Origin: Lachnospiraceae bacterium
GTDB taxonomy: Bacteria; Bacillota; Clostridia; Lachnospirales; Lachnospiraceae
Direction: 5' to 3'
DNA length: 39,864 bases
Assembly: GCA_017525525.1 (NCBI GenBank)
Contig: JAFXSQ010000025.1
Coordinates: 1-39,864, forward strand
The position numbers and the translations under genes were made by a program. The stretch's first letter is position 1; each line of letters begins with the position of its first letter. Shown one piece after another: positions 1 through 39,864 of this stretch. The notes under the pieces are model-generated. The model ran no database searches and was not told where the DNA came from. It saw only the letters and a program-made list of their open reading frames with translations.

Positions 1-1
1 G

Positions 2-289
2 CAGATACTGTCGCCGTTTTACTTTGTTGTATCCGCAAAGCTTGTTTCCGACGGTGTACTGAGGGGTGCAGGAATGATGAAGCAGTTTATGGCTGCGACA
101 TTCACCGACCTGATACTTCGTGTTGTATTTGCTAAGATATTATCCGTATTCTTCGGGACAACAGGTATATGGCTTGCCTGGCCGCTTGGCTGGACAGTCG
201 CTATGGGAATGTCTGTAATGTTCTATCAATCCGGAGCATGGAACAAAAAAAATGTCGAGATCCCATTTGAGTCATCCTATGAAGGGTAA
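2..289 (+). CDS. MATE family efflux transporter, C-terminal part (partial)
   Basis: The frame is open from the window edge, so the true start lies upstream; 95 codons are visible. The residues resemble the last two to three membrane helices of multidrug and toxic compound extrusion (MATE) proteins: a VSDGVLRGAG segment, then DLILRVVFAKILS and a WLAWPLGW turn. This pattern of a short charged loop followed by two hydrophobic helices is typical of the end of clostridial MATE carriers, which export cationic compounds by Na+ or H+ antiport. The family call is by recognition of this segment only. The gene points towards degraded DNA, and no terminator hairpin is visible after its stop. Confidence 0.75.
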   Translation, partial: QILSPFYFVVSAKLVSDGVLRGAGMMKQFMAATFTDLILRVVFAKILSVFFGTTGIWLAWPLGWTVAMGMSVMFYQSGAWNKKNVEIPFESSYEG

Positions 290-333
290 TGTATGAGATG
301 TGCAAAAATAACATTTGATAAGAGGAACAGTTT

Positions 334-505
334 TCATGGCTTTGTCTTGTACAGAAGCTCCAGCGCTTCCTTAAAGACCTGCGCCTGGGTGAGATTCATC
401 TTCTTGCAGTAGGCAAAGAGTCTCCGTGTTCACCAGAACGATACGTCTGATGCGATAGACAGCCTTTGCTTCCTTGGCCAGATCTATAAAAGAATGGATC
501 CCCAT
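334..505 (-). pseudogene. Frameshifted relic of an unidentified small gene
   Basis: On the minus strand an ATG at 505 opens a frame beginning MGIHSFIDLAKEAKAVYRIR. After about 30 codons a single frame change lets translation continue into LFAYCKKMNLTQAQVFKEAL and end at a TGA at 334. The joined product would be about 55 residues with a helical, amphipathic C-terminal end. I do not recognise the family. The clean continuation across one frameshift, next to a truncated flavodoxin, makes decay more likely than chance, but the segment is short. Confidence 0.25.
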
Positions 506-516
506 GGAAAACATTG

Positions 517-726
517 CTACGCCCTCAACTCCGATCCTTTGGACTGTCCATAGTTTTGTTTTAAAAAATAAAACGGCGGTGAGGAATCTTTTTTGACTCT
601 TCGCCGCCGATTAAGTTTCGGTTCTGCTATCTCATATACATCTGCTCCAATCGCCTTAGCAAGTTTTGTTGCTGCAACTCCGGTTGTTCCGGTCGCAGAA
701 AAGAATGCAACTATTGTTTTAGCCAT
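517..726 (-). pseudogene. Flavodoxin, truncated remnant
   Basis: The first 36 or so residues match the start of short clostridial flavodoxins: MAKTIVAFFSATGTT carries the FMN phosphate-binding loop (S/T-x-T-G-x-T), followed by a helix and ADVYEI. A flavodoxin needs about 140-170 residues, but here homology stops after YEIAEP and the frame runs into arginine-rich nonsense read from an intrinsic terminator stem (574-609). The central and C-terminal parts appear deleted, joining the 5' end of the gene to its 3' terminator. The start is well supported: AAAGGAGG lies five bases before the ATG. A short product could still be made but could not fold as a flavodoxin. Confidence 0.6.
557..609 (-). terminator. 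Intrinsic terminator of the flavodoxin remnant
   Basis: Read on the minus strand, a 15-base arm starting CGGCGGCGAAGAG pairs, with two mismatches and some G-U pairs, with an arm ending CACCGCCG around an A6 loop. It is followed directly by TTTTATTTTTT. The stem plus U-tract is a classic Rho-independent terminator. It lies inside the open frame of the flavodoxin remnant, which supports a deletion that fused gene start and terminator. Confidence 0.7.
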
Positions 727-794
727 TTTTTCCTCCTTTGATAAACCTATTACTCAATTTTTTATTACTTGAAATTTGAATGATATAACAAAAA

Positions 795-1574
795 TTAAAA
801 ATCAGATAATTCTTTATCCCCCGAATCTTGTGGAAGAAGACATAGAATCCCTTGCTTCTTCTTCATTTTTTTAATAGTTTCTGTCCATAAATCTGATTTA
901 TCTATATAAGATTCAAAAAATGGATCTACGTCATTAGACATCACATAATCAATAAACTCTTGAGGTAAAGTAACATGATATTTTATTACATATTTCCACA
1001 AATCTCGATCCCAATAATAATAGCCATCTGTATATAAATACGGGCCTAAAAGCTGAGTTCCTGTTTTAAAAGGATGGTCATAAACCCCGGGACTCATCAT
1101 ATAAGGTTCTTTGATTCGTAAGTAAGCTATAACTTTATCCGGAACAGAATATCCATCCCTAACAAAATCATAAATGCTTTTATCGCCTTCATTTAACTCC
1201 TTAAATGGAGATAAACAAACTTTGTTGTTCATTTCCTCAAGAATACGTCTTGAATTTATTTCTTGATCAGTCTTAACCTCATGATAAGGAACATCCTTAA
1301 CAACTAATGTAGCATTACAAGGACCTTTCACTGATGATATCATCTTTTTAGACATTCCATACTCTTTTGCTTTATCCGAAATGACAGAATAATCACCTGC
1401 ACGCTTTGGATTTATAATCAACACCTCAGTCTGTAAGAAAGAATCATCCATCATTTCAATAGATATCATAGAATTAAGACTAACTACTTCACCTTCACCA
1501 AGCTCAACATCAAGATTTAATATCTGCCCTTCAAAATCCTCATACGGACATCCCGAAACCATAATAATCTTCAT
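795..1574 (-). CDS. Unknown protein, last gene of the Sel1/HIRAN operon
   Basis: This 259-residue soluble protein has no signal peptide or membrane segment, and I do not recognise a named domain. Residues about 1-75 look like alternating beta strands; the middle is helical. The C-terminal half contains an aromatic-rich segment (LLGPYLYTDGYYYWDRD, then LPQEFIDYVMS) that looks like a conserved module. The start ATG follows AGAGG by ten bases. It sits 27 bases after the stop of the upstream Sel1-like gene and reads in the same direction, so it is probably the fifth cistron of the operon. Small modules of this look in similar clusters are sometimes immunity-type proteins, but nothing here proves that. 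Confidence 0.6.
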   Translation of the reverse strand: MKIIMVSGCPYEDFEGQILNLDVELGEGEVVSLNSMISIEMMDDSFLQTEVLIINPKRAGDYSVISDKAKEYGMSKKMISSVKGPCNATLVVKDVPYHEVKTDQEINSRRILEEMNNKVCLSPFKELNEGDKSIYDFVRDGYSVPDKVIAYLRIKEPYMMSPGVYDHPFKTGTQLLGPYLYTDGYYYWDRDLWKYVIKYHVTLPQEFIDYVMSNDVDPFFESYIDKSDLWTETIKKMKKKQGILCLLPQDSGDKELSDF

Positions 1575-1601
1575 TGGAATCCATCCTCTGTTAAGAAATA
1601 T

Positions 1602-2507
1602 CTATACGATAACTTTAATATCCAATATCAAATCAAATACTGTAGTTATCTTCTTTCCATCTATCACAGCTTTATCCAGAAAATCCTCCGGCCCACGATA
1701 CCATTTATCGTTATATTGATAAACCGTACTTCTGTCATGTTGAAATACATCTATCTGATAGATTTCATCATTATAGTCAAATGTAATAACTCCCATCGGT
1801 GAATCAAAAGTCAAAAGATCATATAGATCCAAGATCAAGAATTCTTCCCCACCTGCCATAAACTCTGTGGTGTCAAGAATATCATGCATGGTTTTAATAT
1901 TACCCCAGAACGGCCTTCTTTGTTGGCGCAATGCAAGAATATCTCTAGCTTCAAAGAGATTATCTAAATCGAATTCTGTATCCTCTTCCTCTTCGATATT
2001 CAACTTAGCGAGACGTACAGCAACTTCTGGAAAAAGAGTACTGATTGTAAATCTGGAATCATTCTTTTCAGATTCCAGATCCACAATCAGATCTTCTAAT
2101 ATTTCTCTGGACTTATAATCATTTCTTTCAAGATATTGTCCTTTGTGGTACATGTCAGAAATCATATATAAACTTCTTCTTGTACCACAAGCTTTAAAAT
2201 AATTATATGCCTTTTTGTAATCCACCTGACCACATAGCCCGTAATACCAGATAAAGCCTAGTTCTTCTTTACAAGCAGTGTCGTCCTGCAGTTCTCCAAT
2301 TTCCAGATATTTCTTTTCCAGATCAAACTCTTTTATGTTTCTATAATAAACAGCAAGATTGTAACTAAAAATGCTCCTGTCTTCTGGAAAAGGAGAAGTT
2401 TGGATTATATGCTGCATCGCTTCAACAAATCGAAACTGTTCATCTTCTGAAGGATTATCAAGTTTATAAAACTCCCTCATGTGCTCATAAGGATCATAAC
2501 CACTCAT
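1602..2507 (-). CDS. Sel1-like repeat protein B (paralogue of the gene at 3680-4573)
   Basis: The product is 301 residues. Residues about 45-130 form Sel1/TPR-type helical pairs (LGFIWYYG..VDYKKAYNYFK), a scaffold for protein-protein contacts. The C-terminal part (about 190-300) is a separate domain with the motif NDKWYRGPEDF. Both halves align with the first gene of the operon: FIWYYG/YIWYYG, FWGN/FFGN and NDKWYRGPEDF/NDKWYHDRDDF. This points to duplication within the cluster. A TTG eight codons upstream is in frame, but ATG at 2507 has AGAGGG nine bases before it and avoids overlap with the HIRAN gene, so it is preferred. No enzyme motif is visible. Confidence 0.75.
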   Translation of the reverse strand: MSGYDPYEHMREFYKLDNPSEDEQFRFVEAMQHIIQTSPFPEDRSIFSYNLAVYYRNIKEFDLEKKYLEIGELQDDTACKEELGFIWYYGLCGQVDYKKAYNYFKACGTRRSLYMISDMYHKGQYLERNDYKSREILEDLIVDLESEKNDSRFTISTLFPEVAVRLAKLNIEEEEDTEFDLDNLFEARDILALRQQRRPFWGNIKTMHDILDTTEFMAGGEEFLILDLYDLLTFDSPMGVITFDYNDEIYQIDVFQHDRSTVYQYNDKWYRGPEDFLDKAVIDGKKITTVFDLILDIKVIV

Positions 2508-2520
2508 CTGATTACCCTCT

Positions 2521-2913
2521 TTAAAAATCAACTAAATATATTCCTATACTGATTTGTGTAAAGCTTCCCTTAATCTGTATCTTTGATATTTTCGCTCTGA
2601 GCAACTTACCGGCATCCATAAGCCTGGCAAATATGATATTATCCTTTTCTGGTATATAGCCAAGTTTCTTCTTTGATTCTGTGAATATGAGAACTGCATT
2701 ACTATCAAACTTATTGTCTTCTCTCTGAAGACTTAGCTTGTCACCTATCTTTATTTCTTCAAGAACAGACTGGTCCTGAAGATAAGTTGTACCAGCAACA
2801 TATGTATCAAACAAATGTATTTCTTTAACCAAAGGCTTAATAATATCGCCCAGTTCACGGCTTTCAACTAAGGAAACAACACCCTCTTCTTTTTTCGTTA
2901 ACTCATTCGCCAT
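2521..2913 (-). CDS. HIRAN domain protein
   Basis: This 130-residue protein is almost entirely one HIRAN domain (about 33-125). The signature is visible: a TYVAGTTY strand, DKLSLQRE, then FDSNAVLIF and KLGYIPEKDN followed by ARLMDAGK. HIRAN domains occur in HLTF and Rad5 helicases, where they bind DNA 3' ends, and as stand-alone proteins in bacteria, often in mobile or defence-linked clusters. Here it stands alone without a helicase. Its start overlaps the end of the J-like gene by 16 bases, with GGAGG twelve bases upstream, so the two are translationally linked. Nucleic acid binding is expected from the family but not shown. Confidence 0.85.
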   Translation of the reverse strand: MANELTKKEEGVVSLVESRELGDIIKPLVKEIHLFDTYVAGTTYLQDQSVLEEIKIGDKLSLQREDNKFDSNAVLIFTESKKKLGYIPEKDNIIFARLMDAGKLLRAKISKIQIKGSFTQISIGIYLVDF

Positions 2914-3680
2914 ACTATGCTCACGCCTCCAGAAATCAATTCATTAATAATACCATCGAGTTCCTTTGAATAATCCTGGTATTCCTCTAACTCCTGCTTT
3001 AAAGAATCTTTCTTTTCCTGAATAGCTTCCTTATCCTCAAGTAAAAACTTATACATATATGGATTTGAAGTTTCTATATCATGTATTTCTTTTAGCAAAT
3101 CATCTATCTTAGTATTGATATCTGGAATATCTATCTCGAGTTCATCAATCCCAAGCTGCTCCAAGGCTTTGTGAACAAGGACTTCAAGTTCCTGAATTTC
3201 TTTAAGTTCATTGCACTGATAAGCTATAACAACTCTATTCCAAAGATCAATTAATTCTTCACTTTGATTTACCATTGGATTTATGTCCGGATGAATCAGT
3301 TTTGCTATCTTTCTGTATATGCTCTTAATCTTTAGCAAATCCATTTCACTGATAGAACCAAAGTCCTTTGATGCTTCATTGTCCTTAATCATATCATCAA
3401 GCTGCTTCTGGTATTCAGCCATTTCTTTAAGAAGATATTCCTGAAGAGCATCCCTATCTACAACGCCACCTTTATTGAGTGCCATTTGATAATATTCAAT
3501 TGTTTTCTTCTTTTTTATGCACTCAATCTTCGTTTGATATACCTCAAGTATGAGATCTCCAAACTCTCTTATATATGCTCTGTAATACAGGAATGATTTC
3601 TTTTTCAATTCATCTCTTTTTGTAAGCAGTTCTTCATATCTGCTATAAGAGGCATTATTCACTCTAATGATTTCTTTCAT
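2898..3680 (-). CDS. Coiled-coil protein with a J-like (HPD) segment
   Basis: The product is 260 residues, highly charged and predicted helical, with coiled-coil stretches at about 10-105 and 175-250. In the middle, IYRKIAKLIHPDIN (HPD at 130-132) followed by a helix (LWNRVVIAY) looks like helices II and III of a DnaJ domain; the HPD motif normally contacts Hsp70 (DnaK). Helix I is poorly matched and there is no G/F or zinc region, so this is J-like and not a classic DnaJ. ATG at 3680 is chosen over an in-frame TTG at 3704. It overlaps the preceding stop as TAATG, and GAGGTGA lies just upstream. Confidence 0.7.
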   Translation of the reverse strand: MKEIIRVNNASYSRYEELLTKRDELKKKSFLYYRAYIREFGDLILEVYQTKIECIKKKKTIEYYQMALNKGGVVDRDALQEYLLKEMAEYQKQLDDMIKDNEASKDFGSISEMDLLKIKSIYRKIAKLIHPDINPMVNQSEELIDLWNRVVIAYQCNELKEIQELEVLVHKALEQLGIDELEIDIPDINTKIDDLLKEIHDIETSNPYMYKFLLEDKEAIQEKKDSLKQELEEYQDYSKELDGIINELISGGVSIVWRMS

Positions 3681-4573
3681 TATTTCATCACCTCTATCTT
3701 CCAAAAATCACCATATGAATTCTTTATCTTAATACCATCATATTCAGCATTAGCAAAGAAATCATCGCGGTCATGATACCATTTGTCATTAAAGCATACT
3801 TCGCAGATATCTCCCTCTGGAACTGACTTAAGAATAACAAATGACGTATCATCACCAGGAACGTCATACAGACGGATCTCATGAGGAAATCTAAGTAAGT
3901 AATAAAGATCAAAGAGATCTATATTATCATAATTGAAAGGTTTCAATTCATACAGATCATCTACAAGCCACTTCATGATATTTAGATTACCAAAGAAAGC
4001 ATTGTACTTAATTCTTATTGCAAGTACATCCTTTGCATCCAGGTAAAGCTGAACTGCCTCATCAGTCTTTCCCTGTTCCGTTCGAATACGTGCAAGCCTG
4101 GTGTAAACCTCAGGAATTGGATCAAATACATCATCACACTCCTGAACCAATGGATAAAGTTCTTCAATAATCTCTACATACTTATCATAATCTTTTTCAA
4201 CATAGTAGCCGTTCTTATACATGTCAGCCACTTTATATGTTGCAACAAGATTTCCCTTATCCTTCATCTTAGAGAAGCACTCAAAAGCCTTTTTGTAATC
4301 CCTCTCTCCGGTCCTGCCATAATACCAAATATATCCAAGGCACTCATATGCCTCATCATAATCATAGGTTGCAGCCATTTCATAATACTTAAGAGCAAGA
4401 TCGAAGTTCTTAAGCTCATAGTAGTATCCACCAAGATACATCATATCCTGAGGGCGTTTTTCCTCCTCAATCAGATAATTCATAGCTTCTATAAATATGA
4501 ACTCCTCATCTTCAGATGGATTAGCACTCTCATCAAAATTGTTTACTATTCTTCTAGCTTCATCCACTGTCAT
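3680..4573 (-). CDS. Sel1-like repeat protein A, first gene of the operon
   Basis: The product is 297 residues and cytoplasmic, with no signal or membrane segment. Residues about 42-180 are helical repeats of the Sel1/TPR kind (MYLGGYYYELKNFDLALKYY, LGYIWYYGRTGERDYKKAFE, ARIRTEQGKTDEAVQLYLDA). The C-terminal 100 residues form a second domain shared with Sel1-like protein B, including NDKWY. Sel1 repeats act as binding scaffolds; the partner is unknown but may be the J-like or HIRAN protein encoded next. The start is clear: GAGGAGGGTG precedes the ATG. The stop TAA shares one base with the next ATG. The whole operon is A+T-richer than the DNA to its right. Confidence 0.8.
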   Translation of the reverse strand: MTVDEARRIVNNFDESANPSEDEEFIFIEAMNYLIEEEKRPQDMMYLGGYYYELKNFDLALKYYEMAATYDYDEAYECLGYIWYYGRTGERDYKKAFECFSKMKDKGNLVATYKVADMYKNGYYVEKDYDKYVEIIEELYPLVQECDDVFDPIPEVYTRLARIRTEQGKTDEAVQLYLDAKDVLAIRIKYNAFFGNLNIMKWLVDDLYELKPFNYDNIDLFDLYYLLRFPHEIRLYDVPGDDTSFVILKSVPEGDICEVCFNDKWYHDRDDFFANAEYDGIKIKNSYGDFWKIEVMK

Positions 4574-4617
4574 ATCAACACCCTCCTCTGTATATTATTA
4601 AAAAACTTTATACTTTG

Positions 4618-4636
4618 TTATTAGCTACTCTAATAA
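4618..4636 (-). promoter_or_regulatory. Small perfect inverted repeat upstream of the Sel1 operon
   Basis: TTATTAG and CTAATAA form a perfect 7-base inverted repeat around a 5-base loop, about 45 bases upstream of the first gene of the five-gene operon. It could be a repressor operator or a leader hairpin. The surrounding 172 bases are A+T-rich, and I could not pick a convincing -35/-10 pair. Confidence 0.3.
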
Positions 4637-4745
4637 TACAAAAAAGTGTGTATCATAAAAATGCCTCTTGATTTATGGTTTACATAACTCAATCCAGTAA
4701 ATTATTCTGTGCTAAATATTCAATAAAACAATCAATTAATTTACA

Positions 4746-5870
4746 TCACTCATTATCCAGCATGTTCTCTATGTCCTCGTCCGACATGCCGCTCTTGATA
4801 CCGGAGTAGTCGGGCATGGTGCTCTTGGCCTCCTCCTCGACCTTTTGTTCAAGCTGGGTCTGGAGCTCTTTAATCTGCGACTCCTGAGATTCGATAATCG
4901 AATTCTTCTCACTCAGCTCCTCGCTGTAGGTACGTATCAGCTTGTCATTTTCACTCACAAGCTTCTTCTCCCTTTTGGGAACTATCACGAAGAACAAAAG
5001 AAGCGCGCCAAGCACTACGCCTATCAGAACATATATACCCGAGTATCTAGCTAAGCTTACCTCACTGAAGTTTCCCGTTCTAACCACGCTCTCGCTTCCG
5101 GTTTCCTTAAGAGTGGCAAGCTTCTTTGTCTCACGCTTTTTCTTATTAAAAGAGGTTTCGCGACCGGCGTCCTCATATTCCATGTCCTCAAAGAGGCCGT
5201 CGTCATCTATGGAGCCGTTCTTGAGCTCAAGGATATTCTCCTCGGAGCTTCCCATCTCCCTCAAATACCTTATGGCGCGCGGGTTTGCTATATCGATCTT
5301 AAGCACTCGTCTTAATGTAACCCTTGCCTTCTCGTAGTTTCCCGCCTGCATATAAAGCAGCGCAAGCAGAAGATAACCCTGCACAAAATGTGGGTTGTCC
5401 GAAAGGGCATTCTTAAGCTGAATCATTGCCAGATCGTAATCTCCGCTGTCAATATACGAAAGAGCCGTATTAAACTTCCTGGCCACGGCGTCACACTCTG
5501 CAAGTCTCACCGGATCCTTTTTAACATCCTTGAGATACTTTACCGCCACATTCCCTTCGCTCTTATAATTGACACTCATCACCCAATGCGAGAGAGCTTC
5601 GATGATTTCTCCCATCTCATAGTAACAGAGCCCTATCAGATTTCTTGCCCTTATATTCTTCTTATTGTATCTGAGGGATATCTTAAGAGACTCTATAGCG
5701 CCCGAAATGTCTCTCGCGCATGCCTTATCATATCCCTGGTTATAGTAATAATCAGAGGTATTCCACGCCTTTCTCAGAACAAATATGTTCATTCCGCATT
5801 CGGGACAGTATCCGTTTTTTCTGATATGCGCTCCGCAGTTTGGGCACATTACGGGTTTCTTTGCTGCCAT
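4746..5870 (-). CDS. Zinc-ribbon, TPR, single-pass membrane protein with coiled coil
   Basis: The product is 374 residues. The N-terminus holds a zinc ribbon with cysteines 9, 12, 22 and 25 (CPNC...CPEC). Residues about 38-110 and 132-205 are tetratricopeptide repeats (NLIGLCYYEMGEIIEALSHW, LLLALLYMQAGNYEKARVTL). An acidic then basic linker leads to one membrane helix at about 279-298. After it come a coiled coil (about 300-347) and a tail ending SGMSDEDIENMLDNE. The positive charges (PKREKK) after the helix make topology uncertain. It is the last gene of the folC group, four bases after the 57-residue gene, with AGGAGA upstream. A scaffold role is inferred; no enzymatic motif is present. Confidence 0.7.
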   Translation of the reverse strand: MAAKKPVMCPNCGAHIRKNGYCPECGMNIFVLRKAWNTSDYYYNQGYDKACARDISGAIESLKISLRYNKKNIRARNLIGLCYYEMGEIIEALSHWVMSVNYKSEGNVAVKYLKDVKKDPVRLAECDAVARKFNTALSYIDSGDYDLAMIQLKNALSDNPHFVQGYLLLALLYMQAGNYEKARVTLRRVLKIDIANPRAIRYLREMGSSEENILELKNGSIDDDGLFEDMEYEDAGRETSFNKKKRETKKLATLKETGSESVVRTGNFSEVSLARYSGIYVLIGVVLGALLLFFVIVPKREKKLVSENDKLIRTYSEELSEKNSIIESQESQIKELQTQLEQKVEEEAKSTMPDYSGIKSGMSDEDIENMLDNE

Positions 5871-5873
5871 ATA

Positions 5874-6047
5874 TTATCTCCTGTATCTTCCTGTAGCCTC
5901 GGGCTGTTGTTGATTTCTTAACTCTTCGGTCATCTGCATGACTATATCGCTTATATCCTTAAGATCGTTTGCAAGGATAGCATCTTCAGCCTGGTTCACT
6001 CCCGGTATGGGCTTAAACCTCTTTAATTCTTCTTCAAAATCAATCAT
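5874..6047 (-). CDS. 57-residue protein overlapping the end of folC
   Basis: This frame starts MIDFEEELKRFKPIPGVNQA and ends in a glutamine-rich then basic tail (RNQQQPEATGRYRR). Its ATG overlaps the folC stop as ATGA, and its stop is three bases before the next start, so it fills the gap between two genes exactly. That spacing is a strong sign of translational coupling and of a real gene. The product is acidic, helical and soluble, with no known domain that I recognise. It may work with FolC or with the zinc-ribbon/TPR protein that follows. It is easily missed because of its length. Confidence 0.65.
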   Translation of the reverse strand: MIDFEEELKRFKPIPGVNQAEDAILANDLKDISDIVMQMTEELRNQQQPEATGRYRR

Positions 6048-7414
6048 ATCAATTCTCCGTCCATCTTTATTACTTCACCCGCAAGGTAGAGCGAACCGGC
6101 AACCACCAGCAGATCTCCCGCTTCCCTTGCCTCGCTCTCCGCGAGTATTAACTCTTCCTTTATATCGCTTCCGTATACTACCGGACACTTCTTTCCCGCC
6201 CTGCTTAACGCAAGCGTAAACTCCGCAGCCAGATAATCACAGGGCACTGCCCTGTCTCCGGATATCTCCGTCACATATACCTTTGATAAATCAAGTCCCT
6301 CCGCAAGCTGCCGCAGCATGGTTTCGTAATCTTTGTCCGAAGATACCGCAAACATCAATCGTATTCTCTGTCCGTACCTGTCGGCGTGCAGCTCCTTCAG
6401 GCTCTTTACCAGCCGTTCCACAGCATCGGGATTATGAGCGCCGTCACATACTACATATCTTTTAAGCCATTGCATTCTTCCGGGAAAACCAAAGCCTGCA
6501 AATGCTCTCTTTAATGCCTCCTCATCAAGCTGGTCAGAAGCCCTGTCCGAGTTGCCGCCTGTCAGCACCCACACGGCGGTAACGGCCGTCATGGCATTCT
6601 CTGTCTGGTAAAGAGGAGTGTTCTCCGGAAAGCTTAAGCCTCCTGTGTTAAACCATCTTCCGCGAAGCGAAAATCTTAAAATGCCGCCGGTTCTGTCGTG
6701 CTGCTCCGAAATAAATGCAGTGTTAAAACACTCGCTGCCCGCTTCCGACGCCCTAGTCTCGATAATGATATCCGCAACCGGTTCGCCCGTGTTGTACACC
6801 ACCGGAACTCCCGGCTTTATTATGCCCGCCTTCTCCGCCGCAACCTGCTCTATAGTATCTCCCAGATACCTCGTATGGTCAAGGCCTATCGAGGTTATGA
6901 CCGATACCTTCGGGGTTACTACATTGGTGGCGTCAAGCATTCCGCCGAGCCCAGTCTCAAGAACCACGTAATCCGGCTTCTTTTCACCGAAGTACACCAT
7001 GGCCATTGCAAACAGGAACTCAAAGAACGAAAGCGGCATACCGCCGTTTTTCTCGTGCTCGTCTATTGCGGCCTTAACCGCATCATAGCAATCCGAGAAA
7101 TCCTCATCGCTAATCGCGCCCGCGCCGAGCAGTTCTATTCTCTCGTTTATGCTCACGAGATGCGGGGATGTAAAGAGTCCCACGTTAAAACCGTACTCCT
7201 TTAATATCCCGCCTATCATCCTTGTAACCGAGCCCTTACCGTTAGTGCCCGCAACATGTATAAATCTCAAATCCCTGCCGGGCTCCCCCAGCAGCTTCAA
7301 AATCTCTCTCAGATTATCATTTCCCGACTTGTTTCTTCCGTTGGCAAACTTCGGAATCGCAAGGAGCGCGTTCACACGCTCGATGTACTCCTCTTTGTTT
7401 CTTCTGTATATCAT
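6044..7414 (-). CDS. folC: Folylpolyglutamate synthase / dihydrofolate synthase
   Basis: FolC adds glutamate to dihydropteroate and to folates with ATP, in the cytoplasm, to make and retain folate cofactors. The Mur-ligase-type signatures are clear: the P-loop AGTNGKGSVT (about 55-64), FTSPHL and INERIEL, then ETGLGGMLDATN, a TSIGLDHTRYLG segment with AAEKAGIIK, and CDGAHNPDA in the C-terminal domain. At 456 residues it is of normal length (about 420-450). The Shine-Dalgarno sequence is weak (AGAAAGAAAAAG). It follows queF after a 162-base gap that holds a large hairpin, so it may have its own promoter or depend on readthrough. Its stop overlaps the next small gene. Confidence 0.93.
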   Translation of the reverse strand: MIYRRNKEEYIERVNALLAIPKFANGRNKSGNDNLREILKLLGEPGRDLRFIHVAGTNGKGSVTRMIGGILKEYGFNVGLFTSPHLVSINERIELLGAGAISDEDFSDCYDAVKAAIDEHEKNGGMPLSFFEFLFAMAMVYFGEKKPDYVVLETGLGGMLDATNVVTPKVSVITSIGLDHTRYLGDTIEQVAAEKAGIIKPGVPVVYNTGEPVADIIIETRASEAGSECFNTAFISEQHDRTGGILRFSLRGRWFNTGGLSFPENTPLYQTENAMTAVTAVWVLTGGNSDRASDQLDEEALKRAFAGFGFPGRMQWLKRYVVCDGAHNPDAVERLVKSLKELHADRYGQRIRLMFAVSSDKDYETMLRQLAEGLDLSKVYVTEISGDRAVPCDYLAAEFTLALSRAGKKCPVVYGSDIKEELILAESEAREAGDLLVVAGSLYLAGEVIKMDGELI

Positions 7415-7466
7415 ATCTTTTTCTTTCTGTATATTCTACGCACCGACGGCGCTCACTTTATTGTAT

Positions 7467-7548
7467 GTTTTCGAAAACAGCGGCAACGAGGCATGTATGT
7501 TGAGTAAAGAGGGCTATAGAGCGGCGTCCCTCGTACTCAATATACATG
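7467..7548. repeat. Palindromic element between queF and folC (short member of the large hairpin family)
   Basis: Bases 7492-7513 (CATGTATGTTGAGTA...GAGGG) pair with 7528-7548 (CCCTCGTACTCAA...CATG) with few mismatches, giving a stem of about 20 base pairs. The loop and flank, 7512-7530, hold GGCTATAGAGCGGCGTCCC. This 19-mer recurs exactly, in reverse complement, at 33981-33999 in the large element beside trxB. A perfect 12-base palindrome, GTTTTCGAAAAC, lies at 7467-7478. No U-tract follows on the minus strand, so it is not an obvious terminator. It is probably a truncated copy of a mobile or RNA-structured intergenic repeat. Confidence 0.7.
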
Positions 7549-7576
7549 TCTCATTGACGCGTCACCTATATACTAA

Positions 7577-8062
7577 CTATCGATTATCAACAACTTCCGG
7601 GAGCATATCATGGTGTGACAAGCGCTCCCACGCTACCTGCTCCCACTTTGTGCCGGGGCGGCCGTAGTTCGCATAAGGATCTATAGAGATACCGCCTCGC
7701 GGCAGGAAACGTCCCCATACCTCGATATATTTGGGATCCATGAGCTTTATCAGATCCTTCATAATCGTGTTCACGCAATTCTCATGAAAGTCCCCGTGGT
7801 TGCGATAGCTGAACAGATATAGCTTTAATGACTTGCTCTCGACCATCTTCACATCGGGAACATAAGCTATGGTTATTGTAGCAAAGTCCGGCTGTCCCGT
7901 GATAGGGCAAAGCGCCGTGAACTCCGGGCAGTTGAACTTTACGAAGTAGTCGTTATCCTGATGCATATTGGTAAATGTTTCAAGCACGCCGGGATTGTAA
8001 TCGGCGCTGTATGTTGTATTCTTCGCTCCGAGAAGCGACAAACCTTCTTTTTCTTTATCCAT
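7577..8062 (-). CDS. queF: NADPH-dependent 7-cyano-7-deazaguanine reductase
   Basis: QueF reduces preQ0 to preQ1 in the queuosine pathway for tRNA wobble modification. At 161 residues it is the short, YkvM-type form. The catalytic cysteine region is intact ([18 protein letters not shown], about 43-60, with Cys52 the likely nucleophile). So is the QueF motif ([20 protein letters not shown], about 75-94), which binds substrate and NADPH. The start has AGGAGA just upstream and follows the addA stop by one base, so it is co-transcribed with addAB. The usual partners queC, queD and queE are not in the window, and no preQ1 riboswitch is visible before it. Confidence 0.95.
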
Positions 8063-8063
8063 A

Positions 8064-11000
8064 TCAATCTCCTGTTTCTATCTCCTTGCCAAGGTAAAAC
8101 GACCATATCAGTCTGCTCTTAACCTTAAGTCCGGTAAGTCTCTCTAAGCTCTTAGCATAAAACTCCAGCTGAGTTGAATGGCGCTTAAGCAGCTCTTCTT
8201 CGTCCGCGCGATCGGTCTTGTAATCCAAAAGCACGATGCTTCCGTCCTCTACAAAATAAGCATCCGCTATTCCCTGAACCATAATCATATCCTTCTCGTC
8301 GGACTTCATATCCATACCGTATATTTCCTCCGGCGAGAACCCTATGTAAAACTGTCTTTCCTTGTACAGATTGCCCTGTTCTTCTGCCTTCGCCATACGC
8401 TTGGCAAGAGGCGCCTCAAGAAGCCTAATTATACGCTTATTGCCGACAGCGTCAAGCTCTTCCTTTGTCATAGTGCCGGAAGCAAGCAACTTTTCCTTAA
8501 ACCTGCGTACATATGCATACTTGTCCTGCGCGGAGCATGCCTCTTTGAAACCAAGGAGCTGCATAAACCTGTGAACCGCTGTTCCTCGCTGTGACGCACT
8601 TAGAGTTCCTGCCGAATTACTCGACAAAGCCTCAACCTTATCCGGTTCTTCAGCTTCTCCGACCACTCCGTCCTCCGTACCCTGATACACGAAGGGAGCA
8701 AGCTCGGTCTCCTCCCCGGTTTCATCATAAGCTTCTCTCATCTTCTTTATTTCGGTTATTGAAAGCTTGCTCTTTATGCCCACCAATTGTTCGTAATCGT
8801 ACTCAAATCCGTGAGCCTTCATTATTTTATCATAAACGACGGATTTATCAAGAGTACCGGCATAGGCCTTAAGCTCCTCCAGACATGCATCTTTTTTTAA
8901 GCTTCCGGAGCCTTCCGCAAGCTTTAAAACTCCCGGAGTATATATCCTTATATCAGTATACTTTGAACCCATGCCATACACACAAAGAAGCATTCTTAAG
9001 AAAGATCTTGCGTTAACCCTGTCGGTAAACAAGAGCTCTTTCCTGCCTGCGGACTTCTCGAGTATGTCGGGTAAATCCGCCTCGCACCCGGTCATAATAA
9101 GCTTTTCCTTAGCCCTGGTCATTGCTACGTACAACACTCTCAGCTCCTCGGCAATCATCTGCTCCGTCATAAGCTTGACCATTACATTTCTGAAGAAGGA
9201 GTTTTTGCTGTAGCGTCCCTTTTCGAACATGAGCTTTCCCGTAAGGAAGAAATCGCTGTCGACCAGCACATTGGTCTGTAAGCTCTTCTTGTTGAAATTC
9301 TTACCGAGGAAGCTGACGAACACTATCGGGAACTCAAGACCCTTGCTCTTGTGCATAGTCATTATCCTTACAACATCCGAATCAGGCTCAACCGCTCTTG
9401 CCTCCGCCACGCTCATCTCGTAGGTTTTTAGCTTATCCACATATCTTAAGAACTCAAAGAGTCCCTGTCTGCCGTTCTTTTCAAACTCCCTTGCCTTGAC
9501 AAGCAGCATATCAAGATTCGCTACCCTCTTTTCACCGAGAGGCATGGCTGCGGCGTAAGCCCTGTATCCCGTAAGCATATATGCCTCCCAGACAAGGCTG
9601 CTTATGGATTCGGTTTTAGACATGTCTCTTAAGCGAGACATTTTGTCTAACAACTTAGACAGTTTTGTGCTTAAGAAATCATCATTCTCCTCTGTGTACA
9701 TAAGGCAGCGCTTGAAAAGGGAGATATCCTTTATGTCCTCCTCGTCGTAGCGTATCCTTGCGAGCTCATCCTCGCTTACCTCTCCTATGGGTGAGAGAAG
9801 AACCGCCGCCATCGGGATATCCTGCTCCCTGTTGTCTACCACCGCAAGCAGCGACATTATAACCCTTATCTCGGTCGCTTCAAAATAACTTCCGGCATCC
9901 GCCGATACCGCAGGTATTCCGTAGTCCGCAAGCGTGTTAACCAGAATCTCGTCAAGGCCACCGGACATGCCGCGCACAAGTATGACCATATCCCCGTACA
10001 TGGCAGGTCTTAATTCTCCGGTATCCTCATCCGTTACCAAAAATTCCTCTTCTTTGAGCCTGTTTATTCTCTGGGCGATCATGGCGGCTTCAAGCTTCAT
10101 CTTGTCCATTTCGACCAATTCTTCACTCGTGTCCTCGCTCACAGCCGCCCTGTCCATAATCAGGAATTCGCTTTTCAGCAGTTCATCATTATACTCGGGA
10201 AATACCTTCGTAGGAACCAATCTTACCTTATCCTCATACTCTATACCGCCCACATCGGCATGCATAAGCTTCTCGAACACCTCGTTAACCGATTCCAAGA
10301 CACAGGCTCTCGAACGAAAATTATTGGAGAGCTCTATAAGCTCGCTGTTATCTTTATCGGGAAATTCCGCGTATTTCTTCATAAAGATATCAGGCCTTGC
10401 AAGTCTGAATCTGTATATGCTCTGCTTCACATCTCCGACCATGAACATGTTGCGTTTTCCTGTATGCTCAAGGGATACGGAACGAAGGATATCCTCCTGA
10501 AGAAAATTCGAGTCCTGATACTCATCTATGTATATTTCCTCAAATCGCTCGGACATGGATCTTCCGACAGCCGTGGGAATCGGATTTCCCTCTTCGTCAT
10601 AGCCTTCTCTAAGCAGTTTCAACGCAAAATGCTCCACATCCGCAAAATCCATAAGCCTTCTTTTGCTTTTATGCTCCTTAAAACGCGCCGCAAAATCGGC
10701 AGTCAGCTCTATCAAAGGCAGCAACGTCTCCGACAGGATTTTAATTTCTGACAGAATATCCCCGTAGCCTGCCATCGGAAAACTCTTCTTATCAAAAAGC
10801 TTTTTGTATTCATCCCTTGCATCCTTTAGCATGTCATGGGTATCCTTATCATAATCCTTCGGCATCCTTTTGAATGTAGCAAATCCCTTCCCAAGCTCAG
10901 CCGCAAAGCTTTCGAGATCGGTTGTCGCAATAAGTCTTTTTAGGTGCTCTATATCCGACTTTATCACTTCCGTATTGTAAGGAGCCTCGGCTTCAATCTC

Positions 11001-11705
11001 GGGAAGAAGGCATAAAGCGCATTTTAACGCGTCACCGACGATTCCCCTTGCATAGCCGATATACTCCTTTACCCATTTAAGCTCTTTGACCTCATCTTCA
11101 TTGCCTGCGCTGAGAGCTCTTTTTGCTTCCTCATACCATTTTTCGGGTTCCGGAAAGCTGTCCGCTATCCTGTACACCTTTTCTATAAGCGCGCGAACTC
11201 CATCGTCATTCCTGTCGCCGGCATAGCAGTCAAGCAGTCTTCTGAAGGCAAGATTATTCTCCCTTTCATAGGCGTCATGGAGCGCCTCATCCAGGGCCTC
11301 CTGCTTTATTAGCTCAAGCAGTCCGGTATCACCTATCGAGTAGTCGGAGTCTATGTCTAAAAGACAGATATTCTCCCTCACAACCGCGTAACAGAAGCTG
11401 TCAATGGTCATTATGTTCGCGCGGTTTATCAGCACAAGCTGCTTCATCAGGTGCTCATTGTCAGGCTCCCTGTCAAGCTCCTCATAAAGCTTTGCCGTTA
11501 TCTTTTCCTTCATCTGGGCCGCAGCCGCGTTGGTAAATGTGACGACAAGAAAACGGTCTATGTCGCAAGGCTTGTCCTTGTCTAATACCTTAGACATAAT
11601 CCTCTCCACAAGCACCGCTGTCTTGCCCGAGCCCGCAGCCGCAGAAACCAGTATGTCCTTAACAGGCTCATTTATCGCCTTTTCCTGTTGCTTAGTCCAT
11701 CCCAT
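8064..11705 (-). CDS. addA: ATP-dependent helicase/nuclease AddA
   Basis: AddA is the motor and one nuclease of the AddAB complex, which resects double-strand breaks to a Chi site for RecA loading. All UvrD-type helicase motifs are visible: Q motif and Walker A ([10 protein letters not shown], about 21-30), [10 protein letters not shown] (motif II), [11 protein letters not shown] (III), [14 protein letters not shown] (V) and [13 protein letters not shown] (VI). The C-terminal RecB-family nuclease has its LDYKTD core and [12 protein letters not shown]. Length 1213 is normal. GGAGGT lies seven bases before the ATG, which overlaps the addB end by 14 bases. Long open frames on the opposite strand here are codon-bias shadows. 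Confidence 0.97.
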
Positions 11706-14700
11706 CAGCTTTACCTCCGAGCTTTTTACTCATGGCCACGTAAGCATCTATATCCCCTTCCTTTGTGGACGGGAATTTCAACCTTCTTAGTTTATTTGCA
11801 TCAATCCTCTCGTCAAAGCGGCACACATCCTTAAAGCTGCAGTAACTGCACGGATGATCGTCACTCTTCTTTATGGGATTTTTGTCAATTCTGCCTTCCG
11901 TCATCTGCTTTGAGAGCTCCGCAGCCTCGTGCTTTGCATACTTAAGAACCGTCTTAAAAAACTCTCCCTCATCCGCTTCAATCCCCTTAATGGTGAGGGT
12001 TTTCTCCCTCTTTGTCTGCGCATCGGCCTCATCCTTTGCATCTACATAAGGATCACGGATCTGATAATAATACATGCCTTCCGGCTTAACATTCTCGCCC
12101 TTACTCTTTAACTCTGCCAAAAGAGCATCCGTGTACACCGCAAGCTGGAGTGTAAGTCCCTCATAGAGCTCGGACATCTTGATTTCTTTTGCTCCAGTCT
12201 TAAAATCCAGCACTCTTATGTATTTATTTCCGGTCGCTTCATCAACCTTAACATCCGCCCTGTCTATCCGTCCCGCAAGCTTAAGTTTGTCGCCGCCCTC
12301 TATGGGAAGCATGCAATCAAATGCGTATTCTATCAGATAAGGCTTAAAGCCGTCGTTCTTACCGATAAAGCTCAGCATCCTTGCGGTACGCCTTCCCACT
12401 CTCATCATGGTGCTCTTCAACGCATCATATCGCCCCGGCTCTACATCAACTCCGTCATAATGCTTGTCACAGGCGTGTCGCGTGAACCTGTCGGCAAGCT
12501 CATCGAGCTGCGTGTCCGATATACCCGCCAGATTATTTCCCATCTTGTCCCTGATATACTTAAATGTATTCTCCATGGCATCGTGCAGTATGATGCCTAT
12601 ATCGGAGAATTCGAATATATCCGTCTTTCTCTCCTTAAGCCCAATTGTGTACTTAAGGAAATAAGCGTAGGCGCATGAAGCAAACTGTTCAAGTCTCGAC
12701 ACGGTTTTGGATATCAGCTTTAAGCGTGTTATCTCGCGCACATCCTCCGACAATTCTCCCGGAAGATTATTGTACGCCGCCGCCTTCATGAGCCTGTCAA
12801 GCCTCTCGGGCGCAAGCTCCCCGACCGCTTTGTAAAGCGCGCCCGCGTTCTCGCTTATCCCGGTTTGAAAAGAGCTTATGCCACACAGCTCACGGCCGAG
12901 AAGCTCCTCGTCCATCGATACATTTTTCGCAAGAAGGCCGGGCGCTTTGACATACTCTGTCTTTAACCCGGGGAACATCCTCTTTATCCTTCCCGTCACA
13001 TAGGAAGGTTTCAGCTCGTCGCCGAGCTCGGAATTCAATGTGTATGAAAGAATCAGCTTCTCCGAAGGCTTTGTCATATTCAGATAAAGGTAGAACTGCT
13101 CTATGTAAGAATTCATCCTGTCGGTGGGCGCAAGCCTTATCCCCGCGGCTTCAAGCCGTTCTTTCTCGTGGTCGTTTATAAGCCCGGGCTTTGCCGCCTT
13201 TGCCGGGATTATGCCGTCGTTCATCCCAAGGATGAAGAGAACCTTTATTCCGTCGAGTCTGGTCCTGGTTATGTCTCCGAGTATTACGGTATCGAGACTG
13301 CCCGGCACCCTTCCTAAGGAAATATCCGAAAGCCCGGTTGCAAAAAGGCTCGCGAATTCCTCCGGAGAAAGAGTTTCCTCCGGCATAAGCTCTTTTATTT
13401 TGTCTAACACAGTAGTCAATTTTTCATAAAGCCCCGGAAGCTCACAAAGCTTTTCCTCATAAGATAGTCTGACCATAAAATCTAGCAGACCGTCGGCGAA
13501 TGTGGCAGCCTTTCTTTTTCTCTTTCCGCCTATCGCTTCCCTTATGGGGGCGACAGTCTCCACCAGCTTCAGCCTTGTCTCCTCCACCGGTTCTCCCCAC
13601 TCCTTCTTCCAGCGTGAGAAGCCCCTTATCTTCTTGGCAAGGACAAAGTTTTCCAGTGTATCGCACTCTTCATCGGCAACCGTGTCTATTATCCCGAGCT
13701 TTAAGAAGGAGAATACCGTCTCGTAAGTAAAATCCTCCCTCAGCATGGCAAGGAGCATCAAAAGCCCGTCCACATAAGGATTGTTCTTCAACTGATAATT
13801 CATATCCGCAAAGAAGGGAATATTATAAAGCGGAAATACCTGCTCGGCCAATTCAGCCTTGTCCTGAAGGCCTGCACAGATAACGGCGATATCCCTGTAT
13901 CGCAACCCCTCCTGCGCTACCATTCTCCTTATCTCATCCGCAACAAATATAAGCTCCTCGCGCGGCGTATCCGCGCAGTAAAGCTTTATCTCTTCCGTTT
14001 CCTTCTTGAAAATCGAATACGGATATCTGAAAAGATTTCTTTCAAGATGCGCTATCTCTCCGTCCTTCTTAAAGCGCATATTGTCATTTCTCTCGATGAC
14101 GGTTTGCGGAAGTATAGTAATCCTTTCCTCGTCCGCTATCTTTAAAAGCTGCTGAGCTGTTGATTTTGAGAGATAGAAAAGCTCGTGCTCGGCTATTCTG
14201 TTTCTGCTCACATTCTCCTCATCCATGGTTATGAGCACCGTAACATTCTTGGCATATTTGATAAGCCCCCTTACGCAGTCAAGCTGCACCGGGGTAAAGC
14301 CCGTAAAACCGTCTATAACTATCTCGCTGTTTTTGATAAGCTCTGACTCCGCAAGCTTTTGCGCAAGCAGAGAGTTTATCTGCTCGGCAACTATGTACCG
14401 ACTTTCTATGGACTTTTCAAATTCCTCGAATATGCGCACAAGATTGCTCAGTTTCTGTCCCGTAACCTGATTTTGTTCATCCTCAAGCAGCTTCTGTGCC
14501 GCAGCCTTTAACTGCTCCTTCTCGCAGTCATACTGATATACCTCCGAAAGAAGCGACTTCACCTCGTCCGTAAAGCCCGGCTTGTCAATACTGTTCTTAA
14601 AACATACAAGCTCATCCCTGACCTTCCCCGCTGCCAGTCTTATAAGCATGGTCTTGCCGAAATCCTCAAGCACATCCTTGACGCTCACATTAAGCTCGTC

Positions 14701-14925
14701 AAATACGTGATACGCCAAACGATTTAAGCCTATCACATCTATGTTCATGTATCCCTTCTTCGGAGAAAGAAGCGCCATCTTCCTCTGAAGCATCATGGAA
14801 TACTGCTCGGGACAAAGAAGGATGTAGCTTGTCTGCGGATTCTCCTCCGCAGCTGCTATCATCCTTTTATACACATTATACGATTTGCCGGAGCCCGAAG
14901 CCCCGTATACCATTCTCAACGCCAT
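11692..14925 (-). CDS. addB: ATP-dependent nuclease subunit AddB
   Basis: AddB pairs with AddA; in the family it carries the Chi-recognising inactive helicase and the second nuclease. The N-terminus has a Walker A (YGASGSGKSY, 7-16) and the typical CPEQYS segment. The nuclease core VLDFKTG lies around residue 900. The iron-sulfur cysteines are all present: Cys751 (EQFASCAYAYF) and Cys1026, 1029 and 1035 (CSYCSFKDVC), matching the three- and six-residue spacing of characterised AddB. Length is 1077 against about 1160 in Bacillus. The ATG follows AAGGGG. The upstream gap holds a repeat array, so the promoter is not obvious. Confidence 0.96.
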   Translation of the reverse strand: MALRMVYGASGSGKSYNVYKRMIAAAEENPQTSYILLCPEQYSMMLQRKMALLSPKKGYMNIDVIGLNRLAYHVFDELNVSVKDVLEDFGKTMLIRLAAGKVRDELVCFKNSIDKPGFTDEVKSLLSEVYQYDCEKEQLKAAAQKLLEDEQNQVTGQKLSNLVRIFEEFEKSIESRYIVAEQINSLLAQKLAESELIKNSEIVIDGFTGFTPVQLDCVRGLIKYAKNVTVLITMDEENVSRNRIAEHELFYLSKSTAQQLLKIADEERITILPQTVIERNDNMRFKKDGEIAHLERNLFRYPYSIFKKETEEIKLYCADTPREELIFVADEIRRMVAQEGLRYRDIAVICAGLQDKAELAEQVFPLYNIPFFADMNYQLKNNPYVDGLLMLLAMLREDFTYETVFSFLKLGIIDTVADEECDTLENFVLAKKIRGFSRWKKEWGEPVEETRLKLVETVAPIREAIGGKRKRKAATFADGLLDFMVRLSYEEKLCELPGLYEKLTTVLDKIKELMPEETLSPEEFASLFATGLSDISLGRVPGSLDTVILGDITRTRLDGIKVLFILGMNDGIIPAKAAKPGLINDHEKERLEAAGIRLAPTDRMNSYIEQFYLYLNMTKPSEKLILSYTLNSELGDELKPSYVTGRIKRMFPGLKTEYVKAPGLLAKNVSMDEELLGRELCGISSFQTGISENAGALYKAVGELAPERLDRLMKAAAYNNLPGELSEDVREITRLKLISKTVSRLEQFASCAYAYFLKYTIGLKERKTDIFEFSDIGIILHDAMENTFKYIRDKMGNNLAGISDTQLDELADRFTRHACDKHYDGVDVEPGRYDALKSTMMRVGRRTARMLSFIGKNDGFKPYLIEYAFDCMLPIEGGDKLKLAGRIDRADVKVDEATGNKYIRVLDFKTGAKEIKMSELYEGLTLQLAVYTDALLAELKSKGENVKPEGMYYYQIRDPYVDAKDEADAQTKREKTLTIKGIEADEGEFFKTVLKYAKHEAAELSKQMTEGRIDKNPIKKSDDHPCSYCSFKDVCRFDERIDANKLRRLKFPSTKEGDIDAYVAMSKKLGGKADGMD

Positions 14926-14940
14926 ATTGATAACCCCTTA

Positions 14941-15095
14941 AGACTCTCCGCTCCGCTCAGAGTGACACATTGCGTATCACACCGTGTCATTCTGAGAGGA
15001 GAAACGCAAATGACACAGTCATTTTATTAATGCGTTTCGACGACATGACACGACGCATAGTCGTGTCAATACATCCACATTATCCCGAAGAATCT
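14941..15095. repeat. Short palindromic repeat, expanded copy with several hairpins
   Basis: This gap between the ABC permease and addB starts AGACTCTCCGCTCCGCTCAG and ends CCCGAAGAATCT, imperfect inverted ends shared with four other intergenic copies in the window. Inside are GTGACAC...GTGTCATTCTGAG, the nested stem GAAACGCA/TGCGTTTC enclosing TGAC/GTCA, and the perfect pair TGACACGAC/GTCGTGTCA around a 5-base loop. No reading frame is present. It resembles the short palindromic intergenic repeats found in many bacterial genomes. Here it might cut transcription between the two neighbouring gene pairs. Confidence 0.65.
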
Positions 15096-15123
15096 TTTTC
15101 TTAATCTTATTTGTTCTCTCGAC

Positions 15124-15909
15124 CTACTGCAGATCCTTCTTCATATACTTTACGTAAGCCGCGACAATCCCGGCGCACATCAGCGCCATGCCCGGGATTA
15201 TGTACGATACATTTAACGCGGCGTCATTGATTATGTCCGAACCCTCCGTATATGAAAACGGAGTAATGTACTTTAAGCCTTTTGCGCTGCTTGAAACATT
15301 CGCGATAAGATTGATAAAGTACATCATGGCCGCCAGCCCTATGCCTATGCCGAGCCCCGACCGGCTGATAAATGCCGATATTCCGAAGCACACTCCGGCT
15401 ATCTCAAACTGCATAAGAAGCGAAGCTGTGTGGAAAAGAAACAGTATATCCCACTCAACCTTCTCTCCTATGATGAATATCGAGCATACCGAACACACCA
15501 ATACAATCGCATTCAGTATCAGAATTATTGCATATACGCTCAAAAGCTTCTCGGTTATCACTCTCACTCTTGATACAGGATGAGTAAAGAGAAACTCCGC
15601 CGTTCTCTCCTTCTCCTCCTTTGCCAGCGCGGAAATAGCTATAATAGCCGAGAAAAATGCGCCGCCGATTCCCAGCATGTTTCCGCCCTCGATAGCGTAA
15701 AAGCCAATCAGTGTACCGAAGTTCAGCTTGTCCATTCCGAAGGCCTGAGAGAAGTTCCCCATCTTTGAGAACATGTCGCTCACGCTATCCATCTCGGACT
15801 TCATCTCCGGGTACATCAGCACGCAGAACGCTATAAGAAATCCTATTGCCAGACTCCAGATAAGGATTGGAAGTCTCTGTGATTTTAATTCCTGTTTGAA
15901 TACCGTCAT
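15124..15909 (-). CDS. ABC-2 type transporter permease
   Basis: The product is 261 residues with about six predicted membrane helices (near 14-32, 85-95, 112-140, 150-175, 182-205 and 235-255). Between the first and second helix is a long external loop (about 33-80). The segment AKEEKERTAEFLFTHPVSR is a typical ABC-2 permease cytoplasmic coupling region. The gene overlaps the ATPase stop by four bases, so the two form one exporter. The substrate is unknown; such pairs often move drugs, peptides or bacitracin-like compounds. A gap of about 200 bases with hairpins separates it from addB. Confidence 0.85.
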   Translation of the reverse strand: MTVFKQELKSQRLPILIWSLAIGFLIAFCVLMYPEMKSEMDSVSDMFSKMGNFSQAFGMDKLNFGTLIGFYAIEGGNMLGIGGAFFSAIIAISALAKEEKERTAEFLFTHPVSRVRVITEKLLSVYAIILILNAIVLVCSVCSIFIIGEKVEWDILFLFHTASLLMQFEIAGVCFGISAFISRSGLGIGIGLAAMMYFINLIANVSSSAKGLKYITPFSYTEGSDIINDAALNVSYIIPGMALMCAGIVAAYVKYMKKDLQ

Positions 15910-16742
15910 TTTGCTCCCCCCTTATCTTCATAATAATTCATAAAAATCTCCTCAAGACTCGGCTCGGTAACGGTCACGTCAAGCGGCTCCTTTTCGATAA
16001 GCTCCTTCAAAAGCTTTCTTACATCTCCTTTATAGAGATACTCCTCCACTCCCGCCTTCGTCCTGACAGTAACCTTCTTTGCCCCTGTATCCTCAAGCTT
16101 TTCAACCTTATCGGATATGATGAGCTTTCCCTCCTTAATAAATGCGGCGCTCCTGCAATAGGTCTGAACCTCTGACAGGATGTGCGACGAAAAGAAAATG
16201 GTCGCTCCCCTTTCGTTCTCCTCCTTTAATATGCTGAAGAACTCCCTCTGCATAAGGGGATCTAAGCCCGAGGTAGGCTCATCAAGTATCAATAGCTTCG
16301 GGCTGTGTTGTATAGCGCACACTATTCCGACCTTCTTACGATTTCCCAAGGAGAGCTCATCCACCTTCCTGCTTAAGTCAAGCCCGAGCCTTTCGGAAAG
16401 AGATGCCGCCTTCTCACTGCAATCCGTCTTCCTCAGCGCCGCCGAATACTTTATGGCATCACTCACCTTCATCCCGCTGTAGAAATTTATCTCCGATGGA
16501 AGGTATCCCGTACCGGCAAGAATCTTGTCCTTCTCGGCTACTATATCATAGCCCAAAACCTTTGCGCTTCCTTCGGTTGGCTGTATCAAACCTAATAGCG
16601 TTCTTATGGTGGTGGACTTTCCGGCTCCGTTCGGTCCGATAAAGCCGAAGAAGTCTCCCTCCTCGACTTTTAAGTTCAACTCGTTTATTCCGCGGCTCTT
16701 ACCGTAGGTCTTGGTCAACTTGTTTGTCTCAATAGCATTCAT
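15906..16742 (-). CDS. ABC transporter ATP-binding protein
   Basis: This 278-residue ATPase powers the permease that follows. Walker A is GPNGAGKST (36-44), the signature is the variant LSLGNRKKVG instead of LSGGQ, Walker B is LLILDEPTSGLDP, and the H-loop is SSHIL. The C-terminal 70 residues (VEEYLYKGDV, then EPSLEEIFMNYY) are the regulatory tail typical of ABC-2 drug-type exporters. An ATG two codons upstream (16748) touches AAGAGG directly. ATG at 16742 has six bases of spacing and is the better start. The divergent promoter for the next gene lies immediately upstream. Confidence 0.92.
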   Translation of the reverse strand: MNAIETNKLTKTYGKSRGINELNLKVEEGDFFGFIGPNGAGKSTTIRTLLGLIQPTEGSAKVLGYDIVAEKDKILAGTGYLPSEINFYSGMKVSDAIKYSAALRKTDCSEKAASLSERLGLDLSRKVDELSLGNRKKVGIVCAIQHSPKLLILDEPTSGLDPLMQREFFSILKEENERGATIFFSSHILSEVQTYCRSAAFIKEGKLIISDKVEKLEDTGAKKVTVRTKAGVEEYLYKGDVRKLLKELIEKEPLDVTVTEPSLEEIFMNYYEDKGGAK

Positions 16743-16763
16743 AGTCATCCTCTTATTTTTTTC

Positions 16764-16792
16764 TTGTTAAAACCCTCTGTGCAAGGTATAAT
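16764..16792 (+). promoter_or_regulatory. Sigma-A promoter of the phosphoribosyltransferase-like gene
   Basis: The -35 box TTGTTA (16764-16769) and a perfect -10 box TATAAT (16787-16792) are separated by 17 bases. The predicted transcript would start near 16799, about 30 bases before the ATG, and includes the AAGGGGG ribosome binding site. This excludes the longer in-frame TTG start at 16764. Confidence 0.8.
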
Positions 16793-16829
16793 GTATTTTA
16801 ATATATGTTCTAAAGGGGGAATAAATAAT

Positions 16830-17477
16830 ATGTCAGATGTATCTAACAGTATCATTATTTCATCGAACTACAATAAGCTTATAAGCTTAAAGGCAACCCA
16901 CGGACATTTCGCAACCTCCTCTTCACACATCAATTACTTCATCGATATGACACACTTAAAGTGCAAGAGACTTGAGGCAAAGGCCGTTGCGGAATATATC
17001 TCACAGGCTTACAAAACGTCTACTCTGATAGACACTATCGTATGTATGGACGGTACCGAGATTATCGGCGCCTACCTTGCGGACGAGCTTTGCTCACCCG
17101 GCATGCAGTCGGTTAACAGCCGCAATTTCATCTTCATAATCACTCCCGAGCAGACAACCGCAGGACAGCTCTTCTTCAGAGAGAACTTCCTTCACACCAT
17201 CAAGGACAAGAAGGTGCTTTTGCTCCTTGCGACAGCAACTACCGGAAAGACCTTGGGAACAGCACTCTCGTGCATCGAGTACTACGGCGGATCGATTGCA
17301 GGCATAGCATCGCTCTTCTCGGCAACCCGTGAGATCAACGGTATATCGATAAACACGGTGTTTACCACCGATGACATTCCCGGATACGCCTCACACTCGG
17401 CAGTCAACTGTCCGCAGTGTCAGGCTAAGCAGCCGCTCACCGGAATGGTGAACTCGCACGGGTTCTCTAAGCTGTAA
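16830..17477 (+). CDS. Phosphoribosyltransferase-like protein with altered PRPP loop
   Basis: The product is 215 residues and cytoplasmic. The fold looks like a type I phosphoribosyltransferase of the orotate type: a helix-rich start, IDTIVCMDGTEIIGAYLADE, NFIFIITPEQT and the loop VLLLLATATTGKT (129-142). In active enzymes the PRPP loop has two acidic residues before the TTG. Here they are Ala and Thr, so catalysis or PRPP binding may differ. The C-terminus carries a CPQC pair (194-197). The ribosome binding site AAGGGGG is ten bases before the ATG, behind a strong promoter. It is a single-gene unit, followed by a large palindromic element. Confidence 0.7.
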   Translation: MSDVSNSIIISSNYNKLISLKATHGHFATSSSHINYFIDMTHLKCKRLEAKAVAEYISQAYKTSTLIDTIVCMDGTEIIGAYLADELCSPGMQSVNSRNFIFIITPEQTTAGQLFFRENFLHTIKDKKVLLLLATATTGKTLGTALSCIEYYGGSIAGIASLFSATREINGISINTVFTTDDIPGYASHSAVNCPQCQAKQPLTGMVNSHGFSKL

Positions 17478-17497
17478 ATTACTACTATATGACTATT

Positions 17498-17807
17498 CAC
17501 GAAATGTGAGCGTGTATATCAAATCACACTCCGATTTTCTAAATCAGCGCGTTCGAGTCCTCGTTTCGTTGCACGAAATCGTAAAACCGTTCCGTTCGCA
17601 GGCTCACTCCACTTTTACGATTTCTGAGCACTCAACTTCGGACCACTTGGAGCAGTTCTTGCAGAGTGTTTTTTACTCTGCTTAGAACTGCCCATCTGCA
17701 GGTGTCCGCCGAGGTTTTTCACGAGGCGGGTAACACCGAGCCAGCACTGCTGATTTTACGAAAATCTCCGCGAAAAGATTTGATTATACACGCTCACATT
17801 TTTCGTA
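17498..17807. repeat. Large nested-hairpin intergenic element (copy 1)
   Basis: This 365-base non-coding gap lies between two convergent genes. The ends are inverted repeats of about 28 bases: ACGAAATGTGAGCGTGTATA...(17499-17525) against ...TATACACGCTCACATTTTTC (17778-17807), with two small indels. A second pair further in (GATTTTC..AAATCAGC against GCTGATTTT..GAAAATC) extends the closing stem. Inside are separate hairpins: CGAAATCGTAAAA with TTTTACGATTTC, AGCAGTTCT.GCAGAGT with ACTCTGC..AGAACTGC, and CCGCC/GGCGG enclosing CGAGGTTTTTCACGAG. That 16-mer recurs exactly (inverted) in the element at 33.9 kb. It could be a structured RNA, a non-autonomous mobile element or a convergent terminator; no protein is encoded. 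Confidence 0.75.
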
Positions 17808-17842
17808 AAGTTATTTACTGAAGAATCTATTATATCCTTGTA

Positions 17843-18559
17843 TTACATCTTCGGTTCGATAACCCCACCGGTCTTATAGATACTGTACGGTGGAACATAG
17901 CCTCTTACAGGTGACAGCGGATATATATTCGTGTCATGCCCTATTACTGTTCCCGGGTTAAGCACCGAGTTGCAGCCAACCTCAACATAGTCGCCGAGCA
18001 TGGCTCCGAACTTCTTCATATCGGTCTCGATATCAAAGTTTCTGTCCTCGAAATAAGATTTCACATGCACAAGTGTCTTGTCGGACTTTACATTTGATGT
18101 AATTGATCCGGCTCCCATGTGGGATTTATATCCTAAGATGGAGTCTCCTACATAGTTGTAGTGCGGAACCTGAACGTTGTCGAAAAGAATCACGTTCTTG
18201 AGCTCGGTAGAGTTACCGACCACGCAGTTTGCTCCTACCAAAGCGCTTCCTCTGATGAACGCGCACTGTCTGACTTCGGTTTCAGGCCCGATTATGCACG
18301 GACCGCCGATGTAAGCCGAGTCAAAAACCTTCGCGGTCTTATGCACATACACGTACTCGTCTCTCTTCTCATACTCATCCTTGTCTAATGTCTTAGTCAA
18401 TTCTTTTATAAAGTCCGAAATCTTGGGCAGCGCCTCCCACGGATAGGTGCACTCCGCAAGCAGAGGCTCTGCCATTGTGTGCTCAAGCTCCAGGTAAAGC
18501 GCCTGAACCGTTACTTCGGTTATCATCATTACCGCTTCGTCTATCGTTATCTCTCTCAT
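17843..18559 (-). CDS. Left-handed beta-helix (hexapeptide repeat) nucleotidyl/acyltransferase-like protein
   Basis: The product is 238 residues. The N-terminal 55 residues are helical; from about 70 onward there is a hexapeptide-repeat helix (AKVFDSAYIGGPCIIGPETE, ALVGANCVVGNSTELKN, then VEVGCNSVLNPGTVIGHDTN). This is the left-handed beta-helix seen in GlmU C-terminal domains and sugar acyltransferases. The nucleotidyltransferase domain of GlmU is absent. GAGGGT precedes the ATG. It is the third gene after purA and topB and ends the operon near the large hairpin element. An acyl- or acetyltransferase role in envelope or sugar metabolism is possible, but the substrate is not known. Confidence 0.8.
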   Translation of the reverse strand: MREITIDEAVMMITEVTVQALYLELEHTMAEPLLAECTYPWEALPKISDFIKELTKTLDKDEYEKRDEYVYVHKTAKVFDSAYIGGPCIIGPETEVRQCAFIRGSALVGANCVVGNSTELKNVILFDNVQVPHYNYVGDSILGYKSHMGAGSITSNVKSDKTLVHVKSYFEDRNFDIETDMKKFGAMLGDYVEVGCNSVLNPGTVIGHDTNIYPLSPVRGYVPPYSIYKTGGVIEPKM

Positions 18560-18578
18560 ATCATACCCTCACATACAT

Positions 18579-20642
18579 TTATGCTTTATTTTCACTTGCC
18601 TTGCCGTCGTCGGCCTTAGTATTCTTTTTCGCAGGGGCCTTTTCGTAATAAGGCTTTGCTAAGTCAAACAGCTTAGTAATCTGGTACTGGTTATTAAGTC
18701 CCTTTACCAGATTGGTGTTCGACACCACAAAGCTGTTCATCTTCTGCGTGTATTCATCCTTGCTTATCTCTCCCGCCGCAACTCCGGTAAGTCCCTTCTC
18801 CCAGCTTGCGGTCATCTCGGCCTTGAGCAGGCTGTGGATTGAATAGTAGACCACATCATAGATTATCTCCCCCAAAAACTGCGGGGTAACTATCTGTGTC
18901 TTTTTATCAAGCTTTATGTAGCCGTTGTTTACAAGCTTGGTTATTATGCTGTCCCTTGTTGCGCTCGTTCCTATGCCGCTTCCCTTTATCTGGGCTCTCA
19001 AGTCCTCATCCTCGATAAGCTGCCCTGCGTTCTCCATAGCAAGGATAAGCGTTCCCGAGGAATATCGCTTCGGAGGCGAGGTCTCGCCCTCTTTTATGTC
19101 AAGTGACATTACCTGAAGCTCGTCTCCTTTTTTGAGCTTTGCCAGCTCCTCAAGCTTTTCTTCGGTCAGAGCTTCCTCTCCGTCCTCACCCTTCTTTGGC
19201 TTAGGTATGCCTGCTATCGCAAGGTACCCCGGTCTCTTGAGCCTCTTAAAGCTTGCGGAAAAGGTCTCCGTAAATGTACCGCCCGCCTCGTCACTTATCC
19301 CCCTCGTCAGTGTGAGCGTAACCTTCTCATACTCGGCAGGAGGATAGAATATCGACAGAAACCTCCTGACAATAAGCTCATACACCTTCGCGCTTGTAGG
19401 CTTCAAGCCCGCCAATGCGCCAAGCCCCTGTCCGGTCGGTATAATTGCATAGTGGTCGGTAATCTGCTTGTCATTCACATACTTTGACTTTGCTATGCCC
19501 TTATATCCGCCCTGACTCATGATATTCGTCGCGAAAGGCGCAACAGGAGTATATTTCGTAAGTCCCTGTATGTTATTGCCTATCACCTTCGCAACCGCTG
19601 TCGAGAGCACTCTGGCGTCGGTTCTCGGATAGGTTGTAAGCTTCTTCTCGTAGAGCTCCTGCGCTATGGCAAGCGTCTCCGAGGGGCTTATCTTGAATAG
19701 TCTCGAGCAGTCATTCTGCAGCTCCGCTAAGTTATAGAGCATCGGCGGAGACTTCTTTTCGGTTTTCTTCTCGGACCTTTCCACCTTAAGCGTAACCGGC
19801 GGCGTCTTGCTAAGATAGCTTATAAGCTGCTCCTCATCCTCGCGCTTCTTAAAGCCGTTCTCCTTGTAAAGAAGCGGCGACTCAAAGTATTTCGAACCGG
19901 CAACCGCCTTCCACTCGGCGGTAAATCCGTCGAGTCCCGCAACTACCCTGTAGAAAGGTATCGGAACAAAGTTCCTTATCTCCCTTTCCCTGGCCACTAT
20001 CATGCCGAGCACGCAGGTCATCACCCTTCCGACAGCTATAACACACTTGTCCGCGCCGAGATATTTCTTTACCTGATAGCTGTATTTTAAGGTCAGGGCT
20101 CTGGAGAAATTGATGCCCATCAGATAGTCCTCCTGCGCCCTTAAGTAAGCGGCGTCGGACAGATTATCATAAGCGGATATATCCTTTGCTTCAGCTATAC
20201 CGCGCTTTATTTCCTCCTCCGTCTGAGAGTCTATCCACACTCTCTTCCTCGGCTTGTCCTTCGGAACCTTAGCCATCTCGTCCACAAGCCTGTAAATGTA
20301 CTCTCCCTCACGTCCGGAGTCGGTACACACATATATACAGCCCACATCCTCGCGGTTCAAGAGCTTGCTTACCACATTGTACTGGTTTGCGGCATTCGCT
20401 ATTACCTCGTACTTATACTCCTCCGGTATAAAAGGAATGGTGGCAAAATCCCATTTCTTTAATGCCGGATCGTACACATCCGGATAGCTCATCGTAACCA
20501 GGTGACCAACGCACCATGTAAATATAGAGTCCTCCGTTTCGATATAACCCTTAGAAGAACTCCCGTTAGAATTTTTAACGCCGAGTGCCTCGGCAAACTG
20601 CTTAGCGACACTCGGCTTCTCTGCTATATATAAATTCTTCAA
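18579..20642 (-). CDS. topB: DNA topoisomerase III (type IA)
   Basis: TopB relaxes and decatenates DNA through a transient single-strand break. The Toprim domain starts YIAEKPSVAKQ and includes TDSGREGE (107-114), with its metal-binding acids. The active site is TYPRTDARVLS with Tyr338 as nucleophile. A lysine/alanine-rich tail ends the 687-residue protein, close to the usual length. The start is a TTG: it gives the canonical N-terminus, has AAAGG about ten bases upstream, and no ATG fits. It lies 15 bases after purA and is followed after 19 bases by the beta-helix gene, forming one transcription unit. Confidence 0.95.
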   Translation of the reverse strand: MKNLYIAEKPSVAKQFAEALGVKNSNGSSSKGYIETEDSIFTWCVGHLVTMSYPDVYDPALKKWDFATIPFIPEEYKYEVIANAANQYNVVSKLLNREDVGCIYVCTDSGREGEYIYRLVDEMAKVPKDKPRKRVWIDSQTEEEIKRGIAEAKDISAYDNLSDAAYLRAQEDYLMGINFSRALTLKYSYQVKKYLGADKCVIAVGRVMTCVLGMIVAREREIRNFVPIPFYRVVAGLDGFTAEWKAVAGSKYFESPLLYKENGFKKREDEEQLISYLSKTPPVTLKVERSEKKTEKKSPPMLYNLAELQNDCSRLFKISPSETLAIAQELYEKKLTTYPRTDARVLSTAVAKVIGNNIQGLTKYTPVAPFATNIMSQGGYKGIAKSKYVNDKQITDHYAIIPTGQGLGALAGLKPTSAKVYELIVRRFLSIFYPPAEYEKVTLTLTRGISDEAGGTFTETFSASFKRLKRPGYLAIAGIPKPKKGEDGEEALTEEKLEELAKLKKGDELQVMSLDIKEGETSPPKRYSSGTLILAMENAGQLIEDEDLRAQIKGSGIGTSATRDSIITKLVNNGYIKLDKKTQIVTPQFLGEIIYDVVYYSIHSLLKAEMTASWEKGLTGVAAGEISKDEYTQKMNSFVVSNTNLVKGLNNQYQITKLFDLAKPYYEKAPAKKNTKADDGKASENKA

Positions 20643-20657
20643 ATATAAAAACCTTTC

Positions 20658-21941
20658 TTAATCCTTTTTCCTGTAGATGATATCCGACCTCTTCGGTCCG
20701 TTGCTTACCATGGTAATCGGGAAGCCGATCTCACCCTCTATAAACTCTATGTACTTCCTGCAGTTCTCGGGAAGCTGCTCGTACTCGGTTATGCCTCTTA
20801 TGTCCGTCTTCCAGCCCGGCATAGTCTTCAATACCGGCTTTGCCTTCTCAAGCTTTGAGGTAACCGGGAAGTCCTTAACTACCTCACCGTCTATCTCATA
20901 ACCCACGCATACCGGAATCTCGTCCAAGTATCCGAGCACATCAAGCACCGTAAACGCTACCTGTGTAGTACCCTGTATACGGCATCCGTATCTTGTAGCA
21001 ACACAGTCAAACCAACCCATTCTTCTGGGTCTTCCGGTAGTTGCGCCGTACTCGCCGCCGTCACCGCCGCGCTTTCTCAATTCATCAGCCTCATCGCCGA
21101 AGATCTCGCTTACAAATGCTCCTGCTCCGACAGCCGAGCTGTAAGCCTTAACGACGGTAACTATATCCTTTATCTCGTAGGGCGGAAGTCCCGCGCCTAT
21201 CGCGCCGTATGCAGCAAGTGTTGATGAAGATGTAACCATGGGATAGATACCGTGGTCGGGATCCTTTAAGGAACCGAGCTGACCCTCGAGAAGGATATTC
21301 TTGCCCTCCTTTATTGCATCGTAGAGATATGCGCTCACATCACATACATAAGGCTCTACCATGGTCCTGTATTCCATAAGAGTATCGAAAAGCTCGTCCG
21401 CATCAAGAAGCGGCTTGTGATACAGATGCTCGAGCAATACATTTTTGGTTGCTATAACTCTCTCTATCTTCTCCTTAAGCGAAGCCTCATCGAAGAGCTC
21501 GCTTACCTGGAAGCCAATCTTTGCATACTTGTCCGAATAAAAAGGAGCTATGCCCGACTTTGTGGAGCCGAAGGACTTGCCTGCAAGCCTCTCCTCCTCA
21601 TAGGCATCAAAGAGAACATGATACGGCATAACCATCTGCGCCCTGTCGGACACCAGAAGCTTCGGCTTCGGTACGCCCTTTTCTATAATTGAATTAAGCT
21701 CCTTGAAAAGAACCGGAATATTAAGCGCAACGCCGTTGCCTATTATACTTGTGGTATGGTCATAGAAAACTCCCGAAGGAAGTGTGTGAAGCGCAAACTT
21801 GCCGTAATCGTTAACTATTGTATGGCCCGCGTTTGCGCCGCCCTGAAACCTGATGATTATATCCGCCTTCTCGGCAAGCATGTCAGTGATCTTGCCCTTG
21901 CCTTCATCACCCCAGTTTGCTCCTACGATTGCCTGTACCAT
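20658..21941 (-). CDS. purA: Adenylosuccinate synthetase
   Basis: PurA joins IMP and aspartate with GTP to make adenylosuccinate, the first committed step to AMP. Signature sequences are complete: GANWGDEGKGKITD (7-20, catalytic Asp12), GGANAGHT (34-41, His40), GSTKSGIAP, and TGRPRRMGWFD. At 427 residues it has the normal size. The frame is open for a further 39 codons upstream, but GGGAGG lies eight bases before the ATG at 21941 and a sigma-A promoter sits inside the longer frame, so this start is secure. It heads the purA-topB-beta-helix operon. Confidence 0.97.
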   Translation of the reverse strand: MVQAIVGANWGDEGKGKITDMLAEKADIIIRFQGGANAGHTIVNDYGKFALHTLPSGVFYDHTTSIIGNGVALNIPVLFKELNSIIEKGVPKPKLLVSDRAQMVMPYHVLFDAYEEERLAGKSFGSTKSGIAPFYSDKYAKIGFQVSELFDEASLKEKIERVIATKNVLLEHLYHKPLLDADELFDTLMEYRTMVEPYVCDVSAYLYDAIKEGKNILLEGQLGSLKDPDHGIYPMVTSSSTLAAYGAIGAGLPPYEIKDIVTVVKAYSSAVGAGAFVSEIFGDEADELRKRGGDGGEYGATTGRPRRMGWFDCVATRYGCRIQGTTQVAFTVLDVLGYLDEIPVCVGYEIDGEVVKDFPVTSKLEKAKPVLKTMPGWKTDIRGITEYEQLPENCRKYIEFIEGEIGFPITMVSNGPKRSDIIYRKKD

Positions 21942-22029
21942 ATATATTTCCTCCCAACACTTAATAATCGAGTTTACGCCGGACCGAACATTGACGATAA
22001 AGTCAGACTCTGCCGTGCACAACATTTTT

Positions 22030-22058
22030 ATTTTATACCGAAAACGTGCAAAATGCAA
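22030..22058 (-). promoter_or_regulatory. Sigma-A promoter of purA
   Basis: On the minus strand TTGCAT (22058-22053) and TAAAAT (22035-22030; also readable as TATAAAAT) are 17 bases apart. The transcript would start near 22023 and carry a leader of about 80 bases before the purA ATG. The leader has no obvious purine riboswitch core. Confidence 0.6.
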
Positions 22059-22130
22059 CCAAATATTGCACTATAGCATTCTCTACTATTTTCTCATAAA
22101 AGGTCTTTCGTAAAATTTATAAAAAATGCT

Positions 22131-22158
22131 TTGTATATTATCAAAAATGTGTTATCAT
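22131..22158 (+). promoter_or_regulatory. Promoter of the diguanylate cyclase gene
   Basis: TTGTAT (22131-22136) and TATCAT (22153-22158) are 16 bases apart. The -10 box contains the upstream in-frame ATG at 22157. That ATG therefore cannot be part of the transcript made from this promoter, which supports the internal start at 22208. Confidence 0.55.
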
Positions 22159-22207
22159 GTTTATGATTACGTACTTGAATTTGTTAGCTTACACGATTGG
22201 GGAAAAA

Positions 22208-23128
22208 ATGTTTAACATAGGGGAAAACAAAAAAAATACGGCACTTTTCATCAAAGCAATTTCCAGTATCTATGTTTCCATGCACAGCATCGATCTGGTA
22301 AATGATACCATCGAAGGTATCAACGGATCGGCTGATGAGCTTCCCGGCATGGCAAAGGGCAAGAATCAGAATGCAGCTTCTCTCTTGGAGAAGATTATCG
22401 ATAAGATTGTCGACGACCGCTCGAAGGAGGACATGCTCGCCTTTGTGGATCTTCGCACCATACGCGAAAGACTCGAGGGCACCGGTAGCGTGACCATGGA
22501 ATTCTTAGACAACAGGGACAAGTGGTGCAGAGGAAGGTTTATTACCTCCGAAAAGGATGCTGACGGTAAGATTAAATCCGTTCTTTATGTGGTGGAGGTT
22601 ATAGACGAGGAGAAGCGCCAGCGCGACAGACTCATGTTCCTCTCGGAGATGGATCGCATGACAGGCATCAACAACAGAGGAACCGGCGAGAATAAGATCC
22701 GCAAGGAGCTCCTGACCGGAGCAGGCGGCCTCTTCCTTCTCATGGATGTCGATAAATTCAAGTCTATCAACGACAATTTCGGCCATAGCACCGGCGACAA
22801 GGTTATCATTGCCATCGCCAACTGTATGCGCAAGTCCTTCAGAGGCGATGACATTATACTCCGTCTCGGCGGCGACGAGTTCGCAGCCTACATACCTCAT
22901 GTTTTGGACGAGAGAAGCGCAAGACCGATAGTCGACCGTTTCTTAAAGGCTGTTGACGAAATCAATATATACGAATTAAAGGACAGAAAGATAGATGTCA
23001 GCATCGGAGCAGCCTTCTACATGCCCGAGGACTCGTACTCCTTTGACGAGCTCTACAAGCATGCCGACGACTGCACCTACGAGAGTAAGAAAACTCTCGG
23101 AAGCTGCGTTACATTTTACAGAAAATAG
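22208..23128 (+). CDS. Diguanylate cyclase with PAS-like N-terminal domain
   Basis: The 306-residue protein makes the second messenger c-di-GMP from GTP. Residues about 12-135 look like a PAS-type sensor (AISSIYVSMHSIDLVNDT, ending SVLYVVEVIDEEKRQRD) joined by a short coiled linker to a GGDEF domain. The active-site GGDEF is intact (221-225), preceded by the metal-binding LLMDVDKFKSINDNFGH segment. RGDD (212-215) lies exactly five residues before GGDEF and fits the RxxD product-inhibition site. There is no membrane segment. The ATG at 22208 has GGGG six bases upstream. It is divergent from purA and convergent, with a three-base gap, on the PHP gene. Confidence 0.88.
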   Translation: MFNIGENKKNTALFIKAISSIYVSMHSIDLVNDTIEGINGSADELPGMAKGKNQNAASLLEKIIDKIVDDRSKEDMLAFVDLRTIRERLEGTGSVTMEFLDNRDKWCRGRFITSEKDADGKIKSVLYVVEVIDEEKRQRDRLMFLSEMDRMTGINNRGTGENKIRKELLTGAGGLFLLMDVDKFKSINDNFGHSTGDKVIIAIANCMRKSFRGDDIILRLGGDEFAAYIPHVLDERSARPIVDRFLKAVDEINIYELKDRKIDVSIGAAFYMPEDSYSFDELYKHADDCTYESKKTLGSCVTFYRK

Positions 23129-23131
23129 ATT

Positions 23132-23992
23132 TCAGGCTTTTACGCCTGCAACCGATTTCAATTCTTCAACTAAGGAGTAGGGAATGCGCATGGTGCCGCG
23201 TCCCTCTCCTATTTTTATGTTTGGCTTTACCACACCGTGGAAGTCGGTCCCGCCGGACACCTTAAGCTCATGCTTTCTTGCAATCGCGGAAAGCTTCTCA
23301 CTCTCGTATCTGTTATTTGAGGAATGATATGCCTCAACACCTTTTAATCCATATTCCTTCAGGTATTCCAAAAGCTCCTCAATCTGGGCATATCCGAAGT
23401 GATACAAAAGCGGGTGAGCCAAGTACGCCGCCCTGCCGTAATCGGCAATGATCCCCATAGCCTTCTCCGCAGTGATATTTGCCTTCGGAAGATAATACTT
23501 GCAGCCGATTCCGATATAGCGCGCAAAGGCCTGGTTCTTATCCCTGCACACGCCCTCCTCGACAAGCACTCTGGCAAAATGCGCCCTTGTTATCACGCTG
23601 TCCGGGTTGCCGTGAAGAAGCTTCTCTAAGGTAACCGGAAGCCCGTCGGCCTGCATAAGCTCAATCATCCTGAGATTTCTGTCAAGACGCGCCTTCTTCA
23701 TGGCGTCGAGCTCATTTTTTAAACCCTCATTGTTATAGTCCATATAGTAGCCTAAGATATGAACCTCTCTGTTTTTGTAATATGCCGAAAGTTCAATTCC
23801 GGGTATAACCTCGATGTCCTTGTCGGCCGTATATTCCATGATTTCCGCAACACCGTCAACCGTGTCATGATCGGTCAGAGCTATTGCGCGAAGCCCCGCA
23901 TCAATCGCAAGGTCCGCAACCTCACTCGGAGTGTATGAGCCGTCCGAGGCGTTGGAATGCACATGCATATCCACCAATCTTTCGTCTGTCAT
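23132..23992 (-). CDS. PHP domain phosphoesterase (nucleoside bisphosphate phosphatase-like)
   Basis: The 286-residue protein has the metal-binding motifs of PHP-family phosphatases: VDMHVHSNASDG (His10, His12), ALTDHDTVDG (41-43), PGIELSA, AHP and SGGTDFHG near the end. The order and length match the family of RNase AM / 3',5'-nucleotide bisphosphate phosphatases (YciV/Cv1693 group), which remove phosphates from pAp or trim RNA 5' ends. The specific substrate is inferred. The ATG at 23992 overlaps the hslO stop as ATGA and has AGGAAGG ten bases upstream; the longer frame would overlap hslO by about 80 bases. No terminator is visible in the three-base gap to the convergent gene. Confidence 0.88.
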   Translation of the reverse strand: MTDERLVDMHVHSNASDGSYTPSEVADLAIDAGLRAIALTDHDTVDGVAEIMEYTADKDIEVIPGIELSAYYKNREVHILGYYMDYNNEGLKNELDAMKKARLDRNLRMIELMQADGLPVTLEKLLHGNPDSVITRAHFARVLVEEGVCRDKNQAFARYIGIGCKYYLPKANITAEKAMGIIADYGRAAYLAHPLLYHFGYAQIEELLEYLKEYGLKGVEAYHSSNNRYESEKLSAIARKHELKVSGGTDFHGVVKPNIKIGEGRGTMRIPYSLVEELKSVAGVKA

Positions 23993-24855
23993 CTCACACG
24001 ACCTTCCTTTAAGAATCTCAGAAGCTCTTCGGTTGAAAAAACATATTTGGTACGACAAAAATCGCACACTACCTCAACCGGCTTGTTGTCGGCTATCATC
24101 GCCGAAAGCTCCTTCCTGCCGAGGCTTATGACCGCCTGCTCTACCCTCTCCCTGCTACAGTCACACACATAAGCGCAGGGAAGCTTGTCGGTAAACTCCA
24201 CGTCATAGCCCTCAAATATCTTACTGATTATATCCTCCGGTGAAAGACCCTTTTTAAGCAGCTCTGTGTAAGCAAAGCCTTTCAGCCCCTCCTCCAAGAA
24301 GTCAATCGTCTCATCCGTCGCAAAGGGCATAAGCTGTATAATAAAACCGCCTGCTGCCCTGACACTTGTGTCATCGTTGAAAAGCACGCCAAGTGATACC
24401 GATGACGGTATCTGGTCCGAGGTTGCAAAGTAATAAGTCAGATCCTCAGCTATATTGCCCGCAACCAGGTGTGTGTCGCCTACATAAGGCTCCTTCATGC
24501 CGATATCCTTGATCACGCTCAGCACGCCGAGATCCACAGCCTTGCTCACCTCACCGGATTTAAGCTCCACCTCGGTCTCTGCCGCATAGCCCTTTACATT
24601 GCCTTTGGAATCTGCCGTGACCAGCATGCCGTGTATAGGCCCCTGACAGTTTACTCTTAAGGTCAGCTTGTCTGTATCGTTCTTCATCATGGCGCCCATC
24701 AATGCGCCGCCCGTGAGCAATCTGCCTAACGCATTAGTCACAACGGGACTTAAATTATGTGTTGTTCTTGCCTGTTCTACGGTTTCCGTCGAAACCGCCG
24801 CAAAGAAGCGAACCTGATTCTCACAGGCCATGCCGCGTACTATATAATCCTTCAT
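23989..24855 (-). CDS. hslO: Redox-regulated chaperone Hsp33
   Basis: Hsp33 is a holdase that is activated when oxidants release zinc from its C-terminal switch. At 288 residues the length is normal. The N-terminal domain shows ARTTHNLSPVVTNALGRLL and LRVNCQGPIHGM. The switch cysteines are present as CDC (231, 233) and CDFC (264, 267). The ATG follows AGAGGT at normal spacing, 15 bases after birA. It overlaps the PHP gene by four bases. Cytoplasmic; redox control is at protein level. Confidence 0.96.
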   Translation of the reverse strand: MKDYIVRGMACENQVRFFAAVSTETVEQARTTHNLSPVVTNALGRLLTGGALMGAMMKNDTDKLTLRVNCQGPIHGMLVTADSKGNVKGYAAETEVELKSGEVSKAVDLGVLSVIKDIGMKEPYVGDTHLVAGNIAEDLTYYFATSDQIPSSVSLGVLFNDDTSVRAAGGFIIQLMPFATDETIDFLEEGLKGFAYTELLKKGLSPEDIISKIFEGYDVEFTDKLPCAYVCDCSRERVEQAVISLGRKELSAMIADNKPVEVVCDFCRTKYVFSTEELLRFLKEGRVR

Positions 24856-24870
24856 AATCTATACCTCTTT

Positions 24871-25713
24871 TTATACATACCCTTTCAATCCGCGGAGCGA
24901 AACCTCCCCGGAATTAACCCTTGTTACAATTCCGTCTCTATCTTCAAGAACAAGCGCGCCATAGTCATCGATGCCGAGACACGTAAAACAGTCTCCTGCG
25001 TCAAGGCCTCCGGTATCCTTACTTTTAAGCGTCTCCTCTAAGGGGATAACCGAGACCTCACGGTTTAGGCTTACAAGCTTTGTATCATACTCAGACTTTA
25101 GAAATGACAGATTGCCGTTCTTTACAAGCTCCGGTACCATGGCATCGAGCTCCTTCATAACTCCCTCCACTATGCCGCTCCTTTCGTATTCTCTTCCCGT
25201 CACGGTATAAAGCGAGCCTGCGTGAATAAGCTCCGCCGGAAAGCTCTTATTGTTTACATTTATCCCTATTCCTATAACTGCGGTATCTCCGACCGCTTCG
25301 GTAAGAATACCCACCGTCTTTTTCAATTCACCGTTTTCACCGGCAATCAGTATATCATTCGGCCACTTGATATGCGAAACCACTTCGCATATTTTGTCTA
25401 AAGCGTTAGACACCGCGACCGCGGCAACTATTGTCAAAAGCGGGAATGCCTCCGGTAATAATTCCTCGCGAACCGTAAGACTCATGTATATACCGGTTCC
25501 TGAAGGCGAGGAAAAGCTTCTTCCCGTCCTTCCCTTTCCGGCCGTCTGCATATCCGCCACATACAGGCTGCCGCCTGCAGTCTTCCCTGCCCTGATGTCA
25601 GCCTTCGCGCAATCATTTGTAGAGGCGGCGCTTTCGTAAAAGCGAACCTCTTTCACAAGCGGGATGCTTGTCAGTTTTTGTATTCCCTCTCTGTAAAGTT
25701 CAAGCTCTTTCAT
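24871..25713 (-). CDS. birA: Biotin-[acetyl-CoA carboxylase] ligase, single-domain type
   Basis: The protein activates biotin to biotinyl-AMP and transfers it to biotin carboxyl carrier proteins. Visible motifs are ESAASTNDCAK, the substrate loop GKGRTGRSFSSPSG, HIKWPNDIL with the catalytic lysine of ligase type, and GIGINVNN. The C-terminal SH3-like cap ends the 280-residue chain. There is no N-terminal helix-turn-helix, so it is probably not a repressor of biotin genes. An in-frame TTG at 25731 with GAGG close by is an alternative start, but it lies in a repeat hairpin; ATG at 25713 is preferred with moderate confidence. Confidence 0.92.
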   Translation of the reverse strand: MKELELYREGIQKLTSIPLVKEVRFYESAASTNDCAKADIRAGKTAGGSLYVADMQTAGKGRTGRSFSSPSGTGIYMSLTVREELLPEAFPLLTIVAAVAVSNALDKICEVVSHIKWPNDILIAGENGELKKTVGILTEAVGDTAVIGIGINVNNKSFPAELIHAGSLYTVTGREYERSGIVEGVMKELDAMVPELVKNGNLSFLKSEYDTKLVSLNREVSVIPLEETLKSKDTGGLDAGDCFTCLGIDDYGALVLEDRDGIVTRVNSGEVSLRGLKGYV

Positions 25714-25730
25714 AACATTGTTCTTACTCA

Positions 25731-25762
25731 AGATTCCTCGCTTCTTTTAGTCCGAAGAATCT
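25731..25762. repeat. Short palindromic repeat, minimal hairpin copy
   Basis: AGATTCCTCGCTTC faces CCGAAGAATCT across seven bases, giving a nearly perfect hairpin with the same ends as four other copies. It fills the gap between the membrane-protein gene and birA. It looks like an internally deleted copy. Confidence 0.6.
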
Positions 25763-25771
25763 TTATTTATA

Positions 25772-26245
25772 CTAATCATTTTCTTCCTTCTTGGGAAGTC
25801 TCGCGTTCACAAATTCGTATATCCTCTCGCACAGCTCACCCTTCATGGGGAAGGGAATCACAAAGACCTCCTTGCTCGTCTTTACATTCAATATGTAATA
25901 AACTCCCGCCTCATCGGCAATAACCATGGTCACGAATTCAACCCTCGGATTTGCATCCTCCGTATAGCCGTAGCTCGTCTCTCCATAGTGATGCTCGACA
26001 TTAAGCCCCTCCTCCGTAAAGTGATACACAATGTCGAAGGCCGCCTTCCTTAATGAGCCGTATATCAGATAAAGCCCGTAGGCTCCGAGCAACATGGCAA
26101 ATGTACCTGCAAGCATGGGATGCTTTGCATAGCCCTTGATCAAGGTGATAAACTGCAGCGCCGCTACTACGAAAAACACCGTGCCCAATACCCTGAAGGC
26201 CGTGCGGCTGCCTTTGCTTTTTCTTACCGTATAATTAAACTTCAT
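25772..26245 (-). CDS. Small membrane protein with YcxB-like C-terminal domain
   Basis: The product is 157 residues. A basic start is followed by two predicted helices (about 17-37 and 42-63). The remaining 90 residues form a cytoplasmic beta-rich domain (FHF-like strands, then YYILNVKTSKEVFVIPF). This layout and the ending VIPFPMKG resemble the YcxB-like family of uncharacterised Firmicute proteins. GAGG is ten bases before the ATG. It has its own strong promoter and is the first gene of the birA-hslO-PHP unit. Function unknown. Confidence 0.65.
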   Translation of the reverse strand: MKFNYTVRKSKGSRTAFRVLGTVFFVVAALQFITLIKGYAKHPMLAGTFAMLLGAYGLYLIYGSLRKAAFDIVYHFTEEGLNVEHHYGETSYGYTEDANPRVEFVTMVIADEAGVYYILNVKTSKEVFVIPFPMKGELCERIYEFVNARLPKKEEND

Positions 26246-26286
26246 AGTAATAATACCTCTTATAATTATTAAAGAAACACTAAGCG

Positions 26287-26315
26287 ATTATATACTTTTT
26301 GAAGGATTTGTTCAA
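26287..26315 (-). promoter_or_regulatory. Sigma-A promoter of the membrane protein-birA-hslO operon
   Basis: On the minus strand TTGAAC (26315-26310) and a perfect TATAAT (26292-26287) are 17 bases apart, about 42 bases upstream of the first ATG. It lies back to back with the promoter of the Na/phosphate symporter gene. Confidence 0.8.
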
Positions 26316-26347
26316 GGACAATTGAAGAGACAAATATTTCGTTTTTC

Positions 26348-26390
26348 ACAAATAAAAGATTTGTATTTTTTCATATCGGTATAGTATAAT
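26348..26390 (+). promoter_or_regulatory. Promoter of the symporter gene with an overlapping inverted repeat
   Basis: The -10 box is TATAAT (26385-26390); TTGTAT (26361-26366) is the best -35 box, with an 18-base spacer. The inverted repeat ACAAAT-aaaag-ATTTGT (26348-26364) overlaps this -35 box, and another ACAAAT half lies near 26330. This is the geometry of a repressor operator; no regulator is encoded nearby. Confidence 0.55.
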
Positions 26391-26426
26391 GTAAAGCAGT
26401 TTCATGAATGACGAGGTACATAATTA

Positions 26427-28373
26427 ATGGACATTATAGATATCCTTAACCTTATAGGCGGAATAGGCCTCTTTCTCTTCGGCATGAACCTCATGGGTTC
26501 GTCTTTGGAAAAGCTTGCCGGCTCCGGATTGTCAAAAATATTGGAAAAGCTTACCACAGGTAAGAGCAAGCTTTCCGGCCAAATCAAGGGTTGGGGCTTG
26601 GGGCTCGGCGTTACAGGCATTATCCAGAGCTCGGCCGCAACAACCATCATGCTCATCGGCTTTGTTAACGCCGGAATCATGAAGCTTGCCTCCGCCATTC
26701 CGGTTGTCTACGGGGCAAATGTCGGAAGTACGGTTACGGCTCAGATTTTAAGGCTCGGCGACTTAGGCTCGGGCTCCATTATCATCACGCTGTTAAAGCC
26801 GTCCTCCTTTGCTCCCATGCTCGCCGCCATAGGCGCAGGCATGTACACCTTCTCAAAGAAAAAGAAGACAAAGGATGTGTCAGGCATACTGCTGGGACTC
26901 GGCATACTTTTCACTGGTATGACGCGCATGGAGGAGGTATTTGCTCCTCTTAAAAGCTCTGAGTCCTTCCAGAAGTTCTTCACCTCCTTCGAAAATCCCT
27001 TCCTGGGGATTTTGGCCGGTCTTGTGCTCACAGCCGTTATTCAGAGCTCGAGCGCTTCAGTCGGCATACTGCAGGCTCTTTCCGCAACCGGCTCGGTTAC
27101 ATGTGCAACCGCAGTCCCGATTATCATAGGCCAGAACATAGGCAAATGCATGACCATAATCTTAGGCAGTGTCGGAGCGAACAAGAAGGCAAAGAGGGTT
27201 TCGCTGTCTTATCTTATGTTTAACCTCCTCGGAGCGATATTCTTCACTGCTATTATCTACGGCATATATTACACCGTCGGCATACCGATGTTCGCCAATA
27301 CCGTCAACCGCGGCGACATAGCAAATATCCACCTGTTGTTCAACCTTATCATGAGCATCATACTCCTGCCGTTTACCGACGGCATGGTAAAGCTTACCGG
27401 AAAGCTGGTCAAGGATACCGACAGCGCGCCTGTCGACGAGTGGTTTTCAAAGCTCGACGATATGCTCTTAAAGACTCCCGCGGTTGCGCTTCTTCAGTGC
27501 CGCGAGCTTGTGAACGAACTTATCGAACGTCTTAAGGAAAGCTACTCCTCATCAGTCAATCAGATATCCCATTTCAGACCTGAGGTCTACGACAGGCTGT
27601 ACGAGAACGAAGCCTTCTTCGACCGGTGCGAGACGGAGCTTTCGGCCTACATATTAAAGATAAACAAGAACCGGCTGAACGACGATGATAAGGCAATGGT
27701 CGCCGAGATTTTAGGCTCCATAAGCGACTTCGAAAGGATTGGGGATTATAGCATAAGCATAGCCTTAACCGCCAAAGAAATGCACGAGCGCGGGATGAAG
27801 TTCTCACCGGCCGGCATGAACGAGATATACTGTATAACGGCTGCCACATCACAGTGCGTTCACTCCACTCTTAACGCCTTTCTTGAAAATGATCCGCAGC
27901 TTGCCATAAAAACCGAACCGCTTACAGAGGTCATAGACAAGCTCAAAGAGCTTATCAGGTCACACCATGTAGACAGACTTCAAACCGGCGACTGCGGTAT
28001 CGAGGGCGGTATATCACTCTTTGACATCACGACCTGCTTAGAGAGAATATCGGCTCACGCCGCCAACATAGCAATGCATGTTGTAAAGCGAAATACCGAC
28101 GATTCGGACTTTGATGAGCTCCACGGCCATGCAGGCGACAGAAAGAGCGAGGAATACAGGGCACTTTATTATTACTACGAAAATCAGTTTATAAAGCCCA
28201 TAAGCAGCGCAGTCACGATAACCTCGGACAATAAGCCCGAGCCGGATAAACCGAAGGCCGAAAAGACACCGTCTAAACCGGCAAAGGATAAATCCGACAA
28301 GAACAAAGAAAAGCCGGGCAAAGCAAAATCTGATAAATCAAAATCAGACAAGTCCAAGAAATCATCAAAATAG
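26427..28373 (+). CDS. Na/phosphate cotransporter family protein with PhoU-like C-terminal region
   Basis: The 648-residue protein has about eight to nine membrane helices in its first 340 residues. The two QSS repeat signatures of Na/Pi symporters are present (IIQSSAATT near 66, VIQSSSASVG near 205), as are GANVGSTVTA and GQNIGKCMT. Residues about 350-560 are helical and PhoU-like (ILGSISDFERIGDYSISIA). The last 45 or so residues are an unusual Lys/Ser/Asp/Pro-rich tail (SDKSKSDKSKKSSK) of low complexity. GAGG is ten bases before the ATG. Predicted to import phosphate with Na+ or to act in phosphate homeostasis. It stands alone with a terminator behind it. Confidence 0.9.
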   Translation: MDIIDILNLIGGIGLFLFGMNLMGSSLEKLAGSGLSKILEKLTTGKSKLSGQIKGWGLGLGVTGIIQSSAATTIMLIGFVNAGIMKLASAIPVVYGANVGSTVTAQILRLGDLGSGSIIITLLKPSSFAPMLAAIGAGMYTFSKKKKTKDVSGILLGLGILFTGMTRMEEVFAPLKSSESFQKFFTSFENPFLGILAGLVLTAVIQSSSASVGILQALSATGSVTCATAVPIIIGQNIGKCMTIILGSVGANKKAKRVSLSYLMFNLLGAIFFTAIIYGIYYTVGIPMFANTVNRGDIANIHLLFNLIMSIILLPFTDGMVKLTGKLVKDTDSAPVDEWFSKLDDMLLKTPAVALLQCRELVNELIERLKESYSSSVNQISHFRPEVYDRLYENEAFFDRCETELSAYILKINKNRLNDDDKAMVAEILGSISDFERIGDYSISIALTAKEMHERGMKFSPAGMNEIYCITAATSQCVHSTLNAFLENDPQLAIKTEPLTEVIDKLKELIRSHHVDRLQTGDCGIEGGISLFDITTCLERISAHAANIAMHVVKRNTDDSDFDELHGHAGDRKSEEYRALYYYYENQFIKPISSAVTITSDNKPEPDKPKAEKTPSKPAKDKSDKNKEKPGKAKSDKSKSDKSKKSSK

Positions 28374-28412
28374 CATTCATCAGAATAGCTTTGTTGATTT
28401 AATATCATTAAG

Positions 28413-28446
28413 AAAACCGACAGTCCGTAAGGACTGCCGGTTTTTT
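28413..28446. terminator. Bidirectional intrinsic terminator
   Basis: AAAACCGACAGTCC pairs with GGACTGCCGGTTTT around GTAA, with one mismatch, and is followed by T6 on the plus strand and by TTTTCTTAAT on the minus strand. It lies between two convergent genes and can stop transcripts from both the symporter and the large ABC transporter. Confidence 0.9.
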
Positions 28447-28465
28447 AATTGCATTATACTGTTTT

Positions 28466-31400
28466 CTATTCCGTTCTTAATGCTGCGACCGGATCGCTCT
28501 TTGCAGCTTTTCTCGAAGGTATGATTCCTCCTATAAGTGTGAGTACCACACTCAATGCCACAAGAATAACGGCTCCGGTTACCGGAAGCGCCGCATTAAC
28601 AGGCTGATCGGTAAAGTGGTGAATAATAGCATTTCCCGGTATGAGAAGGATAAGTGTTATAACTATTCCGAGTACTCCGGCCAGCAGACCGATAATAAAG
28701 GTCTCAGCATTGAACACCTGGGAGATATTATGCTTCGAAGCTCCTATCGCCCTCAGAATACCGATCTCCTTTCTTCTCTCAAGCACGCTTATGTAGGTTA
28801 TAACGCCTATCATGATAGACGAAACGACCAACGAGATAGACACAAATGCGATCAGGACATAGCTGATTGCGTTAGTGATATCGGTAACCGAGCTCATCAT
28901 GGTTCCGACTATATCAGTGTAGACGATAACCTTATCCTCATCCTCCACACGCATACGGTCATTATAGGCATCAAGTATATCCTTGATCTTGCCCTTGCTT
29001 TCAAAGTCCTTCGGATATATGGTTACCATGTTCGGCTTATCGTCACTTACATAAGAAAGCTTTCTTAAATTGCTTTCATAAGATGCAACCTCCGTGGACA
29101 TCATAGCGGCAAGGAGTTCATTCATCTCCTGTTCGGACATATTCATCTTTATAGCCTCAGAGAAAGCTTCTTCATCGAAGGCAAAGGCGTCCTGTAACTT
29201 ATCGCCCATACCGTTCATGGCATCCTCCATGCTCTTTTGTATCCTGCCTCCGAGCTCCTTCATCACTGCTTCCATCATGCTCTGTATTCCGGACGAAAGA
29301 CCGGATGCTAAGGATGAAGAATACTTAGCCATTGTCTCTGCCATCTTCGCCTCAAGCCCTGAGGTGTCAAGACTTGAGCCAACATAGTTCATTATCAGCC
29401 CCTGTGCCTGGTCTGTTGCCATGTAGCCGGAGAACGAATCCATAAGCTTGGTCGGATCGGGCTTGCCGTTGGCTTGTGCAAATGCCGTATAGCCTGCTAC
29501 AAGTTGTGTCACTATGCCATTCAACTGTTCCTCAGATATCTGCACCTGCGACAGTTTATCTATCATGGAAAGCGCCGTTCCGGCAACAAGTGCCTGAGCC
29601 TCTGTACTGTTAATGTACTCCGTCATATGTGCGGCAAGCTCAGCCTGATCCGTGTAACCACGGGCCTCCGCGTATTGCTGATACCCCGCAAAAAGCGATG
29701 CCGCAAGATTGCCCAATTCTTCAGTGTTTATAACGGTGCCTCCGACCGACTTAACAAGCTCCGTTACACTCGAGGCTATAACCTGCTTTGCCTCGGGAGT
29801 ACTCATGTACTCGGATATGGAGTCTCTTAATTTGCTGTAGTCCGTAGCCGGATCACCCGCCGCATAGGCAAGATATCCCTGCAGCATGGAATTAAACAGA
29901 CTGCTCATTCCTTCTGCGGTTACATTAAGCTTAACCCCCGACATAAGACTTGCTATATCCGCCTGCGAAAGCTGCGGAAGGCTTAAATTAAAGGAGTTCA
30001 TGTCTACCACTCCGGACAGATCATAGCTTCCCATATCAAGCCCGCTCATATCAAAGGCGAGCGCCTCGTTATCGATAGAAAATGCTTCCTGCATCTTCTT
30101 CTCATCTATCGAGAACATGTTGCTCATGTCCATCTCTTTCTTTACTTCCTCGCCGAAGGGCGTTCCGGTAAAGACATTGGTTTTTGGATCTGCAAGCTGC
30201 TGCTTTACTATCTCGCTTTCCTGCGCAAGCTTCTGTACATGCTCGCCTAAGGTATATGGGTAATTGATGCCAAGCTGGAGAATGGCCGTAACTGAGTTCT
30301 CCTTCGGCTTTACAACACCGACGATCTTCACATCCTCGCCCGCCTCGGCAAGCTTTCTTATATACTCCTCATCACCGGATTTGTCCGTCCATACCTTATA
30401 CTCATCATCATATACATAGTAATCCGTGGGGGACACAAGCTTAAAGCTTATGCCTATAAAATCCTCATATTTGTATGTGCTCTCGGTTATATCTGCCTCG
30501 TACTTTTCTCCGGAAGCAAATGCATTGACTATGGTGTCAAGCTCAGCCGGATCCTTAATTCCCATGGCATAAAGCGCTATATCCGCAATACGTCCTTTGT
30601 TGGTAAGCACTACCACACACTCGTTGTAGTTCTCGGGCCAGTGTCCTGCCATCATATCATACTGCCCTTCGTACAACGACTCGTCCCTCGGCATCTGAAA
30701 GAATACGTCCGAACTGCTCACAGTGGACATAATGCTGCTCATACCATCCATGGTACCAAAGCCCAATGCAGCAAAGGTCTGATCCGGATTGACCTGTCTG
30801 GCCTTCCCGTAATTCAGGCTATACAAAACCGGAGGCACACCATAGGTGTACTCGACAGCCCTAGTGTACTGACTTACACCGCTTTCATCACTGTCTAAGA
30901 AGGCTTTTAATGACTGAAGGTCATTCGAAGCGATTGTTGCAAACGCCTTGGTTGCCAGTTTAAGCTCCTGAACCTCCACATCCGCTTTTTCTTCCTGCTC
31001 ATCATCCTGAAGCTGAGGCATAAGCGATGTAAGGTCAAAGCTCTGGCTCGTAATCTGAAGTGGGTACTCCTTTAAGGTCTCCTCTTCGATATTATTGATA
31101 TAAATGTTTACTCCGTTAGACAACGACAGAATCAGTGCTATTCCGATTATTCCTATGGAACCCGCAAATGCAACGAGTATCGTCCTGGCAAGCTTTGTTC
31201 TTAAGTTGTTAAAGCTTAAGACAAGCGCCGTTAAAAACGACATCGAGGCTTTGCCCATGTTCTTATGCTCGGCGCCCTCATCCTTTAATTCCTCAGGCTG
31301 CACCGGCATCGTATCATCCGTTATGTGACCGTCCTTAAGCTTTACTATTCTTGTTGCATAGGCCTCCGCAAGCTCAGGGTTATGTGTAACCATTATAACC

Positions 31401-31975
31401 AGCCTGTCCTTTGCAACTTCCTTTAGGAGGTCCATGACCTGTATACTGGTCTCGGAATCCAGGGCGCCTGTAGGCTCGTCCGCAAGAAGGATCTCAGGAT
31501 CATTTACCAAAGCGCGCGCTATGGCAACTCTCTGCATCTGCCCGCCGGAAAGCTGACTCGGAAGCTTGTGCATGTGCTCCTCAAGTCCAACTTTTATGAG
31601 AGCATCCTTGGCTCTCTGAACACGCTCCTTCTTTGAGACGCCGGATATCGTAAGGGCAAGCTCAACATTTGACAGAATATTCTGGTGCGGAATCAGGTTG
31701 TAGCTCTGAAATATAAAGCCTACAGCATGGTTCCTGTAGGAGTCCCAGTCCCTGTCGGAATACTTCTTTGTAGAGATTCCGTTAATAATAAGATCACCCG
31801 AATTGTATCTGTCAAGTCCTCCGATTATGTTTAGGAGGGTAGTCTTGCCCGACCCCGAAGGGCCTAAAATCGCAACGAACTCGTTATCCCTTAAGGCAAG
31901 GCTTACGTCATCGAGCGCAAGCTGTATCCGACCACCTGTCTTATACTGCTTTTTGATATTCTTGATTTGAAGCAT
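28466..31975 (-). CDS. Giant ABC transporter, fused ATPase and FtsX-type permease with repeat-bearing ectodomain
   Basis: The protein has 1169 residues. The ATPase comes first: Walker A GPSGSGKT (38-45), LSGGQ (142-146), Walker B ILLADEP (162-168) and H-loop THNP. A first helix lies at about 264-288. A very long external domain (about 290-1030) follows, then three helices (about 1036-1062, 1090-1114, 1133-1154) with the FtsX motif [19 protein letters not shown]. The order is that of MacB-type mechanotransmission transporters, but the usual external part is about 200-250 residues. The extra part includes three tandem helical repeats at about 689-754, 755-818 and 819-874. AGGAGA precedes the ATG. 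Export of peptides or envelope signalling is inferred. Confidence 0.9.
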
Positions 31976-32035
31976 ATATCAGTCTCCTGTTTTTTTATTA
32001 TTCTTATCTTTGGTAAAAAAGTATTATAACTTATA

Positions 32036-32251
32036 TCATATTTCATCCGGGTTGTCATCTGTATTATCGCCTTTGTATTCATACAGAAGCTTTAAGGCAT
32101 TTTCCTCCGAGGCCTGTTCTATCTGATCCTCATGCCCCGTCAATGCCGCAAAGGGCGCAAACTGCGCCGCCCTGTCATAAAGGCTCATATGAGTTCTCTT
32201 GTCCGACACATGATGCGGAAGGTTGATTATATCCGAGTAATCCCTGCTCAT
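32036..32251 (-). CDS. YolD-like small protein
   Basis: The product is 71 residues. SDIINLPHHVS, then HMSLYDRAAQFAPFAALTG, match the short YolD-like family that accompanies Y-family polymerases in Firmicutes. Its ATG overlaps the polymerase stop as ATGA, and GGAGG sits in the end of the polymerase gene, so translation is coupled. The C-terminus is acidic. Family members are thought to modulate the error-prone polymerase, by analogy with UmuD, but this is not established. Confidence 0.85.
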   Translation of the reverse strand: MSRDYSDIINLPHHVSDKRTHMSLYDRAAQFAPFAALTGHEDQIEQASEENALKLLYEYKGDNTDDNPDEI

Positions 32252-33735
32252 GCCCTGTGTCCTCCTATCTGCTCATTACGGCTCTTCATGGTCGCTCCTT
32301 CCACGAAATTCGTTCCCTTAAGCACTGCATTCTTGCCGTATTTCTTCTTTATGTCGAGAAGAGCCTTCTGAAGGTTCTTCTCCCTTTCGTCCTGTTTTTC
32401 TTCTCTCTCTATCGTCTGCAGGTCCGTCATCAGATCAAGCTGCACGAACTCGCTTGCCTGTCTTCCTTCCTCTTCGGTTTTAAGTCTTGCCGCGACCACA
32501 TATATCCTACGAACCAAAAGTCCTTTGTCGACTATGTTATCATAAAGCTGTGTTACCGCATCTATTATCCTGCTTGAAGAAGATGTGTATTTGCCCAGAT
32601 TTGCAGTGCCGTGAGCCGGCTTCGGAACTAATCTTCCGTAATGATCCGCTTTAACCTCACCCTTGTAGTTTACCTTCCTCTCCGGATCGGTAAGGTTGTC
32701 TATATCGTAGCACACCGTGAGCACCATCTGGTCCGTTACCATATGCTTCTCAACTAAGGACAATACCAGAGCATCGGTCATCTCCATGGTAACTATCCTT
32801 GCCTTATCCGCCGTGTAAGGCATCGAGAGCACTTGGCCTGAGCTTAATGAATTTGACTGGGGCTTATACATCTTTATGTCCTCAATCCCGACCGGCTCCC
32901 ACCCCCAGGCGTGATCTATAAGAAGCTCGGCATTTATACCGAACATCTTGTACAGGATGTCCTCGTTTTCTATCGACAGTCTGGCTATATCACCCATGGT
33001 GTATAGCCCCGCGCCCTCAAGCTTTCTTGAGTAGCCTCGGCCGACCCTCCAGAAATCGGTTAACGGCCTGTGGCTCCAAAGCTTCTCACGGTAGCTCATC
33101 TCGTCAAGCTCGGCAATCCTTACGCCGTCCGCATCGGGTTCGATATGCTTTGCAACTATATCCATCGCAATCTTCGCAAGGTAAAGGTTCGTGCCGATGC
33201 CCGCTGTCGCAGTTATGCCTGTCTCGGTCAGAACCTCCTTTATCATGCGCATCGCAAGCTCGTGAGCAGTAACCCCGTAGGTATTCAGATAATGCGTCGC
33301 ATCTATAAAGACCTCATCCACCGAATAGACATGTATATCCTCCGGAGCTATATGCCGCATGTATATCTTGAATATCCTTGTGCTGTACTCCATATAAAGC
33401 GCCATGCGGGGAGTGGCAGTGATATAGGAAAGCTCAAGCGCAGGATTGCCGTCAAGCTCCGTTGAAATGTATGATGAACCGGACAGCATATGCCCCGGAG
33501 CAAGCATGCGACGCTCGTTGTTTACCTGCTTAACCCTCTCCACAACTTCAAAAAGCCTTGCGCGTCCGGGTATCCCGTATGCTTTAAGAGACGGGGACAC
33601 GGCAAGGCAGATTGTTTTCTCCGTACGGCTCGCATCCGCCACGACAAGGTTCGTGGTCAGGGGGTTTAAGCCTTTCTCCGCGCACTCGACGGAGGCATAA
33701 AATGATTTGAGATCAATGGCGATATATTGTTTCAT
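32248..33735 (-). CDS. Y-family DNA polymerase (translesion, UmuC/UvrX-like)
   Basis: This 495-residue polymerase copies past damaged bases. The catalytic acids are in place: IDLKSFYASVECAE (Asp8) and HVYSVDEVFID (Asp140, Glu141). The palm and fingers (AVSPSLKAYG), helix-hairpin-helix region (FWRVGRGYSRKLEGAG) and little-finger domain follow, and the C-terminus is basic and helical (KKKYGKNAVLKGTNF). The family is the UmuC-like group paired with YolD in Firmicutes. The ribosome binding site is weak (GGA). No LexA-type box is visible upstream; the gap is filled by a large hairpin element. Confidence 0.92.
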   Translation of the reverse strand: MKQYIAIDLKSFYASVECAEKGLNPLTTNLVVADASRTEKTICLAVSPSLKAYGIPGRARLFEVVERVKQVNNERRMLAPGHMLSGSSYISTELDGNPALELSYITATPRMALYMEYSTRIFKIYMRHIAPEDIHVYSVDEVFIDATHYLNTYGVTAHELAMRMIKEVLTETGITATAGIGTNLYLAKIAMDIVAKHIEPDADGVRIAELDEMSYREKLWSHRPLTDFWRVGRGYSRKLEGAGLYTMGDIARLSIENEDILYKMFGINAELLIDHAWGWEPVGIEDIKMYKPQSNSLSSGQVLSMPYTADKARIVTMEMTDALVLSLVEKHMVTDQMVLTVCYDIDNLTDPERKVNYKGEVKADHYGRLVPKPAHGTANLGKYTSSSSRIIDAVTQLYDNIVDKGLLVRRIYVVAARLKTEEEGRQASEFVQLDLMTDLQTIEREEKQDEREKNLQKALLDIKKKYGKNAVLKGTNFVEGATMKSRNEQIGGHRA

Positions 33736-33745
33736 TTATTCCGAT

Positions 33746-34030
33746 GCACCTACGTACATACACGAAAAGCACGCAGGACGTTCGCACTTAGCTGAGACCT
33801 TAGCGAACGAAGTGAGCTTAGTTCGAAGCTACACAGAGTACTATTTCACGACTTGCGGTTCGGGCTTAGCCGACTCGCAAGCTCGTCGGAGCCCTGTCGC
33901 ATGGGCGGTATCAACGACTCACTTCGTTCGTCGGATACACGCTCCAGCCCTTCTAAGCTCGTGAAAAACCTCGCTAAGAAGGGACGCCGCTCTATAGCCT
34001 GCTTAGCTTTTATGTATGTACTCACGGTGC
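33746..34030. repeat. Large nested-hairpin intergenic element (copy 2)
   Basis: This element fills the 305-base gap between trxB and the polymerase gene. The ends pair as GCACC..GTACATAC..GAAAAGC..GCAGG (33746-33777) with CCTGC..GCTTTT..GTATGTAC..GGTGC (33998-34030). Inside are hairpins GGGCT..CCGAC with GTCGG.AGCCC, GTATC..CGAC with GTCGGATAC, and CCTTCTAAGC with GCTAAGAAGG. The last encloses CTCGTGAAAAACCTCG, the exact complement of 17710-17725. GGGACGCCGCTCTATAGCC at 33981-33999 matches 7512-7530 in reverse. No protein frame of interest is present. It links the three elements into one family. Confidence 0.75.
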
Positions 34031-34040
34031 TGTTTATTTA

Positions 34041-34946
34041 TCACTTCACATAGTCAACTGCGGCGAGGGCTGCCACGGTTCCGTCGGCGGCAGCGGTGGT
34101 GAGCTGGCGGACGGTCTTGGTGCGGCAGTCGCCTGCCGTGAAGATACCGGGGATGTTCGTGCGGCAATCCTCGAAAGCAATAACGTATCCTGCGCTGTCA
34201 AGTTCGACAATGTCCTTGACAAACTCTGTGTCAGGTACCTGACCGACTGCGATAAAGCATCCGTCTACCGCAAGGCTGCCCTTCTCGCCTGTTTTATGGT
34301 CCGTATAGTTAAGAGCCGAAAGCTTTCCTTCGCCCGTAAGGCTGTCTACGGTAACATCCGTAAGGAAGTGAACATTCTCTTTGGATCTCAAGAGTTCCAA
34401 GGTCGATGGTTCACCCCTGAAGCCGTCGCGACGATGAACTATTGTCACGGACTCGCAATAATTCGATAAGAATACTGCGTCGTCAAGAGCGGTATTACCT
34501 CCTCCGCAGATAGCAGTCTTCTTCTTGCGGTAGAACATACCGTCGCAGGTTGCGCAGTAGCTTACTCCCGCGCCCGCGAATTCGTCCTCACCCGGCACAT
34601 TAAGCTTTCTTCTCTTGGCGCCCGTAGCGATTATAACTGAAGCGCCCTCGTACTTGTCTACTGTGGTAGTCACTATAAAACCTTCATCCGACTTTGTTAC
34701 CTCCGTCACGGTCTCATTCTTAAACTCCATGCCAAGAGCTGACGCCTGCTCGTAAAGAGCCGTCACAAACTCAAAGCCCGAGATATTCTTAAAACCGGGG
34801 TAATTGGCTATCTCCGGCGAATTGACTATCTGACCGCCGTAGGTTGCCCCCTCTAAGACAAGCGCCTGCTTCCCCGCGCGCTGCACGTAAATAGCTGCAG
34901 TCAGTCCCGCGGTACCGGCGCCGATTATTATCACATCGTATTTCAT
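34041..34946 (-). CDS. trxB: Thioredoxin reductase
   Basis: TrxB passes electrons from NAD(P)H through FAD to thioredoxin. The FAD site is IIGAGTAGLTAA (7-18), the redox centre CATC (Cys131, Cys134), the nucleotide site ICGGGNTALDDA, and GIFTAGDCR closes the FAD domain. At 301 residues it has the usual size. The open frame extends 38 codons further upstream into an intergenic repeat; the ATG at 34946 has GAGAGGA nine bases upstream and gives the canonical N-terminus. It lies 154 bases after trxA, separated by a palindromic repeat. Confidence 0.96.
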   Translation of the reverse strand: MKYDVIIIGAGTAGLTAAIYVQRAGKQALVLEGATYGGQIVNSPEIANYPGFKNISGFEFVTALYEQASALGMEFKNETVTEVTKSDEGFIVTTTVDKYEGASVIIATGAKRRKLNVPGEDEFAGAGVSYCATCDGMFYRKKKTAICGGGNTALDDAVFLSNYCESVTIVHRRDGFRGEPSTLELLRSKENVHFLTDVTVDSLTGEGKLSALNYTDHKTGEKGSLAVDGCFIAVGQVPDTEFVKDIVELDSAGYVIAFEDCRTNIPGIFTAGDCRTKTVRQLTTAAADGTVAALAAVDYVK

Positions 34947-34965
34947 AAATCGTATCCTCTCTAAA

Positions 34966-35100
34966 ATTCTTCGCTTCCTGTTGCTTCGCAAGCCCTCGCA
35001 TTTCGTCATAAGGGGTACCGCTTGCGGTGGATTCCTTATGACATCGACGGCCGGCACCATACTGCTTCGCAGTATGATCAGCGTCGCTCAGGATGACGCC
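34966..35100. repeat. Palindromic repeat region between trxA and trxB
   Basis: The region begins ATTCTTCGCTTC and ends GCTCAGGATGACGCC, the two halves of the short repeat found elsewhere in the window, with about 100 extra bases between them. The insert contains the hairpin CATAAGG...CCTTATG and ATACTGCTTCGCAGTAT (35059-35075). The latter recurs almost exactly near 39813-39829. It may attenuate trxB expression relative to trxA. Confidence 0.55.
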
Positions 35101-35412
35101 TTATAATCCGAGTGCCTTAAGAAGCTGATCCTTCGGAAGCGCTCCGACCGACTTGCCTGCTACCTCTCCATCCTTGAACAGGAATACACAAGGGATACTC
35201 ATTACGCTGTATTTTTCGGCAAGAGAGCCGTTGGCGTCAACGTCAACCTTACATACCTTCACGTCATCTCTCTCATCCGAGATCTGCTCTACTATGGGGC
35301 CGAGCATCTTGCACGGTCCGCACCAGCTTGCCCAGAAATCAACTATAACGGGCTTATCGCTCTTTAATACCTCTTCCTCAAAGTTTGCTTCGTTCAAATG
35401 TAATGCTGCCAT
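35101..35412 (-). CDS. trxA: Thioredoxin
   Basis: The product is 103 residues. The active site WCGPC (30-34) sits in FWASWCGPCKMLGP. The cis-proline is at 74 in MSIPCVF; the residue after it is Cys75, where most thioredoxins have Thr. The ribosome binding site AAGGAGG is strong. It precedes trxB in the same direction, so the two make a thioredoxin system. A TATAAT-like sequence lies about 40 bases upstream of the ATG but has no good -35 partner. Confidence 0.96.
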   Translation of the reverse strand: MAALHLNEANFEEEVLKSDKPVIVDFWASWCGPCKMLGPIVEQISDERDDVKVCKVDVDANGSLAEKYSVMSIPCVFLFKDGEVAGKSVGALPKDQLLKALGL

Positions 35413-35452
35413 ATCCTTTTCCTCCTTAGTTTTTTATTATAAGTTTTTTATA

Positions 35453-35515
35453 AGATTATTCGCTACGCTCAGGATGACACGTGTCATGACTTAAGGCCTA
35501 TATCACGAAGAATCT
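35453..35515. repeat. Short palindromic repeat upstream of trxA
   Basis: AGATTATTCGCTACGCTCAG at the left faces CACGAAGAATCT at the right. The centre is the perfect 14-base palindrome ATGACACGTGTCAT (35474-35487). It belongs to the same repeat class as copies at 14.9, 25.7, 35.0 and 38.2 kb and separates the GTPase gene from trxA. Confidence 0.65.
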
Positions 35516-35548
35516 CATTGAATTGTTATAAATTAAATTGTGTACAAT

Positions 35549-38182
35549 CTAACTTTCCTTCAAATTATAATTCATCTTGAATTCATTTTCAAGTCTTTTT
35601 ATATCTTCTTTTAAATCATTCGCCGACATCACGTATCCGCCCTGTCCTCTGACTATAGTCTGGATCATGCCGTCGGAGCTTGCAACAGTAATCTCATACT
35701 TTGCTTTCATGTCATGCGTAAAGCGTTCTATGAAAGCATCCGCAGTCACGCCTTCCTTGGTATGAACCACCGTTATCTGCTCTGCCTTGGTCTCGCTGCC
35801 CTGATTGCCCTTGGTCTTGTAGCCGTCGAACACAAGGAGTATCTCACGATCGCACATGCCCTGATAGTTTGAAAGAATCCTTATCAGGCTCAGCTTTGCT
35901 GAGTCCATATTATCCTTTAAAAGCGCGCTTAAATCATCCCAGGCGTAGATTATATTAAAGCCGTCCACGATAAGCAGCTTATCCTTAGACACCGTCTGCG
36001 CCGCGCTCTTTGAGACATGCCCTCCCGAAGCCGTGCCCGAAGGCATACCGGAACTCATCACCCGCTCCCTGTCCGGCAGCTTTTTCTTCTTATAAGCGCT
36101 CTTTTTCTTGTTGGCGTTCGCTGCTGCGGTACGGCTTATTATGCTGTCTATCTCTTCCAAATCTATGCTTATTCCGTCAAAGCTTCCGCCCTGCCTTGCC
36201 ATGCGCGCCGGATCTATCTGTACGTTTTCATAGGCCTCTTCATCCGTAAGATGCTTGTAGGAATCAACCTCATACCAAGGAACCACAAAGCCCGCTCCAT
36301 GCGCGCAGAACACAGACGAAGGAGGGTTGGCAAGATCTGCCTCAGGATCGTAGTCAACGCCCGCAAGGACCTCCTCCTCATTATGGCACTCATCGTACCC
36401 GGCTAAGGTAACGCTCATCTGCCCCTTTCCGCCCGTATAGGAATTCAGGTTCACCTGATAGTCCATCAGGGTTGACACAGGGCCTCTTCCGATTATCACG
36501 GCATTCTCGCCATCATTTTCATGCGTATCAATATGAGCATACAGATTGTTTAGGTCAGTCATCGCGCGTCCGAGCATGGACGACGGAACATTTACGGTAA
36601 AGTTGTAATATGGCTCAAGCAGCATACTCTCTGCCTTCATCAGCCCCTGCCTTACCGCGCGTATCGTAGCCTTCCTGAAGTCGCCGCCCTCGGTGTGCTT
36701 CGGATGCGCGCGACCGTTAATCAGCACAAGCTTGACATCCGTAAGCTGTCCGCCCATAAGCACTCCCTTATGCTGCTTTTCGCGAAGGTGGTACATTATC
36801 AGGCGCTGCCAGTTCTTGTCTAAGACATCCTCGGAAAGCTCAGATTCTATTTCAATTCCCGACCCTCTCTCGCCGGGCTCTATCCTCACGTGAACCTCCG
36901 CGTAGTGTCTCAAGGGCTCAAAATGCCCCACTCCGACAGCGGAGCTCTTCACGGTCTCCTTGTAGGTTATTCGCCCCGTGGTAAACCTCGGAGTAAAATG
37001 CAATCTTACCAGGATGAGCTCGGTCAGGATCTCGAGCTGCACGCGTCCCATCAGCTTGACCCTTATCTCCTCATTTGTCTCATCCCACTCCACGGAAAGC
37101 TCCGGCATCTCCTCCGAGAGAGCCATAATCTCAGGATAAATGTGTCGCGGCTTTATATTGTCCGGCGTAAGCATGGTATAAACTATTACCGGCTCAATCA
37201 GCCTTATGTCGTTGCCCTTTTCAAACCCGTAACCGCAGCCCGCATAGGAGTCGGACAAGCCCGGAATTGCAACCACATCTCCGGCTTTCGCCTCGCTTAG
37301 GTTCTCATACTTATCTCCGTTATACATTCTTATCTCGTTGACCTTGTCTCCGTCCTCGCCGACTACATCCTTAAGCTTAAGTCCGCCTCCCGTAATCTTA
37401 ACATGGGCCAGTCTCTCGCCCTTTGCGTCACGGGTTATCTTGTAACACAAGGCTCCGAAATCCCTGCCGTATCTGGGTGGAGCGCACAGCAGCTCAAGCA
37501 TCTCGAGGAGCTCATCCACTCCGCTTAATCTCAAAGCCGATCCGAAAAAGCACGGGAAGAGTTCTCTCTCGGCGATAAGACTTCTTGCCTCCGCAAGTCT
37601 CACCCTGCCCGTTTCAAGAAAGGCATCTATTTCGTCCTCATCCGCCGTAAGCATAGCCACATCTTCACAGGCTCCGCCGTACAGCGATACATTTTCCTTG
37701 TCGTATGCTATCTCCGAGAAATCGACACAGGCGGAGGAAAGCTTCGCCTTAAGCTCCTTCATGCACGCCTCGGCATCCGCGCCCGGCTGATCCATCTTGT
37801 TCACGAACACAAAGGTCGGAATATTGTATTCCTTAAGAAGCCTGAACAGGGTAAGGGTATGCCCCTGCACTCCGTCCGCCGCGCTTATCAAAAGGATTGC
37901 GTAATCAAGCACAGCCAGCGTTCTCTCTGCCTCCGCGGCAAAGTCCACATGCCCCGGTGTATCGAGCAGGGTAAGCGTAAAACGCTCCATTGGAAGAACC
38001 GCCTGCTTGGAAAAGATGGTTATCCCTCGGCGTCTTTCCTGCTCGTCCGTATCAAGCATGGAATCTCCGTTATCCACTCTTCCGAGCTTCTTCCTCACTC
38101 CCGTTTTATAGGCAAATGCTTCGGAGAGCGTAGTCTTGCCCGCATCCACGTGCGCAAGTATGCCCAGTACAATGTTCGCCAT
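35549..38182 (-). CDS. TetM/EF-G-like translational GTPase fused to a C-terminal NYN (Rae1/YacP-like) nuclease domain
   Basis: The protein has 877 residues. The first 640 or so are a ribosome GTPase of the TetM/EF-G type: P-loop AHVDAGKTT (10-18), RGITI (52-56), DTPGHVDF (74-81), NKMD (128-131), then domains II to V (GRVQLEILTELI, LLEPYYNFTVNVPS). A basic linker (about 690-735) follows. Residues 735-870 are a NYN/PIN-like domain with the metal acids IVDGFN (Asp740), VFDGYK (Asp786), TADAFIE (Asp815) and SSDG (Asp837). Stand-alone proteins of this type (Bacillus Rae1) cut mRNA in the ribosomal A site. Tetracycline protection is not implied by the sequence. AAGGAGA precedes the ATG. Confidence 0.88.
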   Translation of the reverse strand: MANIVLGILAHVDAGKTTLSEAFAYKTGVRKKLGRVDNGDSMLDTDEQERRRGITIFSKQAVLPMERFTLTLLDTPGHVDFAAEAERTLAVLDYAILLISAADGVQGHTLTLFRLLKEYNIPTFVFVNKMDQPGADAEACMKELKAKLSSACVDFSEIAYDKENVSLYGGACEDVAMLTADEDEIDAFLETGRVRLAEARSLIAERELFPCFFGSALRLSGVDELLEMLELLCAPPRYGRDFGALCYKITRDAKGERLAHVKITGGGLKLKDVVGEDGDKVNEIRMYNGDKYENLSEAKAGDVVAIPGLSDSYAGCGYGFEKGNDIRLIEPVIVYTMLTPDNIKPRHIYPEIMALSEEMPELSVEWDETNEEIRVKLMGRVQLEILTELILVRLHFTPRFTTGRITYKETVKSSAVGVGHFEPLRHYAEVHVRIEPGERGSGIEIESELSEDVLDKNWQRLIMYHLREKQHKGVLMGGQLTDVKLVLINGRAHPKHTEGGDFRKATIRAVRQGLMKAESMLLEPYYNFTVNVPSSMLGRAMTDLNNLYAHIDTHENDGENAVIIGRGPVSTLMDYQVNLNSYTGGKGQMSVTLAGYDECHNEEEVLAGVDYDPEADLANPPSSVFCAHGAGFVVPWYEVDSYKHLTDEEAYENVQIDPARMARQGGSFDGISIDLEEIDSIISRTAAANANKKKSAYKKKKLPDRERVMSSGMPSGTASGGHVSKSAAQTVSKDKLLIVDGFNIIYAWDDLSALLKDNMDSAKLSLIRILSNYQGMCDREILLVFDGYKTKGNQGSETKAEQITVVHTKEGVTADAFIERFTHDMKAKYEITVASSDGMIQTIVRGQGGYVMSANDLKEDIKRLENEFKMNYNLKES

Positions 38183-38200
38183 ATTGTTCTCCTTCTTATA

Positions 38201-38242
38201 AGACTCTTCGTGTCATTCTGAGGGCTTCAACCCGAAGAATCT
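38201..38242. repeat. Short palindromic repeat upstream of the GTPase-NYN gene
   Basis: AGACTCTTCG and CCCGAAGAATCT flank TGTCATTCTGAG; the ends form an imperfect hairpin. It lies in the 70-base gap between the sortase and GTPase genes and is the shortest complete copy with the internal TCATTCTGAG motif. Confidence 0.65.
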
Positions 38243-38252
38243 TTTCCTTCTC

Positions 38253-39125
38253 TTACCTGATCCTCTTAGCCACTACCACAAACCGTCCCGTTTCACTGTG
38301 ATATGCACAGGTTGAAAGCGTGATAAGCTTGTCACCGTAAACTGCGGTACTGTCCATGGCATACGGGGTAAGTGCTCTGCAGCTTTCTATGTAAGCATCA
38401 AAATCCTCTTTACTCTCCGCATTGAAAAACTCATAATACTTGAACACTCCGGTTGTCTCCTTCGGATAGGCCTGCGTTCTGAACGCAGCTACGACCTCGT
38501 ACTCACCCGGTCCGTATATGGTGTCGAAAATTATGGTCTTATGATTCTTATAGAATTCCTCATCGTCGTAGTTCGTCAGCTCGTAGAACATCTTCTTGGT
38601 GTTCATGTTATGACCGTAGATAATGATGTTGTCGCTCGCAGGCTCTATGCTGCTGTCGGTGTCCGCAAAGGGCGTGCCTGCGCTGCTGTAATTGCCGTCG
38701 AAATCAAGGTGAAGGTACTTCTCCTCATCCCCGGGCGTCTGCATAACGGGGTAATCTATAACCGTATCGTATAGTGTCAGCCAGCCTATAAAATCCGGAT
38801 TCTTTTCGTAAAGAGCGGCGTATTTCTTATAGACCTTTTTCCCGTTTACCTCTGTGAAATACTTCGCTACATCCTTTTTACCGTCGGCTTTTCCGCCCTC
38901 TGCAGTCTCTTCCTCGAACACGGCGGAGGAAAGATCAACCGGCATATCCTCACCGGTGTCAATAAGCTCCCTTAAGCTCGAATAGGTATCCTCACTCTTC
39001 TTTGAGGCCGCATAATACTTTATAAGATACACCGCGCAGATTACAAAAACCGCCGCGCAGATTACCATAAGAATATTTGTTATTATTCTTCTTGTCTTTG
39101 CTTTCTTTTTTTTGTCTGAATTCAT
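38253..39125 (-). CDS. srtB: Class B sortase
   Basis: The 290-residue transpeptidase is anchored by one N-terminal helix (about 14-36) after a lysine-rich start, with the catalytic domain outside the membrane. The triad is visible: His172 in IIIYGHNM, Cys273 in LSTCAYHS and Arg281 in GRFVVVAKR. DFIGWLTLYDTVIDYPVMQ and the helix-rich insert before the cysteine fit class B. Such sortases attach proteins to peptidoglycan or pili; no substrate with a sorting signal is encoded nearby. An upstream in-frame ATG (39173) precedes a strong GC hairpin; ATG at 39125 gives the usual short cytoplasmic start, but the choice is uncertain. Confidence 0.9.
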   Translation of the reverse strand: MNSDKKKKAKTRRIITNILMVICAAVFVICAVYLIKYYAASKKSEDTYSSLRELIDTGEDMPVDLSSAVFEEETAEGGKADGKKDVAKYFTEVNGKKVYKKYAALYEKNPDFIGWLTLYDTVIDYPVMQTPGDEEKYLHLDFDGNYSSAGTPFADTDSSIEPASDNIIIYGHNMNTKKMFYELTNYDDEEFYKNHKTIIFDTIYGPGEYEVVAAFRTQAYPKETTGVFKYYEFFNAESKEDFDAYIESCRALTPYAMDSTAVYGDKLITLSTCAYHSETGRFVVVAKRIR

Positions 39126-39149
39126 GTCCGAATTTTTCTCTCCAACGCA

Positions 39150-39172
39150 CAAGAGCCGCGCAAGGCGGCTCA
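39150..39172 (-). promoter_or_regulatory. GC-rich hairpin at the sortase leader
   Basis: AGCCGC and GCGGCT (within GAGCCGCGCAAGGCGGCTC) form a tight hairpin between the Nudix stop and the preferred sortase start. There is no U-tract, so it is unlikely to be a terminator. It may stabilise or mask the sortase leader. Confidence 0.35.
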
Positions 39173-39185
39173 TATGCTTTTACTC

Positions 39186-39638
39186 TCAGAAATATTTTTT
39201 GCTTCCCCACAGATTGTTCTGCTTCAATACCTGATACTCCGAGTAGGCCTCTTCGAGCATCTGCTTTTCGTTGGGGAACTTAAGGAGATGATAGGCCTCG
39301 TGGTACTTGTAATACCCCGAATCCATGAAATACTCCTCTCTTTGCGGCTTGCTATAGTAACTATCAGCCATCATAAGATACCAATATACATCCTTGTTCA
39401 CCACATCATAGGAAGTACTGAAAGTATAATTACTCTTTCCTATGTACTTTATGATCTGCGCCCTTACTCCTGTCTCCTCGTGAACCTCTCTCAAGGCGGT
39501 CTCATTGTGCTCCTCGCCTTCTTCCACGGTTCCCTTCGGAAGAACCCAGCCTTCGTACTTATTCCTGTAATTCTTATACAGAAGCAGTATCTTTCCTCTG
39601 AATATTACCACACCGCCGCAGCTGGTTGCTTCAATCAT
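39186..39638 (-). CDS. Nudix hydrolase
   Basis: The product is 150 residues with a complete Nudix box at 36-58 (GTVEEGEE, then REVHEETGV), which binds the metal and cleaves nucleoside diphosphates linked to another group. The front half, GGVVIFRGKILLLYK and GWVLPKG, is typical of the MutT/Ap4A-type group; the C-terminal 70 residues are helical and tyrosine-rich. The substrate is unknown. GGAGGT is six bases before ATG 39638, so the 13-codon longer frame is rejected; that frame would also run into the -10 box. It is probably the first gene of a unit with the sortase. Confidence 0.9.
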   Translation of the reverse strand: MIEATSCGGVVIFRGKILLLYKNYRNKYEGWVLPKGTVEEGEEHNETALREVHEETGVRAQIIKYIGKSNYTFSTSYDVVNKDVYWYLMMADSYYSKPQREEYFMDSGYYKYHEAYHLLKFPNEKQMLEEAYSEYQVLKQNNLWGSKKYF

Positions 39639-39676
39639 TGCATTACCTCCGCTTAAGTGTGCCTGAAATTGCCACA

Positions 39677-39705
39677 ATTATAACAAAAACCCGTGTAATA
39701 ATCAA
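39677..39705 (-). promoter_or_regulatory. Sigma-A promoter of the Nudix-sortase unit
   Basis: On the minus strand TTGATT (39705-39700) and a perfect TATAAT (39682-39677) are exactly 17 bases apart. The predicted transcript start is near 39670, about 32 bases upstream of the Nudix ATG. Confidence 0.8.
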
Positions 39706-39738
39706 GGAATAATACTAAATTGTTGTTACTATTCACAG

Positions 39739-39829
39739 CCGCGTAACCCACGACCCGTCCGCTGCGCGTCCGTCGCGGCTGCGCCGCTTATGGTCATGGG
39801 TATGCGCGGAGTTACTGCTTCGCAGTATT
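39739..39829. repeat. GC-rich hairpin element at the right edge
   Basis: CCGCGTAACCCACGACC (from 39739) pairs with GGTCATGGGTATGCGCGG (39792-39809) with a few mismatches. Next to it is TTACTGCTTCGCAGTAT (39812-39828), a hairpin shared with the trxA-trxB gap. The element may continue beyond the window. No reading frame is supported here. Confidence 0.5.
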
Positions 39830-39864
39830 ATCAAAAAAGCAAGTGTTGGTTCTTATGTGCAAGC

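Follow-up and report, generated by a model that had tools for sequence, protein, structure and literature searches.

What is the function of a protein that carries, in one chain, a GTPase resembling the tetracycline protection protein TetM and a nuclease domain resembling Rae1? The gene that raises this question lies in a stretch of 39,864 nucleotides from Lachnospiraceae bacterium (GCA_017525525.1, contig JAFXSQ010000025.1), the whole of which is called the window here. A preliminary description, made from the letters alone, had proposed an EF-G/TetM-like GTPase with complete G motifs, joined to a Rae1/YacP-like NYN domain with four acidic residues, and had regarded an automated tetracycline resistance label as misleading. 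In Bacillus subtilis, Rae1 is described as an mRNA nuclease that acts in the ribosomal A site (PMC12320835, PMC10100781, PMC6613710). The gene and its parts are laid out as follows.

35549..38182, minus strand: whole fusion gene, TetM/EF-G-like GTPase plus YacP/Rae1-type NYN nuclease domain, 877 amino acids (open reading frame from ATG; Pfam, PDB relatives)
38189..38194, minus strand: ribosome binding site AAGGAG, with the ATG six bases downstream (sequence read by eye)
37490..38170, minus strand: GTPase (G) domain, residues 5-231 (Pfam GTP_EFTU, E 4.6e-49)
36629..36973, minus strand: domain IV, residues 404-518 (Pfam EFG_IV, E 7.7e-18)
36674..36715, minus strand: tip loop of domain IV, GRAHPKHTEGGDFR, residues 490-503, family signature HxKHTxGGDFR (alignment with TetM)
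36377..36622, minus strand: EF-G C-terminal domain V, residues 521-602 (Pfam EFG_C, E 3.8e-20)
36263..36400, minus strand: conserved extension, end of domain V and beyond, residues 595-640, with SSVFCAHGAGFVVPW at about 622-636 (conservation among fusions)
35978..36247, minus strand: linker, residues 646-735, mostly variable, with the basic stretch KKKSAYKKKK (conservation among fusions)
35564..35974, minus strand: NYN (YacP/Rae1-type) nuclease domain, residues 737-873 (Pfam NYN_YacP, E 1.5e-38)
35963..35965, minus strand: codon of Asp740, Rae1 Asp7 position (132/132 fused, 48/48 stand-alone)
35825..35827, minus strand: codon of Asp786, Rae1 Asp53 position (132/132 fused, 48/48 stand-alone)
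35738..35740, minus strand: codon of Asp815, Rae1 Asp81 position (132/132 fused, 48/48 stand-alone)
35672..35674, minus strand: codon of Asp837, Rae1 Asp104 position (131/132 fused, 48/48 stand-alone)

Both halves of the proposed architecture were borne out. By eye, the G motifs comprise the P-loop GILAHVDAGKTT (residues 7-18), RGIT (52-55), DTPGH (74-78), and NKMD (128-131), and the residues K16, T17, I54, D74, P76, G77, H78, N128, K129, and D131 are kept in all 49 fused rows of the alignment. Only the Pfam model EF-G_D2 stayed slightly below its cut-off (24.9 of 27 bits). The best relatives of the GTPase part with a solved structure are TetM (3j9y, E 5.3e-75) and TetO, and the only PDB relatives of the NYN part are the B. 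subtilis YacP/Rae1 entries 5mq8 and 5mq9 (E 1.7e-16). With 132.9 bits, the NYN part lies well above the Pfam cut-off of 24.6. Asp740, Asp786, Asp815, and Asp837 are all present, and positions 740 and 786 had been correctly named as NYN acids. Past residue 602, the extension is without a Pfam match; its motif [ST][VI]FC occurs in 104/104 fusion proteins, and a fuller form of it was found in 20 of 22 rows of GTPase-only relatives and in none of 15 Tet-like rows.

An assembly artefact is ruled out, as both domains share one frame in 104 distinct proteins, the one from the window included; this count leaves out the window's own or duplicate entries (L001, L002, L032, and L033), three cut ones (L024, L027, and L030), and one with the GTPase only (L031). 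The preliminary description had named conservation of the fusion and of its acids as a check, and the fusion proved to be widespread, with intact long frames in 64/196 genomes of the order and presence in 85/243 genomes of the class, its hosts being many gut and rumen Clostridia of many families, relatives of Roseburia, Coprococcus, and Blautia among them. A degenerate fusion was rejected, given that the catalytic residues are invariant. Broken or cut copies were seen in G134 (two frames), G657 (a 618-residue frame), and G148 and G116 (both at contig ends). In three further genomes of the class (G550, G592, and G620) the match ended near residue 650, yet reading of the sequence showed the NYN motifs to be present. 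Within the genus, 26 of 37 genomes hold the fusion, always as a single copy, and a NYN_YacP match is absent from the other 11 (2 of the 18 good-quality genomes); judged by these genomes, the fusion is dispensable. On the GTPase tree the fusion arose once, since all 49 fused rows fall into a single clade with an SH-aLRT value of 99. On the NYN tree, which is weakly resolved, the fused group is not one clean clade, and two changes of the fused label are needed because two identical stand-alone rows (G122 and G197) sit inside it. These may reflect fission or an unfused remnant lineage. Repeated independent fusions were discarded as an explanation, with one change needed on the GTPase tree and two on the NYN tree.

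The distribution of NYN genes points to a relation with stand-alone Rae1. In the home genome, the fusion gene has the only NYN_YacP match, and a single match was found in 173 of the 178 domain-bearing genomes of the order sample, kinship being left out of account. As to the other five, G177 holds two pieces of a single gene, and in G056 and G084 the fusion is paired with a short, broken remnant. The fusion together with an intact stand-alone NYN gene was seen only in G148 and G166, which belong to one genus and have a contamination of 5-6%. Stand-alone rae1 adjoins rlmB and lies near a gene with an RNase III domain. Among 49 stand-alone loci, rlmB is close by in 42 and a sigH-like gene in 47, whereas neither is near any of 119 fused loci (80 with flanking sequence of up to 5 kb and 39 with short flanks). 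The rlmB regions of ten hand-picked fusion genomes contained no NYN sequence in seven cases, decayed rae1 pieces in two (L228 and L229), and an intact rae1 in one (L227), and in the home genome the gap between rlmB and sigH is 3 bp. From these patterns, the fusion appears to have replaced stand-alone Rae1. GTPase-only relatives are accompanied by a stand-alone NYN gene in 24/24 order-sample genomes; where the GTPase is missing, the figure is 88/105 (Fisher p 0.023, with kinship ignored). The fused genes themselves are in no conserved operon: the commonest neighbour family, by eye an ABC-transporter ATPase, was found in 19 of 81 loci, and a reading by eye of the 14 families most often found beside these loci showed no transposase or integrase.

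The GTPase part, as far as its sequence tells, is not Tet proper, because it scores below the Tet cut-offs, has a lysine in place of TetM Pro509, and clusters with GTPase-only relatives apart from Tet-like rows. Its best NCBIfam match is a Tet protection model, but it fails both curated cut-offs (NF012153, 396 of 775 bits; NF033148, 281 of 1100 bits), as do three scanned GTPase-only relatives for the former (408-421 of 775 bits), whereas the TetM-type control L211 is above both (819 and 1285 bits). Among seven scanned Tet-like rows, only two pass a Tet cut-off; an OtrA-like label given to some Tet-like rows by eye was dropped, as the profile scan gave no backing. Pro509 of TetM is described as the domain IV tip residue at the drug site (PMC8161019), and Lys495 is aligned there, being kept in 46/49 fused and 21/22 GTPase-only rows. 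In the phylogeny suggested as a check against TetM, the 49 fused rows group with the 22 GTPase-only ones in a clade from which all 15 Tet-like rows are absent, with the deepest branch order not fixed. The doubt about an automated resistance label was thus justified, and a tetracycline resistance gene as the main reading was rejected on the grounds of cut-offs, tip loop, and tree. The protein is also no ordinary EF-G by score (TIGR00484, 259.6 bits with a cut-off of 659.4), and a separate EF-G-like frame of 720 residues lies elsewhere in the home genome (G000:C6).

The fusion has conserved acids, is common, and takes the place of Rae1, which is described as an A-site mRNA nuclease; it is therefore most naturally read as a means of bringing a nuclease to the ribosome. 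The protein would then be the organism's Rae1, an A-site mRNA endoribonuclease tethered permanently to a docking GTPase of the EF-G/Tet superfamily, for which we estimate a probability of roughly 0.6. From sequence comparison we infer ribosome docking, A-site cutting, control by GTP, and a rescue step. The GTP-bound GTPase would occupy the factor site of a ribosome having a free A site, and domain IV with its HxKHTxGGDFR tip loop would enter the decoding region. GTP hydrolysis or a domain movement would then let the NYN domain, carried on its long linker, reach the A-site codon and cut the mRNA, and the truncated complex would be passed on to rescue, most likely by tmRNA-SmpB; SmpB is encoded in the home genome. 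One objection is that domain IV and the Rae1 domain would both need the A site; they must then alternate, or else the NYN domain enters from the side. The dispensability of the fusion in the genus, the two genomes with both the fusion and an intact stand-alone gene, and the NYN tree without a clean fused clade likewise weigh against the model. A wider proposal, given somewhat less than even odds, is that TetM-like GTPases bearing the HxKHTxGGDFR tip load and time mRNA cutting by Rae1, both being parts of one GTP-gated A-site surveillance pathway of Clostridia that consists of two proteins in some lineages and of a single one in many others.

One part of the nuclease has changed in the fused form. 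The arginine corresponding to Rae1 Arg118 (position 851) is found in 48/48 stand-alone rows and in 41/132 fusions, the window protein having Val851, and the C-terminal tail is frequently short in fusions. In the window protein, 24 residues follow position 853, compared to 45-52 in stand-alone rows, which is about 25 shorter. Loss of Arg851 and short tails are expected if the GTPase took over docking. These changes could instead indicate a weakened nuclease; R166P is listed among the B. subtilis rae1 suppressor alleles interpreted as loss of function (PMC6613710).

This relaxation also bears on a looser arrangement, in which the GTPase serves a purpose of its own and the nuclease part is simply a tethered free Rae1 without control by GTP. 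The long and mostly variable linker would suit it, as would relatives that have both genes intact and apart, and the G122 and G197 lineage, where the genes are separate and the NYN domain clusters with fused ones. It is nevertheless considered unlikely, given a fusion of single origin retained in many families and an Arg851 that is relaxed in fused rows only, in none of the 48 stand-alone ones. Slightly less credit is given to a ribosome or tRNA maturation factor, in which the GTPase would bind assembly intermediates or ribosomes and the trimming of rRNA or tRNA precursors would fall to the NYN domain. The neighbourhood of stand-alone rae1, with rlmB adjoining and an RNase III-domain gene near, speaks for it. 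The products of rlmB and of RNase III-type genes act on rRNA. A part for NYN domains in the maturation of rRNA and tRNA has also been proposed (work cited in PMC4342817), but the nearest relative with a described activity, B. subtilis Rae1, is described as an A-site mRNA nuclease, and the fused gene lies outside the rlmB neighbourhood.

The lowest likelihood is assigned to a tetracycline ribosomal protection protein that acquired an RNase as an additional route of resistance, as suggested by Atkinson 2015. TetM and TetO as best solved relatives, a Tet model as top match, and the filing of such proteins under Tet in PMC4342817 all fit this explanation. Set against it are the sub-threshold scores of the fusion and its GTPase-only relatives and their common clade without Tet-like rows, together with the lysine at the Pro509 position and the differing tip loop, although the loop alone would be compatible with protection. 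The fusion is, furthermore, single-copy wherever it occurs in the genus, its common neighbours include no mobility genes recognised by eye, and in two genomes of the genus, G006 and G035, the fusion is accompanied by a separate 643-residue protein that is TetM-like in size and score.

The fusion itself is already in print: Atkinson 2015 (PMC4342817) described ten Clostridiales species whose Tet proteins carry a YacP-like NYN domain, and proposed that resistance there could rest on an RNase. The available text of PMC7725328 and PMC1780047 does not mention it, and no functional test of the fusion was found in the literature searched, in which Rae1 work is covered incompletely. New, as indicated by sequence, would be a GTPase apart from Tet, a single origin on the GTPase tree, the wide occurrence of the fusion, the replacement of Rae1, and acids that are invariant while Arg851 relaxes. 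Two sentences of a 2015 survey thereby become a testable claim. If true, a large share of the gut Clostridia control ribosomal mRNA cutting via a dedicated GTPase. Resistome annotation would be affected too, since proteins now taken for distant tetracycline resistance factors would be enzymes of quality control. The Rae1 surfaces lost in the GTPase-carried form are candidate ribosome contacts of Rae1 and provide a handle on its recruitment.

We know of no described translation factor with its own mRNA nuclease. RelE-type toxins are small and have no GTPase. The cutting of mRNA in the ribosomal A site, as described for these toxins (PMC12320835), would be shared with the fusion. Rae1/YacP of B. 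subtilis (5mq8 and 5mq9) has the same NYN_YacP domain and conserved acids but stands alone beside yacO/rlmB, whereas the domain is here the C-terminal part of a GTPase. TetM/TetO-type protection proteins share the EF-G-like domains and complete G motifs and are the nearest relatives of solved structure; the fusion differs from them in its domain IV tip, the missing Pro509, the C-terminal extension, and the sub-threshold NCBIfam scores. The Tet-NYN proteins of Atkinson 2015 (PMC4342817) have the same architecture, GTPase then NYN, in the same host group, Clostridia; there they were named Tet, whereas the present comparison separates the GTPase from Tet proper and indicates that the NYN domain has replaced stand-alone Rae1.

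Searches of open reading frames, Pfam and solved relatives confirmed the coordinates, motifs and residues that the preliminary description had given for a GTPase-NYN fusion in the window. A single 877-residue protein is encoded, in which a GTP-binding domain of EF-Tu type, domains IV and V of EF-G and, at the C-terminus, a NYN domain of YacP type score above their Pfam cut-offs, with EF-G domain II marginally under its own. By sequence, the nearest solved structures were TetM and TetO for the GTPase part and B. subtilis YacP/Rae1 only for the NYN part. The following features were located in the window:

35549-38182 (-), GTPase-NYN fusion
36263-36400, conserved segment SSVFCAHGAGFVVPW past EF-G domain V, without Pfam match
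35101-35412 (-), thioredoxin-like gene
34041-35060 (-), thioredoxin-reductase-like gene
35453-35478 and 14941-14966, two copies of a short GTCATCCTGAGCG-type repeat, differing from the pattern at 1 and 3 positions

The fused proteins share segment SSVFCAHGAGFVVPW with 20 of 22 GTPase-only proteins, and 0 of 15 Tet-like ones have it. The two thioredoxin-related genes, named from reading of their frames, lie directly downstream of the fusion on the same strand. No copy of the repeat is expected by chance; the copy at 35453-35478 is intergenic, and by eye the repeat looks like a REP-like element.

Genome samples were drawn automatically, and the genus, named-genome and order figures cover the most similar relatives only, among the matches listed. 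Conservation of the fusion was borne out in the order and class samples. An open frame of 848-1045 residues carried it in 64 of 196 order-sample genomes; the long-frame NYN match came from the matches listed in 46 of these and from separate searches in the home genome, G027 and another 16. Beyond the 64, both parts lie on one contig in G148, where the frame ends at the contig edge, and in G134, in two frames; in G116 the GTPase part runs into the contig end without an NYN match. In the class sample, a match to residue 800 or beyond was found in 82 of 243 genomes, and reading the sequence of G550, G592 and G620 revealed the NYN domain there, giving 85 of 243, a total that takes in cut copies (e.g. 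G545 and G652) and one interrupted frame (G657). A DNA scan of named genomes, of which the best 80 of 479 relatives were kept, gave 80 matches that all extend into the NYN domain, to residue 858 at least; by title, these genomes are mostly Lachnospiraceae and uncultured Clostridia. Within the genus, 26 of 37 genomes had an NYN_YacP match, one per genome, 23 of them in open frames of 846-905 residues; the frame in G017 is shorter (832), and those of G030 and G032 have 674 residues each, the GTPase start missing among the matches listed. Since 11 of the 37 genomes, including 2 of 18 of good quality, had no such match, the fusion gene is dispensable.

The fusion replaces stand-alone Rae1. Among the matches listed, the domain occurred in 178 order-sample genomes, 173 of them with a single NYN match. 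The remaining five were G177, whose two matches are parts of a single 202-residue frame; G056 and G084, where a remnant accompanies the fusion; and G148 and G166, in which the fusion stands alongside an intact 177-residue gene. A Fisher test on this exclusivity was extreme, with related genomes counted as independent. In a profile search of the home genome, the fusion was the one NYN_YacP match, and the rlmB and sigH-like genes (locus L220) lie 3 bp apart there, with SpoU methylase and sigma-70 domains in Pfam and a TIGR00186 match behind the rlmB name; the naming also leans on the usual gene order. The rlmB region was fetched for ten hand-picked fusion genomes. In seven (L220-L225 and L232), tblastn found no NYN sequence in this region; L222 and L223 had no sigH-like gene beside rlmB, and therefore the slot itself is less certain there. 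Two others carried rae1 remnants in the rlmB-sigH gap, L228 4769-5109 (G084), where every forward frame has stops, and L229 3837-3929 (G056), a piece of 31 residues; Pfam also matched both weakly, the frames being 48 and 62 residues long. The tenth, L227 (G166), retained an intact rae1. Replacement seems to have been caught mid-way in genus g60, which includes G084, G148 and G166. The genomic setting differs as well. A passage of PMC6613710 describes B. subtilis rae1 as adjoining and co-transcribed with yacO (rlmB), and within about 1.5 kb on each side of 49 stand-alone loci, rlmB turned up at 42 and a sigH-like gene at 47, whereas neither was found at any of 119 fused loci (80 named, flanked by at most 5 kb, and 39 short-flanked, some repeating a genome).

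The acidic residues highlighted in the preliminary description proved conserved in an alignment of distinct NYN domains, 132 fused and 48 stand-alone: D740, D786 and D815, together with N743 and E819, are invariant in both sets, and D837 is kept in 131/132 fused and 48/48 stand-alone domains. Elsewhere the sets diverge. Arg at position 851, by alignment B. subtilis Arg118, occurs in 48/48 stand-alone vs 41/132 fused domains, and conservation falls from 46/48 to 41/132 at position 849 and from 47/48 to 77/132 at position 856. The tail past position 853 measures 45-52 residues in stand-alone proteins, 20-62 in those fused proteins that are on the tree and 24 in the window protein. The Arg state needs 2 changes on the NYN tree or 4 on the GTPase tree, thus few events. 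An alternative reading of these differences would be that the fused NYN domain is a weaker nuclease. We read the pattern as a catalytic core constrained as in Rae1 and a docking surface that may have been freed because the GTPase would dock instead.

Relatives of the GTPase without the NYN domain (L180-L201, about 640-690 residues, e.g. L181 142-2088 (-) and L183 152-2080 (+)) share its HxKHTxGGDFR tip and form a branch within the EF-G/Tet superfamily; one class-sample genome, G577, has two GTPase copies. In the order sample, all 24 genomes with such a relative had a stand-alone NYN gene, vs 88 of the 105 genomes that lack this GTPase (p 0.023, kinship ignored), and both phylum-sample cases (G411 and G435) likewise had one. 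As the two are fused in some lineages and co-occur in others, GTPase and Rae1 are likely partners; the co-occurrence is suggestive, short of proof, because the base rate of the stand-alone gene is already high. In G122 and G197 (L231 3787-4308 (-) and L181), NYN domain and GTPase have genes of their own, and the NYN gene, which is not near rlmB, clusters with the fused forms; in this lineage, the fusion either split or never formed.

B. subtilis Rae1 is described as an mRNA nuclease of the ribosomal A site. According to a section of PMC8161019, Tet-type factors occupy A-site space that is shared with EF-G and tetracycline. The fused GTPase would bind the ribosomal factor site, and the tethered NYN domain could cut the A-site codon after domain IV makes room. 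This would leave the ribosome lacking a stop codon, as a tmRNA-SmpB substrate; SmpB is encoded in the home genome. The trigger might be a ribosome that is stalled, drug-bound or collided. We infer all functional steps of this mechanism. The architecture itself is already published, as it appears in an excerpt of Atkinson 2015 (PMC4342817), where Tet proteins from ten Clostridiales species carry a YacP-like NYN domain and resistance by way of an RNase is suggested. Literature searching found no functional test of the fusion, and the main Rae1 papers may hold earlier remarks.

The preliminary description had also warned that a tetracycline resistance label would be misleading, and this view is supported. 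The window protein reached 396 of 775 and 281 of 1100 bits against the NCBIfam Tet models and 259.6 of 659.4 bits against the EF-G model, far under the cut-offs. When ten comparison proteins were scanned as a control, the TetM-type row L211 passed both Tet cut-offs and L206 the general one, five other Tet-like rows stayed under them, and three GTPase-only relatives scored 408-421 bits, like the window protein, under every cut-off shown. A GTPase tree of 89 rows chosen from loci at hand (49 fused, window included, 22 GTPase-only, 15 Tet-like and 3 EF-G; quick method, SH-aLRT support without bootstrap) set the fused rows apart from the Tet-like ones, in one clade (SH-aLRT 99); together with the GTPase-only rows they make up a wider clade (support 100) holding 0 Tet-like rows, the deepest order being open. 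General domain layout aside, none of the Tet-defining features tested was found; tetracycline protection might occur even so. The domain IV tip reads YYSPVSTPADF in TetM, where part of PMC8161019 places Pro509 at the drug site, whereas HxKHTxGGDFR is the tip of the fused and GTPase-only family. Here Lys takes the place of Pro509 in 46/49 fused and 21/22 GTPase-only rows, and the first His lines up with one in each of the three EF-G rows.
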